Shown here: positions 1 through 50,294 of the stretch, piece after piece
How positions within the stretch are numbered: the stretch's first letter is position 1
Layout: each line of letters begins with the position of its first letter
Origin: a virus
DNA length: 50,294 bases
Direction: 5' to 3' (one strand)
IMG/VR virus record: IMGVR_UViG_3300037993_000208
Coordinates: 1 to 50,294 of that record
Program-made: the position numbers and the translations under genes
The notes under the pieces: generated by a model
Seen by the model: the letters and a program-made list of their open reading frames with translations, nothing else
Databases searched by the model: none
What the model was told of the DNA's origin: nothing

Positions 1-481
1 GATCGTCTCTCCAAAACACGGACCTGTATACAGTTCTATACTTCCCCAGAGCCAGTATCCTGCCTTTCCATCTAGCCAGCCTATAAGCGCTATCAGGCTC
101 GATGCCTAAAGCCGAGAACTGCAAATCAAACAGCGTACGATCGCCGTCCCATACAGTGGAATGTTTATCGGAAGTGACAATTCTCCACTTGCGGTCCGGC
201 TCGACCAGAGTCGCTAAGCGGTAGGCGGCATTGACGAGAAAGTGACAAGCACCATGCTTGACATAGGCCCAATAGCGGGGTTCCGGTCCACGGCGACCGT
301 GACTCCACCGCCAGTCGCAGGATTCAAACTGCGCAGGCAACATTCCCGGTTCGAACCGATTGTGCCATCGATCATACGTGAGCTTGTTGAAATCCCGAAC
401 CAGTACGCGATTGAACTCCAGATCGGAAAGGTGAGGAACGATCCGTTTGGTCCAATGGCGTTTGAAGTCGTAATAACGCAT
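1..481 (-). CDS. conserved hypothetical protein, C-terminus cut by window edge
   Basis: A leftward frame runs open from an ATG at 481 to base 1, giving about 160 residues without a stop. The protein is rich in Trp, Tyr and His, with a conserved-looking core WAYVKHGACHFLVN followed by HSTVWDGDRTLFDL. I recognise this as a recurrent hypothetical family but know no activity for it. The start lies 11 nt after the stop of the upstream ribbon-helix-helix gene and is preceded by GGTGAG, so the two are probably co-transcribed. An effector or toxin partner of that repressor is possible but unproven. No membrane segment is seen. Confidence 0.7.
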   Translation of the reverse strand, partial: MRYYDFKRHWTKRIVPHLSDLEFNRVLVRDFNKLTYDRWHNRFEPGMLPAQFESCDWRWSHGRRGPEPRYWAYVKHGACHFLVNAAYRLATLVEPDRKWRIVTSDKHSTVWDGDRTLFDLQFSALGIEPDSAYRLARWKGRILALGKYRTVYRSVFWRDD

Positions 482-492
482 GGTTCTCACCG

Positions 493-642
493 CTAATCCC
501 CCTTCGCCCGTTCCTTGAGATATCGTGTGAGAATAAAGCGGATGAGACTTGCGAGGGTACGCTGTTCGGAGCGAGCACGCTTCAGCGCTTTGGTGAGGAG
601 TTGCTGATCGATCCTGAATCGGTATACTGTGATCTCGTGCAT
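493..642 (-). CDS. small ribbon-helix-helix (Arc/MetJ-type) DNA-binding protein
   Basis: This 49-residue protein has a short beta-strand stretch (ITVYRFRID, residues 4-12) followed by two predicted helices, with LASLIRFILTRYLKERA as the second. That is the layout of Arc/CopG-type repressors, which bind DNA as dimers through the N-terminal strand. The ATG at 642 is chosen because a TTGACA-N17-TACACT promoter ends 7 nt upstream, implying a leaderless transcript; no Shine-Dalgarno is present. A perfect inverted repeat overlaps promoter and start, so autoregulation is likely. Antitoxin or repressor for the downstream gene is the working guess. Confidence 0.65.
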   Translation of the reverse strand: MHEITVYRFRIDQQLLTKALKRARSEQRTLASLIRFILTRYLKERAKGD

Positions 643-678
643 GACCACAAGTGTACCCGATGTGGTCATGCGTGTCAA
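639..678 (-). promoter_or_regulatory. promoter and 11-bp-arm palindromic operator of the RHH gene
   Basis: The leftward -35 is TTGACA (673-678 on the minus strand) and the -10 is TACACT (650-655), 17 bp apart. Perfect 11-bp arms GCATGACCACA (639-649) and TGTGGTCATGC (661-671) flank an 11-nt centre that holds the -10 box. Bound repressor would block RNA polymerase directly. The left arm includes the start codon of the RHH gene. Confidence 0.6.
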
Positions 679-687
679 GAGGGATGA

Positions 688-1197
688 TTATGTCCCCGCC
701 ATCCCCGCCGCGGCCAGCACCTTCATAAACTTCGTGATCTGGTCGTTGGCCTCTTCGAGATCCTTTTCCACGGCCTTCGCCGACTTCACAGCCGACAGCA
801 TCTCCGTGCCGTTCTTGATCCCCAGCTTTCTCAGTTCGGTCGCCTGCTCGCCCGTGATCATCACAATCGAGTCGTCGGCGAGTGCGGCCAAGTAGGTGGC
901 GAGTGTGATCATGAGCCGACCTCTGAACTTTTCCTCCAGCTTAGCGCGGACTTGGGGGTTCACGAATATCCCCCACTTTATATCGGTTATCGTGGGCTGT
1001 TCGATAAAGATTTCGTTGGCCTTGACCATGTCGGCGCCGAAGCGTTGCAGGTCGGCACCCGTTAGCTGATGGCCAAAATTGCATTTCAGTACGTGCCCAT
1101 CGCGCAGGATCGGCGATTGACTGTTGCCGTTCTGACGGCAAATTGGGCACCACGTATAGGCTTTCGCCTGATCTAGTTCCGTTACGAGTGTTGGCAT
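688..1197 (-). CDS. hypothetical protein with N-terminal zinc-binding motif
   Basis: The 169-residue protein has Cys17 and Cys20 (CPIC) with Cys39 and His43 (CNFGH), a plausible single zinc site, followed by a mostly helical, charged C-terminal part. The ATG at 1197 lies one base beyond the stop of the terminase, so it is translated right after terL on the leftward message. It is not recognised as a named family. Position just after terL suggests a packaging or DNA-transaction accessory, but this is only context. The helical C-terminus (residues 110-165) looks like a coiled coil. Confidence 0.75.
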   Translation of the reverse strand: MPTLVTELDQAKAYTWCPICRQNGNSQSPILRDGHVLKCNFGHQLTGADLQRFGADMVKANEIFIEQPTITDIKWGIFVNPQVRAKLEEKFRGRLMITLATYLAALADDSIVMITGEQATELRKLGIKNGTEMLSAVKSAKAVEKDLEEANDQITKFMKVLAAAGMAGT

Positions 1198-1198
1198 G

Positions 1199-3472
1199 TC
1201 AGTCGTCGTCTCCTACGCCGATTTCAGAATAGTCAGTAGCTGTGTCAGTATCCGTGTCCGATCCCATCATTGATCGTTCATCGCCGAACTTGGCCCGCAT
1301 GTGGATCAGTTGGCGCATGCGGTTGACGGCATCGGGATTCGCCATCTGATCGCGAGAACTGAGTCCGTGGACGCTTTGCAGTTCATGCTCAGCCCCGGTG
1401 CTGTCCCATGCCGGAGACCAGATGGTGTTCCATTTTCCGACAGCCAAGGGCACCACTTTCCACTGGTTGTGCAGATTGGGAATGCCGTGTTGCTTGCCGA
1501 TGTCGTCGATCCGCTTCCATCCGGCGGCTTCTGAAGCGCACTGCTCCACCTGCACGCCAAACTGGTTGAACACGGCGTAGATCGCGGGCGCCTTTGGCAG
1601 CAGATGGGCGTGCTTCGCGCCTTCGCCCGCGATGCCTGACGATTCCGCCCATTCCTGGCGTTTCCCGGACTGATGGAGCGCGCAGATGGCTATGCAGTTG
1701 GCGCACACCATATCGTCATTGTTATCAATGCCCGCGGCCTTGATCTCACCCTCGTAGCGGCCAAAATCTCTCATCTCGTTAATCGTGTGGCGGTTGCGGA
1801 TTTCAATCGTCTTGTCCAGCATGGCCTCGCCCATGCGGTTGATCATGTCCTCGCGGGTGCGGGTATTGGTGAGCCAGTGGATGTGCTGGGTGGCGATCCC
1901 CGATACCTTGTCCATGTGCTTCCAGCGGTAGATGTTCGGGTAGTCGATGACCCAGCGCAGTTCGTCTCCTGTGGTCACTCCGGCTGCTTGGTATTCGACC
2001 GCGATCTCGCAGTTGTGATACCAGTGCCCGAGCGCGGCCACGACCTTGGCGAAGTGAGAGGCATTGATGAGGCCGTGCCACTCGGCAACCATCACGGTCG
2101 GCTCCATGCCGTAGCCGATGCGATAGATGACAGCATCACTATAATCGCGCCCATCACCAGACGATACGTCCGATCCGAGATAGTATTCGACAGCCTCATT
2201 GTCATCCGGGATTTCCCAGACCCAGAGACGGTTGAAGTATTTCGGCTTGTCGAGAAGCTCGTCCGGGACGGGCTTGTGCAGTTTGAGTATCGGCGGATTG
2301 TCGGGGCCGTTGTACTCGATTTCCCCGATCAGGATCGGATCGCGGCAGTGCTTCTGTTCCTGCTCGTTCAGGCACTTTCGCGGGAACGCGCAGAATCCCG
2401 AGGATATGAACGCCTCGCCGGGAGTGACCGGATAGGACTCGTAGTGGGACTCGTCCGAGCCCGTGGCGTTGATGGTCTCGACGATCTCGTTCCGTCGCCA
2501 CTTAAAGAACCCGAGCGGGATGGTGAAGTTGTCCTTGGCTTTGACGTTGTGCCGGAGAACCTTTTCATCGGGAGTGAGCGCGAAGTTTTCGGACTTGTAT
2601 ACGGGAAGGGAATATTTGCGCACCTTGTATACAGGGATGAACAATGCCCGCCAGATGGACTTCCCGGCCTCGGCGGCCCGCCACAGATTGTAGAACAGGC
2701 CGGATCGTCCGAATGCCGTGGACTCGATAAACCCCACCATGTCCGGGGCATTCAGAGAAGGCTTGATATCGGCGGTCCAGACCTGTGCGTCCGGCCAACG
2801 ACTGACTTCCGAGCCGAGAAAGTTTCTGACCGTTCGCCCAATAGCCACGCCCGTGGATTTTTGCGCGTTCGAGATGTGCAGAGTTGATCCCAGTCCGGGA
2901 TCGACCGTGCGCAGGTTCTCGTCCGAGCGCTGAAAGATGACTTGGCGGCCTTGTTGCTTGGACAAATATTCGGGCTTCAGAAAAGGAGGGAGCGCGTGGT
3001 AAGCGTCCATCATGCGCTGGTAGATTTCGTCAGACACCCGGTCATCTTGGGCCATCACTAGCGAATAGGAGTTGGGCACGAATATGGTGGCATGAAATAT
3101 GAATGCCCCTTCCCAAGTCGTCGATCCGGCCTGCCGGGGCTTGAGGATGATGAGACGGATGCACCCCTTCGTGTCCCACTCGATTTGCGCTACTTCCCAC
3201 ACGATCTCCTGATGATCCCAAAATGGGGAGAGCGTTCGCATGCGTCCGCGCTCGTCGCGGATCACGTAATAGTTCTCTATGAAGTAACGTCGATCGGTTA
3301 TGCACTTGGCAATCTCACCATCGATCCACTGGCTTTCATCGGATGTGAGGGAATCCCAGAACCGGGGCATGGCCTCCAGTTCGGTTTTGGATCGGGAAGT
3401 GGCGACCAGGAATTTTTCGTCAAGGACTTCGAGGTAATCGTTGAGCGAGTCGTCTTTACGAGGCACCCTCAC
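1199..3472 (-). CDS. terL: terminase large subunit
   Basis: A 757-residue packaging motor that would cut concatemeric DNA and pump it into the prohead. The ATPase part has a Walker A-like KPRQAGSTT at residues 111-119 and a hydrophobic Walker B ending in Glu (VGFIEST, 246-252). The C-terminal RNase-H-like nuclease begins around residue 430 with LGSDVSSGDGRDYSDAV, containing the first catalytic Asp (435). Length is somewhat above the usual 450-650, mainly from a C-terminal extension ending in an Asp/Thr-rich tail. The start is GTG at 3472, overlapping the TGA of the upstream gene (GTGA). A TerS-like gene directly upstream supports the call. Confidence 0.93.
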   Translation of the reverse strand: MRVPRKDDSLNDYLEVLDEKFLVATSRSKTELEAMPRFWDSLTSDESQWIDGEIAKCITDRRYFIENYYVIRDERGRMRTLSPFWDHQEIVWEVAQIEWDTKGCIRLIILKPRQAGSTTWEGAFIFHATIFVPNSYSLVMAQDDRVSDEIYQRMMDAYHALPPFLKPEYLSKQQGRQVIFQRSDENLRTVDPGLGSTLHISNAQKSTGVAIGRTVRNFLGSEVSRWPDAQVWTADIKPSLNAPDMVGFIESTAFGRSGLFYNLWRAAEAGKSIWRALFIPVYKVRKYSLPVYKSENFALTPDEKVLRHNVKAKDNFTIPLGFFKWRRNEIVETINATGSDESHYESYPVTPGEAFISSGFCAFPRKCLNEQEQKHCRDPILIGEIEYNGPDNPPILKLHKPVPDELLDKPKYFNRLWVWEIPDDNEAVEYYLGSDVSSGDGRDYSDAVIYRIGYGMEPTVMVAEWHGLINASHFAKVVAALGHWYHNCEIAVEYQAAGVTTGDELRWVIDYPNIYRWKHMDKVSGIATQHIHWLTNTRTREDMINRMGEAMLDKTIEIRNRHTINEMRDFGRYEGEIKAAGIDNNDDMVCANCIAICALHQSGKRQEWAESSGIAGEGAKHAHLLPKAPAIYAVFNQFGVQVEQCASEAAGWKRIDDIGKQHGIPNLHNQWKVVPLAVGKWNTIWSPAWDSTGAEHELQSVHGLSSRDQMANPDAVNRMRQLIHMRAKFGDERSMMGSDTDTDTATDYSEIGVGDDD

Positions 3473-4089
3473 GGCATGGACCTTTCCGCGCCGTCCGCGT
3501 CCTCGATCTCGGCATCGGATGTGCCATCGGCCAACTCGTCAGCCAACTCATCATCATCACTGTCACTGTCACTATCGTCTACGATCTCGTTCGCTTGTCC
3601 GTCGCTCAGGAACTTCACGTCCCCGGCAGACAGCACGCCGCGCTTCTCCCTGACCCGCTGCTCGAAGGTCTTGATCTGACCAGTACCGTTGCCGCCTCCC
3701 GGCTGGTTGTTGATCCCGATATTGATCGCCGATCCACCGCTCTTTTCGCGCACCCTCCCCACCAGCTCCCCTGCGGTCTTGATCGCCTCCAGTGCCAGCG
3801 GATGATCGGGCTACATGATGGGAGCGCCGTCCCGGTCGTATGCGCCCGTGAACCGGGTGGCGTGCATGGCCTGCTGAATGCGATTGCCGGCGCCACTGAC
3901 GGCGGTAGCTACCTCGAAGTTAACAGTGGTTTCGATAATGTCCGCTGATAGTGATTGACGCATGGACTCGAAGCCGTCTACGGCCTTCTGCACGGACTCG
4001 ACGTTGGTATGCAGCCGGTCGGCGATTCGTGCGGGATCAAGGCCAGCTTTGTGCATGGCCCACGCCAGACGCTCACGTTTCGTCGCCAA
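3469..4089 (-). CDS. terS: putative terminase small subunit, frame interrupted by an internal TAG
   Basis: The frame from TTG 4089 (or ATG 4056) begins TKRERLAWAMHKAGLDPARIADRL, an HTH-like DNA-recognition start typical of small terminases. It runs to a TAG at 3811-3813. The same frame continues without break as PDHPLALEAIKTAGELVGRV and reaches TGA 3469-3471, which overlaps the GTG of terL. The segment after the stop resembles the usual DGxxxxxPDHxxRLxAxxxAxEL region of TerS, so the two halves look like one gene of about 206 residues. A single base change from GAG, CAG or AAG would give the TAG. The tail is Asp/Ser-rich. Whether the stop is read through, is real decay, or is an assembly error cannot be told here. 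Confidence 0.65.
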
Positions 4090-4636
4090 ATGATTGAGAG
4101 TCAAAGCCTGCGATGGCTGAGGATGCGGAGGAAGTGGACGTTGAAGAGTCTGCGGTTGCGGACTCGGACTCGATTGCGAGGGCTTCGGCGTCGGACTCGG
4201 CTGTACGGGATCGGCTGACGTAGCGTTCTCCGGGGGATGCGGTTGCGTAGTCTTCGGGCCCGAGACCGGATGCACGGGCGCGTTCGAGGTCACCGCCCGA
4301 GATGCCTTCTTCTTGCCGGATATGGTTGAGCGTGTCGATGATGAGGAGCGCGACTTTTTCATTTCGGGTCGCGACTTTTGCAAGTTGCGGGATGACGGCG
4401 ATGATTTCTTTAGCTGCCTTTTCGATTTTATCGCCATGGACGGAACCTATCAGTCCTTCAATCCGTATACACTGCGATTCCAATTTTACACCCGAGTCAC
4501 GGACGGTCAAGGAAAATGAAGCGATTTCGCGGCGGACAAGGATATGCGCGTATATCAATGCCCCTATGGCCGCGAGCAGTAGAAGGGCAAACAGTGCGGC
4601 GAGGACGCTGATGACGACGATCGATAGGGGACTCAC
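4073..4636 (-). CDS. single-pass membrane protein, unknown function
   Basis: A 187-residue protein with one strong N-terminal transmembrane segment (residues 5-30, VVISVLAALFALLLLAAIGA), then a helical domain and a Ser/Thr/Ala-rich low-complexity tail. Start is GTG 4636, overlapping the TGA of the preceding gene and preceded by GGGAGATGAG. Its end overlaps the presumed TTG start of the TerS-like gene by 17 nt. The layout (signal anchor, periplasmic coil) would suit an inner-membrane spanin or a lysis-control protein, but there is no neighbouring holin or endolysin, so no function is assigned. Confidence 0.75.
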   Translation of the reverse strand: MSPLSIVVISVLAALFALLLLAAIGALIYAHILVRREIASFSLTVRDSGVKLESQCIRIEGLIGSVHGDKIEKAAKEIIAVIPQLAKVATRNEKVALLIIDTLNHIRQEEGISGGDLERARASGLGPEDYATASPGERYVSRSRTAESDAEALAIESESATADSSTSTSSASSAIAGFDSQSFGDET

Positions 4637-5067
4637 AATCTCATCTCCCGATACTTGTCGATGTCAAGCGGCGGCCCGCCAACCTTATCGATCAAGCGCT
4701 TCAACCTCTCCAAGCACTCGGATTTGCACCAGTCCAGTTCGGACTCGGGCATCTGCGCGGTAGGCAATACCTGATCTTCGCGCAGACTCAGATCGAATAC
4801 ATAGCCGGAGATGTTTACGTATGGGCCGCAGTTCCCTGGCCACGAACTGTACAGGTGCCATCCGTTCGGGATCGTCGAGTACGCCAGCCACTGCCCGGCT
4901 TGCGCGTCCATGTTCTCGAACCTCTTCCATCCCGTCCAGCGGATTCGCCAGCCATGATAGGTAAACTGGACGAGCGAGTCGGACGGCATCGGCATCGGTC
5001 CGGGAATGGCCAGCGCCAGCGCCGGAGCGCCCATGGCAATGCGTTTGATCAGGTCGCGACGATTCAT
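4633..5067 (-). CDS. exported protein with twin-arginine-like signal
   Basis: The 144-residue product begins MNRRDLIKRIAMGAPALAL, a twin-arginine pattern (RRDLIKR) followed by a hydrophobic stretch and a Pro/Gly-rich AIPGP junction, so Tat export is likely. The mature part has several Trp/Tyr residues and three Cys (residues around 93-120) but no domain I recognise. It is encoded between an exported protein and a membrane protein, with a GTGA overlap to the latter. A role in modifying the host envelope is inference only. Confidence 0.75.
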   Translation of the reverse strand: MNRRDLIKRIAMGAPALALAIPGPMPMPSDSLVQFTYHGWRIRWTGWKRFENMDAQAGQWLAYSTIPNGWHLYSSWPGNCGPYVNISGYVFDLSLREDQVLPTAQMPESELDWCKSECLERLKRLIDKVGGPPLDIDKYREMRL

Positions 5068-5105
5068 ACTCGTCCTCGTCTATCCTTAGTTATCACATCC
5101 GTCGG

Positions 5106-5672
5106 CTATTTCTTGGCCTGCTGGTCTTTCACCGTCCACTGAAACCAGTGCTCTTTCTCCTCAACGGTGTGAGTCTTCACCGTGTCGCCTTCCGAGAATT
5201 TAACGTCGTCAGCGCCCAGCACCCGCTCCAGCCTGAAAATGCCGACGAATTCCTTGGAATAGTTGCGGTGATCGGAGGAGTTCGACGGATACATGCATGG
5301 ATAGTGACTACCGCTATACATCGAGCACTCCGCCGTCAACTCCATTTTGGCGTCCGCAAGGCTAGCATATGGGCGCATATCGTACTTCCAAGAAGCGCTG
5401 CCGCAGGATTGCCCCTCCGACCACTGCGTCGTTCCGGAAGATGTCAGAGTGAAGCACCCGCCCCAACTGTTGTCCCAACTTCGCGTGATGAGAATGTACT
5501 CGCCTTGGTAGTTGTGGACGGGTTCATTCGAGGGGGGAGCGACGGGGTATCCAGCGTTAGTTGCTGTGATGCTGCTGGCCGTTCCTGTTGCTCCTGTCAC
5601 CCCTGTTGATGTCTGGGCGAATGCCGTTAGCGCAAATATCGAAGCGACTAGACAGCACAAAATCGTTTTCAT
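5106..5672 (-). CDS. secreted protein with Sec signal peptide, unknown function
   Basis: A 188-residue protein with a clear Sec signal peptide (MKTILCCLVASIFALTAFAQ, cleavage likely after AFA) and a GGAG ribosome site about 7 nt before the ATG at 5672. The mature part starts with a Thr/Gly/Ala-rich linker, then a domain with paired Cys residues near 90, 105, 130 and 141 that could form disulfides in the periplasm. No family is recognised. It belongs to a run of three leftward genes for membrane or exported products, unusual for the terminase side of a phage. Confidence 0.75.
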   Translation of the reverse strand: MKTILCCLVASIFALTAFAQTSTGVTGATGTASSITATNAGYPVAPPSNEPVHNYQGEYILITRSWDNSWGGCFTLTSSGTTQWSEGQSCGSASWKYDMRPYASLADAKMELTAECSMYSGSHYPCMYPSNSSDHRNYSKEFVGIFRLERVLGADDVKFSEGDTVKTHTVEEKEHWFQWTVKDQQAKK

Positions 5673-5691
5673 ACTTCACTCCTTGCGTTCG

Positions 5692-5898
5692 TTAGTTGTC
5701 ACACTCATGGATCACGATCACCGTGCCGTGCTCCGTCCACTCATATCGCGGGCAGCACCAGCACAGCAATCCCAATTCCCGAGTATCGTGTCCGCGACCG
5801 AAATCCGGCAGGACGTGGATAGCGCCCCGCTCGTCGGGATACAGGGTCATCCATTTTCCCGTTACGGATTTGGCCGCGGACTGATTGTCGCTCGTCAC
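5692..5898 (-). CDS. small hypothetical phage protein
   Basis: A 68-residue protein with central LCWCCP and terminal IVIHE. Its pattern (HVLPDFGRGHDT followed by a CxC patch, Trp and a C-terminal IHE) matches a recurrent small phage family of unknown function. The Cys/His content suggests metal binding. It lies 19 nt upstream of the secreted-protein gene and is probably in the same leftward operon. Confidence 0.7.
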   Translation of the reverse strand: MTSDNQSAAKSVTGKWMTLYPDERGAIHVLPDFGRGHDTRELGLLCWCCPRYEWTEHGTVIVIHECDN

Positions 5899-5909
5899 AC
5901 GATCTCCTT

Positions 5910-6182
5910 CTACTTTGCGCCAAAGAAGGTGTGCAGGCAGGGCAGCGCCCTGTAGGCCACTTCAAGGTCGTTCAGGAGCGTGTGTATTCTCGACTGAGCC
6001 GCCGGAGGCAGGCTGTCGTATTCGGCCCGCGCCATCTCCCACAGGGGACTAGCTGAGGCTGTCTCCGCACAGCTCACGGGCTCGGTTACGGGCTCGGTTA
6101 CTGGCTCGGTTGCGGTTGCCGGAGTCGCGATCGAATCCGTATCGGGTGCGGGCGGCACTGGTGGTGTCACTGCCGTGCTCAT
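5910..6182 (-). CDS. hypothetical protein with TEPV repeats
   Basis: From ATG 6182 the product is 90 residues. The N-terminal half is low-complexity, with TEPV repeated three times, and the C-terminal half is helical (YDSLPPAAQSRIHTLLNDLE). ATG 6182 is preferred over an upstream TTG at 6233 because it has AAGGAGACACCAGC before it, the same leader as the gene at 9277 (AAGGAGACAC). No function is recognised. Confidence 0.65.
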   Translation of the reverse strand: MSTAVTPPVPPAPDTDSIATPATATEPVTEPVTEPVSCAETASASPLWEMARAEYDSLPPAAQSRIHTLLNDLEVAYRALPCLHTFFGAK

Positions 6183-6243
6183 GCTGGTGTCTCCTTGTCG
6201 ATTTTTGTTTTTGTGATGCTTGCTCATAATCAAATAGTACTCC

Positions 6244-6269
6244 TATCCCTGCTCGATTATCCCTGCTCG
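6244..6269. repeat. 12-bp direct repeat TATCCCTGCTCG, two copies
   Basis: The copies lie at 6244-6255 and 6258-6269, 14 bp apart, at the 3' end of the glycosyltransferase-sulfotransferase gene. On the minus strand the second copy encodes the last codons (EQG, stop) and the first lies just after the stop. It looks like a small slippage duplication. Confidence 0.6.
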
Positions 6270-7615
6270 GCTGTTTTGAACTCGTGCGGGTAATCGACCG
6301 ACGGTATCGGCCTGCCGAGGAATCCGCATAGTTCCGGCCAACCGGACTCGGGCATGCGCATGATCAGCAGGTCGTCAGGGCGATCCCTGAAATATTCGAC
6401 CACATCCCCGTTGTGCTGCCGGTACCTCGCCAGGAACACCTGTTCATCGAACTCGGTCGTCCCGTACACGATCTGGTGTATACGATTCGTGAACGCATCG
6501 GTGTCCCAACTGGACCTGAATTGGTTCCTGTTCGACCAATGATTCCTCACGCTTGCCAGCCACTTCTGTTCATCCCTGACCGTCAATATGAATTTTGATC
6601 CCGGGTACGCCTGATCCAGTTCCTTGTACAGTATAGTTATCGGCAGGTCACTGACCGCGTACGACTGCTCAAGCGTGACTGACCGCCCGGTGGTCGTCAT
6701 TTCCCGCCAGATTCGTTTTGCCCACCTCGCGGACTTCCAATGAGCGGAATCGTAACCGAGCGCGGTTAGTGCCTTATGCAGACTGTTTGTTGCCGTCTTG
6801 TGCATGCCGATGCCGAAGATCCGGGTCGGCACCGGGCCAAGCTCAATCGTCGTGGGATCAAAGTTGCGATACACTGTGCCCACGCCTACCCTGCCATAGT
6901 TGGCTATGGTCGCGTCCGATGGGTTCTCCATTTCCTGCTCGTACTCGCCGACCTTTTCGCGGGCGTGCGGGTATTCCTGAAACCGCTGGCCGTCCCCGTG
7001 GACTACCGAGCGGAGATAGTCGCGGGGGATTTCAATGGCCGTATAGCCCAGCCGTTGCAGACGTGCATTGAAGTCCTTGTCGTCGGGCGCCCAGGTGTCG
7101 AACCGCTCGTCATATCCTCCGGCGTTCAGGAACTGATGAGCGGTAACGACTATCCTGCCGTTACACCCTCTGAACTGCCTGCCCTGTCCGGGGATGATGT
7201 TGGCGGCCAGAAAGATACCCGGCGTATGGCTGTACTGGAATCGTTCGGCTACGCACGCGGCGAATCCGTTGCCCGTGAAGTTATCGGCGTCCAGATTGAC
7301 GAGGATGTCCGCGCCCTCAAGCATGCCCAGCCTGTGCGCCATGTTCTTGGCAAATCCCATCCGAAAAGGCCCATCGTCGGGTAAACTGTAGACAACAAGC
7401 CTGCCGGATTTCAGGTCAGTCTTGTGCTTGGTCACCAAGTAGTCTAAGAGATGGTCTTGGGAATTAAAATTAAGAAGGCAAAACACCAAATTATCGTAGT
7501 CAGAATTATCCTGAAGATTCGCAGGCAGAGTGCGCTCAATGTGCGCGGCTCGACCTTTGCACGTAATGCAAAGCGCTATACGGGGGGAAGAAGGGTTGCT
7601 CATATCGACTTTCAC
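6257..7615 (-). CDS. glycosyltransferase-sulfotransferase fusion protein
   Basis: A 452-residue two-domain protein. Residues about 10-235 form a GT-A glycosyltransferase: RIALCITCKGR at the nucleotide-binding start, a DxD metal motif in NLDADN (109-111) and the acceptor-side GGYDERFDTWAPDDKDF (166-182) seen in galactosyltransferase-type enzymes. Residues about 264-445 form a sulfotransferase: GIGMHKTATNSL (268-279) is the phosphosulfate loop that binds PAPS, and TVRDEQKWLASVRNHW (345-360) fits the 3'-phosphate site. Start GTG 7615 overlaps the upstream TGA; ATG 7603 is an alternative. The likely product is a sulfated glycan on a phage or host surface; the acceptor is unknown. Confidence 0.85.
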   Translation of the reverse strand: MKVDMSNPSSPRIALCITCKGRAAHIERTLPANLQDNSDYDNLVFCLLNFNSQDHLLDYLVTKHKTDLKSGRLVVYSLPDDGPFRMGFAKNMAHRLGMLEGADILVNLDADNFTGNGFAACVAERFQYSHTPGIFLAANIIPGQGRQFRGCNGRIVVTAHQFLNAGGYDERFDTWAPDDKDFNARLQRLGYTAIEIPRDYLRSVVHGDGQRFQEYPHAREKVGEYEQEMENPSDATIANYGRVGVGTVYRNFDPTTIELGPVPTRIFGIGMHKTATNSLHKALTALGYDSAHWKSARWAKRIWREMTTTGRSVTLEQSYAVSDLPITILYKELDQAYPGSKFILTVRDEQKWLASVRNHWSNRNQFRSSWDTDAFTNRIHQIVYGTTEFDEQVFLARYRQHNGDVVEYFRDRPDDLLIMRMPESGWPELCGFLGRPIPSVDYPHEFKTAEQG

Positions 7616-8226
7616 GGCCTCATCAACAGACCATGCTGCTGTAGCTTCCTCAACGCTATTGCGCGACGTTTCCCTATGCTTATGTTCCGAGCATGTTTAG
7701 GTGTGCATGGCCGTTTGTTTTTGCACTGCTCTTTCCTCGTTGCCCATCTACAATTGTTAGGCTCGTAGTTTCCATCGTTGTTGATCCTATCGAGAGTCAA
7801 TATTAGAGGGCGCTCACCCATATCGGCAAGGAAATTCTCAAACCCGTGCTCCTCTCGCCATCGATCACAAATCGTAACTCCTCGCCCGCCATAATTGTGG
7901 AAGAACTTGTGATGGGGGTTTCCACAACGCTGTAACATAGACCTCCACGAACTGTATGTAGGAGTAGCCCTCCCCCTAACGGTACATCCGCGTTTGTTCC
8001 AAGGGTCACCTTTAGGTAAAAGCCCTGTTCGTCTACAATTCTCTCTCCTTAAGCACCCACAGCTTCTGGAATTACCGTTACGGAGCAAGGAGGTTAAACA
8101 CAGTTTTAACCGACCGCAATCACAACAGCATAACCATACAACCCGTCTGGTACTCTTTCGCCCAGCAGGCCACATCGCAACCAGCCTGCCGAACCTCTGC
8201 CCGGTCAAATCTATCAGTACAGCCAT
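7612..8226 (-). CDS. HNH homing endonuclease with N-terminal zinc domain
   Basis: A 204-residue protein. Residues 5-60 hold a four-Cys DNA-binding module (CCCDCGRLK ... SCGCL) introduced by LTGQRFGRL, a start typical of free-standing phage endonucleases. The nuclease part reads YSSWRSMLQRC, then NYGGRGVTICDRW and LDRINNDGNYEPNNCRWAT, matching the phage HNH type in which LDRIxNDGxYxPxNCRWAT carries the active site. AGAGG precedes the ATG at 8226. It sits between two unrelated leftward genes with an end overlap to the fusion gene, as expected of a mobile intergenic endonuclease. Confidence 0.85.
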   Translation of the reverse strand: MAVLIDLTGQRFGRLVAMWPAGRKSTRRVVWLCCCDCGRLKLCLTSLLRNGNSRSCGCLRRENCRRTGLLPKGDPWNKRGCTVRGRATPTYSSWRSMLQRCGNPHHKFFHNYGGRGVTICDRWREEHGFENFLADMGERPLILTLDRINNDGNYEPNNCRWATRKEQCKNKRPCTPKHARNISIGKRRAIALRKLQQHGLLMRP

Positions 8227-8234
8227 CAGAACCT

Positions 8235-8450
8235 CTATTCCATGATAACCGTATTGTCGTCCAGCCTGATCTCCTCCAGATGCAATTTTGGCCAGTGGCG
8301 TCTCCCACAGGCTTCGGCCAGATCAGCGGCTTTTATAGCACCTTCAGCGATGACCACAGCGGACTTGTATGTAGCCCTGTGTCTACGACCCGGCCCCGTT
8401 GGTGCATTGCTGAAACTGACGCTGTAAGCACGCATACGCGAATCCTTCAT
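8235..8450 (-). CDS. small hypothetical protein
   Basis: A 71-residue basic protein (MKDSRMRAYSVSFSNAPTGP at the N-terminus). ATG 8450 is chosen because GGAGGAGG lies 8 nt upstream. The central segment YKSAVVIAEGAIKAADLAE is helical. No family is recognised. The gene follows the preceding leftward gene by 3 nt and leads into the HNH gene. Confidence 0.7.
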   Translation of the reverse strand: MKDSRMRAYSVSFSNAPTGPGRRHRATYKSAVVIAEGAIKAADLAEACGRRHWPKLHLEEIRLDDNTVIME

Positions 8451-8453
8451 AAT

Positions 8454-8777
8454 CTAATCCTCCTCCTTCTCTATTACTTCCGCCCGGAGTTTCCTGATCA
8501 CCTTGGTCATGCGCTTGATCGCACACTCGATCCCGCACACCAAGCCTTCGTCATCTGTCGGTACGTCGCCATCGCCCAGATACCGGAGTCCCCTCGACAC
8601 CTTCATATCCGTCCAGCCGTTGTACTCATCGGGCTCGCTCACGACGTACACGTCCGGCAACAGGACGCCCGAATAGCTGCCGTGGCGACGTGAATGTTCC
8701 GTAAACGTCTTGCCCTTGAGCGGAACTTTCTTGTCGCATTCAGCGCAGTGTAAAGTGATTTGAACTTTCAATGGCAT
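8454..8777 (-). CDS. small hypothetical zinc-binding-type protein
   Basis: A 107-residue protein with an N-terminal CAEC (residues 13-16) and a C-terminal CGIEC (about 84-88), so a four-Cys zinc site is plausible. The rest is soluble and mixed alpha/beta with an acidic centre and a basic helix at the end (MTKVIRKLRAEVIEKEED). No named family is recognised. It is part of the tightly spaced leftward run of small genes. Confidence 0.7.
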   Translation of the reverse strand: MPLKVQITLHCAECDKKVPLKGKTFTEHSRRHGSYSGVLLPDVYVVSEPDEYNGWTDMKVSRGLRYLGDGDVPTDDEGLVCGIECAIKRMTKVIRKLRAEVIEKEED

Positions 8778-8788
8778 ATTAGATTCCT

Positions 8789-9007
8789 TTAGTTTTTCAT
8801 CCAGTTACCGAAATCAGCCAGTGTCTCTTCCCCGACCGGTAGCCATCCGTTCGCATCCTTGCGGTCATGGCTAAAGGTTGTCCACAACCTCTCCACGTCA
8901 GTCTTGGACAGCGGCCCTACGCATACCATGCCCGCAACCTGGCGTATGCGCAGCTCGTCGAGGGGATGAGTAGCGGCGAGAGCGCGATTGATGTTGGTCG
9001 TGCGCAT
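8789..9007 (-). CDS. small hypothetical protein
   Basis: A 72-residue soluble protein beginning MRTTNINRALAATHPLDELR. It contains no Cys cluster, signal or membrane segment. The ATG at 9007 has a weak GGGATCG upstream. It lies between the interrupted anti-defence-like gene and the zinc-type gene. Function unknown. Confidence 0.65.
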   Translation of the reverse strand: MRTTNINRALAATHPLDELRIRQVAGMVCVGPLSKTDVERLWTTFSHDRKDANGWLPVGEETLADFGNWMKN

Positions 9008-9025
9008 GATCGATCCCGATCCCGG

Positions 9026-9277
9026 CTACTCGTTGCACGCTATTGCCAGATTCGCGACCATCACAAACTTGCGAAGTTGCCGGATGGCGTCCGTAGTATC
9101 TGCGCAAGGCGGGCAATACTTCACGGTCAGTATCGCCAGTTACTTCGCAATCTCGCGCAGATTCTGATAGCGCTCGGTCTGGTCGCCTTTCGGGGCATGG
9201 TACGTGAACCAGTCGTCCAGATCGGCTGCGGTGATGCGCTGATTGGAATGATTCGTGTAGTCTGTCGTCACTGCCAT
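9026..9277 (-). CDS. interrupted small phage protein resembling Acb2/Tad1-type anti-defence sponges
   Basis: From ATG 9277 (leader AAGGAGACACGGCT) the frame encodes 45 residues with ITAADLDDWFTYHAPKGDQ and RYQNLREIAK, then meets TAA at 9140-9142. The same frame continues as LAILTVKYCPPCADTTDA and ends in VMVANLAIACNE, stop 9026-9028. Joined, the 83 residues match a widespread small phage family with a WFTYHxP start and a VMxANxAIAC end. From memory this family is annotated with the Acb2/Tad1 hairpin domain, whose best-known members bind cyclic nucleotide signals of CBASS and Thoeris defence; I cannot verify that. The internal TAA would inactivate it unless suppressed; GTG 9124 could restart the second half. 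Confidence 0.6.
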
Positions 9278-9552
9278 AGCCGTGTCTCCTTGAAATTCCT
9301 TTTTATGAACGGTACCTGCCCGTACAGGTTTGGGACTCGTTCCCACCGACTGTGCCCGATCTTGCGGTACAACCATTCACCGTCTACCGTCCAACTCTCG
9401 ACGACCCTGACTGTGCCGCTGCCGGGATTGTTCTCCTCTTCCATAGGCGGTTCAGATCCAGGAAATATCTTCCGGTAAGTTGGTGACTCATCTTGCGCGC
9501 GTCTGTGCATCACCCGGTTCGCGCCGGGAACAAGCTGGCCCCAAGTCGTCAT
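9268..9552 (-). CDS. small hypothetical protein
   Basis: A 94-residue protein starting MTTWGQLVPGANRVMHRRAQ at ATG 9552, which overlaps the TGA of the upstream gene (ATGA). The C-terminal part (DGEWLYRKIGHSRWERVPNL) is rich in Trp, Tyr and Arg and could be a small beta domain. No family is recognised. Its end overlaps the start of the next leftward gene by 10 nt. Confidence 0.65.
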   Translation of the reverse strand: MTTWGQLVPGANRVMHRRAQDESPTYRKIFPGSEPPMEEENNPGSGTVRVVESWTVDGEWLYRKIGHSRWERVPNLYGQVPFIKRNFKETRLWQ

Positions 9553-9806
9553 AAGCCAATCACCGATTGCAGCAGATTCGTGGCACTCTGGGTCTGGTTC
9601 AGCGCCCATCCGACATCGTCCCTGTCCAGCCACTCGATGGCGTTTTGGAGACGTTTCTTGGCCAAGGCGATGGCTCCTCTCCGGAACTCCTTATCAGGAT
9701 TGATAGCTCTTTGCCTAGTACGTTTTCGTCTCAACTTTCCGGTAAACTGCGACCGCACCAGACTGCCTTGGCCGCGCAGATGACGACGGGTAGGAGATTT
9801 GCTCAT
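9549..9806 (-). CDS. small basic hypothetical protein
   Basis: An 85-residue protein whose first 50 residues are strongly basic (HLRGQGSLVRSQFTGKLRRK) and whose C-terminus is helical (LQNAIEWLDRDDVGWALNQT). Nucleic-acid contact is plausible from charge alone. It overlaps neighbours on both sides by 4 nt, indicating translational coupling in the leftward operon. Confidence 0.7.
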   Translation of the reverse strand: MSKSPTRRHLRGQGSLVRSQFTGKLRRKRTRQRAINPDKEFRRGAIALAKKRLQNAIEWLDRDDVGWALNQTQSATNLLQSVIGL

Positions 9807-10360
9807 GACCTTCTCGCTTTCCTCTTGGCGATTCCCGACTGGTACAGTTTATACTCCACTCGGGCCTCGACTCGCTCGCCAATCGGTTTTACGCCACTTC
9901 CGGCCATGAACTCCATCAGATCGCTTACGCTGCCTTCGCGGCTTTTCATGAACGATTCCACGCGGGGTATAACCGATCGTCGAAGATAAGCGGTATCGGC
10001 TTTGGATAGTTCAAACCATTCTGATCTTCCGCAGCGCCGGATCATTTTATTCTTGAGGATTCGATGCAGGGACGCTTCAGCCGTTCTGGCAAGGTATCCG
10101 CTGGGACAGTCAATAACGATCGCAACCTGTATGGGAAACGGAGTCCAAGCCGCAAACATCTCCGCCCTTATTTTCGGCCTTGCACTCTGACCGACTTTGA
10201 AGTATCGCGTCCCCTTGATGTGCAGCACGTAAACTTTAGAGGGACCGTTTCTGTCCACATAGGGTTCCCCGGTCGCGTACGATAGACCGTTTACCTCACA
10301 GTAATCGAGCCAGGTCATGCCCTCAGGGATATTCCACTTCTTGCGATCCTTTTTCTTCAT
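9803..10360 (-). CDS. GIY-YIG-like (T5orf172-type) nuclease family protein
   Basis: A 185-residue protein. Residues about 40-130 read VYVLHIKGTRYFKVGQSARP, then LARTAEASLHRIL and GRSEWFELS. That is the pattern of T5orf172/MUG113 proteins, relatives of GIY-YIG nucleases (first motif YVLH...FKVG, then the Glu-x3-His helix and a terminal EWF). ATG 10360 has GAGGAG 7 nt before it and overlaps the TGA of the zinc-ribbon gene. A second member of the same family lies at 19823-20371. Catalysis is not certain because the GIY and YIG tripeptides are not canonical. Confidence 0.75.
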   Translation of the reverse strand: MKKKDRKKWNIPEGMTWLDYCEVNGLSYATGEPYVDRNGPSKVYVLHIKGTRYFKVGQSARPKIRAEMFAAWTPFPIQVAIVIDCPSGYLARTAEASLHRILKNKMIRRCGRSEWFELSKADTAYLRRSVIPRVESFMKSREGSVSDLMEFMAGSGVKPIGERVEARVEYKLYQSGIAKRKARRS

Positions 10361-10509
10361 CGCCAACTCCTCGACTTGCAGTTCGGGCACTCCTTGGGGT
10401 CGGTCACCGGACCCTTGCCCTTCCATGAATACTGGCAGCGGCGGCAGAAGTGATCCGGCCTGCCGGGAGCGGCAGCCGAGCCGGACTTGGCCGATTTGCG
10501 CTTAGTCAT
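10357..10509 (-). CDS. 50-residue zinc-ribbon protein
   Basis: The frame from ATG 10509 encodes a basic N-terminus (MTKRKSAKSGSAAA) and a zinc ribbon with CRRC and CPNC knuckles about 20 residues apart. It overlaps the following gene by ATGA. A strong promoter ends 8 nt upstream, with no Shine-Dalgarno, so the message is probably nearly leaderless. It heads the leftward unit of 10509 downwards. Such short ribbons often bind nucleic acid; no more can be said. Confidence 0.7.
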   Translation of the reverse strand: MTKRKSAKSGSAAAPGRPDHFCRRCQYSWKGKGPVTDPKECPNCKSRSWR

Positions 10510-10576
10510 AATCATAATATATAGACCCACAGACGGAAGTTGTCAAGGAAAATTAAAAAAAAAATCATAATCATAA
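10506..10576 (-). promoter_or_regulatory. leftward promoter flanked by 13-bp direct repeats
   Basis: On the minus strand TTGACA (10541-10546), a 17-bp spacer and TATATA (10518-10523) end 8 nt before the ATG at 10509. Copies of TCATAATCATAAT lie at 10506-10518 and 10564-10576, on either side of the promoter. The stretch is far richer in A and T than its surroundings. The repeats may be operators. Confidence 0.65.
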
Positions 10577-10712
10577 TTTCAGGGCTTCATCGGGTTGTGG
10601 GAAATCTGACTAGGTCTAGGCATTTGCTCGCCTACCCGCCGGCCGTCCCCCGTACCCCTTGCCCGGTTGTCTCCCGCGTATCATGCGCGTGTCTCGTCCA
10701 GTCCAGTCTAGG

Positions 10713-10949
10713 CTATGCTAGGCGCCGTGCATGTTCGTCATCGGGCTCGGCGCTTAGATGCCAGTCAATCGCGCGCAATGCCCACTCCAGGAATGATTCG
10801 GTGTCATGGCGTGACTGTGCGCGATTGCGCGCCAGTTCCAGCGCGGATAGCGCGGATGGTATCGCGCCAGTGACGGCCGCGCCAGTGTCGGTGTCGGTAT
10901 CGGTCGGTGTCATGCCCGGCAGTATCGCGCCGTGCATGGTATCGCGCAA
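10713..10949 (-). CDS. possible small hypothetical protein
   Basis: A 78-residue frame with an Asp/Thr repeat (PTDTDTDTG) and a helical C-terminus (SFLEWALRAIDWHLSAEPDD). It lies downstream of the DUF932 terminator, has no good ribosome site, and its base composition includes repeated GCGCG words. The C-terminal half looks protein-like, so I list it at moderate confidence. About 140 bp on its left side (10577-10712) hold nothing I can identify. Confidence 0.4.
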   Translation of the reverse strand: MRDTMHGAILPGMTPTDTDTDTGAAVTGAIPSALSALELARNRAQSRHDTESFLEWALRAIDWHLSAEPDDEHARRLA

Positions 10950-10970
10950 GATTACGACCGTGCATGTACC

Positions 10971-11003
10971 AATAAGAAAGCCCGCCAGTACATGCGCGGG
11001 CTT
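10971..11003 (-). terminator. intrinsic terminator after the DUF932 gene
   Basis: Read leftward, AAGCCCGC (10996-11003) pairs with GCGGGCTT (10978-10985) across a 10-nt loop and is followed by TCTTATT. It lies 21 bp after the stop of the DUF932 gene, separating that gene from the downstream leftward operon. Confidence 0.75.
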
Positions 11004-11024
11004 GTCTGCGGGCTGGGAATGGCG

Positions 11025-12122
11025 CTATAAGCGGATTCCTAGCGCCTTCAGGAACTGCGCGTCGTCCATCGGCGAGATGATAGGCGAGTCGAACGGAACG
11101 TGCTCGGACTGGGATTGCTCCGTTACATCGTCGATTACGGCCAGCGCGGACGCCTTGAGTCTATCGCCAGTACCGTTGACTGCATTCTCAGCGCGGGCTT
11201 GTTGCTGCGTCCAACCTTGTCGGCTGTCGGTGATTCGCGCGCTGCGATAGTGGTCAGTGTATTCGGTGACAGCGTTTAACAGGTTATACGCGCTGCCAGC
11301 GATTTCAGGGAACGCGCCATTGTCGTTAGCAGCGTAGAGGTTGAGCACATCCGTGAGCACGTTTTCACGGCGAGTAGTGGAAGCATTCTCTTCCTTCGGA
11401 GCTGGAAATAGGCGATTGAGAACAGTGACCATTGACTCCCGCGTCATCTTGCGCTGTGCAAGCTGTGCAAGTTTGGATTCCAGCGTCTTCGCGTCAACCG
11501 TGATTCCCGTCATTAGTTCTTTGGCGCGATTAAGACGGACATCAGCAGCAGCGGTGTGCTTGACGCGAAACATTGAGCCTTCGGATGACAGCGCGGAGTT
11601 TAGCGTGTTTTGGCAAACTACTCGCACGGTAGTTAGTTTGGCAATGTGCGCCATGCTGCCATCATGCGCGGTAGTGAATACTAGGTAAGACTCGTGTTTG
11701 TCGCCACCAATCGCGATATCGGCCTTTGGCACGCGCACAGCACACCAGATCCGCGCGCCGTTGCCGAGTGCTCCCGCGCTGTCATAGTGTGCGCCACCGT
11801 TCGCTTCCATCAGGGTATCAATAAATTGGAAGCATTCCCGATTCTGCTTGACGGTGTATTCGGGTCCGACCGTGCCGAGCTGCGCGTTATCGGAGTCACG
11901 GAATATGGTGTAGCTGTCGGTTTCCACTACCTTGCCTGTCTGCGGTTGCCGTGCATAGTTGCGTTGCTTGAACACTTTCCAGTTCAAGCCCGCTAACTCT
12001 ACTGCTTGCTCCCAAGTTGCTGCCTTGTCGCATCGCTGGCCTAGCAGATGCCATGCATCCTCGCGAGTGCCTACCACAAACATGCAATCCTTGGTTCCGT
12101 CGTTATAGATATTGTGCGCCAT
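11025..12122 (-). CDS. DUF932 family protein
   Basis: A 365-residue phage/plasmid protein of the DUF932 family. ATG 12122 gives MAHNIYNDGTKDCMFVVG and AWHLLGQRC, the family's usual start; an in-frame ATG at 12170 lies closer to the promoter, so a 16-residue longer form is possible. Other family-like stretches are TPEYTVKQN-type GPEYTVKQNRECF (about 105-118) and KLTTVRVVCQNTLNSAL (about 185-201). Function is unestablished; members are commonly expressed early and sit near replication control. It is transcribed alone from the divergent control region and followed by a terminator. Confidence 0.88.
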   Translation of the reverse strand: MAHNIYNDGTKDCMFVVGTREDAWHLLGQRCDKAATWEQAVELAGLNWKVFKQRNYARQPQTGKVVETDSYTIFRDSDNAQLGTVGPEYTVKQNRECFQFIDTLMEANGGAHYDSAGALGNGARIWCAVRVPKADIAIGGDKHESYLVFTTAHDGSMAHIAKLTTVRVVCQNTLNSALSSEGSMFRVKHTAAADVRLNRAKELMTGITVDAKTLESKLAQLAQRKMTRESMVTVLNRLFPAPKEENASTTRRENVLTDVLNLYAANDNGAFPEIAGSAYNLLNAVTEYTDHYRSARITDSRQGWTQQQARAENAVNGTGDRLKASALAVIDDVTEQSQSEHVPFDSPIISPMDDAQFLKALGIRL

Positions 12123-12185
12123 CTGGTGACCATCCTTTTCTAGATTCGCCTCAGTGACCGCGCGGGCCATGCTGTGCGAATCACG

Positions 12186-12226
12186 ATTATCGGTGTATAC
12201 GGACTAAGTTGTCAATACCTGTATAC
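12186..12226 (-). promoter_or_regulatory. leftward promoter of the DUF932 gene with internal GTATAC operators
   Basis: On the minus strand TTGACA (12210-12215) is followed after 18 bp by GATAAT (12186-12191). One GTATAC (12195-12200) lies inside the spacer and another (12221-12226) just upstream of the -35. A protein bound there would occlude RNA polymerase, so repression is the expected effect. Confidence 0.65.
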
Positions 12227-12287
12227 AAATATAGTTGGCACTCAGATTGCAGGGGAATCTAACGTATACAATTGTATACAGTTAATC

Positions 12288-12302
12288 GTTAGCACAGCTA
12301 AC
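12288..12302. promoter_or_regulatory. palindromic site GTTAGC-ACA-GCTAAC
   Basis: A perfect 6-bp inverted repeat with a 3-bp centre, between the GTATAC groups. It shares the word AATCGTTAGC with the site at 12632. Two more copies lie downstream at 12632-12662. It is probably the operator of a second regulator. Confidence 0.6.
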
Positions 12303-12339
12303 TAACTTTGCCGTGACTACCGCGCAACCTATACAGCCT

Positions 12340-12359
12340 TGTGGAAAAACTGTTGATAA
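12340..12359. promoter_or_regulatory. pair of DnaA-box-like 9-mers
   Basis: TGTGGAAAA (12340-12348) and TGTTGATAA (12351-12359) each differ by one base from the reverse of the DnaA box TTATCCACA. Two near matches 2 bp apart inside a regulatory region with clustered repeats suggest a possible replication origin, though two near matches alone are weak evidence. Confidence 0.3.
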
Positions 12360-12432
12360 CTTTCCTGACCAATCACCACGCATAGTGGTATCTAGTTTGT
12401 ATACAACTGTATACACTCGTATACGATTATGC

Positions 12433-12462
12433 TTGACAACAATTCCTGTACGGGAGCATGAT
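12433..12462 (+). promoter_or_regulatory. rightward early promoter
   Basis: TTGACA (12433-12438), an 18-bp spacer and CATGAT (12457-12462) precede the 35-codon gene at 12487. The last GTATAC site of the phased triplet ends 8 bp before the -35. This probably drives the long rightward run of small genes. Confidence 0.55.
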
Positions 12463-12486
12463 CGAACCAGTTCGGAGGTCACATAG

Positions 12487-12594
12487 ATGGAAACGTTAGC
12501 GAAGTACAAAGGTAAGGACGGTCACGCGCAATTCCGCGCCATGACATTCGAGGAAGCGAAGGCGCTGCGGTATAACCCGGCCAGGTCGTCGTGA
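12487..12594 (+). CDS. 35-residue early leader protein
   Basis: The ATG at 12487 has GGAGG 8 nt upstream and is the first start after the rightward promoter. The product begins METLAKYKGKDGHAQFRAM and continues TFEEAKALRYN. It is basic, soluble and has no known family. Its TGA overlaps a second ATG (TGATG) that encodes only 10 codons. It may be a real micro-protein or a leader that sets translation of downstream genes. Confidence 0.6.
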   Translation: METLAKYKGKDGHAQFRAMTFEEAKALRYNPARSS

Positions 12595-12631
12595 TGGACA
12601 ATCTGAGCGCTAGCGGTGATGACTAGCAATC

Positions 12632-12662
12632 GTTAGCTAGGCTAACAGTTAGCTATGCTAAT
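12632..12662. promoter_or_regulatory. two adjacent palindromes GTTAGC-N3-GCTAA
   Basis: GTTAGCTAGGCTAAC (12632-12646) is followed 16 bp further by GTTAGCTATGCTAAT (12648-12662). With the copy at 12288 they bracket the rightward promoter and the 35-codon gene. The 157-bp stretch between 12595 and 12751 holds these sites, with no further gene seen. Confidence 0.6.
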
Positions 12663-12751
12663 GATTCGGGCAATGTGCATTCCCGCCAGTGAGCGGCAGT
12701 GATAGCCCGGATGATAGCACGATAGCACAATCGGAGAATATCGGAGGATAT

Positions 12752-13270
12752 ATGGAACACAGCGTTAAAAGTTGGAAGCATCCCGACTGCTACATGGGTG
12801 CAACGTGGGAAGGATGGTCTAGTGCGGGTTTTGGGCAATCACGCGACAGTGACGCACTAGAGGCTAGTAACTTCACCACAGCATACGCGCAACTGGAACC
12901 GTTCGCTGAACTGGGCGATGCCGATGATAACGCTACGGTACAGATCGTGCGCGAGGGTCATTGGGCAGTGGGATGGGTTGAGTGGATTGCAATCCACGAC
13001 AGTAACGTTGTGGCGATTGAGAAAGCTAAGGAGCTGTGCGAGCGGGCGAACGGTTACCCGATACTAGATGAGGATGATTTCAGCCGTCGCGAGGATGAGC
13101 AATGCGAACAAGTTTGGCGCGATTGCTTTAGTGCGAGCGAGCGGGCGGATTATCTGCGACGGCATGGCTACACGGCGGATAGTCTGAGCGATTTACTACA
13201 AGCAATCCGAGCGGGTTCGTGGTATCACGCGGCGAACATGCTGCATTGTCCGAGCGATCTACTGGCCTAG
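12752..13270 (+). CDS. hypothetical early protein
   Basis: A 172-residue acidic, Trp-rich protein. ATG 12752 is chosen over upstream starts because CGGAGG lies 5 nt before it. Notable stretches are ATWEGWSSAGFGQSRDSDAL near the N-terminus and GYTADSLSDLLQAIRAGSWY near the end. The N-terminal two thirds end in VGWVEWIAIH, which looks like a beta-rich core. I do not recognise a characterised family. It is the first full-length gene of the rightward operon. Confidence 0.75.
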   Translation: MEHSVKSWKHPDCYMGATWEGWSSAGFGQSRDSDALEASNFTTAYAQLEPFAELGDADDNATVQIVREGHWAVGWVEWIAIHDSNVVAIEKAKELCERANGYPILDEDDFSRREDEQCEQVWRDCFSASERADYLRRHGYTADSLSDLLQAIRAGSWYHAANMLHCPSDLLA

Positions 13271-13392
13271 CTTCCGCGCCATGCTTCCGCCATTCCGACA
13301 GGTCACGTTGAATGGTCGGTACACGGTTGGAGCATGGCGGAGTAGCTAGAACATGGGACGCGCCACCTAACGGCGCATGAGGAAAAGACGCC

Positions 13393-13824
13393 ATGACAAA
13401 CGGTAAGAGCATGAAACGCATTCACAGCCATGTACCGCATAATGCCGAAACGATGCAGACGGTTTGCGAGGTCTGCGGAATCGAGATGGACTTACGGCCA
13501 AAATCGAAACCGACAAGCAAGAGGATTCACAAAGTGACGATAAAGCGGATGGTAGATGACTCGCCGGATACTAGCTGGTTAGGCGAGTACAGCGACAAGG
13601 CTACTAGCGAGTACAGCATCGACAGAGAGCACACACTAGCCGAGCAGGTTGCCTGGTACAACCGTTGCGGGGATCGCCCTTGGCTTGCCGAGAGGATTGC
13701 CACCATGACCACGGCGGACATGCTGGAAGATGGCGTGGAATATCCCGTGCACGTCATCAATAAACACGTTCCGCGAGGCGCTGACATAGAGTACCTGTGC
13801 GGGATTGTACAGCCGAATGATTAG
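13393..13824 (+). CDS. conserved phage protein, unknown function
   Basis: A 143-residue protein with a CEVC knuckle (Cys25, Cys28) and the core HKVTIKRMVDDSPDTSWLGE, which recurs in many phage early proteins (usually VTIKRMxDxxPDTSxLGEYS). No activity is established for that family. GGAAAAGAC precedes the ATG. The upstream 122 bp (13271-13392) contain an imperfect inverted repeat (CCATGCTTCC with GGAGCATGG) but no gene. Confidence 0.75.
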   Translation: MTNGKSMKRIHSHVPHNAETMQTVCEVCGIEMDLRPKSKPTSKRIHKVTIKRMVDDSPDTSWLGEYSDKATSEYSIDREHTLAEQVAWYNRCGDRPWLAERIATMTTADMLEDGVEYPVHVINKHVPRGADIEYLCGIVQPND

Positions 13825-13899
13825 CGAGCTTTCGGCAGCTCCTAGCCTCGCTCGCAAGGCCCGGTGCATCGCTGAGTAGTTCGGAGAGGGGGGACGAGT

Positions 13900-14040
13900 A
13901 TGGAGAGTGTCAGACAAGAGGTGATTAACGTGCTCACGCTGGGCATGTGGACATGCTTTGTGGCGAGTGCGTTCTGCGCGGTCATGGCCGTGTGGCAATG
14001 GATGCACGAACCAACGGAAACGAAAGACAACAGGCGCTAA
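13900..14040 (+). CDS. 46-residue single-pass membrane protein
   Basis: The ATG at 13900 follows GGAGAGGGGGGACG. The product is MESVRQEVINVLTLG, then a transmembrane helix (residues about 14-33, MWTCFVASAFCAVMAVW), then a polar tail ending in KDNRR. The length and topology fit small inner-membrane phage proteins, for example those acting in superinfection exclusion; no specific role can be assigned. Confidence 0.65.
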   Translation: MESVRQEVINVLTLGMWTCFVASAFCAVMAVWQWMHEPTETKDNRR

Positions 14041-14083
14041 TAGGGACGGGTATCGGCGCAAATTCAACTCTGGAGGTATGATC

Positions 14084-14446
14084 GTGGCAAAAAGAAAACA
14101 AGATCACCTGCTCGCCATAGTCTCAACCGATGACGCGCAAGCCGTGTGCAAGTGTGGAAACTGGCGATTCATTCACACCGGGCCGCTGACGCAGGATGTC
14201 AATGTCCGAATCGAAGAGGAGTATCAGCGACACCTGTTAGTGTCTGGGGAGGTTCGAAAGCTGGTCAAACGGGAATCGACGAAGAAAGCCTACACGAAAC
14301 GGAACCTTGAGCAACGGCTGGTTGAAGCGGCGCGTGCAATGGTACGCGCTTGCGAGAAGGATTTGGATTATCAGCCGATGGAGTTGGAGTTGTGCTGCTT
14401 CGACGCATTGGATGATCTGCGGGAAGCGGTGAAGGCATATCAATAA
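14084..14446 (+). CDS. hypothetical protein with a Cys motif
   Basis: The start is taken as GTG 14084 (MAKRKQDHLLAI), because GGAGG lies 7 nt before it whereas ATG 14078 is only 1 nt from the same site. The neighbouring gene at 14565 has the same GGAGG-N7-start-GCAAAA layout. The product has 120 residues with CKCGNWRFIHTGPL near residue 20 and a helical basic centre. It contains no known domain. Confidence 0.7.
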   Translation: MAKRKQDHLLAIVSTDDAQAVCKCGNWRFIHTGPLTQDVNVRIEEEYQRHLLVSGEVRKLVKRESTKKAYTKRNLEQRLVEAARAMVRACEKDLDYQPMELELCCFDALDDLREAVKAYQ

Positions 14447-14564
14447 GAATCCGGTGTGGTAAGGGCGGGGCAGGGCTAGAGATGAGCAGGAAGGCCCGGT
14501 TCCGCCCCGGCGCGGGGCACTGTAGGAGCTATTGGGGTTCAAATTCGATCATGGAGGCGTGGCG

Positions 14565-14852
14565 ATGGCAAAAGCAAAGCAACTGATTTTGGTCATGGTG
14601 CAAGGCGGATGCGTGCAGGATGTCACACACTCAGCCGACCAAGGGTGGGACGTGTGGGACTGTGACGACTTCGAGGACGATCCGCTGAGTTATTGGGAAG
14701 TGCGGGATGATGAGACGCGAGCGCACATCCGCGAGCACTGGCCGACACTGTACGCGGAGATTCTGGAAACAGTCGAGAAAGCCCAGCATGAAGCGGCGAT
14801 TGAGGCTCTGGAAGAGTCGCGCAAAGCCGAAGCCGTGCAGGCAATGAACTAA
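14565..14852 (+). CDS. hypothetical acidic protein
   Basis: A 95-residue protein beginning MAKAKQLILVMVQGGCVQDV, with an acidic middle (VWDCDDFEDDPLSYWEVRDD) and a helical C-terminus. The N-terminal leader and first codons resemble the gene at 14084, suggesting a copied translation start. The pattern 'LILVMVQGGCVQDV ... GxxVxDCDDxEDDP' recurs in phage proteins without known function. Confidence 0.75.
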   Translation: MAKAKQLILVMVQGGCVQDVTHSADQGWDVWDCDDFEDDPLSYWEVRDDETRAHIREHWPTLYAEILETVEKAQHEAAIEALEESRKAEAVQAMN

Positions 14853-14865
14853 CGGAGGCGATGCT

Positions 14866-15174
14866 ATGAAAGATTTCGAAGCGGCACAGCAGCATTACGA
14901 TTTCGCCCGCGCCGTAAGGATTAACGGCGCTGAGGCCAAGGGTGTGCAAACTCCCGAAACAGTTGGCAACCAGTTCGGCTATCTCTGTCCAAGGTGCGGA
15001 CAGGGTAACACACTGGTAGTGTCAGCAATGATCTGGGTCGCACTGTTATCGGACGGCACGGAGAACGACACGAGCGACACCGAGTTCGACAGAAGATCGC
15101 CAGCAAGGTGTCGCTGTGGATGGACGGGCAAGGTGGGGGACTTCAAACAGGCCGAGAACTTTGAGGGAGAATAG
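14866..15174 (+). CDS. zinc-ribbon protein
   Basis: A 102-residue protein with CPRCGQGNTL (about residue 41) and CRCGWTGKVGDF (about 82), forming a four-Cys zinc ribbon around a central acidic loop. The tail FKQAENFEG is short. This is a common small phage layout with unknown partner. GGAGG precedes the ATG. Confidence 0.75.
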   Translation: MKDFEAAQQHYDFARAVRINGAEAKGVQTPETVGNQFGYLCPRCGQGNTLVVSAMIWVALLSDGTENDTSDTEFDRRSPARCRCGWTGKVGDFKQAENFEGE

Positions 15175-15178
15175 TGAT

Positions 15179-15514
15179 ATGGAGCCGAATCTTGAAAACT
15201 GCCAGCACGATGTAATCACCGAATCCTGCCCGATCTGCAAACTGGTATGGACTCCCGAGGTCATTCAGGCAGCGAAACGCGCATCGCTTGCGATGGCCGA
15301 GTTCTGGGACGAACTGAGACAGTTTGAGATCGCGAGCAAAATGGACTTCGACGGAACTGCCGAGATGATCGGCATACTTGCGAGCGAGCACGGTTATCCG
15401 CCGAGCATAGACGATCTGGGGGACCAGACCGTGATCGGTCACTTGCGGAGTATGCTTGCCGAGCAAGTGCGGCCCCGGCCTACGCCGCTGGAAGGTCCGG
15501 TCTGCAATGGATGA
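15179..15514 (+). CDS. hypothetical protein with Cys/His pair
   Basis: A 111-residue protein starting MEPNLENCQHDVITESCPIC, with Cys8, His10, Cys17 and Cys20 near the N-terminus as a possible zinc site and a helical middle. GAGGGAGA lies 7 nt before the ATG. It overlaps the next gene by 8 nt. Confidence 0.7.
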   Translation: MEPNLENCQHDVITESCPICKLVWTPEVIQAAKRASLAMAEFWDELRQFEIASKMDFDGTAEMIGILASEHGYPPSIDDLGDQTVIGHLRSMLAEQVRPRPTPLEGPVCNG

Positions 15515-15740
15515 CGAAATCAAAATCGTGGTTGGCGTCTGCCGCGAGGATAATCCCCGCGACGTTGACGAAGCCTACGGGGCAGGAACGTATGATCGAC
15601 TGTTCCCGCCTAAGACTTGGGAAGCGGACGCCAATCGGCTATTCCCCCAAGGGTGCCAGTGTACCGATTGCAATAGCGGCGGGGATTGCGACTGGTGCAA
15701 AGTTTACTATGATGGCCCGCCAGAAACGGAAGAGTCATGA
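15507..15740 (+). CDS. small Cys-rich hypothetical protein
   Basis: A 77-residue protein from MDDEIKIVVGVC. The C-terminal half contains CQCTDCNSGGDCDWCKVYY, five Cys within 15 residues, a compact metal-binding cluster. It overlaps the upstream stop and the downstream start, so it is translationally coupled on both sides. Confidence 0.7.
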   Translation: MDDEIKIVVGVCREDNPRDVDEAYGAGTYDRLFPPKTWEADANRLFPQGCQCTDCNSGGDCDWCKVYYDGPPETEES

Positions 15741-15949
15741 AGCACGCCCACAACTGCGGTTACAACAGACTCAAAGGTCACCCTCTCGCGCCTACACGCC
15801 GTTCTTGCAGGTTAGACTGCGAGTGCCGATGTCATCATCCGTTGTACCGACCGGCAAAGCAGGTAGTCGCGTGCTGGGAACGCGGCGATCTGGCGCAGGC
15901 GGTGAGACAACTGGCGCGAGCGGTAAAGGAGTTCGAGGGCGAGGACTAG
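15737..15949 (+). CDS. small Cys/His-rich hypothetical protein
   Basis: A 70-residue protein with MKHAHNCGYN at the start and CRLDCECRCHHP near residue 24. Four Cys and several His suggest zinc binding. The C-terminus is a helix (AVRQLARAVKEFEGED). The ATG overlaps the upstream TGA. Confidence 0.7.
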   Translation: MKHAHNCGYNRLKGHPLAPTRRSCRLDCECRCHHPLYRPAKQVVACWERGDLAQAVRQLARAVKEFEGED

Positions 15950-15961
15950 CACGGTCACGAT

Positions 15962-16228
15962 ATGCCCTCGCTCACTGACAGCCGACCGTGCCTAGAGCGC
16001 TGCCCCAAGTGCGGGCAAAAGTGTACGAGTTATATCGGGCACGGATCATGCTCAACTGCGAACCGTGGCCTAGCGGAGCTTCATTCCTGCTATCGCCACG
16101 TATGGGGGACACTCGCGGAAAGTTGCGAGTCCCAGCGGGCGGCAGCCAGGCTCACGAGGAAGGAAGTTTCCGAGACGATAAAGGGATGTAGACGGTGTGT
16201 TGCAGCCGTGGAGCGGTTAGGTTCATAG
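15962..16228 (+). CDS. small Cys-rich hypothetical protein
   Basis: An 88-residue protein with CLERCPKCGQKC (residues 10-21) and a distal CRRC (about 76-79), plus isolated Cys residues between. The arrangement suggests one or two zinc sites. No family is recognised. Confidence 0.65.
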   Translation: MPSLTDSRPCLERCPKCGQKCTSYIGHGSCSTANRGLAELHSCYRHVWGTLAESCESQRAAARLTRKEVSETIKGCRRCVAAVERLGS

Positions 16229-16256
16229 TCAGGAAAAGAAGGGAGCGCAACTCGTC

Positions 16257-16484
16257 ATGATTACCGATTACGAAGTCATCATACGCAAACTCTCACGCGA
16301 AGGATCAGTGGTCACTGCCGTCTTGGAGCGACAACTGTTTACCCTGTACTCGGACACTCTCGGGGACCGGGGATATTCTCAGAAGTCAATCGAGGCCGAT
16401 CTGGAACTGCGTCCGATACGGTACAAAGCCAATGACGGCATGATGTATACAGGACGGGTGTATAAATTGCTTAGGAGAGGCTGA
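16257..16484 (+). CDS. small hypothetical protein
   Basis: A 75-residue protein (MITDYEVIIRKLSREGSVVT) with a beta-rich look and basic end YKLLRRG. The ATG follows GGGAGCGCAACTCGTC. It is the last gene before the secreted propeller. Function unknown. Confidence 0.65.
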   Translation: MITDYEVIIRKLSREGSVVTAVLERQLFTLYSDTLGDRGYSQKSIEADLELRPIRYKANDGMMYTGRVYKLLRRG

Positions 16485-16495
16485 GGAGGATCGTC

Positions 16496-17683
16496 ATGAA
16501 ACGCACACGAACACGGACACTGGCACTGCTGCTGCCACTGATCGTCACTGTCTTGGCTCAGGCTCAGACCATGACTGCTATTCACGACTTCACGGGTGCC
16601 GATGACGGGGATGCGCCATTCGCACCCTTGACGTGGGACAGCCATGGGAACCTCTATGGCACGACCACGGGAGGTTATGGGCTGCTTGGAGGCAGCACTG
16701 GCGGGCAGGGCACGGTATTCGAGTTGTCTCCCGATGGCTTCGGCGGTTGGACGGAGACAACACTGTATAACTTTTGTCAGCAGACCGATTGTGTGGACGG
16801 GGCGTATCCGTGGCGGTCGCCAGTCATATTCGACGGCCAAGGGAATCTATACGGCACGACAAACTCAGGAGGCGCGTACGGGTACGGCACAGTATTTGAA
16901 CTGAGTCAAGTCGGGGGAGTGTGGACGGAAACTGTTATCTACAGCTTCACCAATAAGGGGGACGGTTGCTTCCCCGAAACCGGCGTGGTCATGGATAAGG
17001 CGGGGAACCTTTATGGCACCACCCAGAGCGTGCCCGTGACATTTGAGCTGAGTCCGCTAGGAGATGGCTTGTGGGCTGAGCAAACGATCTGGAACACGGC
17101 CATCGGCAAGTGGATAGCTATCGACTCGTCGGGGAATCTGTTCGGGGCCAACGCATCGTCAATTTATGAGTTGTCGAACACTACCGGGGTCTGGAAACTA
17201 TCCACGATTGATACCCTGAACGTCAACAGCGGCAGCCCGCTCACGTTCGACAACCAAGGTCGTCTGTACGGTACGACCAAGCAGGGGGGAACGAAAGGCT
17301 ACGGCACAGTGTACCGGCTGACCAAGAGCAAGACCGGGAAGTGGACGGGCAAAAATATTTATGTGTTCAAGGGCGGGAAGCTGGACGGAGCGTATCCGAT
17401 GGCAGGCGTGAGCGTGGACGGGCAAGGGAATGTCTACGGCACAACCTTTATCGGGCCAATAACTGTGGGGTCGTCCGGGTACGGCACAGTGTTCGAGCTG
17501 GTGTATCCGCTGCCGGGATCGACTGTATACAAAGAGAAAGTGTTGTGGAAATTCAGCAACGCGAGCGGGAGCGGCGAGTACCCGCAGGCGAGCGCGGTCG
17601 TGGACGGCAGCGGGAATGTGTATGGCACGACATCCTGTGGAGGCCAGTACGGCAGCGGCATAGTGTTCGAGGTGAAACCGTAA
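16496..17683 (+). CDS. secreted GloVer-repeat beta-propeller-like protein
   Basis: A 395-residue protein with a Sec signal peptide (residues 1-23, LALLLPLIVTVLAQAQ). The mature part is built of about seven repeats with the pattern GNLYGTT(x)GG(x)YGYGTVFEL. This is the signature of the GloVer tandem repeat, a secreted beta-propeller-type family found mostly in Acidobacteriota. Chromosomal relatives usually carry a C-terminal anchor or sorting region, which is missing here. It lies inside a rightward early-type operon with GAGGATC before the ATG. A phage role (surface binding, masking or superinfection exclusion) is inference; a cargo gene taken from the host is equally possible. Confidence 0.85.
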   Translation: MKRTRTRTLALLLPLIVTVLAQAQTMTAIHDFTGADDGDAPFAPLTWDSHGNLYGTTTGGYGLLGGSTGGQGTVFELSPDGFGGWTETTLYNFCQQTDCVDGAYPWRSPVIFDGQGNLYGTTNSGGAYGYGTVFELSQVGGVWTETVIYSFTNKGDGCFPETGVVMDKAGNLYGTTQSVPVTFELSPLGDGLWAEQTIWNTAIGKWIAIDSSGNLFGANASSIYELSNTTGVWKLSTIDTLNVNSGSPLTFDNQGRLYGTTKQGGTKGYGTVYRLTKSKTGKWTGKNIYVFKGGKLDGAYPMAGVSVDGQGNVYGTTFIGPITVGSSGYGTVFELVYPLPGSTVYKEKVLWKFSNASGSGEYPQASAVVDGSGNVYGTTSCGGQYGSGIVFEVKP

Positions 17684-17698
17684 AACGAGGAGGTCGTC

Positions 17699-18040
17699 AT
17701 GAAGGATCGCGTCGTAGAGCAATCTGTGGTCAAAGGCTGTTTCGGATTTCCCATGGGGATCAGATTCTTGGATCGTGAAATCGGGGATTATCCCGAGAAG
17801 GTTGTCGTTTCGACCGTGGATTTGGAAGGCGCTCACAGCGAAGATCCATTGGGCATCTGTTCTCCGGAGCATGGATTCGAGACAGCGATATTCTTGGATG
17901 GATGCACGCTCGTTTCGTTGTTTAGGAAGGGCTACAAAACGCGACGAGAAGCTGTACTCGGTCACAAGTCGGTTGTGCGCAAGCTGCTTTCTTCAAAACT
18001 TCCATTGGCGATAGAGATTCGCTACAACGCATGGGAGTAA
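17699..18040 (+). CDS. hypothetical protein
   Basis: A 113-residue soluble protein from MKDRVVEQSVVKG, with a strong GAGGAGG 5-9 nt before the ATG at 17699. The C-terminal part (SVVRKLLSSKLPLAIEIRYN) is basic and helical. It is not recognised. It is placed between the propeller and a zinc-ribbon gene on the same strand. Confidence 0.7.
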   Translation: MKDRVVEQSVVKGCFGFPMGIRFLDREIGDYPEKVVVSTVDLEGAHSEDPLGICSPEHGFETAIFLDGCTLVSLFRKGYKTRREAVLGHKSVVRKLLSSKLPLAIEIRYNAWE

Positions 18041-18063
18041 AGCGACCAGACTGAGGGCCGATC

Positions 18064-18315
18064 ATGAACCGTATCGACAAGTGCGCGGAGTGCGGCGGTC
18101 AGCTACGCATAGTCAGCCTGAATCGTGACGAGCGCATCAGGCGCCGATGCGGCCAGTCGATGATCGCCAAGTGCTCGCGATGTGGCGTCGAGGTCGCGGT
18201 CGTAAAGAAGGCTTGGCTGCTGTTCGCGCATGAGCAGTGGCAAGCGAAACGAGACCGGGCCCGGGAGAAGATGAGACAGACTGACGAGTACCGGCAACCG
18301 AGTTTGTTTACCTAA
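18064..18315 (+). CDS. zinc-ribbon protein
   Basis: An 83-residue protein with CAECGGQL (about residue 8) and CSRCGVEV (about residue 38), a standard four-Cys ribbon, and a basic helical end (KRDRAREKMRQ). It ends in QPSLF, which resembles the QxxLF beta-clamp-binding motif; interaction with the host sliding clamp is therefore possible. The gene lies 15 nt upstream of the coiled-coil gene. Confidence 0.7.
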   Translation: MNRIDKCAECGGQLRIVSLNRDERIRRRCGQSMIAKCSRCGVEVAVVKKAWLLFAHEQWQAKRDRAREKMRQTDEYRQPSLFT

Positions 18316-18330
18316 AAGGAGAATCGTTTT

Positions 18331-19032
18331 ATGGCGAAGGCAACGAGCGCGATGGCGGTCTCAGGCGAGATCGTGTCTGGCACGGAACTGACAATCGCGG
18401 AATCCAAGTTCCGTAAACAATCACAGTCCCTCTACCAGCAGGCGACTCATTTGTCCGTGACCGATCCCGAATCGCTCAAATCGGCGATCGAGTTCGGGCG
18501 CGGCGTCAACGATCTCATCGCCCAGATCACCGGGTTTTTCAAGCCGCTCAAGAAAGCCGCTAAAGCCTCGCACACGGCATTGTGCGATGCCGAGACCGAA
18601 GCCCTAGCCATCCCCGAGAGTGCGCAGTCTGCCGTGGACGCGGCCATTCGCAGATACCGTCAGGCGGAGGCGGAGAAGGCCCAAGCCGCTGCCGAGAAGG
18701 AACGGGCGAGGCTGGAGGCCCAAGCGATCAAGGAACGGGCTGAGGCTGCACGGCTGCTCCAAAAGGAAGGTGAGAAGAAACTGGCGCGGGAAGTGCTCGC
18801 CGAACCGATAGTCGTGCAGGAAGTCGAGGTCAGGGCAGCGCCCAAGGTCACGGCGGGAACTCGGTACCGCACAGAATGGCATTTCGAGATCACCGACCCA
18901 GCAAAAATCGAGAGACGATTCTTGGTGCCTGACGAGCGATTGATCAGGGCTGAGGTCCGGGAAAAGAAACAGTTGGCGGTCGGCAACATTGCGGGCGTGC
19001 GCGTGTGGAGCACGGAAGAGACCGACTACTGA
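18331..19032 (+). CDS. coiled-coil phage recombination-region protein
   Basis: A 233-residue protein. The N-terminal helical part (ALKSAIEFGRGVNDLIAQ) is followed by a long charged coiled coil (about residues 105-160, rich in EKAQAAAEKERARLEA), then a beta-type C-terminus with TAGTRYRTEWHFEITDPAKI and VRVWSTEETDY. This order matches a widespread phage family found next to recombination genes and often compared with Gam-like proteins; activity is unknown. AAAAGGAG precedes the ATG. Confidence 0.75.
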   Translation: MAKATSAMAVSGEIVSGTELTIAESKFRKQSQSLYQQATHLSVTDPESLKSAIEFGRGVNDLIAQITGFFKPLKKAAKASHTALCDAETEALAIPESAQSAVDAAIRRYRQAEAEKAQAAAEKERARLEAQAIKERAEAARLLQKEGEKKLAREVLAEPIVVQEVEVRAAPKVTAGTRYRTEWHFEITDPAKIERRFLVPDERLIRAEVREKKQLAVGNIAGVRVWSTEETDY

Positions 19033-19095
19033 CAGTTCAGGACGCGGCAGATTTCCAAGCAGTGCAATTCAACAACGAACGAAGGAGGTACGACA

Positions 19096-19551
19096 ATGAA
19101 TGGCAGTGGCGTGAACGTGGATGACGAGCACGAATGGCTGATTGAGAGAGCTTATTTAATGGCCGAGCGCGAGGACGAGCACAACCGGGCGCTATTGGCC
19201 GCAACCTACAACGACGACGAAGTTGACGACGAGGACGTGTTCGCGGACGAACCGAGGGATGACACGTACGATATGCCTGATGATCTTGGCGAGGACGAGC
19301 CCGACAATCCTGATTCCGAAAAGGTCTGGTCGGAGCAGGATGATCCCGAGCTAGACTCGCCTGCGGTCAGGGACAAGCCATTGCCCGCAGCCGAGACCGT
19401 GAGTGCCGAGGTCGGGGCCAAGGTGGTGGCCAACACCTTGGACAAGATCGTGGAGACCGTGCCAAGTCACAAGCCCGCGAAGAAGAAAGCCAAGAAGGCA
19501 ATCAAGAAACGAGTATCGGGCAGGAAAACGAAGAAAGCCAAGAAACACTAA
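19096..19551 (+). CDS. acidic protein with histone-like lysine-rich tail
   Basis: A 151-residue protein whose first 100 residues are very acidic (for example DDEVDDEDVFADEPRDDTYD). The last 25 residues are almost all Lys, Ala and Arg (AKKAIKKRVSGRKTKKAKK), like a histone H1 or DNA-mimic tail. Strong charge separation suggests either DNA condensation or a DNA-mimic anti-defence role; neither is shown. GGAGG precedes the ATG. It is the last rightward gene before a terminator. Confidence 0.7.
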   Translation: MNGSGVNVDDEHEWLIERAYLMAEREDEHNRALLAATYNDDEVDDEDVFADEPRDDTYDMPDDLGEDEPDNPDSEKVWSEQDDPELDSPAVRDKPLPAAETVSAEVGAKVVANTLDKIVETVPSHKPAKKKAKKAIKKRVSGRKTKKAKKH

Positions 19552-19589
19552 ATTGGCGTGGGGTTGACGAGCTACCGTGAGTACGGTAA

Positions 19590-19759
19590 TTTTGAACCAA
19601 ACACAGTTCAAATCATTGGTAACAATACGGTTATTGCATTGGTTCAGGGTCTGGTTCAAATGGCATCGTCCAATGGGACCAGACCCAATTTTTTGGGGTG
19701 TCGTCCAGATGGCTTAAATGAATGATTTAGAGAGGGATACTCTGACGTTGGTTCAAAAA
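19590..19759. repeat. TTGGTTCA repeats in a convergent intergenic region
   Basis: TTTTGAACCAA (19590-19600, inverted), TTGGTTCA (19639-19646), TGGTTCAAA (19652-19660) and TTGGTTCAAAAA (19748-19759) recur in a 270-bp A/T-rich gap between convergent genes. The inverted repeat TACCGT-GAGT-ACGGTA (19573-19588) lies just upstream. These may be binding sites of a regulator or replication initiator. No gene is seen between 19552 and 19822. Confidence 0.5.
19647..19694 (+). terminator. intrinsic terminator of the rightward early operon
   Basis: GGGTCTGGT (19647-19655) pairs perfectly with ACCAGACCC (19678-19686) and is followed by AA and six T residues (19689-19694). It would end rightward transcription before it meets the inverted island. 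Confidence 0.7.
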
Positions 19760-19822
19760 TGAGGAACACTCAGTCTTTATATAAAAGATCAGGGGCGGGG
19801 CGCTCGCGGTTCTGCTCATGTA

Positions 19823-20371
19823 TTAGATTTCACCCTCTCGGCTTTTGCTCTCTGGCAGTCGCCACCTGAAGGCATGCCAATAGGAGCGGTCAGGAAGCGT
19901 AGAATAACAGTGATGGCAGCGATTCATACCCTCTCGTGCGAGGATTTGTCTCGCTTTACTATCCTTGGCTGGCGACCACACTTCCCTGATGCGCTTTTGC
20001 TGCTTGGGGAGGGGCGTGTTGCAGACGGTACAGAGAAGGGTTCCGCAAGGCAAGTGATAACAGGGCGGTTTTCTGGTTTTCCATCCCGTATCGATCCCGA
20101 GAGCCGTAGTTTCCTGCAAAAGATCCGTGTACTCGTTACGCGGCAGCTTTGTGATGAACTTCAGTAGATCTTCTCCCGGTCGAAACCATTCTCCGTGAGA
20201 CCAAAGATGCCGGAATCTCTGGTGGTAGTGGGCGTCGTTGTACGCTTCTTTAATGACGGCAAGACAGATCAGGATGTCGGGGCTAGTCAGTTCTTGAAGG
20301 CGTCTTCGAACGTCGTCGGCATTACCGATTTTGATGTATCCGGTTTCGATGCCTTGAAAGAAATAAACCAT
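19823..20371 (-). CDS. GIY-YIG-like (T5orf172-type) protein with zinc ribbon
   Basis: A 182-residue protein from ATG 20371. Residues 1-85 read MVYFFQGIETGYIKIGNADD, AYNDAHYHQRFRHL and GEWFRPGEDLLKFI, the T5orf172/MUG113 pattern (GYIKIG, His helix, GEWF). The C-terminal part has CGTLLCTVCNT and CHHC, a four-Cys zinc module. It begins 7 nt after the stop of the ATPase gene, so both form one leftward unit. A relative without the zinc module is encoded at 9803-10360. Nuclease activity is likely but not certain. Confidence 0.75.
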   Translation of the reverse strand: MVYFFQGIETGYIKIGNADDVRRRLQELTSPDILICLAVIKEAYNDAHYHQRFRHLWSHGEWFRPGEDLLKFITKLPRNEYTDLLQETTALGIDTGWKTRKPPCYHLPCGTLLCTVCNTPLPKQQKRIREVWSPAKDSKARQILAREGMNRCHHCYSTLPDRSYWHAFRWRLPESKSREGEI

Positions 20372-20378
20372 GGACCAG

Positions 20379-21329
20379 CTACTGTTTTCTCTCGATGCGG
20401 TAATGCCCCCACCTAGCGTATCCGACGTACCCTGCATCTTGCAGTTCAATGAGTCTGCGCTTGATGCTGGACTCAGACAATCCGAACAAGTCGCCAATTT
20501 CAACGATTTCTTTTCTTGACCATATCGATCCGGGATCAAATCCCAAGATCGTCTTGTCGAAGTCGTCGAAGCGGAGTTCCTTGTCGGGAGAGCTATTGAT
20601 CGCCGGGGCCATGATTCCTTGCGTCGTAAACCGATAGTGAAGCAGTTTGGCCAGCCCGCTTTTGGAATGGATGATGATGTTGCGCCGGGGATCGGACGGG
20701 TTGTTGGGATTGACAAAATCAACGGACACGAAGGCCGAACTGCCCTGAAGCCATGAATAGGCGCCGGCAAAGCGATCCCGACCAGACGAGTAGTGATCTT
20801 TTGGTTTCGAGAAGCACCCGCTGGCAATCAGCGTGAGATTGTTCTTGACGAGAAGTTTACTGATCATGGTGAGGGTTGTCGTGACCGCTCCTGGGTCGTT
20901 GGAGTTGCCTGTGCACATGGGGTGAATACCGTCAAGGAATATCACTTCAAGTCCGGGAACGGCGGACATCGCGTTTTGGCACAGAACCTCAAACGATCGC
21001 GGGTCGGCACCGTTGAGGGTGGAGAGGACTTTGACTTCGGCACCCACTCGGGTCATCACGTCCCAAGCGTCTTTGACGGGATGAACGGCGGTGACGTAAC
21101 AGCAAGGCGCGGGGTAGGACTCTTGGCCGAAAATTGGAAGCCCTGCCGTCCAGTCCCGAATAATCTGAAACATCAGGGTGGTTTTGCCTGCGTATGTGGG
21201 ACCACCGAGAAGGGAAATAGAGCCGCGGCGAAACAGCCTGTCAACGATGTAATCGGGAGGCTCTGCGGGTTCGATGGCGTTGGTGTGGGCGGGGGATTTG
21301 GCGACAGATTTGCTGCGTTTAACGGACAT
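20379..21329 (-). CDS. RepA/RecA-like ATPase with C-terminal winged helix
   Basis: A 316-residue protein. Walker A is GGPTYAGKTTLMFQI (about residues 38-52) and a hydrophobic strand ending in Asp (GLEVIFLDGIHPM) is Walker B, in the fold of hexameric RepA-type helicases (AAA_25). The C-terminal 50 residues (GDLFGLSESSIKRRLIEL) form a winged-helix DNA-binding domain. ATG 21329 is preferred: TCCGGAG lies upstream and a TTGACA-N16-TAGAAT promoter about 37 nt further. It could load or move the replication fork. Gene orientation opposes all neighbours. Confidence 0.8.
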   Translation of the reverse strand: MSVKRSKSVAKSPAHTNAIEPAEPPDYIVDRLFRRGSISLLGGPTYAGKTTLMFQIIRDWTAGLPIFGQESYPAPCCYVTAVHPVKDAWDVMTRVGAEVKVLSTLNGADPRSFEVLCQNAMSAVPGLEVIFLDGIHPMCTGNSNDPGAVTTTLTMISKLLVKNNLTLIASGCFSKPKDHYSSGRDRFAGAYSWLQGSSAFVSVDFVNPNNPSDPRRNIIIHSKSGLAKLLHYRFTTQGIMAPAINSSPDKELRFDDFDKTILGFDPGSIWSRKEIVEIGDLFGLSESSIKRRLIELQDAGYVGYARWGHYRIERKQ

Positions 21330-21372
21330 GCGACGAGGGCTCCGGATATGGAAGAAAAGGTTAGCGGACACC

Positions 21373-21400
21373 ATTCTATACCCGGCAGTGAGATTGTCAA
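21373..21400 (-). promoter_or_regulatory. leftward promoter of the ATPase/GIY-YIG island
   Basis: On the minus strand TTGACA (21395-21400), a 16-bp spacer and TAGAAT (21373-21378) precede the ATPase start by a normal leader of about 37 nt. It makes the island transcriptionally independent of the flanking rightward genes. Confidence 0.65.
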
Positions 21401-21432
21401 GCGGTCGCCACGAAATATTTTTCAGAAAAGAC

Positions 21433-21461
21433 TTGACATTTGGCACGACTTCCACGAGAAT
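21433..21461 (+). promoter_or_regulatory. rightward promoter, nearly leaderless
   Basis: TTGACA (21433-21438), 17 bp, then GAGAAT (21456-21461). The ATG of the zinc-finger gene follows only 9 nt later and no Shine-Dalgarno is present. It lies divergent to the ATPase promoter. Confidence 0.5.
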
Positions 21462-21470
21462 CGTTCTGCC

Positions 21471-21644
21471 ATGGGAGCAGCCCTCAAATCGAAATGCAAA
21501 CGCGGTCACCGTCTGGCCGGATGGAACCTTTATCTGCGCAAGGACGGGACGAGAGAATGCCGCCAGTGTTCGCTAGCCAGGACCGCGAAAAGGGACCGGC
21601 AGCGGCGGCGGCTGCGCATGAACAACAACGGTAATGGCAAATGA
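21471..21644 (+). CDS. 57-residue free-standing zinc-finger protein related to HNH accessory domains
   Basis: The product carries CKRGHRLAGWNLYLRKDGTR followed by ECRQC and a very basic Arg-rich tail. The same CxxGH-x(15-19)-CxxC module is found at the C-terminus of the HNH genes at 31369 (CSKGH...CKTC) and 34929 (CKYGH...CRTC). It therefore looks like a solo DNA-binding finger left from, or feeding, a homing endonuclease. The ATG at 21471 follows a promoter by 9 nt; the stop overlaps the next start. Confidence 0.65.
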   Translation: MGAALKSKCKRGHRLAGWNLYLRKDGTRECRQCSLARTAKRDRQRRRLRMNNNGNGK

Positions 21645-22303
21645 AATCTCAAGTCATCGTCATCGAAAGGACAACCGAAACAGTCATGAACACCCGAAAC
21701 CGGAACGACCAATTCCAGACATCGAACTTCTATCGTCTACAACACGACCGTCATGGTCTCCGCCACACCTCGCCCGAGCAGCAATCGGCTCATGACCGGG
21801 CATACTTTTATGTTCTAGTGGGGCTGGCAATCGTGTGCATGCTGTGCATGCTGGTCGCGAAGATGCACAGTCAGGACAACCGGCAGGACGAGCCCAAATC
21901 GGCGCCCGCGTCAACATCGGCGTCAACATCAGCGGCGACGGCGCCCGCGAATGTGCCCCCTGTCACCGTGCCCGTGAAGCCCGAGACGCCGAAGCCATCA
22001 CCATACCAGCCTACGCCCGAGCAGTCCAAGGATCTTCGTATCGCTCAGCTCGAAGCCATCACGGCTCAACAGACGTGGAGCGCCGCCGCCATGAAGCTGC
22101 CCGAATATCAAGCGTTCAATGCGGCCGTCAATCGCATTGGAGAGACGTGTCTGCGAATCCGGCAGGAAAACAAATGGCCGACGGACGTGCAGTGCGACAT
22201 CAACCAGAACCCGATCGTGTTTGGCGTGAGCGCACAACAGCAGCCGCAGACGCAGTCGCAGTCGCCAGTGCCGCCCGAGCAGAAGTCGGAGAAGAAGAAA
22301 TAA
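21641..22303 (+). CDS. single-pass membrane protein with proline-rich periplasmic part
   Basis: A 220-residue protein (175 if started at 21686-type in-frame ATG). One transmembrane helix (about residues 52-70, FYVLVGLAIVCMLCMLVA) is followed by an Ala/Thr/Pro-rich linker (VPVKPETPKPSPYQPTPEQ) and a helical domain with two Cys. The layout resembles an inner-membrane spanin or TonB-like linker protein; nothing else supports lysis. ATG 21641 overlaps the upstream TGA. Confidence 0.7.
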   Translation: MKSQVIVIERTTETVMNTRNRNDQFQTSNFYRLQHDRHGLRHTSPEQQSAHDRAYFYVLVGLAIVCMLCMLVAKMHSQDNRQDEPKSAPASTSASTSAATAPANVPPVTVPVKPETPKPSPYQPTPEQSKDLRIAQLEAITAQQTWSAAAMKLPEYQAFNAAVNRIGETCLRIRQENKWPTDVQCDINQNPIVFGVSAQQQPQTQSQSPVPPEQKSEKKK

Positions 22304-22347
22304 CGGGTGGGATAGGGCAGACAAGCGCGGTAGGGAGGTAAGCGGCG

Positions 22348-22722
22348 ATGACACCTAAACGGATGGAGACCGACCAAGAGCAGCGGGAGCGGCAGGCGTT
22401 TGCGCGCCGCGAGGTATTGAGAAAGTTCATCCGTATTTCTAAAAGCGCTGACGGCTATGACCTAAATCTTGTGCAGGGCGATAACGATTGGGACGAAATT
22501 GGGTGCGAGAAAACCGCTGCGGATGCCGAGTTTGTTCAACGAGCGGTAGCGCGATTCGTAGCCAAACGTGAAAACGCCGCTTATCGGGCAGGCCGAGCCG
22601 ACCAGCGCGAGCAGGACGCGCAGATCGCAGACACATTTATTTCAGATTGGTACTCGGCGGCAACACGCATTGCGGAGGCGATCCGTGGAGCGGAAAGGAG
22701 CAGCCATGACAAGGAGCGATAG
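22348..22722 (+). CDS. hypothetical protein
   Basis: A 124-residue charged, helical protein starting MTPKRMETDQEQRERQAFAR. GGGAGG lies about 9 nt before the ATG. The C-terminus (YSAATRIAEAIRGAERSSHD) overlaps the next gene by 17 nt. No family is recognised. Confidence 0.7.
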   Translation: MTPKRMETDQEQRERQAFARREVLRKFIRISKSADGYDLNLVQGDNDWDEIGCEKTAADAEFVQRAVARFVAKRENAAYRAGRADQREQDAQIADTFISDWYSAATRIAEAIRGAERSSHDKER

Positions 22723-22897
22723 GTTTGATGGAATAGCTTTTCGGAACATGAGTGATCGCTACTTGGTGGATTGTTTTGTGACGCTCGCAGAACGAGTAGC
22801 AGTCAACGACGACTGGATTGCCGAATATACTGGTTGCCGAGAGGAACTTGAAGCTCGACTTAGTCATGCGGGCGCGGGGAAGGAGCAGGACAAATGA
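22706..22897 (+). CDS. small hypothetical protein
   Basis: A 63-residue protein (MTRSDRFDGIAFRNMSDRYL) with GAAAGGAG 6 nt before its ATG. The acidic helical centre and lack of Cys or membrane segments give no functional hint. It overlaps the upstream gene. Confidence 0.6.
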   Translation: MTRSDRFDGIAFRNMSDRYLVDCFVTLAERVAVNDDWIAEYTGCREELEARLSHAGAGKEQDK

Positions 22898-23126
22898 GTT
22901 TAATCGTGCGTGCGGCGTGGAGACACGTACCTGGAGGCCGGTGTTGGTACTTGCCGAGATTATCGGGAAGTGGGAGACGGATAAAACCGCGAACCTGTAC
23001 CCCGGTCAGTGGTACGCTGATCGGAGCACGAAGCCAACCGACGCACGGTTAGAGCCAGCGGGCGTGTCAGGCGAGGGTGTCTTTTGGATTGTTGGCATCT
23101 GTTCGTGGGGCACGCCCGCAGGGTAG
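22866..23126 (+). CDS. hypothetical protein, start uncertain
   Basis: The frame ending at 23126 encodes a convincing C-terminus (WRPVLVLAEIIGKWETDKTA and GVFWIVGICSWGTPAG). ATG 22866 is the nearest upstream start, but the best ribosome site (AAGGAG) precedes an ATG at 22894 in another frame. Either the start is a GTG near 22914, or a frameshift has occurred in the first codons. Function unknown. Confidence 0.5.
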   Translation: MRARGRSRTNEFNRACGVETRTWRPVLVLAEIIGKWETDKTANLYPGQWYADRSTKPTDARLEPAGVSGEGVFWIVGICSWGTPAG

Positions 23127-23146
23127 GAAGTTTTGAAAGGAGCAGT

Positions 23147-23473
23147 ATGGACATAACGATTGGCAGGATTGTACTGTACATTCTCACGGAGCAGGATGCC
23201 GCTGAGATCAACCGCAGACGCACAACGGACAGCAAGATCGCCGAGCGGATTGCAAAGAATACCGAGCAGTCGAGTGCGTGGCCTCTCGGTGCACAGGCGC
23301 ACATTGGGAATTCAGTCGAAGCCGGACAAATCTACCCGATGATTGTGACGAAAGTCTGGTCGGCGGGACACGTAAACGGTCAAGTGTTGCTTGATGGCAA
23401 CGATTGCCTGTGGGCCACAAGCGTAGCCGAAGGCACGCAAGGTCATCAATGGCACTGGCCTCCGAAAGTCTAA
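23147..23473 (+). CDS. conserved hypothetical phage protein
   Basis: A 108-residue protein (MDITIGRIVLYILTEQDAAE) whose pattern 'IGRIVLYxLTxxDAxxINRRR ... HxGNxVxAGxxxPMIVxxVW' recurs in many phages. It looks beta-rich and soluble and ends in HWHWPPKV. GAAAGGAG precedes the ATG. No biochemical role is known to me. Confidence 0.8.
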   Translation: MDITIGRIVLYILTEQDAAEINRRRTTDSKIAERIAKNTEQSSAWPLGAQAHIGNSVEAGQIYPMIVTKVWSAGHVNGQVLLDGNDCLWATSVAEGTQGHQWHWPPKV

Positions 23474-23535
23474 TGCGCTATCCGGGGAAGGCGCGTGAAC
23501 GCGGGACAGAGCGATAGCGCGACAGGGAGTTAGAG

Positions 23536-24051
23536 ATGGAGTTTAAGCGCGAGTTCGCAATGCCGAATGCCGAGACGTTCAGTATCGGGCCGATTTCGCG
23601 CTTGCTGGATCGCTGGTTGCCGCCACCGATTGCGCGGCCAGTGATTGTCGATCCATTTGCGCGGAATAGCACGCGGGGGAACCTGACCAATGACCTGAAT
23701 CCTTTGACGCGGGCGGACTCTCACTTACTGGCGGAGGAATTTCTGGCGCAGGTAGCTGTCACCGCCGATGCCGTGCTTTTCGACCCACCATATTCACCGC
23801 GCCAAATCGCGGAGGTCTATCAGCAAGTGGGCCGGAAGTGTTCAACGCAAGAAACGCAGAATGCGCGGTTGTACAAGACGGTGAAAAACGAACTCGACCG
23901 GATTCTGAAAGTTGGCGGGATCGCTATTTGCTGTGGCTGGAACTCGCTAGGATTCGGCAAAGAACGCGGTTATGACATGCTGGAAATTCTCCTGGTGCCC
24001 CACGGTGGAGCGCATAACGACACAATTGTAACCGTAGAAAGAAAGCGATAG
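23536..24051 (+). CDS. small DNA methyltransferase-like protein
   Basis: A 171-residue protein with the catalytic motif DPPYSPRQ (about residues 82-89), typical of amino-methyltransferases acting on adenine N6 or cytosine N4, preceded by NDLNPLTRADSH and followed by KVGGIAICCGWNS. The SAM-binding part is reduced, with VDPFARNS as the likely motif I. It is shorter than usual methyltransferases, but such phage forms are common. It may modify phage DNA against host restriction; the recognition sequence is unknown. GGGAG lies upstream of the ATG. Confidence 0.75.
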   Translation: MEFKREFAMPNAETFSIGPISRLLDRWLPPPIARPVIVDPFARNSTRGNLTNDLNPLTRADSHLLAEEFLAQVAVTADAVLFDPPYSPRQIAEVYQQVGRKCSTQETQNARLYKTVKNELDRILKVGGIAICCGWNSLGFGKERGYDMLEILLVPHGGAHNDTIVTVERKR

Positions 24052-24069
24052 CGCGGTTCGCGCTTTGCG

Positions 24070-24258
24070 GTGTGGCCGTCACGAGTAAACGGAAGGATCG
24101 ACGAAGCGCCTAATCCGCTAACAATGGCGATGGATGCGATCCATTTGAAAGGGCGGCCACAGCGGAGAGCACGAGTGAGCTTTGGTCCATCGAGGATGCT
24201 GGTGGATGGCAAGCCAGTCCACGCGAAGTACATTCCAAAGACGCCACGGGGCCGATGA
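24070..24258 (+). CDS. possible small hypothetical protein
   Basis: A 62-residue basic frame from GTG 24070, ending in KPVHAKYIPKTPRGR. The start has no clear ribosome site. The C-terminal 40 residues look protein-like and the frame lies in line with the operon, but confidence is limited. Confidence 0.45.
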   Translation: MWPSRVNGRIDEAPNPLTMAMDAIHLKGRPQRRARVSFGPSRMLVDGKPVHAKYIPKTPRGR

Positions 24259-24306
24259 AGGATGGATATAGGCGGCCCAAGAGCACGAGCGAGCAGAGGA
24301 GGAAAC

Positions 24307-24522
24307 GTGATTATAGCCAGAATCTCATGCAACAAGTTTTCTTATTCCCTCCCAACGGGAGATCACAAAGGTTCCAACTTGCGCTCCTTCTTTGGTGTTA
24401 AGAAGACGCACGATTTGTTCGTGGAATCCGAATCAGACGATGACATTATCATTGAGCCAAAACTGGCTTATTTTATCGAGGACGGCGACAAGTTTTACAC
24501 CGTTCATCGGAGGATTCTATGA
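24307..24522 (+). CDS. small hypothetical protein
   Basis: GTG 24307 is chosen because AGAGGAGG lies 4 nt upstream; an in-frame ATG at 24262 lacks a site. The 71-residue product (VIIARISCNKFSYSLPTGDH) is beta-rich with an acidic patch (VESESDDDIIIEPK). Its stop overlaps the next ATG. Confidence 0.65.
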   Translation: MIIARISCNKFSYSLPTGDHKGSNLRSFFGVKKTHDLFVESESDDDIIIEPKLAYFIEDGDKFYTVHRRIL

Positions 24523-25082
24523 CTGACCCATCCAAGCAAGCGCCCGAGGCTGGTACTGCCGTACCTTGGTATGAACCCGATAATCCACCAATCGAGCAAG
24601 CGCCCGCACCGCCAGACGGTAACGACCACTGGCCGAGAGCAGATTGGCCCGCGCCGCCAGCGGAGGGACTGAGCGCGGAAAAGCAGCTTGAGAAGGAATG
24701 GCTGGCGCAGAAAGAGTGGCTGGACTATCGCAACTGGCTGCAAGCTCAAGTGCTGGCGCTGCGCGAGCAGGCACGCAGCCTCCAGCCAGCGGAGGGACTC
24801 AGGCCGACACTTAGCCCGGAGCAGTTCGCCGATCTTTCATCGCGCTGCGGAGACGTGATAGAAGCACAAGAACTAGAATTGATCGCTCTGCGCGAGCAGG
24901 CACGCAGCCTGGAAGAAGCGATCCGAGACATTGCCGAGCCGATGATAAAGATTCAAGCCGAAGCAAAGCGCGACGGGATGAAAATCAACGGTATAGCCGC
25001 CAACGAACTTTGCAACAACACAAACTGGCTACGAGATAAGGCGCGGGCCGCGCTGAAGCAGGCCGGGAAGGAGAAAGCGTGA
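24519..25082 (+). CDS. helical protein with two 43-residue internal repeats
   Basis: A 187-residue Pro/Gln-rich and helical protein. Residues encoded by 24657-24785 and 24786-24914 form two tandem repeats of exactly 43 codons. Each starts PAEGL and ends LREQARSL, and the 3' part of each repeat is nearly identical at the DNA level. Coiled-coil or oligomerising behaviour is likely. It is coupled to both neighbours (ATGA and GTGA). No family is recognised. Confidence 0.7.
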   Translation: MTDPSKQAPEAGTAVPWYEPDNPPIEQAPAPPDGNDHWPRADWPAPPAEGLSAEKQLEKEWLAQKEWLDYRNWLQAQVLALREQARSLQPAEGLRPTLSPEQFADLSSRCGDVIEAQELELIALREQARSLEEAIRDIAEPMIKIQAEAKRDGMKINGIAANELCNNTNWLRDKARAALKQAGKEKA

Positions 25083-25204
25083 TCAGAACTGCGATGTGGT
25101 TTCTGCTGTGGCTAATCTCGCTTGGGAGCCTGACCATTGACGCGCTCTATGATGACGGGTTGCACGTCTATTTCAAGGGTTGGGTGAAGGTGAGGAAGCC
25201 GTGA
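25079..25204 (+). CDS. 41-residue membrane protein
   Basis: GTG 25079 overlaps the upstream TGA (GTGA), and the stop overlaps the GTG of the next gene in the same way. The product has one hydrophobic helix (MWFLLWLISLGSLTIDAL) then a basic tail (YFKGWVKVRKP). Such short holin-like or exclusion-like membrane peptides are common in phages; its role is open. Confidence 0.6.
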   Translation: MIRTAMWFLLWLISLGSLTIDALYDDGLHVYFKGWVKVRKP

Positions 25205-25584
25205 GCAGACTGTGCGTTGTGCTGCTGCTGGCGTCGGTCGCTGTGGGGCAGGAGCCGAGGATAATTGGCGATCCGCACGAAATTACCGATTTCACAATCG
25301 TTGACTGGTGGCCCGCTGTCACCCGCCATCCCGAGATGCCGCTGCCGGAACCGAAGTTATGGCCGCTTACATTATTGCTTGGTAAGGCGTCAGGCGCTGG
25401 AGGTCCGTGCCTTCCAGGTAGCACGTTGTTTTGTAAGATTGGGCCATCATTTGAGCCGAAGCCATCCGATTGCCAATGGGCAGACGACAAGCCAAGGCTT
25501 CCCCTGACCTGTGAGCTTACAAGTGAACATCCAGTAGAATGGACGTGCAAGGTTGCTCATGAAGCAGAATCGAGGAAGAAATGA
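25201..25584 (+). CDS. secreted Cys-containing protein
   Basis: GTG 25201 starts VSRLCVVLLLASVAVGQEP, a short Sec signal peptide with likely cleavage after AVG or GQ. The mature part has five Cys and Pro/Trp-rich segments (PVEWTCKVAHEAESRKK at the end), suggesting a disulfide-stabilised periplasmic protein. The gene is coupled to the small membrane protein upstream and the HNH gene downstream. Confidence 0.65.
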   Translation: MSRLCVVLLLASVAVGQEPRIIGDPHEITDFTIVDWWPAVTRHPEMPLPEPKLWPLTLLLGKASGAGGPCLPGSTLFCKIGPSFEPKPSDCQWADDKPRLPLTCELTSEHPVEWTCKVAHEAESRKK

Positions 25585-26114
25585 CAGAAATTGAATTCTA
25601 TCCTCTTCGACTAGGGGCAAAGGCAGTTATCAGCGAAACTGATGCTCCGTTTGTTCTCCGCTACAAATGGCATTTGAAACGCCGTGTCCACAAGAACGGA
25701 AGGGTTGATTCCTATGCTGCTCGTTGGGAATCTGATCCTGCCGGGAAAAGACGAAGAGTGTTGATGCATCACGATGTTACGCGACGAAAATACGGCGAGC
25801 AACTACGCCGCCACATTGATCATCGAGACGGTAATGGATTGAACAATCGGCGCAGAAATTTGCGTTGGGCTACGCAGGCTCAAAATCAATGGAATTCCGG
25901 CCCCCATCGCAATAATTCGTCTGGATTCAAAGGAGTATGTTTTGATCGCGGGAACAAAACCGGAGCGAAAAAGTGGAAAGCAAAGATTGAGTGTCATGGA
26001 CGCCAAATAAATCTGGGGCGTTTCCTCACTGCTGAAGAAGCGGCTATAGCTTATAACGAAGCCGCCTTGAGATTGTTTGGACCGTTCGCAAGGACAAATC
26101 CCGCGCCCTGCTGA
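25581..26114 (+). CDS. HNH homing endonuclease with AP2 DNA-binding domain
   Basis: A 177-residue protein. The HNH core is VLMHHDVTRRK ... RHIDHRDGNGLNNRRRNLRW (about residues 55-98) and the AP2-like domain is SGFKGVCFDRGNKTGAKKW ... RFLTAEEAAIAYNEAA (113-167). This is the usual order in phage intergenic homing enzymes. GAGGAAGAA precedes the ATG. The end lies at a junction where a different frame continues as the C-terminus of another protein, so it appears inserted in a former gene. Confidence 0.85.
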   Translation: MTEIEFYPLRLGAKAVISETDAPFVLRYKWHLKRRVHKNGRVDSYAARWESDPAGKRRRVLMHHDVTRRKYGEQLRRHIDHRDGNGLNNRRRNLRWATQAQNQWNSGPHRNNSSGFKGVCFDRGNKTGAKKWKAKIECHGRQINLGRFLTAEEAAIAYNEAALRLFGPFARTNPAPC

Positions 26115-26155
26115 TCTCCGAGGACGGCAAGCAGGCTTGGTGCGTGAAATTTTGA
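26090..26155 (+). pseudogene. orphan C-terminal remnant of a gene after HNH insertion
   Basis: In a frame different from the HNH gene, 26090-26155 encodes KDKSRALLISEDGKQAWCVK-F and then TGA. This looks like a natural protein C-terminus without any start codon upstream. It overlaps the last HNH codons. The simplest reading is that the endonuclease gene replaced the 5' part of a small gene. Confidence 0.4.
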
Positions 26156-26164
26156 GGAGAACTA

Positions 26165-26953
26165 ATGAGACATTCAATAATCGCCGTGATGCTGGCCGTA
26201 TCGCTGCTGTCCTGCGAGACGGCTCCTGTCAAGACCACCGATGGATTCAAAACTGCGCGAGTGGTTGCCAAGTACATGCCTGATGCTGCCATTGGTTATT
26301 CGATTGAAATCACCTTTCCTAAGAATCCAGATGATGCCGACCGCGCCGAGATTGACGACATATTACAGGACTTCGATTGCTATGCCTATGAAGGTGGGGG
26401 ATCACCCGGAGCGCCGCAGTATGTGAAGTGCAAGGGGGTCAAGGACGAACTTTCGGCGGACAAGAAACTTACTGAGTTGCTTCCTGCGCTCGAAACTCTG
26501 ATGGAGCGCATCACGCGCAGGGCGAAGATCGAACCGAGTGCCAAGACTCTTGTCCGCGAAGCCGCAAGGCCGAAGACGCTGGCTGAATGGATAGAGCGAG
26601 AAAACGCGAAGCGCGAGCCCTGCAAGACGGATGGATGGAGAGGCGCTGGCACTGATGGGTACTATTCTTGGGATGAATCCTGCGTCAAAGGCGTAGTGGT
26701 TTACACGGATACAACGAAAGAAACGCAAGAGCGAGAGGTGCAGCAACAAGCTCATAAGAACGAGTTGGCCCACGCTCTTGTGACTCGCACGCTGACGGAT
26801 AAAGAGTTTGCGGAGGTCGCGCAGTATGGGAGATATCTGCTGGTCGCTCCTATGCAGCCGTATTACGCGGATGACATCGAAAGGCAATTCCAGAATATGC
26901 TCGCTATCCAGAAAACGCTCAGAGCCAAAAAGGTGATGGTCAAAGAACAGTGA
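26165..26953 (+). CDS. lipoprotein
   Basis: A 262-residue protein with a lipoprotein signal: a hydrophobic stretch followed by LLSC, Cys17 being the lipid-bearing residue (MRHSIIAVMLAVSLLSCETA). The mature part is charged, with helical regions around residues 90-125 and the C-terminus (QFQNMLAIQKTLRAKKVMVK). Phage lipoproteins often block superinfection or form outer-membrane spanins; the size is too large for a spanin. GAGGAG precedes the ATG. Confidence 0.75.
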   Translation: MRHSIIAVMLAVSLLSCETAPVKTTDGFKTARVVAKYMPDAAIGYSIEITFPKNPDDADRAEIDDILQDFDCYAYEGGGSPGAPQYVKCKGVKDELSADKKLTELLPALETLMERITRRAKIEPSAKTLVREAARPKTLAEWIERENAKREPCKTDGWRGAGTDGYYSWDESCVKGVVVYTDTTKETQEREVQQQAHKNELAHALVTRTLTDKEFAEVAQYGRYLLVAPMQPYYADDIERQFQNMLAIQKTLRAKKVMVKEQ

Positions 26954-26960
26954 AGGCTGG

Positions 26961-26996
26961 GGCACCGTATCGGAGGCGGATTCTTACCACGGTGCC
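26961..26996 (+). promoter_or_regulatory. hairpin with ribosome-site-like loop upstream of the helicase gene
   Basis: GGCACCGT (26961-26968) pairs perfectly with ACGGTGCC (26989-26996). The 20-nt loop contains CGGAGG, a Shine-Dalgarno sequence. There is no T-run, so it is not a typical terminator. It may control entry of ribosomes to the helicase message. Confidence 0.4.
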
Positions 26997-27005
26997 TGAT
27001 CGTAA

Positions 27006-28853
27006 TTGATAAAATGCAATAGATATCATCCTAACCCGTTCTTGCTCATGCTCAACCTGCCAATCATCGCGTCTTCCCGTCGAACGTCATCGTCCAACAA
27101 TCCTCCACCCGTCAGTCCCGGCGATTTGGGTCTACCTGACAAATTCTCATCTTGGCGTAAATTTCAATGGAATGGCGTCCAGCGGATACTCGATTCCCCC
27201 AAACGTTTCGTGGCGCTGTGTTGCCCGACCGGCGCGGGAAAAACTGGAATAGCCATAGCCGCGGCCATACTGTCGGGATCGCGCACGGTCATGCTCACTG
27301 CAACAAAAGGCTTGCAAGACCAAGTAAGCCGCGAGATGACCGCGCTCGTATCGGACATACGAGGGCTCGCCAATTACGCATGTCCGATAACCGATCAACT
27401 GGGCATCTCCAAGGATACGACTGTCGCGGACGCCCCCTGTCAGTGCGGATACGGCTGCCCGCGGCGTCGGGGCGGTTGCCAATACTATGATGACTATCGA
27501 TCGGCGCAGAGATCGGACATTGTCACGAGTAATTATCAGTGCTGGCTCTGGGACGGCATCGACAAGGAATCCAAAGCCGATCGAGGAGACATCCAGTACG
27601 GAATGCCGATGATAGGAGGCGGCTACGAGGACGTTCAGGCCGCACACGACCGCCAGCAGGTAAGGATGCTGGTCGCGGACGAATGCCACGACGCGCTCGA
27701 TCAGCTATCGATGTTCCTGGGCACGGATTTCAGCCGGCATGAATGCCTATCGTTGCATCTCGACTGGCCGGACGCGGGCTTAACCGTTGATGATTGGCGG
27801 CAGTGGGCGAAGGGGTGGCTGATCAAGATCAGTAAACGAATGGAGTCCAGCGAACAGCGGATCAAGTCGAGCGGCGGCAAACAGTGGTCAGCTGATCTGA
27901 AGCGGCTGCGCGACATCAAGCGGAAACTGGAACGACTAGCGGGCATGCAAGCCGATGACGGCTGGATAATCAATGAGACTGAAGTGCGCGGCAAAAGCAC
28001 GACCAGTGTACGATTCGATCCCCTGAATCCTGCCCGGTACGCGGAACAGGCACTATGGCGGGGCGTGGACAAGATCGTGCTGGTATCGGCGACCGTGCGT
28101 CCGAAAACGGTTGAGTTGCTGGGAATCGCACCCGATGATCTGGAGTTTTGCGAGTACGAATCCTCGTTTGACCCCAAGAGGCGCCCAACGATCTATATTC
28201 CAAGTGAGCGGATGACGTTCCATAGCGAGCAGGACGACGACAAGATGCGGTGGTGGCTGAGCACGTTCGATTCTCTGGTTGGGAAGAATCTTCATCACAA
28301 GGGGCTCGTCCATTGTGTTTCCTACCGCCGAATGGAGTTCATCAAGAATAACAGTCAGTACGCGCAGTTCATGCTGACGCACAACACGCACGACCGAAGC
28401 AGGATAATTGAAGAGTTCAGACGGCGGGAAGCGCCTGCGATTCTACTTTCACCTAGCGTAGATACTGGTTATGACTTCCCGAACGAGCAGAGCCGATGGA
28501 TGATCGTAGCCAAGTTGCCGTTCGCGTCTGCAAAAGACCGCGTTATCAAAGCCAGACAAGAAAAAGATAAAGAGTATGGCATGTATTTGGCCGCACAAAC
28601 ACTCGTGCAAATGTCCGGTCGCTGCGTGAGAAGCGCCGAGGACTTTGCTGCCTGCTATATCCTTGACGGAAATTGGGAATGGTTCCAAGGACGGGCTCGC
28701 AGGTACTTTCCGAGATGGTTCCAAGAGGCAATCGTATGGGCGGACCGGATACCGGAACCGATACAGTTTGATGAGCAACCGTGCATCTGGTGTGGCAAGG
28801 AACATGCTGGCGGACCGGAGAACTGCACGAGGAGTAGACCGGAAAACGCGTAG
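27006..28853 (+). CDS. superfamily 2 helicase, DinG/XPD-like with possible Fe-S cluster
   Basis: A 615-residue helicase. Walker A is CCPTGAGKTG (about residue 73) and motif II is VADECHDAL (about 222). Between them lie Cys residues in ANYACPI, PCQCGYGCPRRRGGCQY and NYQCW, reminiscent of the Fe-S domain of DinG/XPD helicases. C-terminal motifs include LVHCVSYRR, SPSVDTGYDFP and the arginine-finger motif QMSGRCVRSAED. It probably unwinds DNA in replication or repair. The start is uncertain: TTG 27006 or ATG 27048. Confidence 0.85.
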   Translation: MIKCNRYHPNPFLLMLNLPIIASSRRTSSSNNPPPVSPGDLGLPDKFSSWRKFQWNGVQRILDSPKRFVALCCPTGAGKTGIAIAAAILSGSRTVMLTATKGLQDQVSREMTALVSDIRGLANYACPITDQLGISKDTTVADAPCQCGYGCPRRRGGCQYYDDYRSAQRSDIVTSNYQCWLWDGIDKESKADRGDIQYGMPMIGGGYEDVQAAHDRQQVRMLVADECHDALDQLSMFLGTDFSRHECLSLHLDWPDAGLTVDDWRQWAKGWLIKISKRMESSEQRIKSSGGKQWSADLKRLRDIKRKLERLAGMQADDGWIINETEVRGKSTTSVRFDPLNPARYAEQALWRGVDKIVLVSATVRPKTVELLGIAPDDLEFCEYESSFDPKRRPTIYIPSERMTFHSEQDDDKMRWWLSTFDSLVGKNLHHKGLVHCVSYRRMEFIKNNSQYAQFMLTHNTHDRSRIIEEFRRREAPAILLSPSVDTGYDFPNEQSRWMIVAKLPFASAKDRVIKARQEKDKEYGMYLAAQTLVQMSGRCVRSAEDFAACYILDGNWEWFQGRARRYFPRWFQEAIVWADRIPEPIQFDEQPCIWCGKEHAGGPENCTRSRPENA

Positions 28854-28875
28854 TGATAAATTTAAAATATTTTCC

Positions 28876-28904
28876 TTGACAAAATCTAGCCCTTGGTTTA
28901 AATT
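28876..28904 (+). promoter_or_regulatory. promoter between helicase and nuclease genes
   Basis: TTGACA (28876-28881), a 17-bp spacer and TAAATT (28899-28904) lie in an A/T-rich gap. The first in-frame GTG of the next gene (28915) follows after 10 nt, so the leader would be very short. Confidence 0.55.
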
Positions 28905-28914
28905 TCTTTTCACT

Positions 28915-29394
28915 GTGAGTTACGTGAGCAAAAAATGGTATCACGCGCAAAAGGCTTCCCAAGCCATTCTCATACAAAACGGCCTTAAGGTGAGACGTGC
29001 GGGGTATTATGCCCCGTTCGACCTTTACACGCCAAGAGGCACTAGAATTGAGGTAAAATCGTCGGAGTTTCGCGCCGGAAAGTCCTCGAACAACACAGGG
29101 TGGATATTTAATATTCATCGTCACGGTAAAGTCAACAACGATAGCGTGGATTTCTATGTGCTTAGAGCAGAGCCTGGAAAGTTTTCCCGCGTATTAGGAT
29201 TCAGGTATGCGTTTTACCTGATCATCCCGGCGCGAGAGATGGGAAAAAGGGCGACGATTGTGGTATCGGTCAGAAGCCTTTTAACCCGCTACGCTCGACA
29301 TTTCGGTAGGTTCGACCTCATCAAGGAGTTCGACAAGAGGTCTAAGGGCTTTCTCGTTCCGCTGGATCGGAGAGGGCGACCAAAGAACAAATAA
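28915..29394 (+). CDS. PD-(D/E)XK-type nuclease, possible homing endonuclease
   Basis: A 159-residue basic protein. The active-site pattern is YYAPFDLYTPRGTRIEVKSS (about residues 28-47): Asp, then Glu-x-Lys, on two strands. A helix with a Lys/Arg-rich face precedes it (KKWYHAQKASQAILIQNGLK). The start is GTG 28915 or 28924. The gene has its own promoter and lower G+C than its neighbours, suggesting recent arrival. A free-standing mobile nuclease or a restriction/Holliday-junction-type enzyme are alternatives. Confidence 0.65.
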   Translation: MSYVSKKWYHAQKASQAILIQNGLKVRRAGYYAPFDLYTPRGTRIEVKSSEFRAGKSSNNTGWIFNIHRHGKVNNDSVDFYVLRAEPGKFSRVLGFRYAFYLIIPAREMGKRATIVVSVRSLLTRYARHFGRFDLIKEFDKRSKGFLVPLDRRGRPKNK

Positions 29395-29452
29395 CGCGAC
29401 AATTGTATTACCATTTCAACCGCCGGTTACCCCGGCAAAAGGAGAAACTACC

Positions 29453-30304
29453 TTGGCATTACAGAAAGTTGGACAAGCCAGCAAATCCGCCGCCCCGGCG
29501 CTCGTTTCCATGAATCCCGAGGCATTCACATTCGGCCTCATTGACGACGTTGATGTCGAGTTCACGGACGCGGCGTGCGCGACCGCAAAGCAAGTCCCCG
29601 AATACACGGTCGATGACCCGGACACCCCACTATTCTTAGTGGAGATGACGGACGTGAATTCAACCGCACATAATCAGTTTTACAGCCTTGGCAAGAGCGA
29701 AGATTGGGAGCCCAGCGCGGGCGGCGAGGGATTCGTATCCGTCTCCGGCAAGACATCCATCAACGCCACATCTAACCTCGGCATGTTCATCAAGTCGCTG
29801 GTCGAGCAGGGTTTCCCCACAGACATCCTTGCTACCGGCAATCTGAAGTCGATCATCGGCACCAAGTGTCACGTCATGATGAAGCAGACCGAAAGGAAAT
29901 CGCTTGTGCGCAAGGGCGGGCAGAGCGACCGACCGTCCGGCGTATTGCTGGTGAGCAAGATTCACAGTCTGCCGGGAGCGGACAGCAAGCAGGCGCCCGC
30001 CAAGGCGGCCGTCAACAAGACCGCATCGGTCGGCAAATCTGTGACCAAGACCAACAGTGGCGCGGCTGCGGCCGAACTCGACCCGAATGCCGAGATCGAT
30101 GCCGTATTGATCGAGAAGCTGACCGAGGCATTGGCCGAGAACGATCCGCTGCCCAAGAAGAACCTGTTGCAGATCGCATCCGGGGCATTCAAGGGCACGC
30201 CATCACACAGCAAGGCGATACAACGGGCGAACCAAGCGGATTTTCTCAAGAGCTTGCCCGCCAGCGGAATCAGCTTCAACGGGGCCGAGTTCAGCCTCGC
30301 CTAA
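29453..30304 (+). CDS. conserved phage replication-region protein, unknown function
   Basis: A 283-residue protein. TTG 29453 is the start because AAAAGGAG lies 9 nt upstream. The N-terminal 170 residues (FTFGLIDDVDVEFTDA, NQFYSLGKSEDWEPS, GKTSINATSNLGMFIKSLVE) form a beta-rich domain; then comes a Lys/Ala-rich linker and a C-terminal helical domain resembling a small winged-helix (KNLLQIASGAFKGTPSHSKA). This layout recurs in phages near RecA-like ATPases and polymerases and could be a single-stranded DNA-binding factor, which is inference. Confidence 0.75.
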   Translation: MALQKVGQASKSAAPALVSMNPEAFTFGLIDDVDVEFTDAACATAKQVPEYTVDDPDTPLFLVEMTDVNSTAHNQFYSLGKSEDWEPSAGGEGFVSVSGKTSINATSNLGMFIKSLVEQGFPTDILATGNLKSIIGTKCHVMMKQTERKSLVRKGGQSDRPSGVLLVSKIHSLPGADSKQAPAKAAVNKTASVGKSVTKTNSGAAAAELDPNAEIDAVLIEKLTEALAENDPLPKKNLLQIASGAFKGTPSHSKAIQRANQADFLKSLPASGISFNGAEFSLA

Positions 30305-30784
30305 CGGTCACTGATCTCTATCGGCCTGAGTGCCTGAGATCGACCCTGCGAGGGGCATTCCGGCTTAGAGAGGGTTCGCGGCAGCGCGGAAGGACGCGCA
30401 GAGAGAGTTGAAAATACAATCGGTTTGGCTAATCCGATCGAACACTCTCTTACTGACTCGCCAGTTTAGCGGCTGGCAGTAGAGGCCATCAGATAGCCGG
30501 TGTCGAGTCCGGCCCACGAACCTTAAACTTTTGACATTCCGTACCTGTTGACGCTTCCCAGACCAGGATTTCAGGGCCATGAATCCGGTCGATTGAGTTG
30601 GGCGACGGCGGGAACGGATATGGCCGGTACGGGCAATCGATAATCGAATGCAGTCGGGGGAACGACTCGATACTCGATGGTCTGAACTGGCTCACGGCCC
30701 TCACCGGATGATCGTATGCCCCGACGGTGGCGTTGGCGCAGAGATGGTCTGGTGAGGGCAATCGAATACGATTTCGTGAAATGA
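30305..30784. other. 480-bp gap without a convincing gene
   Basis: The stretch has short frames only. The best is 35 codons from an ATG near 30650 (MQSGERLDTRWSELAHG), without a ribosome site. A small hairpin GCCAG...CTGGC lies near 30460-30477 and two TTGAC words occur near 30530-30553, without matching -10 boxes. The motif GGGCAATCGA occurs twice (near 30630 and 30757). I see no RNA gene. Confidence 0.35.
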
Positions 30785-31369
30785 ATGATTGTCACCGACA
30801 TCACCGACGAGACCTCGTACCCTGACTGTCTGCGATCCGAGGCTGACGAGCAGGGACTGACCCGGTCAGGCGGGTTACACTTGACAACCGTTATCAGAGA
30901 CATCGAACAGACGATCGAGCCCCGCGACCTCTGGTGCAGTCAGGAGGAACTCGCTTTCTTTGGGGCAGGCGGATTCATGTGGGAGCGCGTATTTTCAGAA
31001 GCCCATCGAGATGCGGTCAAGAGCGGCGATCTAATCAGGCCGGGCGAGTTCGAGCTTGACGGTGTCACTGGCAGTCCCGATTTGATTCGCGTATCGGACT
31101 GGACGCTACTGGAGACGAAATGTACTTGGCGAGGTCTCCGGCAGTGGGAGTCACTGGAGAAGAATTTTTGGAGCTGGCTGTGTCAGGTTAAGTCGTACTC
31201 GCACATGATTGGCACTGACGTAGCAGAAATTCACGCTTATTTTGTGGCCGGGAACTGGCGACCGCCGATACCATGCGTTCGATCGGTACGGCTGGAATTC
31301 AGAAAGCATGAGCTGGTGGAAAACTGGCGAATGATCGTTCGACACGCTCAGAGCCGAGGTTGGATCTAA
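30785..31369 (+). CDS. PD-(D/E)XK nuclease, RecB/Cas4-like fold
   Basis: A 194-residue protein with GSPDLI (Asp99) and LLETKCTW (Glu110, Lys112), the conserved GxxD...ExK active site, and a helical motif QVKSYSHM (about 138-145) corresponding to the QxxxY motif of RecB-family exonucleases. An upstream Glu in WERVFSEAH completes the usual set. No four-Cys Fe-S signature is present, unlike Cas4. It probably resects DNA ends for the RecA-like recombination system encoded nearby. Confidence 0.8.
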   Translation: MIVTDITDETSYPDCLRSEADEQGLTRSGGLHLTTVIRDIEQTIEPRDLWCSQEELAFFGAGGFMWERVFSEAHRDAVKSGDLIRPGEFELDGVTGSPDLIRVSDWTLLETKCTWRGLRQWESLEKNFWSWLCQVKSYSHMIGTDVAEIHAYFVAGNWRPPIPCVRSVRLEFRKHELVENWRMIVRHAQSRGWI

Positions 31370-31992
31370 TGGGACGCCCCGCGACAGTTTGGACTAAGGC
31401 AAATATCAAGAGGCTTTTGTATTCCCGTAGAAAGATCGTCCAAAAGCCGGGAGTATCAGGAGTGTGCTGGGAGTACACGGGGTACAAGTGTCCCAAAGGA
31501 TACGGTCGATTCGGGGTTAAAGGTAAACCCATAGCGGCGCACAAGGCGGCGATGTGGGCGATTAAAGGTGACGACAGGGCATTCAGTTCTCCAAAAGAGA
31601 ACATCGTGTGCCATACTTGTGACAATCCAGCCTGCTTTCGTCCTGCTCACATTTATGTCGGCACGTATACAACAAACAATCGTGATACCGTGAACAGGGG
31701 ACATAGCGTTTACGCCAGCAGGAATCATTGCTCTAAAGGACATTTGTATACGCCGGATAACACTGCGATTTATAAAGGAAATCGCATCTGCAAAACCTGC
31801 GCGAGTGATTTCCACAAGAGGTATCGAAGGGAAGGACGATTCAAGCCGCGTGATCCGGCAAAGCGGCGAATTCAGCGGATGCGTGTCTACTGGAGCAATC
31901 CAGAGAAGTACCGTAAGCAGGTAAGAGAATACGAGCGCAAACGTCTCGGCATACCTCCTGAGAGATGGAGAATCAGAGGGGAAGCCGCATGA
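31369..31992 (+). CDS. HNH homing endonuclease (His-Me finger type)
   Basis: A 207-residue protein. CWEYTGYKCPKGYGRF and AAHKAAMWAIKG are followed by VCHTCDNPACFRPAHIYVGT (about residues 81-100), the active-site signature CHxCDNPxCxxPxHLxxGT. The C-terminal module CSKGHLYTPDNTAIYKGNRI with CKTC is a zinc finger, then a basic tail. ATG 31369 overlaps the preceding TAA, and the end overlaps the next ATG (ATGA). The insertion is therefore seamless between nuclease and small gene. Confidence 0.88.
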   Translation: MGRPATVWTKANIKRLLYSRRKIVQKPGVSGVCWEYTGYKCPKGYGRFGVKGKPIAAHKAAMWAIKGDDRAFSSPKENIVCHTCDNPACFRPAHIYVGTYTTNNRDTVNRGHSVYASRNHCSKGHLYTPDNTAIYKGNRICKTCASDFHKRYRREGRFKPRDPAKRRIQRMRVYWSNPEKYRKQVREYERKRLGIPPERWRIRGEAA

Positions 31993-32243
31993 GCAAACTC
32001 GGTCAATGCACAGGCTCCGATTCCCCTTTCGGTGACGCTCTCGAAGCCCGTCGAATCCTGAAGATCATCGCGCCCGCGACCGAGGACGTGATCGAGCACA
32101 ACATCGGTAGACGGGCAGCCGATATGGTCAGGGACATGCGGGAACGGGTAGCGTTCAGACCAGTCGGATTCAGAGTAACCGGGAAACAACTGTTTTACCT
32201 GCGCGAAATCAAAGATAGACTTGTTGACCTGTCTTTGATATAA
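31989..32243 (+). CDS. small hypothetical protein
   Basis: An 84-residue helical protein (MSKLGQCTGSDSPFGDALEA) ending FYLREIKDRLVDLSLI. ATG 31989 overlaps the HNH stop. The end carries the -35 region of the next gene's promoter. It lacks a recognised domain; it is probably an original operon member now flanked by two endonuclease genes. Confidence 0.7.
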   Translation: MSKLGQCTGSDSPFGDALEARRILKIIAPATEDVIEHNIGRRAADMVRDMRERVAFRPVGFRVTGKQLFYLREIKDRLVDLSLI

Positions 32244-32244
32244 T
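32216..32244 (+). promoter_or_regulatory. leaderless promoter of an HNH gene
   Basis: TAGACT (32216-32221), 17 bp, then a perfect TATAAT (32239-32244). The ATG at 32251 begins 6 nt after the -10, where transcription itself should start. No ribosome site is present. Confidence 0.65.
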
Positions 32245-32250
32245 CGTTTA

Positions 32251-33030
32251 ATGAGTCGGAAAAATACATGGGAGCGTAAAGCGCTACAGAAGGTGTTGCT
32301 AAACAAGAGAATCGTCAGCGATGAGTGTTGGCTATATACAGGACAAAATGTGAGAGGACACGGAATCATCAAGATCAGCGGTCAAGCTGTTATGGTGAGC
32401 CGCGCCTCACTGTGGGCTTTCAAGGGCCTTCGGCGTATGAAAGACCGCAACACACCCATAAGAATCAGGCGTCGTTGCGCCAAGGTTGCTTGTTTCCGCC
32501 CCTCTCATCTTTATATCGAGGCTACGATTGTTTCAAAAGGGCAACCGCCTATTCCCTTGGCGCGTAAGCGTTGTGCGCGGTGCGGTAGTGTACGGCTAGC
32601 GAAACATTTTAACCCTGATCCTAGAAACAGGAGCGGATTGGACTCATACTGCCGGGAGTGCAGTAGCCGATATGTACACGATTATTATGAACGCAACCCT
32701 AACGCAAAAAAAGATAGCAACAGGAGGCATTACGCTACTGTCCGCAACAAGGTTTTCGATCATTATGGGTGGGTCTGTTCCTGCTGTGGAGAAACTGAAC
32801 CCTTTTTCCTTACTACAGATCACGTAAACGGTAATGGCGGAGGGCACGATAGATTGCTTCGTGGTTATGCTATGTACAAGGCCATAATTGATGCCGGATT
32901 CCCTGACGATTTCCAGATTCTTTGTTTTAATTGTAATTGTGGCAGATATCGAAATGGCGGTACGTGCCCTCACAAAAGTGCCAGCACGAGCCTGTTAGAG
33001 AGGAAGCGGGTTGGCGCAAGACTTATATAG
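32251..33030 (+). CDS. two-part HNH endonuclease
   Basis: A 259-residue protein. The first 90 residues resemble the His-Me finger enzymes (ECWLYTGQNVRGHGIIKI, CAKVACFRPSHLYIE), but the catalytic CHxC segment is degraded to RRRCAKVAC. A four-Cys finger follows (CARCGS...CREC). Residues about 165-245 form a second, intact HNH: YGWVCSCCGE, TTDHVNGNGGGHDR and LCFNCNCGR. It thus appears to be a fusion of a decayed and an active endonuclease. It is transcribed from its own leaderless promoter. Confidence 0.82.
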   Translation: MSRKNTWERKALQKVLLNKRIVSDECWLYTGQNVRGHGIIKISGQAVMVSRASLWAFKGLRRMKDRNTPIRIRRRCAKVACFRPSHLYIEATIVSKGQPPIPLARKRCARCGSVRLAKHFNPDPRNRSGLDSYCRECSSRYVHDYYERNPNAKKDSNRRHYATVRNKVFDHYGWVCSCCGETEPFFLTTDHVNGNGGGHDRLLRGYAMYKAIIDAGFPDDFQILCFNCNCGRYRNGGTCPHKSASTSLLERKRVGARLI

Positions 33031-33067
33031 ATCAAAGATGGACTTATCGAGAAAGGACTCATCTAAC

Positions 33068-34015
33068 ATGGCACTCAATCTCAGTCGGCCTCAGCCTCGG
33101 GCTGAACAACCGGAATCCGAAGTGGAAGACCAGACGCGAGTAATACGTCGGGATCGAGAACGATCATCGGCTACCGGCACTGCTACTATCGCGGACACTG
33201 TCACTCCCCAATCATCAGCCGATCTGGTGTCCGGTGAATCTCGCGAATTCATCCTGCTGGCGGGCAAGGATGGCGTGGGCAAGACATGCGCGGTCATCAG
33301 TCTGGCCGCGTACGTGGAGCTGATCTCGCCTGAAGCCAAATTCTTCATCATTGACAGCGAAAGCAAGGTCAAGACGGCATTGAAGTCGTTCGGCCCAGAC
33401 GCTCCCTCTAACATCGTCTACTACAAGACCGACAACATGAACCAAGTCACGTGGGCGGCTGATCAGATACTCGCGAAGCATAAACCCGGTGACTGGCTGG
33501 CGGTCGAGTCCATGAGTCGTATATGGGAGCGTGCTCAGGATCTTGGCTATCAGGCGATTGCCGGCATGATGAAAGCCGAATACATGGAACGGCGTGCGGA
33601 GCAAGTCAGGAGGGAAGGCGGTAAACCCGCACCTGTAACGCCATCTCCCGATCAACTGTGGTCGGTCACCAAGGGCGCTCATGATGGTGCGTTCATGGAC
33701 AGATTGACGGCATGCGAGACCCTGAATGTGATGTTGACCACTACATTGTCCCGACCCCCGAAAGAGGGAGGATTCATGCGTGAGAATGTGGAGCGCAAGG
33801 CTCTCAGGGTCGAGCTGGGCATCGATGCGGGCATCGAGGGGGCGCCGAGGCTTCCGTATTATATAGAATGTTTGGGCCTGCTTGAGCTAAAGAATGGCGT
33901 AGTCACATGCAGGATATTGCGCGACAATGCCTCGACTAACGAGGAGACTCGTGGCGAATTCACCGTTCAGAACAAGAAAAGTTGGGCGGCGGATTTTTAT
34001 TCGAACTGTCGATAA
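33068..34015 (+). CDS. RecA-like AAA ATPase, possible Sak4-type recombinase
   Basis: A 315-residue protein with Walker A LLAGKDGVGKTCAV (about residues 62-75) and Walker B-like DWLAVESMSRIW (about 137-148), the RecA-core AAA_24 type. Phage members of this type (Sak4) promote single-strand annealing with an SSB partner. The N-terminal 55 residues are a disordered charged leader. ATG 33068 is preferred since GAGAAAGGA precedes it; ATG 33038 is possible. It is followed directly by ERCC4-related sequences. Confidence 0.8.
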   Translation: MALNLSRPQPRAEQPESEVEDQTRVIRRDRERSSATGTATIADTVTPQSSADLVSGESREFILLAGKDGVGKTCAVISLAAYVELISPEAKFFIIDSESKVKTALKSFGPDAPSNIVYYKTDNMNQVTWAADQILAKHKPGDWLAVESMSRIWERAQDLGYQAIAGMMKAEYMERRAEQVRREGGKPAPVTPSPDQLWSVTKGAHDGAFMDRLTACETLNVMLTTTLSRPPKEGGFMRENVERKALRVELGIDAGIEGAPRLPYYIECLGLLELKNGVVTCRILRDNASTNEETRGEFTVQNKKSWAADFYSNCR

Positions 34016-34021
34016 CCGGGC

Positions 34022-34129
34022 ATGATTCAAGTTGACAAACGCGCCGGTTCCGAGAAACTGATCTCCCCCTTGCGATCTCTCGGCGTTGAAGTCGAGGAAA
34101 CAATCCTCAGCTATGGTGATTATTCGTGA
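34022..34129 (+). pseudogene. orphan N-terminal fragment of an ERCC4-type nuclease gene
   Basis: The 35-codon frame begins MIQVDKRAGSEKLISPLRSL and ends in ILSYGDYS-stop. It aligns with the first 37 residues of the intact nuclease at 35663 (MLCVDNRAGSSKLIPLLKGL...YPYGDVN) at roughly half identity. The stop overlaps the GTG of the PP-loop gene. It looks like the 5' end of an older nuclease gene cut off by the insertion of the PP-loop/HNH/nuclease block. Confidence 0.7.
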
Positions 34130-34881
34130 CTACGACATTCTATGGCTTCTCAGGCGGGATGGAGAGTACAGCGGCTTTGGTCGTTGATCGTCAGCGTATT
34201 CGGGATAAAAAAGCTATCGTTGCATGGGCCAACACAGGAAAACAGTTCCCCGAAATGCCATCGTCTATCAAGCAAATTGAAGAGGTGCTTGGTCTCGCTA
34301 TTGTAGAGGTACCGCGACGAATTACGTTTGACGAGTTTCTTTTCGAGCGCGGCGGTATCGTGCGGAAAGGAACTACCGACTGCTCTCGCAGAATGAAGCG
34401 CGGCAACCTCACGCGCTACATGAAAACCTTCCCTAAGCCTTATGAATGGAATTTGGGCTACAACTCTGGCGAGGAAGATCGTGCCGAGAAGTTTCAGCGG
34501 CGCAATGAACGGTCTTGGCTACACTGGCGGTTTCCTCTAATAGAGGCTGGAATCAGCCGCGAAGATACTTGGGACATATGCCGCAAGGCTGGTTTTACGA
34601 TTCTCGTCAGCATGTATGAAAAGATGGGTCGATTCGATTGCTTTTTCTGCGGTAACCAAACGAAGAAGCAAGCCCTGAAGGTTGTCGAATACTATCCGAA
34701 ATTGGCTGAAGAGTGGATAGATAAGGAGGAACGCAAGGGAGTACCGTTTATGGGCGGATTCATGCCCTTGAGATCACTGATAGAGGCCAACAGAACCGGA
34801 GTTGGTGTTCCCGAAACAAGGACAAAGTGCGCCTGTTTCGGCGGAGACGAAGACTTTCTGGACGACGAAGAGGATGAGTGA
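34126..34881 (+). CDS. PP-loop ATPase, PAPS-reductase-like
   Basis: A 251-residue protein with the PP-loop FSGGMESTAALV (residues 8-19), the adenylating P-loop of PAPS reductases and related alpha hydrolases. TTDCSRRMKRG (about 83-93), the pair CFFCG (about 171-175) and CACFGG near the end suggest a Cys-bound metal centre. Phage members are often called phosphoadenosine phosphosulfate reductases, but several adenylate other substrates, including in DNA or tRNA modification. GTG 34126 lies inside the stop of the truncated nuclease fragment. Confidence 0.75.
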   Translation: MTTTFYGFSGGMESTAALVVDRQRIRDKKAIVAWANTGKQFPEMPSSIKQIEEVLGLAIVEVPRRITFDEFLFERGGIVRKGTTDCSRRMKRGNLTRYMKTFPKPYEWNLGYNSGEEDRAEKFQRRNERSWLHWRFPLIEAGISREDTWDICRKAGFTILVSMYEKMGRFDCFFCGNQTKKQALKVVEYYPKLAEEWIDKEERKGVPFMGGFMPLRSLIEANRTGVGVPETRTKCACFGGDEDFLDDEEDE

Positions 34882-34890
34882 ATTTTTATC

Positions 34891-34920
34891 TTGCATCGTA
34901 TCCGTTCCATATGCTATACA
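34891..34920 (+). promoter_or_regulatory. short-leader promoter of an HNH gene
   Basis: TTGCAT (34891-34896), 18 bp, TATACA (34915-34920), then ATG 34929 after 8 nt. An overlapping TACAAT (34917-34922) would place the ATG exactly 6 nt after the -10. No Shine-Dalgarno is visible. Confidence 0.55.
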
Positions 34921-34928
34921 ATGTAGTC

Positions 34929-35663
34929 ATGCCTCCGGCGGTTCCACGATTGATGTTCCACTGTAAGATATGTGGCGAGCCTTTCTACCGTACCCGTGCG
35001 AGGATTCGCGATCCCCGTCATCGTCATCCCAAGTACTGTTCCCGTGCATGTATGTTGAAGCGCAGACAACTCAACGAAAAAAGGAACTGCGTGTACTGCG
35101 AGAAAGAGTTTTATGTGGCGCCTTGGGAGAAAAGAGCCGACCGACAATTCTGTTCCAAGAAATGTTGGAGCTATAATCGCAGAACTCGCTGGAATAGAGA
35201 AGAACTTACGCAGAGGCTGTTTGCTCGCCGTCGTATTGTTGCGCGTTGTCCGGAATTGGGACCGTGTTGGGAATATACAGGCTGCATCAGCAGCGGGTAC
35301 GGTCACATCTATGTTGGCGGGAATTGGATACGTGTGCATAAGGTATCGGCTTGGGTGTTTCTGAACAGCAGGAGAGCCATTCAGAGAGGTCGGTCTGTTA
35401 ACGTTTGCCATGTCTGCGACAATCCCACTTGCTTCAACCCGGATCATCTTATTGTGGGTACTCCTAGGATAAATTCGCGGGACATGGTGAACAAAGGCCG
35501 TCACGCCAGCCAAATTAAAATGCACTGCAAGTATGGTCATCCCTTCTCTGGAAATAATCTGGTCTGGGTTAAGGCCCAAAGCGGGAAAATGTCTAGAGTA
35601 TGTAGAACGTGCCGCAATGCAAGGTCTCGTGAACACGCACACGGAATCAAAAGGATGCACTGA
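34929..35663 (+). CDS. HNH homing endonuclease with three zinc modules
   Basis: A 244-residue protein. Two FCS-like fingers come first (HCKICGEPFYRTRARIRD...YCSRAC and CVYCEKEFYVAPWEK...FCSKKC). The catalytic His-Me finger is VCHVCDNPTCFNPDHLIVGT (about residues 160-179). The last finger is CKYGHPFSGNNLVWVKAQSG with CRTC. ATG 34929 is preferred from the promoter position; GTG 34878 in frame is possible. The stop overlaps the next ATG (TGATG). It travels with the PP-loop and nuclease genes. Confidence 0.85.
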   Translation: MPPAVPRLMFHCKICGEPFYRTRARIRDPRHRHPKYCSRACMLKRRQLNEKRNCVYCEKEFYVAPWEKRADRQFCSKKCWSYNRRTRWNREELTQRLFARRRIVARCPELGPCWEYTGCISSGYGHIYVGGNWIRVHKVSAWVFLNSRRAIQRGRSVNVCHVCDNPTCFNPDHLIVGTPRINSRDMVNKGRHASQIKMHCKYGHPFSGNNLVWVKAQSGKMSRVCRTCRNARSREHAHGIKRMH

Positions 35664-36436
35664 TGCTCTGCGTAGACAATAGAGCCGGATCATCCAAACT
35701 CATTCCTTTATTGAAGGGTTTGGGTTGTGAGGTCGAAAGCGGCATATACCCTTACGGAGATGTGAATTTTTTAGGATACGGTGCAAACGGCGATCCTGTC
35801 TCGGTGGGGGTTGAGGTGAAATCCATTGAAGACGTGATCGCCTGCATCCAGTCAGGCAGGTTTGCAGGCCACCAGTTGCCGGGACTGTTGCAGTGTTACG
35901 ACCATATCTGGTTACTGGTCGTTGACGACTATCGCCCACGCCAACGTGACGGCGTGCTCGAATATCGCAAGGAAGGCCGGGGCGGGGGGATGTACTGGTC
36001 GGAGTCGTGCGGGAGACAACGAACAGTGCTGTGGAGGGATGTGGAGAGCTGGCTCATGACCATCCAGATTATGGGCGGCATCCGTGTTCATCAGGAGCCT
36101 GACTACATGCATGCCGCGCTCTGGCTGAAGAACACGGCCAACTGGTTTGCGCGGGACGAACACAAGTCACACAAAGTCATCTACGGCACCAAGGAGATAT
36201 TCCCCGATCACGCGCTGCTGCTGAAGCCCACATTGGAACGACGTGTGGCCGCGCAATTACCTGGCATCGGGGAGAAGCGATCTGCGGACGTAGCGAGAGT
36301 TTTCCCAACGCTTGAGGATATGGTCAAGGCATCACCGAAAGACTGGGCAACCAAGGTGGAGGGGATCGGCAAGGGAATAGCCCAGAAGGTGTACACGGCA
36401 ATTCATCACCAGAATTCATCACCAGAACGGAGGTAG
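35663..36436 (+). CDS. ERCC4-type nuclease with helix-hairpin-helix domain
   Basis: A 257-residue XPF/MUS81-like nuclease. The active site is VDNRAG...GDVNFLG then VGVEVKSIEDVIACIQSGRF (about residues 47-66), the VERKxxxD variant of this family. Residues about 190-245 form the HhH2 domain (AAQLPGIGEKRSADVARVFP and VEGIGKGIAQKVYTAI). It would cut branched DNA. A 13-bp tandem duplication at the 3' end has changed the last residues and removed the GTGA overlap with the next gene. An orphan N-terminus of a relative lies at 34022. Confidence 0.85.
   Translation: MLCVDNRAGSSKLIPLLKGLGCEVESGIYPYGDVNFLGYGANGDPVSVGVEVKSIEDVIACIQSGRFAGHQLPGLLQCYDHIWLLVVDDYRPRQRDGVLEYRKEGRGGGMYWSESCGRQRTVLWRDVESWLMTIQIMGGIRVHQEPDYMHAALWLKNTANWFARDEHKSHKVIYGTKEIFPDHALLLKPTLERRVAAQLPGIGEKRSADVARVFPTLEDMVKASPKDWATKVEGIGKGIAQKVYTAIHHQNSSPERR
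36401..36426 (+). repeat. 13-bp tandem duplication at the nuclease gene 3' end
   Basis: ATTCATCACCAGA is present twice in direct succession (36401-36413, 36414-36426). Because 13 is not a multiple of three, it shifts the last codons: the frame now ends at TAG 36434-36436. With one copy it would end at TGA 36441-36443, overlapping the next GTG at 36440 as GTGA. Confidence 0.8.
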
Positions 36437-36439
36437 ATC

Positions 36440-36631
36440 GTGACGATCAAGTATCTGGAATTCCACGTCGCACAATCGGGCGACCCGTTTATCGTTCATC
36501 CGGATGGGTGGGTAAGGGTGGTCAAGAACCATGACGGCTTGGCGATCATCACGTTCGCGGATGGAGGCAGCGTTAAGGTAACGGAGAAATACGTGGACGT
36601 CATGGAAGCGTTGCAGAGGATGGAGGAATGA
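36440..36631 (+). CDS. small hypothetical protein
   Basis: GTG 36440 follows GGAGG by 7 nt. The 63-residue product (VTIKYLEFHVAQSGDPFIVH) is beta-rich with an acidic helical end. It resembles small phage proteins of SH3-like look, but no family is recognised. Confidence 0.65.
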   Translation: MTIKYLEFHVAQSGDPFIVHPDGWVRVVKNHDGLAIITFADGGSVKVTEKYVDVMEALQRMEE

Positions 36632-36637
36632 CTGATC

Positions 36638-36964
36638 ATGGACATCAATATCCTTGTCGAGCGCGATAGCATTCGCGCCTACACCAGCGTCAACTCCGAA
36701 GCCACGCGCATCCCCGGCATACACAAGACTCACTGGATCGGGCCTCGGACGCGCAACTACCACGATTACTACTCACTCACGCACGTCGGCACCGGAAGGG
36801 CGCTCAACAAGGTTCCGCTGACCGACGATGAATGCGACCGTCTCGTAGACTCGCTGATCGAGTGTCAGATCGAATGGGACAATATCGTGGATGCCCGGAC
36901 AGCCAGGGAGTATTATGCAGGCCGTCTGACTGATGAGGCATCGCGGCTGGGGGGAAGGTTCTGA
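36638..36964 (+). CDS. hypothetical protein
   Basis: A 108-residue soluble protein (MDINILVERDSIRAYTSVNS) with His/Tyr-rich middle (NYHDYYSLTHVGTG) and a helical end. The start lies 6 nt after the preceding stop. No family is recognised. Confidence 0.7.
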   Translation: MDINILVERDSIRAYTSVNSEATRIPGIHKTHWIGPRTRNYHDYYSLTHVGTGRALNKVPLTDDECDRLVDSLIECQIEWDNIVDARTAREYYAGRLTDEASRLGGRF

Positions 36965-36966
36965 TC

Positions 36967-37239
36967 ATGGCTCAAGTGTGCGGATACACCAACCCGAACG
37001 GCATCAAATGTGGCCTCAAGCTCAAGCATTTTGGCGATCACGAACTCTGCGAGCAACTGGTCGAACCCGATCCGTTCTGTATACGCGCAACTGATACATT
37101 CGCGCTCGCGACCATCCGAGCATGGATAGCATGCGCAGCCGCGCACGGTGTCAAGCGGGATAAGATCCAGAAGGCCGAGGAGAAGTTCAAGGAGATCAAA
37201 CGATGGCAAGCGGTGCACGGGACGCGACTACCGGGATGA
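36967..37239 (+). CDS. small hypothetical protein with Cys/His motif
   Basis: A 90-residue protein: CGYTNPNGIKCGLKLKHFGDH (residues 5-25) has two Cys and two His arranged like a zinc knuckle, a layout recurring in phage proteins (CGx5-8C..xHxxxH). The remainder is helical and basic. The stop overlaps the start of the next gene. Confidence 0.7.
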   Translation: MAQVCGYTNPNGIKCGLKLKHFGDHELCEQLVEPDPFCIRATDTFALATIRAWIACAAAHGVKRDKIQKAEEKFKEIKRWQAVHGTRLPG

Positions 37240-38240
37240 GCGAGCAGCCGCTGACGGCAGTTTATAAGTCAGGTCAGTGGGTGCCTGGGGGATATACGGC
37301 CATTTGTCCACAATGCCATCAGGAATTCTTCTCCAAGCTGATGAAGAAGTTCTGCTCCATGCGCTGTTACACCTCGTCGGACGAGTTCAAGCACAGGATG
37401 CGCAAGTGGTCCGAGACGCACTCTGCGCGAATGCGGGAACGAGCCGGAGTATCTGATCCTACGCAGCGAATGTTACGCGCCTGTATCCACTGTAGCAAGG
37501 AGTTTTACACCAAGCCTTCAATAAAAAATAACAAGTTTTGCTCGCAGACTTGTTACCGCGATTATATGGCGGAGAGGTTTGATCGATGGGTCGCAAACCC
37601 GCAGAAGATCGCCCTCCCTCAGTGTTTCGACGAATTTCTTGGGCAGATCGAACTGCCTTGTTTGGTGGAGGGCTGTGAGTGGCGCGGACAATTCTTGGGG
37701 TATCACGTAAATCTGGCCCATGGGATCACGGCCGAAAAGTTCAAGGAAATGGTCGGATTCAATAGGAAAACCGGGCTTATAACGCCGTCGCTCCGAGAAC
37801 TTATCAGTCATATCCATAAGGGTTTGATCGCCGCCGATCCAGCCAAGTTTACAGGCGGTCGTTTCGAGAAAGGAGATGGATGGAGACAGGGTAGTCCAGA
37901 ACGGGCAGAGGAGCGTCTGGAGGCCAAGGAGCACCGCCTGAAGGCGAGAGCGTTGCTGGAGTACCCGCAAAGAGAAGCGCTGTGCGCAGCCTGCGGTGGT
38001 GAATTTACATATCGTGCCGCAAGGCAGTCCTATTGCTCCACAAAGTGTCGGGACAGATTTTATCACGCACGCCGCTGGGAAATGACGTGCCACTTTTGTA
38101 CCCAGAGGTTCCTTGGGGCTAACCACCAGAGGCTTAGGATGATCAATAAGGGCGGCCCTGTATATTGTTCAAAGTCTTGTGCGGCTGCCGTGAATAGTCT
38201 AAAGCCTCGTAAGCGACATGGCAAAGAAAAGGCTTGCTGA
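37236..38240 (+). CDS. multi-zinc-finger protein with MucR/Ros-like segment
   Basis: A 334-residue protein with four FCS-type Cys4 modules: CPQCHQEFFSKLMKKFCSMRC (about residues 24-44), CIHCSKEFYTKPSIKNNKFC, CAACGGEFTYRAARQSYC and CHFCTQRFLGANHQ...YCSKSC. The middle has CLVEGCEWRGQFLGYHVNLA and HGITAEKFKEMVGF, close to the MucR/Ros C2H2 finger with its following helix. Similar fingers occur at the N-terminus of the HNH protein at 34929. It is likely a sequence-specific DNA-binding protein, perhaps the targeting part of a decayed endonuclease or a regulator. Confidence 0.75.
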   Translation: MSEQPLTAVYKSGQWVPGGYTAICPQCHQEFFSKLMKKFCSMRCYTSSDEFKHRMRKWSETHSARMRERAGVSDPTQRMLRACIHCSKEFYTKPSIKNNKFCSQTCYRDYMAERFDRWVANPQKIALPQCFDEFLGQIELPCLVEGCEWRGQFLGYHVNLAHGITAEKFKEMVGFNRKTGLITPSLRELISHIHKGLIAADPAKFTGGRFEKGDGWRQGSPERAEERLEAKEHRLKARALLEYPQREALCAACGGEFTYRAARQSYCSTKCRDRFYHARRWEMTCHFCTQRFLGANHQRLRMINKGGPVYCSKSCAAAVNSLKPRKRHGKEKAC

Positions 38241-38896
38241 TGCCTGCATCTCATTACCAGTCATCGTTCCGCAAGCCGAGTCCATTCCAGCGCTCACCCC
38301 AGCGCGTTCCCGGTGAAGGACCACAGCCTTGCCGTTGCGTGATGGTGGGGGAACGGCCAGGCTACGAGGAATCCGTTCATCGTCCGCCCAGACCGTTCGT
38401 CGGGATCAGCGGCAAGTATCTCGATCTGTGCCTTGAGGCCGCCAACATCGATCGCTCTGTTCTCTATGTCACGAATCTGGTGAAGACCTTCTCCGGTTAC
38501 CTGAAGCCGACGGCTGCGGATATTGCCGCTGGTCATGATGAACTCGTATCCGAAATCCTCGACTGCTCCCCGGAGATCATCGTGTTGATCGGCGCATGGT
38601 CGGTCGAGAGCGTACTGGCTCGTGAAAAGTCCGAACTCGACAAATGCCACGGAGTGCCCGTGCGGGTCACGGAACTGTTCGGGGGAGAGCTGAAAGGGGA
38701 CTGGATCGTCCTGCCCATGATTCATCCCGCGAGCGCTACCCATTCACCAGAAAGCCTCCCGATCATTCTGGACGATATACTGACGCTCGGCAGGCTGCTT
38801 GATGGAGAAATCAGCCCGATGCTCGATGAAGTGGCTGATCTCGACTATCGCGTCGTGAACGCCCGCGAGCTTGGACGGGTACTGTCATGCTGTTAG
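38240..38896 (+). CDS. uracil-DNA glycosylase family protein
   Basis: A 218-residue protein with VMVGERPGYEES (about residues 34-45), RPFVGISGKYLDLCLEAA and LYVTNLVKT, the motif order of family 4/5-type glycosylases (GExPGxxE..PFVGxxGxxL). MIHPASAT near residue 158 is the conserved HPS/HPA loop. Usual family-4 Cys ligands of an Fe-S cluster are not clearly present. It could remove uracil or another base during replication; it directly precedes and overlaps the polymerase gene, so the functions are linked. Confidence 0.8.
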   Translation: MPASHYQSSFRKPSPFQRSPQRVPGEGPQPCRCVMVGERPGYEESVHRPPRPFVGISGKYLDLCLEAANIDRSVLYVTNLVKTFSGYLKPTAADIAAGHDELVSEILDCSPEIIVLIGAWSVESVLAREKSELDKCHGVPVRVTELFGGELKGDWIVLPMIHPASATHSPESLPIILDDILTLGRLLDGEISPMLDEVADLDYRVVNARELGRVLSCC

Positions 38897-41085
38897 ACAC
38901 GCGAGACCGTGCCATTGTTGGCATCGACTGCGAAGGTTCGCCCGAGCGACCGTGGTCGGTGCAAATATCCCTCAGTTCCGGCACTGGCTATACGATCCGT
39001 TCAACCGACACCGCATCTGTCCATAGGCTTCGCGACTGGCTGTACGATAATCGTGACCGCATCCTCGTTTCTCTCCACTATGCCATGCTGAACGACTTCG
39101 CCCAGTTGCGAGCCATGGGCATAGATATTACAGGCCAGGAGGTACCGTTCGTGGACACGGGAATCCTTGCCTATTTGCTCTGTGTCGCGCCCGGTGGATT
39201 GAAAGCCTTGTGTTACCGCTACGCTGGCATGCACCAAGATAGTTACGAGGACGTGATCGGCAACGTGGGCCACGAGATCGCGATGAGCTATCTGCGGAGA
39301 GTGGCATCGGCGGCAGACGCACCGTGGATGGAGATTCCAGCTAAGCCGCCCAAAAAGAAGCAGCGCAAGAAAGGCGATGCCGAACAGGCAATATCTGAGC
39401 CTGAACCCGATCAGCCAACGCTTGTTCAGGCATGGCCCACGCCCGAGCCCGAGATCATCACCGATGGGAACGGCTCGCGGCTCAAGAAGTCTCAGGGCGT
39501 GGGCAAGCTGATTCCTCGCATCTTTGCCGACATTGAGTCGGGCAAGACTCTCAAGGACGGATCGTTGGTTGATCCCCGCGAGCGCTGGGAGAAGCTAAGC
39601 GATACCGCCAAGGCCCCCGTAATCGCGGCTATCGGTGACATGCCCGTGCCGACCATGGACGATATCGCGCTCGACAAGGCCGTCAGGTACGCCAGCCGTG
39701 ACGCCGATGCTCAGTTCCGCATTACCCGTCCGCTGATCGACCGGGTGAAGGCCATGGAGCTGGAGGAAGCCTGCCGAATCGATCATGGGATCGTGCCGAT
39801 GATCGACCGGATGGCCAAGGTAGGGATTAAACTTGCTCCCGCCGAGTTCTGGGACGACCTCGGGGATCAGTGTGACGCCCAGATGGGCAGGGCCAAGTGG
39901 CTCATCTATCAGGCGACTGGGCAGGACATCAATCCGGGATCGGGCGATCAGATCGCAAAACTCCTGTACGATCCTGTGGACAAGGGCGGACTGGGATTGA
40001 CTCCGCCGCGGCTGACGGATGGAGGCGAGTCCGGGAGGGTTCGCGGATCGACTGATGGCAAGTGCCTGGAGGAGCTTCTGCCGCTGTCACCAATTGTTGA
40101 GTATATCGAGGACTACCGGGAAGCCTCCAAACTCAAGGGAACGTACGTGGAGCCGCTGCGTCTGATGGCCGTCAGCGGTGATGGCCGTGCGCGAACTACA
40201 TTCAAGCTGACGAGGCAGGTCACGGGCAGGATAACAACCGCCGAGCCCATGAATCTGTTGTCGATACCGGTGAGGACAGATTTAGGCAATCAGTGCCGGT
40301 ATGGGTTCGTAGCGGCTGATGGCAATATTCTGCACGACGCCGACCTGTCCACGATCGAGATGAGGACGTTCGCGCACCTGTCGAAGGACAGGAAACTGTG
40401 CGAAATCTTCGTCAAGGGACACGAAGCCCGCGGGGACGACAAGCTGAACTGGGACGTACATACGCGATCAGCGTCCGATATGTTCGGTACGCCTCTCGCT
40501 CAGGTCGAGCGATATCAGCGGCAGGCGGGTAAGGTCGTAAACTTTTTTATCATCAATGGCGGCACCGCGTACGGGCTCCGTATTCGGATGATCAAGTTTC
40601 GCGCCTACAAAAAGGACGGGACGCGCTGGTCGGAAGATGACTGCCAGCAGATGCTCGATACCTGGTACGAGATTTATCCTGGGGCGAAGAGGTTCCAGAA
40701 CGACTGTGTCGAGGAAACAAGAGCTACCGGGTTGGCTCGTGATCCACTGAGCGGGCGGATACGATACCTGCCTCAGATATGGTCGCCGATCGGGAAGGTG
40801 CGAGCCGAGGCCGAGAGGTGCTCGTTCGCGCACCTGATCCAGACCAGCGCCAACACCATCCTGAAGCGGGCGATGATGGCCATGTGGGATGTGCTGAAGA
40901 ACGTGGAGGGCGTGGAGCCATTATTGCCCGTGCATGACGAGGTGCTTCACGAGCTGCCGCTGGACGGGGATACGATGGACTTGGTCGATAGCGTGGTGAC
41001 GTGGGCGCTGACATCAACGACGGACTTGGTTGTGCCGATCAAAGCCGAGAGCGGATTTGGACTAAGCTGGGGCGAGGCTCACTGA
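38887..41085 (+). CDS. family A DNA polymerase with 3'-5' exonuclease
   Basis: A 732-residue replicative polymerase. Exonuclease motifs are GIDCEG (Asp14, Glu16), HYAMLNDFAQL (about 60) and YASRDADAQF (about 263). Polymerase motif A is DADLSTIEMRTFAHL (about 481), motif B GKVVNFFIINGGTAYG (about 548) and motif C PVHDEV (about 682). Between exo II and exo III lies a Lys-rich insertion (PAKPPKKKQRKKGDAEQ). There is no 5' nuclease domain. Motif A has Glu-Met in place of Glu-Leu. The start overlaps the glycosylase gene by 10 nt. Confidence 0.93.
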   Translation: MLLDTRDRAIVGIDCEGSPERPWSVQISLSSGTGYTIRSTDTASVHRLRDWLYDNRDRILVSLHYAMLNDFAQLRAMGIDITGQEVPFVDTGILAYLLCVAPGGLKALCYRYAGMHQDSYEDVIGNVGHEIAMSYLRRVASAADAPWMEIPAKPPKKKQRKKGDAEQAISEPEPDQPTLVQAWPTPEPEIITDGNGSRLKKSQGVGKLIPRIFADIESGKTLKDGSLVDPRERWEKLSDTAKAPVIAAIGDMPVPTMDDIALDKAVRYASRDADAQFRITRPLIDRVKAMELEEACRIDHGIVPMIDRMAKVGIKLAPAEFWDDLGDQCDAQMGRAKWLIYQATGQDINPGSGDQIAKLLYDPVDKGGLGLTPPRLTDGGESGRVRGSTDGKCLEELLPLSPIVEYIEDYREASKLKGTYVEPLRLMAVSGDGRARTTFKLTRQVTGRITTAEPMNLLSIPVRTDLGNQCRYGFVAADGNILHDADLSTIEMRTFAHLSKDRKLCEIFVKGHEARGDDKLNWDVHTRSASDMFGTPLAQVERYQRQAGKVVNFFIINGGTAYGLRIRMIKFRAYKKDGTRWSEDDCQQMLDTWYEIYPGAKRFQNDCVEETRATGLARDPLSGRIRYLPQIWSPIGKVRAEAERCSFAHLIQTSANTILKRAMMAMWDVLKNVEGVEPLLPVHDEVLHELPLDGDTMDLVDSVVTWALTSTTDLVVPIKAESGFGLSWGEAH

Positions 41086-41086
41086 T

Positions 41087-41242
41087 ATGGATAAGAACAA
41101 ATTAGATAGGGAAGGGATCAACGAAAGCCTATGGGAGCTTTCAGTGGGGGGGTATCGATCAACGTACATTGCAAAAGCGGAAAGATGCGCCACCTGCGCA
41201 TCAAGGCGGGTCCTCAGAGAGACGAATATGTTCACGCGTTGA
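41087..41242 (+). CDS. possible 51-residue protein, competing frame
   Basis: ATG 41087 lies right after the polymerase stop with GAGG 9 nt upstream. The product begins MDKNKLDREGINESLWELSV and contains CATC. It overlaps the frame at 41131, and codon choice favours the latter, so only one of the two may be expressed. Alternatively a frameshift divides one gene. Confidence 0.35.
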   Translation: MDKNKLDREGINESLWELSVGGYRSTYIAKAERCATCASRRVLRETNMFTR

Positions 41243-41319
41243 TATTCAAGGCCAAGATACTCGGCAGACGGGAAGCGAAACGAGCAGCGAAGGGGCAGGA
41301 TGATAAAGTACCGTTCTGA
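41131..41319 (+). CDS. small protein resembling an HNH N-terminal segment
   Basis: A 62-residue frame with MRHLRIKAGPQRDEYVHALI and AKILGRREAKRAAKG. The words 'AGPQRxxYVHxLIxxAKxLGR' resemble the stretch that precedes the active site of phage HNH enzymes, but the HHxDGN motif is missing. It may be a truncated endonuclease. No good ribosome site is seen. Confidence 0.45.
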   Translation: MGAFSGGVSINVHCKSGKMRHLRIKAGPQRDEYVHALIFKAKILGRREAKRAAKGQDDKVPF

Positions 41320-41334
41320 TAATAGTTTACATTC

Positions 41335-41377
41335 GTATACATTTTTTCCTTGACATTACAGGAATATATGCTAGTAT
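41335..41377 (+). promoter_or_regulatory. promoter with upstream GTATAC site
   Basis: GTATAC (41335-41340) lies 9 bp before TTGACA (41350-41355); after 16 bp an extended -10 TGCTAGTAT follows (TAGTAT 41372-41377). The ATG at 41388 comes 10 nt later. The placement of GTATAC repeats that of the rightward early promoter at 12433, so both may obey one regulator. Confidence 0.65.
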
Positions 41378-41387
41378 CATCCCCGTT

Positions 41388-41765
41388 ATGGTAATGCCCA
41401 AGGATCGCAACCAGAAACGCAGCCGAATCCGCATCCACCGTCCTCTGCACTCGATCACCGCCCGTCCGGCAAAGTCAATCATCCCGCCAGACGTGGTTGA
41501 TGGCGGATTGCCCGTGCGGCCCGTGCTTGTCAGGCAGTCGAAGCTGAGGTACGCAACCTACTCAAGCCGGAAGCCCACCAAGGCCAGCGAACTCAGCAAG
41601 CCCGAGTACGTGTGGAAGACCCTGGAGATCACCATCCCGCGGGAGATCGTAGAGAGTTCGGGCTGGGAAGCGGGCATGACCGTGTGCATGGAGTCGTACG
41701 TGGATGGCCGTATAAGGATGTTTCCCGCCGGGGACGTGATGGAGCGCGATGAAGAGCAGATATGA
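41388..41765 (+). CDS. AbrB-like DNA-binding protein candidate
   Basis: A 125-residue basic protein. The C-terminal part TLEITIPREIVESSGWEAGM followed by TVCMESYVDGRIRM matches the swapped-hairpin AbrB/SpoVT pattern (strand, IPxEIV, G-x-x-x-G, strand). The N-terminus is an Arg-rich extension. It is the first gene after a strong, nearly leaderless promoter with an upstream GTATAC, so it may be a transcription regulator. The stop overlaps the next ATG. Confidence 0.55.
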   Translation: MVMPKDRNQKRSRIRIHRPLHSITARPAKSIIPPDVVDGGLPVRPVLVRQSKLRYATYSSRKPTKASELSKPEYVWKTLEITIPREIVESSGWEAGMTVCMESYVDGRIRMFPAGDVMERDEEQI

Positions 41766-41962
41766 CGGGATACGACGTTCGCCTGAAAGTCAATGAGTAC
41801 GTCGGCGTGTTCGATAAGCGCGTATATGGCAAAGTTTACCGAACAGGGCGCTGGAGAAAATTTGCCCAGATCGGAAACGCCGGTGTTGCTTTGGACGTGG
41901 CAGAGATGCTGCGTAAACTGGGACACAAAGTTCAGATCGTCGAATCAAGTATAGAAGACTGA
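41762..41962 (+). CDS. small hypothetical protein
   Basis: A 66-residue basic protein (MTGYDVRLKVNEYVGVFDKR), beta-rich at first and ending in a helix (LDVAEMLRKLGHKVQIVESS). It is coupled to both neighbours by overlapping stop and start codons. No family is recognised. Confidence 0.65.
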   Translation: MTGYDVRLKVNEYVGVFDKRVYGKVYRTGRWRKFAQIGNAGVALDVAEMLRKLGHKVQIVESSIED

Positions 41963-42213
41963 TGGCCGACTGGATCAAATTCGTCGAAGTCAATCTGCGC
42001 GATGGTCGCAAGACAAGCGTATGGGCGGTCCTGACCATCGACGGTACCAAGAATCTCGGGCATGTGTCATGGTATCCGGCATGGCGCAAATACTCGTTCT
42101 ACCCGAACCCTCAAACTGTTTTCGAATGGCAATGCCTGCGGGACATCGCCGAATTCTGTCAGGATAACACTGCACACCACAACAAGAGATTAAAGGAAGA
42201 AAAGGAGAACTGA
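41962..42213 (+). CDS. conserved hypothetical phage protein
   Basis: An 83-residue protein (MADWIKFVEVNLRDGRKTSV) with WAVLTIDGTKNLGHVSWYPA and WRKYSFYPNPQTVFEWQCLR, a pattern seen in many phages (VSxxxxxxLGxIKWYxxWRQYxFxP). It is small, soluble and probably beta-rich. Function unknown. Confidence 0.8.
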   Translation: MADWIKFVEVNLRDGRKTSVWAVLTIDGTKNLGHVSWYPAWRKYSFYPNPQTVFEWQCLRDIAEFCQDNTAHHNKRLKEEKEN

Positions 42214-42215
42214 TC

Positions 42216-42659
42216 ATGAACAATCTCAGCCGTGCCGCTGCTGCCAAGCTGGCCGCTACCGCTGCCGAAATCGAAGCCAACCGTCCCGTGCCCGAGTGGG
42301 ACTCAATCCCGGAACTGCGCAAGTGGAAGGAAGAGGTCGTCATCAAGGGCGAGAAAAAGCGCCTCACGTTCGACGAGATGGTGGTCAAGTATAAGGACTT
42401 GGACGCGGAGATCAAGTTCCGCGAGAACATCAAGAAGGAAATCAAGCTCACCATCGAGGCCGGGCTGCTGCTCGCGGATGTGCAGAAGTGCATGTGCGAG
42501 GGCTATCGCGTACAGGTCATCGAAAAGGAGGGCGCGAAGAAAATTGACGCCAACAAGCTGCTTGACCTTGGAGTGGATGCGGATGTCATCGCCGCCGCGA
42601 CCGTGCAGGGCAAATCGAGTTCGTATGTCGATATCAGATCGGTCAAAGAACCGGGGTAA
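42216..42659 (+). CDS. conserved helical phage protein
   Basis: A 147-residue protein. It starts with an Ala-rich helix (SRAAAAKLAATAAEIEANRP), then WKEEVVIKGEKKRLTFDEMV, a coil, and ends KSSSYVDIRSVKEPG. Similar proteins appear in phage recombination or replication clusters without a proven role. AAGGAG precedes the ATG. Confidence 0.7.
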   Translation: MNNLSRAAAAKLAATAAEIEANRPVPEWDSIPELRKWKEEVVIKGEKKRLTFDEMVVKYKDLDAEIKFRENIKKEIKLTIEAGLLLADVQKCMCEGYRVQVIEKEGAKKIDANKLLDLGVDADVIAAATVQGKSSSYVDIRSVKEPG

Positions 42660-42664
42660 GGCTG

Positions 42665-42934
42665 ATGGCACCGAATCCCTACATCACTACTGCCGTCCGG
42701 TGTGCCGGGCCGAACTGCGACAAGGCGAAGGGTGAAAATAACCATTGGTTTGTCCTGCGCCGCTACAAGCGCGATTCCGGGTTCGCCGTCACCGTCTGGA
42801 GCCAGTCTGCGCTCATGCGATACGAAGACTCCCTCCCGTTATGCGGGGAGGGTTGCGTCACCAAAATGGTGGCGAGTATACTATCGTCAATGAAGACCAA
42901 AACAGAAGAATCGAAGACGGAGGAATCGAAATGA
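42665..42934 (+). CDS. small zinc-type protein
   Basis: An 89-residue protein with CAGPNCDKAKGENNHWF (about residues 13-29) and CGEGC (about 60-64), a possible four-Cys zinc site as found in small phage proteins. The tail has a TEESK repeat. The stop overlaps the ATG of the exported protein. Confidence 0.7.
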   Translation: MAPNPYITTAVRCAGPNCDKAKGENNHWFVLRRYKRDSGFAVTVWSQSALMRYEDSLPLCGEGCVTKMVASILSSMKTKTEESKTEESK

Positions 42935-43575
42935 AAATTGTAACCGCACTACTCGCTGTCATGCTCGTCACGGCCGCGGCATTCGCTCAGGCGCCGGTCG
43001 TCAGCTCACCTCAGTATTCCGTCAACCTCAGCTTCCTCACCGGCGGCCCGTACAACCAGACTTCCGCGCTGGACGTGACTTTTGGCAGCCAGTTCACGAC
43101 CAACAACCGCATTCAGGCCGACTTCATCACCATGCCCGGAGCCTCGTATACCGGATACTTCGGAGGGGACAGCTACGACCTTTGCGCAATCCCCGCTGTA
43201 GCGAATGTGCTGGCGTCCACGTCTCTCAGTTGCGGCAAGTTCTCGCCGTTCGTGACGGGACAGGCCGGACTGGGGAGGCTACAGTATGGCAGCAACCCGT
43301 CCAGCCAGAGCTTCGCTGCCTTAGGGGGATTCGGTATAGGGTACGACCCCACGGGCAAGGGTAACTATACGTTGCTGTTCAAGGGTGGCTGGGGACATTT
43401 CGGGCCTAGTTTGCCGGGAGCGAGCAGCAACGGATTCTACTTCTATTCCGGCATCAGCTTTGGCACCGGCACGAGCGCGAGCGCGACTCAGGCCAAGATC
43501 GCCCGCATCCGGCAGGCCGAGGCCAAGAAGCTGAAGAAATTGCAAGCGGCTGCCGCCAAGGCGTCAAAGACATAG
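42931..43575 (+). CDS. exported outer-membrane-barrel-like protein
   Basis: A 214-residue protein with a Sec signal peptide (MKIVTALLAVMLVTAAAFAQ, cleavage after FAQ). The mature part alternates aromatic and small residues (YSVNLSFLTGGPYNQTSALD, AALGGFGIGYDPTGKGNYTL, FYFYSGISFGTGT), as in eight-stranded outer-membrane barrels, and ends in a basic Ala/Lys helix. GGAGG precedes the ATG by 7 nt. It could alter the host surface against superinfection. Confidence 0.7.
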   Translation: MKIVTALLAVMLVTAAAFAQAPVVSSPQYSVNLSFLTGGPYNQTSALDVTFGSQFTTNNRIQADFITMPGASYTGYFGGDSYDLCAIPAVANVLASTSLSCGKFSPFVTGQAGLGRLQYGSNPSSQSFAALGGFGIGYDPTGKGNYTLLFKGGWGHFGPSLPGASSNGFYFYSGISFGTGTSASATQAKIARIRQAEAKKLKKLQAAAAKASKT

Positions 43576-43580
43576 CCTTT

Positions 43581-44102
43581 ATGAAAGTCCTTGGGATAAC
43601 GCAAGGGTACGAGACTTTTGTAGACGATGCCGACTATGAGTCGGTATCGCGATTCAAGTGGTACGCGAAAGCCAGCGCCAGCAAACTAAAGTCTGGCGCT
43701 GTTGTTTATACGGTGTATGCTCAACGTGGTCGTGGCACCAGAGTCCAGTCCCTTCATCGATTCTTGACTGGTGCGCCTGCCGGTGTCGAGATTGATCACT
43801 TGGACGGAAATGGACTCAACAACCAAAGGTGCAATCTGCGAGCCTGCGATCACCGTCATAATCTAGCAAACCGTGGAGTACAAAGGAACAATACGAGCGG
43901 TTTCAAGGGAGTGACGATAGAAGCGGGGAAGTGGGTGGCAAAAATAGGCAGCGGCAAAAGCGGTTATCGAAGGACAGCCCTTGGAGCCTTTGATAGCCCC
44001 GTGGATGCCGCTAAGGCGTATGATCTGGCAGCGATCAAGAGATGGGGAGAATTTGCCAAAACAAATCAGTCTCTCGGCCTGTTGCCTGATAGTTTTGTCT
44101 GA
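43581..44102 (+). CDS. HNH homing endonuclease with AP2 domain
   Basis: A 173-residue protein with LHRFLTGAPAGVEIDHLDGN and GLNNQRCNLR (HNH core, about residues 63-92). The AP2-like part is TSGFKGVTIEAGKWVAKIGS ... DAAKAYDLAAIKRWGEFAKT (about 110-160). It is a relative of the enzyme at 25581. It starts 6 nt after the exported-protein gene without a clear ribosome site, as expected of an intergenic mobile gene. Confidence 0.87.
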   Translation: MKVLGITQGYETFVDDADYESVSRFKWYAKASASKLKSGAVVYTVYAQRGRGTRVQSLHRFLTGAPAGVEIDHLDGNGLNNQRCNLRACDHRHNLANRGVQRNNTSGFKGVTIEAGKWVAKIGSGKSGYRRTALGAFDSPVDAAKAYDLAAIKRWGEFAKTNQSLGLLPDSFV

Positions 44103-44123
44103 CAGCATAACCGTCAGCGAAAA

Positions 44124-44169
44124 GGGGGCGTATGGTTTGCAGCATTGATCCTGCCCATTGGACGCCCCC
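44124..44169 (+). ncRNA. candidate structured RNA element
   Basis: GGGGGCGT (44124-44131) pairs perfectly with ACGCCCCC (44162-44169). Inside, ATGG pairs with CCAT and GCAG with CTGC around an 8-nt loop, giving a three-tier stem with small internal loops. There is no T-run after it. A terminator follows 65 nt later, so a short RNA of about 150 nt could be made. It may also be an mRNA control element. Confidence 0.35.
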
Positions 44170-44233
44170 GTTAATCTTGCATCTTGGCACCTCTGGGTGA
44201 ACGTGAACGCAAGGCACGCACAGCGAACGGCAA

Positions 44234-44269
44234 CCGGGAGTCAGGCCGTCTGAGGACTCCCGGATTTTT
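44234..44269 (+). terminator. intrinsic terminator after the HNH gene
   Basis: CCGGGAGTC (44234-44242) pairs perfectly with GACTCCCGG (44255-44263) over a 12-nt loop and is followed by ATTTTTC. It ends the long rightward replication operon before the peptidase-like gene. Confidence 0.8.
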
Positions 44270-44305
44270 CACGAACAGTATCACGAGCAATAACGGAGTC
44301 ACATC

Positions 44306-45127
44306 ATGTCGCTTCCTGCTCCATATCTTCACACCGATGGTCGCTATCTTCACCTTGGCAAAGGCCCGGCCAAGATCGATGATCCGCGCAGGTTCATGCT
44401 CCAAGACGTTCTCCCCCGCGTAACCCCGCCGGCTTCGGCCAACTGGTATAAGGGCGTCACTTCTTTTGGAACGATGCTGAACAACGTGCTTGGGGACTGT
44501 GTGGTCGCCGCCATCGGCCATGCCGAGCAGGTTGCAACCCTGAACACCTCGTCCGGCGAATTGACTCCTCCCGATGCGGCCATCGAGAACGTGTACGCCA
44601 AAGCCTGCGGGTACGTGCCCGGAAAACCCAATAGCGACAACGGATGCGTGATCGTGGACACCCTGAACTGGGTGCGCCGGCATGGTATAGGCGTCCGCAA
44701 GGACGATCCCAGTCGCCACCACAAGCCTACGCTGTATGCTTACGCCGATCCCGATCCGGGGGACATAGCGCACGTCAAGCAGGCGATCGCCACATTCGGA
44801 ATACTGGACATCGGGTTGCAATTGCCGATCACCGCGCAGAAACAGGTAGGGGCGCTGTGGACGATAGTGGGCGACCCGAACACGGACTGGAAAGCGATGC
44901 CGGGCAGTTGGGGCGGGCACTCAATTGTGGTCTGCGCCTACGACGCCCATCAACTGATTGGGATCACTTGGGGACAACTGCAAGCCATGGACTGGGGATT
45001 CTTCTCGGCTTACTGCGATGAGGCCCACGCGCTGCTGATGCACCAGTGGATGGCCACGCCCGCGATCGTCCAGTCCGGATTCGACTTGGCCGCGATGGAA
45101 GCGAAGCTGAAGGCGTTGAGCGACTGA
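44306..45127 (+). CDS. papain-fold cysteine peptidase-like protein
   Basis: A 273-residue protein. NNVLGDCVVAAIGH (Cys65, His72) is the nucleophile region and SWGGHSIVVCAYD (His about 204) the catalytic His strand; ITWGQLQAMDWGFFSAYCDE follows as the region that would hold the third residue. This order matches a family of C39/papain-like proteins in phages and Acidobacteriota. No signal peptide is seen. It might process a virion protein or cut peptidoglycan peptides. It is transcribed separately after a terminator. Confidence 0.65.
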   Translation: MSLPAPYLHTDGRYLHLGKGPAKIDDPRRFMLQDVLPRVTPPASANWYKGVTSFGTMLNNVLGDCVVAAIGHAEQVATLNTSSGELTPPDAAIENVYAKACGYVPGKPNSDNGCVIVDTLNWVRRHGIGVRKDDPSRHHKPTLYAYADPDPGDIAHVKQAIATFGILDIGLQLPITAQKQVGALWTIVGDPNTDWKAMPGSWGGHSIVVCAYDAHQLIGITWGQLQAMDWGFFSAYCDEAHALLMHQWMATPAIVQSGFDLAAMEAKLKALSD

Positions 45128-45141
45128 TGATCGCGAGACAT

Positions 45142-45171
45142 TTGGTAATCGGCCGCCATCCGTTGTAAAAT
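45142..45171 (+). promoter_or_regulatory. leaderless promoter of the zinc-ribbon/HTH gene
   Basis: TTGGTA (45142-45147), 18 bp, TAAAAT (45166-45171), then ATG 45178 after exactly 6 nt. No ribosome site is present. Confidence 0.55.
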
Positions 45172-45177
45172 CCTCGC

Positions 45178-45666
45178 ATGGCTGGTGTCGCGACAGGGTC
45201 TGGCGGGCTACCGTCCAATACCTCCTTCGTGCTGGTCCGCCAGGCCCTTCGTGAATCGCAATCGCAATCGAGAACGAGCGCAAGTCGGGAAACGATTCGC
45301 TGTCCGCACTGCCGCCTGAACCAGTTCATAACCTCAACTCATCGGTGCCGCCGATGCCATCACTCGGTAGACCCTGAGCCGGTATTCGCGCCCCCTCCGC
45401 GGCAACCGCTGATCCCAAGGGCTGTGTGCCCGATATTTCACAACATCGATCTCGCTCTGCCCCCCATACTGTTGTGGATGCGATTGCGGAGCGGACTCAG
45501 CCAGCGACAACTGGCCATACAGTCGGGAGTCAATCGGATCAACATATCGATGATGGAGAACGGCAGCCGCATGCCGACCGCCGAAACGCTCGACAGGCTG
45601 GCCCGAGGGATGGGCACGAACGCGGGCAGGATTATGCTGGCGGTGGAGTACCTGATGAACAGCTAA
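45178..45666 (+). CDS. zinc-ribbon plus XRE-type HTH regulator
   Basis: A 162-residue protein. CPHC and CRRC (about residues 42-61) form a zinc ribbon. Residues about 97-157 form a Cro/CI-type HTH: LRSGLSQRQLAIQSGVNRIN then ISMMENGSRMPTAETLDRLA. This two-part layout is familiar from Acidobacteriota regulators. It is expressed from a leaderless promoter and overlaps tail-to-tail with the next minus-strand gene by 4 nt. It is a candidate for the protein that binds the palindromes at 12.2-12.7 kb. Confidence 0.8.
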   Translation: MAGVATGSGGLPSNTSFVLVRQALRESQSQSRTSASRETIRCPHCRLNQFITSTHRCRRCHHSVDPEPVFAPPPRQPLIPRAVCPIFHNIDLALPPILLWMRLRSGLSQRQLAIQSGVNRINISMMENGSRMPTAETLDRLARGMGTNAGRIMLAVEYLMNS

Positions 45667-46001
45667 CCCACAATGATTGGATGCTGGATTGCATCGTAAA
45701 TGGATTCAAACGGACTCAGGACTTGTTGGATATTGGAACAGATGGGACAGGCGATGATGGCCACGCTCTGTTCGGCAACAGTATCGTAATCACGAAAAAT
45801 TTGCCATGCGTCGAGCCAATGCCCGCACGAACTTACCCAAAGTCCCTGCCCCGGTTCCTGCATCAGCAGTTGATTGGCTGGATAGCCGAACGACCCGGTA
45901 TTCTGCTGTGGATACACGGTGGTTCCGGGGCCCGATGGCTGTGACCATGTGACCCCGTTCCAGTTCTGGACGTACAGGCTGCCGATCACGAACGACGACA
46001 C
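45663..46001 (-). CDS. conserved hypothetical phage protein
   Basis: A 112-residue protein. GLWVSSCGHWLDAWQIFRDY is followed by AIIACPICSNIQQVLSPFES, a pattern seen in phage genes near tail or head genes (CCPLCxYIQ). Two Cys pairs may bind metal. It starts near 46001 and opens a leftward block that continues to the window edge, possibly virion genes. Function unknown. Confidence 0.7.
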   Translation of the reverse strand: MSSFVIGSLYVQNWNGVTWSQPSGPGTTVYPQQNTGSFGYPANQLLMQEPGQGLWVSSCGHWLDAWQIFRDYDTVAEQSVAIIACPICSNIQQVLSPFESIYDAIQHPIIVG

Positions 46002-46009
46002 GATTCACC

Positions 46010-46501
46010 TCATTTCGTGGCTGCCACGGCTGCCGCTACTGCCGCTGGAGGCTGCTCGACGACCGGGTTCCAGTCGCCGTACAGGTAGTTTGTCAGCGCT
46101 TCGCTGAGGCGCTTCTGAGCCTCTTCAATGAGCGTGCATCCGTCGGCTTCCGCCCACAGTTCGAGTTGTTCGACGATTGGGCCTTCGAGATGGACTTCGA
46201 CCGTCATCGACCCGTCAGCACGTTTCGTGCCAACAGCCGAAGATGGTACCGATATGCCCTTGGCGGTGGCGAGCGCGCGGAGTTTTGCCAGTTGCTCGGG
46301 CGTAGCCGCGGACAGGATGGCGTCCAAGTCGGGCAATTTTGGCAGACTGTTCGCTGCAATGCTCGTTGCCGGGGCAGGCGCAGGCGCAGGCAGCGACTTG
46401 GCAACCGGTTGACCCTCAGCAGACCCCTCTGACGATTGCTCCTCTATGACCCTTCTGGACATGATTTCGTCGGCAGACACCCTTGGGTTTTTATTCGCCA
46501 T
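46010..46501 (-). CDS. hypothetical protein with Ala/Pro-rich linker
   Basis: ATG 46501 (MANKNPRVSADEIMSRRVIE) is chosen since GAGGAGGAAGA precedes it. The 163-residue product has an Ala/Pro linker (SLPAPAPAPATS), a helical segment and a C-terminal ribbon-helix-helix-like domain (MTVEVHLEGPIVEQLELWAE with RLSEALTNYL). DNA binding is possible. The end is Ala/Val-rich. Confidence 0.65.
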   Translation of the reverse strand: MANKNPRVSADEIMSRRVIEEQSSEGSAEGQPVAKSLPAPAPAPATSIAANSLPKLPDLDAILSAATPEQLAKLRALATAKGISVPSSAVGTKRADGSMTVEVHLEGPIVEQLELWAEADGCTLIEEAQKRLSEALTNYLYGDWNPVVEQPPAAVAAAVAATK

Positions 46502-46502
46502 G

Positions 46503-46700
46503 TCATCTTCCTCCTCGTGAGCGATTATAACGCGACCGGGATCGTTTGGAACGACCCTTTTTCGAGCGCCGATAGCCTCCACCTTTCGTCAGTTTCCCGG
46601 CACGTTCCATGGACAGGCTTTCGGCGACCGCCTGACGTTCTGGAACGCCCTCATGACGCAGCTTAGATATCTTGCGCGATACCGCTGTCCGTTTTTTCAT
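46503..46700 (-). CDS. small basic phage protein
   Basis: A 65-residue protein (MKKRTAVSRKISKLRHEGVP) with ERQAVAESLSMERAGKLTKG and an Arg/Ser-rich tail. The pattern KIxKLRxEGxPxxQAVAxSLxMxRxGRL recurs in small phage proteins located among virion genes. It probably binds nucleic acid or a virion partner. Its stop is 1 nt from the next start. Confidence 0.75.
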   Translation of the reverse strand: MKKRTAVSRKISKLRHEGVPERQAVAESLSMERAGKLTKGGGYRRSKKGRSKRSRSRYNRSRGGR

Positions 46701-46718
46701 ATTCTCGTCCTCGTCTCG

Positions 46719-48002
46719 CTAATATCCGTTGCACACGTACGACCACTGATACGTGGTCGCTCCCGTCAGGGCCACGGTGTTGGCCCTAATCGTGAATGCC
46801 GTCTTGGCGTTTCCGACGATAATCGATCCAAGGGTGGCAGCGTTGTTGTTCGCCGGACTGACCGTGCAGAACGCAGCCGTGGGGAATGCTGTGCTGAATG
46901 TGGCGGTCACGATCGTCTGGGACGCCGATGGGGTTGTGCCCGTGGTGACGCTGATGACTCCGCCGCGGTCGAGGCTGCCGGCGGTGAGCGAGTCCGATGG
47001 GCTGCCAGATCCGGCGCCCGATCCCAAGGTAAGCACTGGAGTGCCGCCCATCGAGCATCCCGCCAAGAATTGAGTCCCCGTGCCGGTCGATTCCAGACAG
47101 TATCCGGCGGTGCCGTACGACGAGCCGATCTGATAGCCGGTAGTGACATTCGCGAGCGGAGCGATCAGGGATGTAGAGCTGGTGATGGCCCCGGTAGCCG
47201 TGAAATATCCCCCGGAGGATGCGTTGCTGGTGATGCCTAATGTGCCGAGCAGAGTAGTCGCGCCCGTGACCTGCAATGTGCCGCCAAGCGTAGTATTGCC
47301 CGTGACCCCTAAGGTGGTTGACAGGGTGGCGGATGTCAGCGTGGTCGCGCCCGTGACCCCCAATGCGCCGCCCACGGTCTCGGCGCCAGTCACGGTCAGC
47401 GCCCCGCCCACGGTCGTTGCATTGATGGTCGATGGCAGCATGTCGGCCGTGATCGAGCAAAAATCAGGGACAGCCGACGACCCTGTGCAGTTGCCGAATA
47501 CTTTGTTCGCCGATTGGGCGATAAACGCTCCGGTTAACGTGCCCGAGGATGTGATCGGGCCGCCGGTGACAAGAAACACTGACGAGGGCAGAGCCAGATC
47601 GACGGACGAGACGGAGCCGGTGCCGTTGACGTAAATCAGAAAGCTCTCGCTGTACGTGAATCCCGCGCCTGCCGGAGTCGATTCCTGAATGATGTACGAG
47701 CCGGACGGCAGGAAAATCGAGTAGAACCCGTTGGCGTCGGCGGCGATGGGGTTGCCCAGAGATGTGGTGAGCGCCGGATCAGCGTACGTATCGGCGATCA
47801 GGGGAGAGCAGGGCGTTCCCGTTGCGGTCGAGGCGCAGACACGGACGACGGCGTAGGGGATGACCTGACCGGAGCCGCCATTTGCGACCGTGCCGCTCAC
47901 GACTTGCCTGACGATATTGCCGCCTTGACCAAACGCAAACGAACTAACCAGCAGCAACAGCAGTAGGGCATTTACGGTGCTGAACCGGGTTTTCGATGCC
48001 AT
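46719..48002 (-). CDS. exported fibre-like protein with beta repeats
   Basis: ATG 48002 has AAGGAG 7 nt upstream and starts a Sec signal peptide (STVNALLLLLLVSSFAFGQG). Residues about 25-120 look like an Ig/carboxypeptidase-regulatory-type domain (VSGTVANGGSGQVIPYAVVR). Then come short repeats of VTGATTLGGTL type (about 210-290) as in tail fibres. The C-terminus has a receptor-fibre-like beta domain (TFSTAFPTAAFCTVSPANN). 427 residues. A fibre with a Sec signal is unusual, because virion proteins stay in the cytoplasm. Confidence 0.75.
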   Translation of the reverse strand: MASKTRFSTVNALLLLLLVSSFAFGQGGNIVRQVVSGTVANGGSGQVIPYAVVRVCASTATGTPCSPLIADTYADPALTTSLGNPIAADANGFYSIFLPSGSYIIQESTPAGAGFTYSESFLIYVNGTGSVSSVDLALPSSVFLVTGGPITSSGTLTGAFIAQSANKVFGNCTGSSAVPDFCSITADMLPSTINATTVGGALTVTGAETVGGALGVTGATTLTSATLSTTLGVTGNTTLGGTLQVTGATTLLGTLGITSNASSGGYFTATGAITSSTSLIAPLANVTTGYQIGSSYGTAGYCLESTGTGTQFLAGCSMGGTPVLTLGSGAGSGSPSDSLTAGSLDRGGVISVTTGTTPSASQTIVTATFSTAFPTAAFCTVSPANNNAATLGSIIVGNAKTAFTIRANTVALTGATTYQWSYVCNGY

Positions 48003-48228
48003 CTTGGATCTCCTTCGACTGGAACACTGCATCTTCATAGTCCAGCCATTGACCACATTTCGCGCATAAACTCGATTGCCGCCTGCGTTGCTCGCCGATG
48101 GCTTCCTGTCGCAAATAGCGGCCTTCGGCGTTCCGCCTGTATACACTGACGCCATCACGAGTCTTGGTGGCGCGAGGATGATCGGCGCGAATGGATGGCT
48201 TGGTAAAGCGGACGCGACGGGCTCGCAT
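47944..48228 (-). CDS. possible zinc-binding hypothetical protein
   Basis: A 94-residue basic frame with VYRRNAEGRYLRQEAIGEQR and LCAKCGQWLDYEDAVFQSKE plus a later HRKC, resembling the zinc part of HNH-like proteins. It overlaps the start of the fibre-like gene by 59 nt, so either its true end is different or it is decayed. Confidence 0.45.
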   Translation of the reverse strand: MRARRVRFTKPSIRADHPRATKTRDGVSVYRRNAEGRYLRQEAIGEQRRRQSSLCAKCGQWLDYEDAVFQSKEIQDGIENPVQHRKCPTAVAAG

Positions 48229-48297
48229 ATCCAGAGTTTAGCCCAATGCGGGCTTGACAACAACCGCTAACCGTGAATCGGGCATGAGCCAGGCTGG

Positions 48298-48519
48298 TTA
48301 GCCGACTCGCTGGCTCGGAAACAGGTTCTCGATATACGTACGTAGGTAAGACGTGGCTCCTATTGCCTGCTCGAATCCACGGGCGCTGCTTTCATCGACA
48401 TCGTAATACTCGCACACGCCCCCTTTTTGAAAGTAGATGGTGAGCGTCTGCGTCTCGGGATCGTAAACAACTTGACTGATATTCGTGGACGGAGGATGCG
48501 CGATAATTTCTTGAGCCAT
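48298..48519 (-). CDS. KTSC-domain protein
   Basis: A 73-residue protein: YDPETQTLTIYFQKGGVCEY followed by YDVDESSARGFEQAIGATSYL and YIENLFP. This is the KTSC domain, a small RNA-binding-like fold common in phages, though the eponymous KTSC residues are replaced by GATSY. It starts at 48519, divergent from the gene at 48546; the two share promoter DNA. Confidence 0.82.
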   Translation of the reverse strand: MAQEIIAHPPSTNISQVVYDPETQTLTIYFQKGGVCEYYDVDESSARGFEQAIGATSYLRTYIENLFPSQRVG

Positions 48520-48539
48520 AGCTGCCTCAATTGTATACT
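48511..48539 (+). promoter_or_regulatory. leaderless promoter overlapping a GTATAC site
   Basis: TTGAGC (48511-48516), 17 bp, TATACT (48534-48539), then GTG 48546 after exactly 6 nt. The -10 is part of GTATAC (48533-48538), so the regulator of the 12-kb cluster could act here. The -35 lies within the first codons of the divergent KTSC gene. Confidence 0.6.
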
Positions 48540-48545
48540 CATTTT

Positions 48546-49412
48546 GTGGGCCGTCCCGAAAATGCCGTCCTCCCCGCCAATCTTGCTCGGGCCCTGAACG
48601 TTCCCGTACAGGTCATCCGCGCGCTGGCCTCGCGAGGTTATCTGCGGGTGGTGCGCGGGGCATGGCAGATTTCGAGAATCGGCAAAATAGTGCGCGACCC
48701 GGACGGCCTCATCCACTGGCCGATCGTGCAACTGTCCAAGGTGAAACGCAGGCTGGGCAACCTGTCGCCGTACGAGTTGGAGAATTTGTGCCGCGACAAC
48801 AAAATAGCCATTTACCACGACAAGGTGCTGGGGCCGATCATCAACGCCCGCGAGCTGAACAGGATTCTGAAGATATTGCATCTCAAAAAGTATCAGTCGC
48901 CAATCGATCGCGTGGGGATGATGTTCTGGCTGGCGGGGCTAGAGTCGCCCGATCCTCATAAGATGCCCGCGTTCAATAAGCGGGCGGAAATGGAGTTGAT
49001 CCGAATCGCCAAGTTGCGGGAGCCCATGAGGACCGAGCAGGCGATGAGATTTGTACTGCGGTGGAGGGACGCCGAGACCATTGCGAAATCAATACTCGGG
49101 GCGAGCGTCGATCAGGTAATAGCCGCGGACAGGCAGAGGAAAGCCGCGTGGTTGAAGAACAGAGTAGAGGGGATCGTTGGGGTGAAGGGCATAATCGACG
49201 ACCGGGATGGCGACCAAACTAATCGGGCTAGTCTGGCTAGTCCTCTTCAGGTTCAGGCTCAACCGGGACTGGCTCAGACTCGATCATCTCAGTCGTCTCG
49301 CCCAGCGCCTGCGCGATCTCCATCAGGCGAGCGTTCTGAATCTGCTCGAAAACCCAATCCGTCGGCTCATCCAAAAGAAATCCACCATCCATCGCGGACT
49401 GCCCGGCAGTAA
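48546..49412 (+). CDS. putative DNA-binding protein with antisense-derived tail
   Basis: GTG 48546 is taken as start because of the leaderless promoter. The 288-residue product begins VGRPENAVLPANLARALNVP and continues IRALASRGYLRVV, which resembles a winged-helix segment; residues to about 225 look natural. The last 60 residues are Ser/Pro/Arg-rich and lie antisense to the gene at 49237-49500, as if a stop codon had been lost. The role is unknown; regulator is a guess. Confidence 0.6.
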   Translation: MGRPENAVLPANLARALNVPVQVIRALASRGYLRVVRGAWQISRIGKIVRDPDGLIHWPIVQLSKVKRRLGNLSPYELENLCRDNKIAIYHDKVLGPIINARELNRILKILHLKKYQSPIDRVGMMFWLAGLESPDPHKMPAFNKRAEMELIRIAKLREPMRTEQAMRFVLRWRDAETIAKSILGASVDQVIAADRQRKAAWLKNRVEGIVGVKGIIDDRDGDQTNRASLASPLQVQAQPGLAQTRSSQSSRPAPARSPSGERSESARKPNPSAHPKEIHHPSRTARQ

Positions 49413-49500
49413 AGATGACCGTCTGGTCACCATCCGAGACCGGCCTGATGACCGCGATGTGTTCGGTGTTGAAGTAGTCGTCGCCGAGTAGTAACCACAT
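49237..49500 (-). CDS. hypothetical protein
   Basis: An 87-residue protein (MWLLLGDDYFNTEHIAVIRP) followed by VSDGDQTVIFTAGQSAMDGG and DEPTDWVFEQIQNARLMEIA, and an acidic end (VPVEPEPEED). The order strand-strand-helix resembles small phage/host proteins of the 'NVAHIxxVxP' type with unknown function. Its 3' part overlaps the plus-strand gene. Confidence 0.7.
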   Translation of the reverse strand: MWLLLGDDYFNTEHIAVIRPVSDGDQTVIFTAGQSAMDGGFLLDEPTDWVFEQIQNARLMEIAQALGETTEMIESEPVPVEPEPEED

Positions 49501-49532
49501 AAGAGATTAACTGCTCTGTTTTGTCATTCTGG

Positions 49533-49554
49533 CTGAGGTGAGCATGAACCTCAG
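49533..49554. other. perfect hairpin between leftward genes
   Basis: CTGAGGT (49533-49539) pairs with ACCTCAG (49548-49554) across an 8-nt loop. It lacks a T-run on either strand. It lies in the 150-bp gap between the gene ending at 49651 and the one starting at 49500, where no other gene is seen. Confidence 0.35.
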
Positions 49555-49650
49555 AGCATCCGGTCATCCCGCCATGAACGGGAATCGCGGCATCTAAGCG
49601 GAAGGCATGCCCTCAACCGCTCAGTTCTCGTCGTACTGAACTCATGATCG

Positions 49651-50145
49651 TCATGGTGTGGGCGCAACTTTGCCTTTCATCGCCGCCTGCATCACCCTCT
49701 GCATCTGCTCCTTGGTCAGCACATTCTCGAACTTTTGCAGTGGAGGCGTCGGCTCTCCGCGCTCGGCGATGGCGATCAGACGATTGGCGATGCCGTTCTG
49801 GATGCCAGTTTTCTCGACCGGAGTAAGCGCCGACATATCCGCGGCAGTAACCGGAATGGCAGCTTTGGCCGTTTGTTTCCCAACAATCCGGTTCAGTATT
49901 TCCGGAGCTAATTCCCCGCCCGCAGTCCATCCAAGGAACGGATGACGGAACGGCCCTGGCATGAGGCTCCCTACGACTCCTCCCGTCAGCTTGCCTATGA
50001 TTCTGGCTACTGCAAGCGATACCCTGCCCGCCTTTGGCAATTTAGTGCTGGGGCGCTCCACGGGTTTCAATTCTACCCGTGCAGAAGACGTTTGAGGCGC
50101 GGTTGCGCTTGGTGGTAACGGTTTTTTCCCCGGATACTCAGGCAT
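49651..50145 (-). CDS. hypothetical protein, start uncertain near window edge
   Basis: From ATG 50145 (MPEYPGKKPLPPSATAPQTS) the product has 164 residues with a Pro-rich start, a Gly/Ala hydrophobic region (IIGKLTGGVVGSLMPGPF) and a helical C-terminus (LTKEQMQRVMQAAMKGK). The same frame stays open upstream to 50289 with protein-like content (SLLGKALRIADEAKAAASAA), but has no start codon there and meets TAG at 50290-50292. The true gene may thus extend off the window. It may be an internal or minor virion protein; not recognised. Confidence 0.6.
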   Translation of the reverse strand: MPEYPGKKPLPPSATAPQTSSARVELKPVERPSTKLPKAGRVSLAVARIIGKLTGGVVGSLMPGPFRHPFLGWTAGGELAPEILNRIVGKQTAKAAIPVTAADMSALTPVEKTGIQNGIANRLIAIAERGEPTPPLQKFENVLTKEQMQRVMQAAMKGKVAPTP

Positions 50146-50294
50146 GATCGGTGCAGGTTCCGACTTGGGAGGCTCGGTAGGCGGAGTCTCCTTCGGAACC
50201 GTTACCCTCTTAGCTGCACTGGCGGCTGCCTTGGCCTCGTCCGCGATCCGGAGCGCCTTGCCGAGCAGTGACGTATCGGCACCGTATTGCTAGT

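Follow-up and report, generated by a model that had tools for sequence, protein, structure and literature searches.

The broken front of an ERCC4-type nuclease gene beside a PP-loop gene and an HNH gene in a virus genome: a possible trace of one-sided homing

A short frame of 35 codons, matching the beginning of an ERCC4-type nuclease, lies in front of a PP-loop gene, an HNH endonuclease gene and a second, intact ERCC4-type nuclease gene in the window, which denotes here the whole stretch of 50,294 nucleotides analysed (IMG/VR record IMGVR_UViG_3300037993_000208). The observations comprise the stump itself, its affinity to the nuclease of the related locus L008, the exact joint between the stump and the PP-loop gene, and a break in base composition. 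The explanation that fits best, with about an even chance of being correct, is a one-sided homing event in which the HNH gene was the driver and from which a nuclease of probably hybrid nature resulted. The features concerned are as follows.

33011-34015, + strand: RecA/Sak4-like recombination ATPase, the left resident flank (homology to L002/L003, synteny)
34022-34129, + strand: orphan N-terminal 35 codons of an ERCC4 nuclease of the L008 type, stop included (match to the L008 nuclease)
34115-34120, + strand: GGTGAT, codons of the conserved nuclease Gly-Asp (read from the sequence)
34126-34128, + strand: GTG microhomology joint, where nuclease TCG|TGG meets the PP-loop start (G/A)TGAC (comparison of L002, L008, L030, L031, L006 and L007)
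34126-34881, + strand: PP-loop ATPase (PAPS-reductase/SspD-like) of low GC (Pfam PF01507 above cut-off; phrog_424; PADLOC SspD)
34878-35663, + strand: freestanding HNH endonuclease, alternative start 34929, N-terminal Cys pairs (Pfam PF05551, phrog_826)
35663-35797, + strand: nuclease codons 1-45, a probable replacement that came with the HNH tract (GC3, identity to L008)
35798-36436, + strand: nuclease core and HhH domain, probably resident (87% to L008 in codons 51-140; blastn match from 35812)

The orphan frame (34022-34126, translation MIQVDKRAGSEKLISPLRSLGVEVEETILSYGDYS, with TGA at 34127-34129) starts 6 nt behind the RecA-like stop codon and runs up to the start of the PP-loop gene. As an earlier, sequence-only reading of this DNA had proposed, its codons match the start of the intact nuclease at 35663. 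In this comparison, 20/33 amino acids are identical (61%), tblastn gives an E value of about 2e-6 to 2e-8, and the ungapped BLOSUM62 score of 90 is far outside the values from shuffled sequences (mean -34, sd 13, maximum 36 in 200,000 shuffles). The DNA of the two copies is 53% identical over 99 nt, which excludes a recent tandem copy, in agreement with the same reading; its description of the copies as about half identical holds for the DNA and not for the protein. A closer match, 82% over 33 aa, is found with the N-terminus of the intact L008 nuclease, which begins VIQIDKRAGSEKLIPILRRLGVEVEETILPYGDAAW. This match points to the orphan as the broken front of an L008-type nuclease and upholds its derivation from a different, formerly intact gene; its sequence identifies the frame as a genuine remnant of an L008-type ERCC4 nuclease gene that was resident here. 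Over codons 1-35, the orphan shares 77% of its amino acids with L008 and the intact copy of the window 57%, so that the terminus presumed to be native and displaced is nearer to relatives than the one presumed to have been substituted. Homology to the N-terminus of the ERCC4 family is provided by the L008 match, and only PHROGs gives the orphan an ERCC4-type match, a weak one (phrog_3490, E 0.12). The catalytic Asp of the GD motif is present and the frame is truncated before the ExK residues; since these are absent, the stump should not act as a nuclease by itself. When the window was compared with itself, no gene-end fragment other than the orphan had a full-length partner next to an HNH gene. 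Separately, the frames 25563-26111 and 43410-44099, both distant from this region, were seen to be paralogous (36% over 184 aa).

The cut coincides with the point at which the GTG of the PP-loop gene begins, as had been claimed and as the letters at 34126 confirm. The orphan ends GAT TAT TCG TGA, and the nucleases of L002, L008 and L030 have [T/G]CG TGG at this place. Relatives of the PP-loop gene begin with GTGAC in L031 (GTGACTAC) and with ATGAC in L006 and L007. Thus GTG is common to the nuclease side and the PP-loop side and forms a microhomology of 3 nt. Furthermore, GGTGAT ends 5 nt before this GTG and resembles a Shine-Dalgarno sequence; as a ribosome site, it would have allowed immediate translation of an imported PP-loop gene.

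GenBank phages contained no close DNA or protein relatives of the region, the nuclease or the RecA-like protein, and bacterial and archaeal genomes no relatives of the nuclease or RecA-like families. In IMG/VR, ERCC4 genes belonging to the family of the window nuclease were found at 14 distinct loci, one each in the region. Most lie 0.1-4 kb downstream of a RecA-like gene; in L008 and L030, the gene upstream is a different one that occupies the recombinase place. A fifteenth locus, L010, begins inside the nuclease gene. The RecA-like protein of the window (weak AAA_25 and Sak4-like matches) is 62-64% identical to those of L002 and L003, and the gene with its downstream ERCC4 gene is syntenic in L002, L003 and most of L014-L026. 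An orphan ERCC4 N-terminus was present in none of the 14 related loci, and a 35-codon frame kept as a gene of its own beside a full nuclease was sought among the relatives and not found. The search for further N-termini of the fragment type returned only L008, and neither a donor nor a same-lineage phage in the pre-insertion state was found. The expectation of phages in which a RecA-like gene is followed directly by an intact nuclease similar to the fragment was borne out as regards the intact gene, in L008, and not as regards direct adjacency: the L008 gene lies behind a different recombinase and several genes, and L020, the one locus with the nuclease directly after the RecA-like gene, has a distant nuclease. 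Two side observations concern these loci. The recombinase slot holds two families that have no mutual tblastn match and stand among similar neighbouring genes, the RecA-like family in the window (33011-34015), L002, L003 and L014, and another family with no Pfam match at L008:2400-3266 and L030:2372-3238. At L023:6413-7125, by comparison with L022, an internal deletion appears to have broken the ERCC4 gene in two frames.

The protein of the PP-loop gene matches phrog_424 (4e-28), and relatives were found in L006, L007 and L031. None of these three has an HNH or ERCC4 gene beside the PP-loop gene, and none of the other ERCC4 loci has a PP-loop gene. A travelling PP-loop/HNH/nuclease cassette, as the earlier reading had described these genes, was rejected, a second example being absent from both groups. 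In its own right, the PP-loop protein matches PADLOC SspD, of phosphorothioate DNA modification (4e-17), and PptA in PDB by profile.

The HNH gene matches PF05551 above the cut-off, HNH_3 just below it, and phrog_826 (8e-28); its stop overlaps the ATG of the nuclease (TGATG). No Rfam match to a group I intron was found in 33900-35900, and the HNH/His-Me finger domain lies outside an intron or intein, as in freestanding homing endonucleases. An exon split by an intron was rejected: beside the lack of an Rfam intron in this interval, the downstream nuclease is of full length and a split exon is therefore not what is seen. An HNH gene lies directly at the nuclease start in two other loci, L030 (with a TTGA overlap) and L018, the latter with an HNH gene on each side of its ERCC4 nuclease, and in L003 a different endonuclease gene separates the recombinase from the nuclease. 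Endonuclease genes have therefore landed repeatedly in the recombinase-nuclease interval. The HNH enzyme, earlier named as the likely agent, is plausible in that role because HNH genes adjoin the nuclease start in L030 and L018 as well. The nuclease start occurs with an HNH gene in these two loci and without one in L002 and L008, none of them near enough to give the exact site. A specific tie between the HNH gene of the window and that of L030 was not found; its nearest relative is the window HNH gene at 31360, a point that counts against homing at this locus. As further observations, at least three related HNH genes (31360-31992, 32251-33030 and 34878-35663) lie within 4.5 kb of the replication/recombination region, the one at 31360 occupies the same place as one HNH gene in L002, and 37203-38240 encodes a zinc-ribbon protein with a match to an HNH-annotated PHROG. 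The two HNH genes of L018 (8564-9145 and 9830-10222), 37% mutually identical, overlap the ERCC4 nuclease at both its ends.

The nuclease at 35663-36436 has the attributes of an ERCC4 nuclease: PF02732 is matched at 2.1e-7 and 31.4 bits (Pfam ERCC4 cut-off 24), G32 D33, E51 K53 and D57 of the GD...ExK...D motif are invariant in the nuclease alignment, and the C-terminal HhH matches the XPF and Hef HhH in PDB. Its relation to L008 changes along its length, with 87% amino acid identity in codons 51-140 and 55% in codons 1-50. The identity between the L008 and L002 nucleases also drops at the N-terminus, from 80% to 53%, and the same holds in other within-group pairs, so the contrast of 87% and 55% alone is no proof of a swap. 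By blastn, the window matches the single L008 nuclease gene in two pieces, 34023-34107 and 35812-36207, both at 73%. The dN to L008 is 0.139 for the orphan (dS saturated), equal to that of the nuclease core (0.138), and 0.373 for the window nuclease's own N-terminus; measured against the outgroup L030, the N-terminus is no faster than the core, both for L008 and for the window. Base composition provides a further indication. GC3 is 0.44 before codon 45 of the nuclease and 0.69 after it, the change point at codon 45 having a permutation p of 0.044 for the nuclease gene alone. With the HNH gene placed in front, codon 45 is found again (p 0.005, support interval codons 36-69), and a change at the start of the nuclease is 4.3 log units worse. 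Since the change falls inside the gene, resemblance to the HNH tract appears to be confined to the first ~45 codons; an AT-richer tract extends from ~33.95 kb to ~35.75 kb. No significant GC3 break was found in the nucleases of L008, L002 or L030. On this basis, the intact nuclease is probably a hybrid of a donor front and a resident core. The earlier view that a cassette with its own divergent nuclease replaced the resident gene is retained for the truncated resident gene, and import of a whole nuclease is doubtful in view of the composition break near codon 45. In the opposite direction, GC3 of the fragment (0.54) is below the 0.69 of its supposed parent core, which also counts against the homing explanation. 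Exchange at the 5' end of the nuclease is not unique to the window: L010 differs from L008 at 15/36 nt in codons 40-51 and at 55/612 thereafter (p < 0.0002). The recombination boundary of L010 (L010:1-36 against L008:4902-4937) is of interest by itself, the first 12 codons being diverged from L008 with a protein resembling the window nuclease, and the rest having about 91% DNA identity to L008.

The proposed sequence of events would begin with a resident phage in which an L008-type ERCC4 nuclease lay directly downstream of the RecA-like gene, co-infected with a donor carrying PP-loop, HNH and nuclease genes in this order. The HNH endonuclease would have cut the resident nuclease, we infer, near codons 36-50. 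On the right side, the conserved nuclease core would have provided the homology for repair, and leftward copying would have imported the N-terminus of the donor nuclease, the HNH gene and the PP-loop gene. Since homology was absent on the left side, the broken resident end would have been joined illegitimately at the GTG that is the PP-loop start codon. This would leave 35 codons of the resident gene as a stump, together with the imported genes and a nuclease of full length that probably combines a donor front and a resident core. What we infer in this scheme is that the HNH enzyme cleaved, in which direction the genes were transferred and that the nuclease is a hybrid.

The main rival is plain mosaic exchange, which we consider possible although unlikely: an illegitimate crossover between a phage with a RecA-like gene and an L008-type nuclease and a phage with PP-loop, HNH and nuclease genes would have imported everything to the right of 34126, the whole nuclease included, with no HNH cutting. 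This corresponds to the proposal of the earlier reading with the HNH agent removed. Phages are mosaic, and a joint at microhomology would be expected from such a crossover as well. The trees also lean this way, the core tree placing the window nuclease outside L008 and L002 (82) and the orphan fragment grouping with L008 (71). A core tree in which the window nuclease is grouped with L008 is not rejected (AU 0.13), however, and when linked and unlinked branch lengths were compared, proportionality was rejected about equally with either N-terminus; the trees are too weak to decide and do not prove a hybrid nuclease. Against wholesale exchange stand the position of the GC3 break, inside the nuclease rather than at its start, and the right flank, which diverges from L002 about as much as the left (65-72% DNA), so that no large import is visible.

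Old tandem duplication in the lineage is improbable; in this scenario the two copies would have diverged, the PP-loop and HNH genes would have entered between them, and the upstream one would have decayed to 35 codons. The copies belong to one gene family on the same strand, and a sister relation between fragment and window nuclease is not statistically rejected (AU 0.26). Nevertheless, L008 resembles the fragment more than the local copy does (82% over 33 aa against 61%), all 14 related loci have a single nuclease, and the cut falls exactly at the PP-loop start. Slightly less credible again is retention of the 35-codon frame as a functional small gene or a translational leader for the PP-loop gene. 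The GTGA stop/start overlap, GGTGAT as a ribosome site 5 nt before GTG, and the concentration of differences from L008 at third positions (20/29) would suit such a role, yet a homologous stand-alone frame is absent from all relatives and other genes lie upstream in the PP-loop relatives. A leader role would be compatible with origin as a remnant. An assembly or amplification chimera of two strains is very improbable: the window is a single uncultivated virus contig and no close second copy was found, but an overlap of 3 nt is far too short to mislead an assembler, and at the joint a start codon falls precisely on the N-terminus that the PP-loop protein shares with L031.

If homing is the true explanation, the locus preserves, as a natural fossil, the outcome of one-sided homing in a phage. 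It would follow that the end of a repair gene can be rewritten by a freestanding endonuclease while the gene survives, and a concrete cleavage site would be predicted near the conserved Gly-Asp codons of the nuclease. The mechanism of homing is known in principle; leftover stumps are rarely caught in phages.

The intact nuclease resembles the ERCC4-family proteins XPF, MUS81 and Hef in its ERCC4 domain, C-terminal HhH and GD...ExK...D motif, and differs from them in its length of 257 aa, in having no helicase domain and in being encoded by a phage gene without a close PHROG family. For the proposed event, the nearest phage parallel is in T4, where homology on one side only leads to illegitimate repair at microhomologies on the other side, an outcome described from experimental homing with one exon absent (PMC2988022). 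One-sided homing of this type would yield exactly the anatomy seen at the window locus. Intronless homing by SegF, SegG and MobE of T4-like phages (PMC2988022) shares with the window a freestanding endonuclease gene beside a replication/repair gene, a start/stop overlap with the neighbour, conversion-like replacement of flanks and an illegitimate junction at microhomology; cleavage and mobility are putative at the window locus. Unlike these systems, the window keeps a stump of the target gene, and an unrelated second gene, that for the PP-loop protein, came along. In fungal mitochondria, mobile ORF elements bring along a foreign version of a gene's end, which takes the place of the native end, as in Allomyces atp6, Rhizopus atp9 and Glomus atp6/atp9/cox2/nad3 (PMC3630166). 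These elements deal with the C-terminus and encode LAGLIDADG or GIY-YIG enzymes, whereas the N-terminus and an HNH enzyme are involved in the phage, and only part of the native terminus remains in the window. Both arrangements have an endonuclease gene beside the substituted terminus, which is a putative one in the window, and the displaced native terminus, nearer to relatives, on the other side (PMC3630166). Tentatively, and as a somewhat unlikely proposition, the HNH gene and the adjoining nuclease N-terminus may constitute one mobile unit, a phage counterpart of the mitochondrial mobile ORFs, that exchanges the front of the target gene, keeps the nuclease functional and resistant to cutting, and abandons the former front as a stump.
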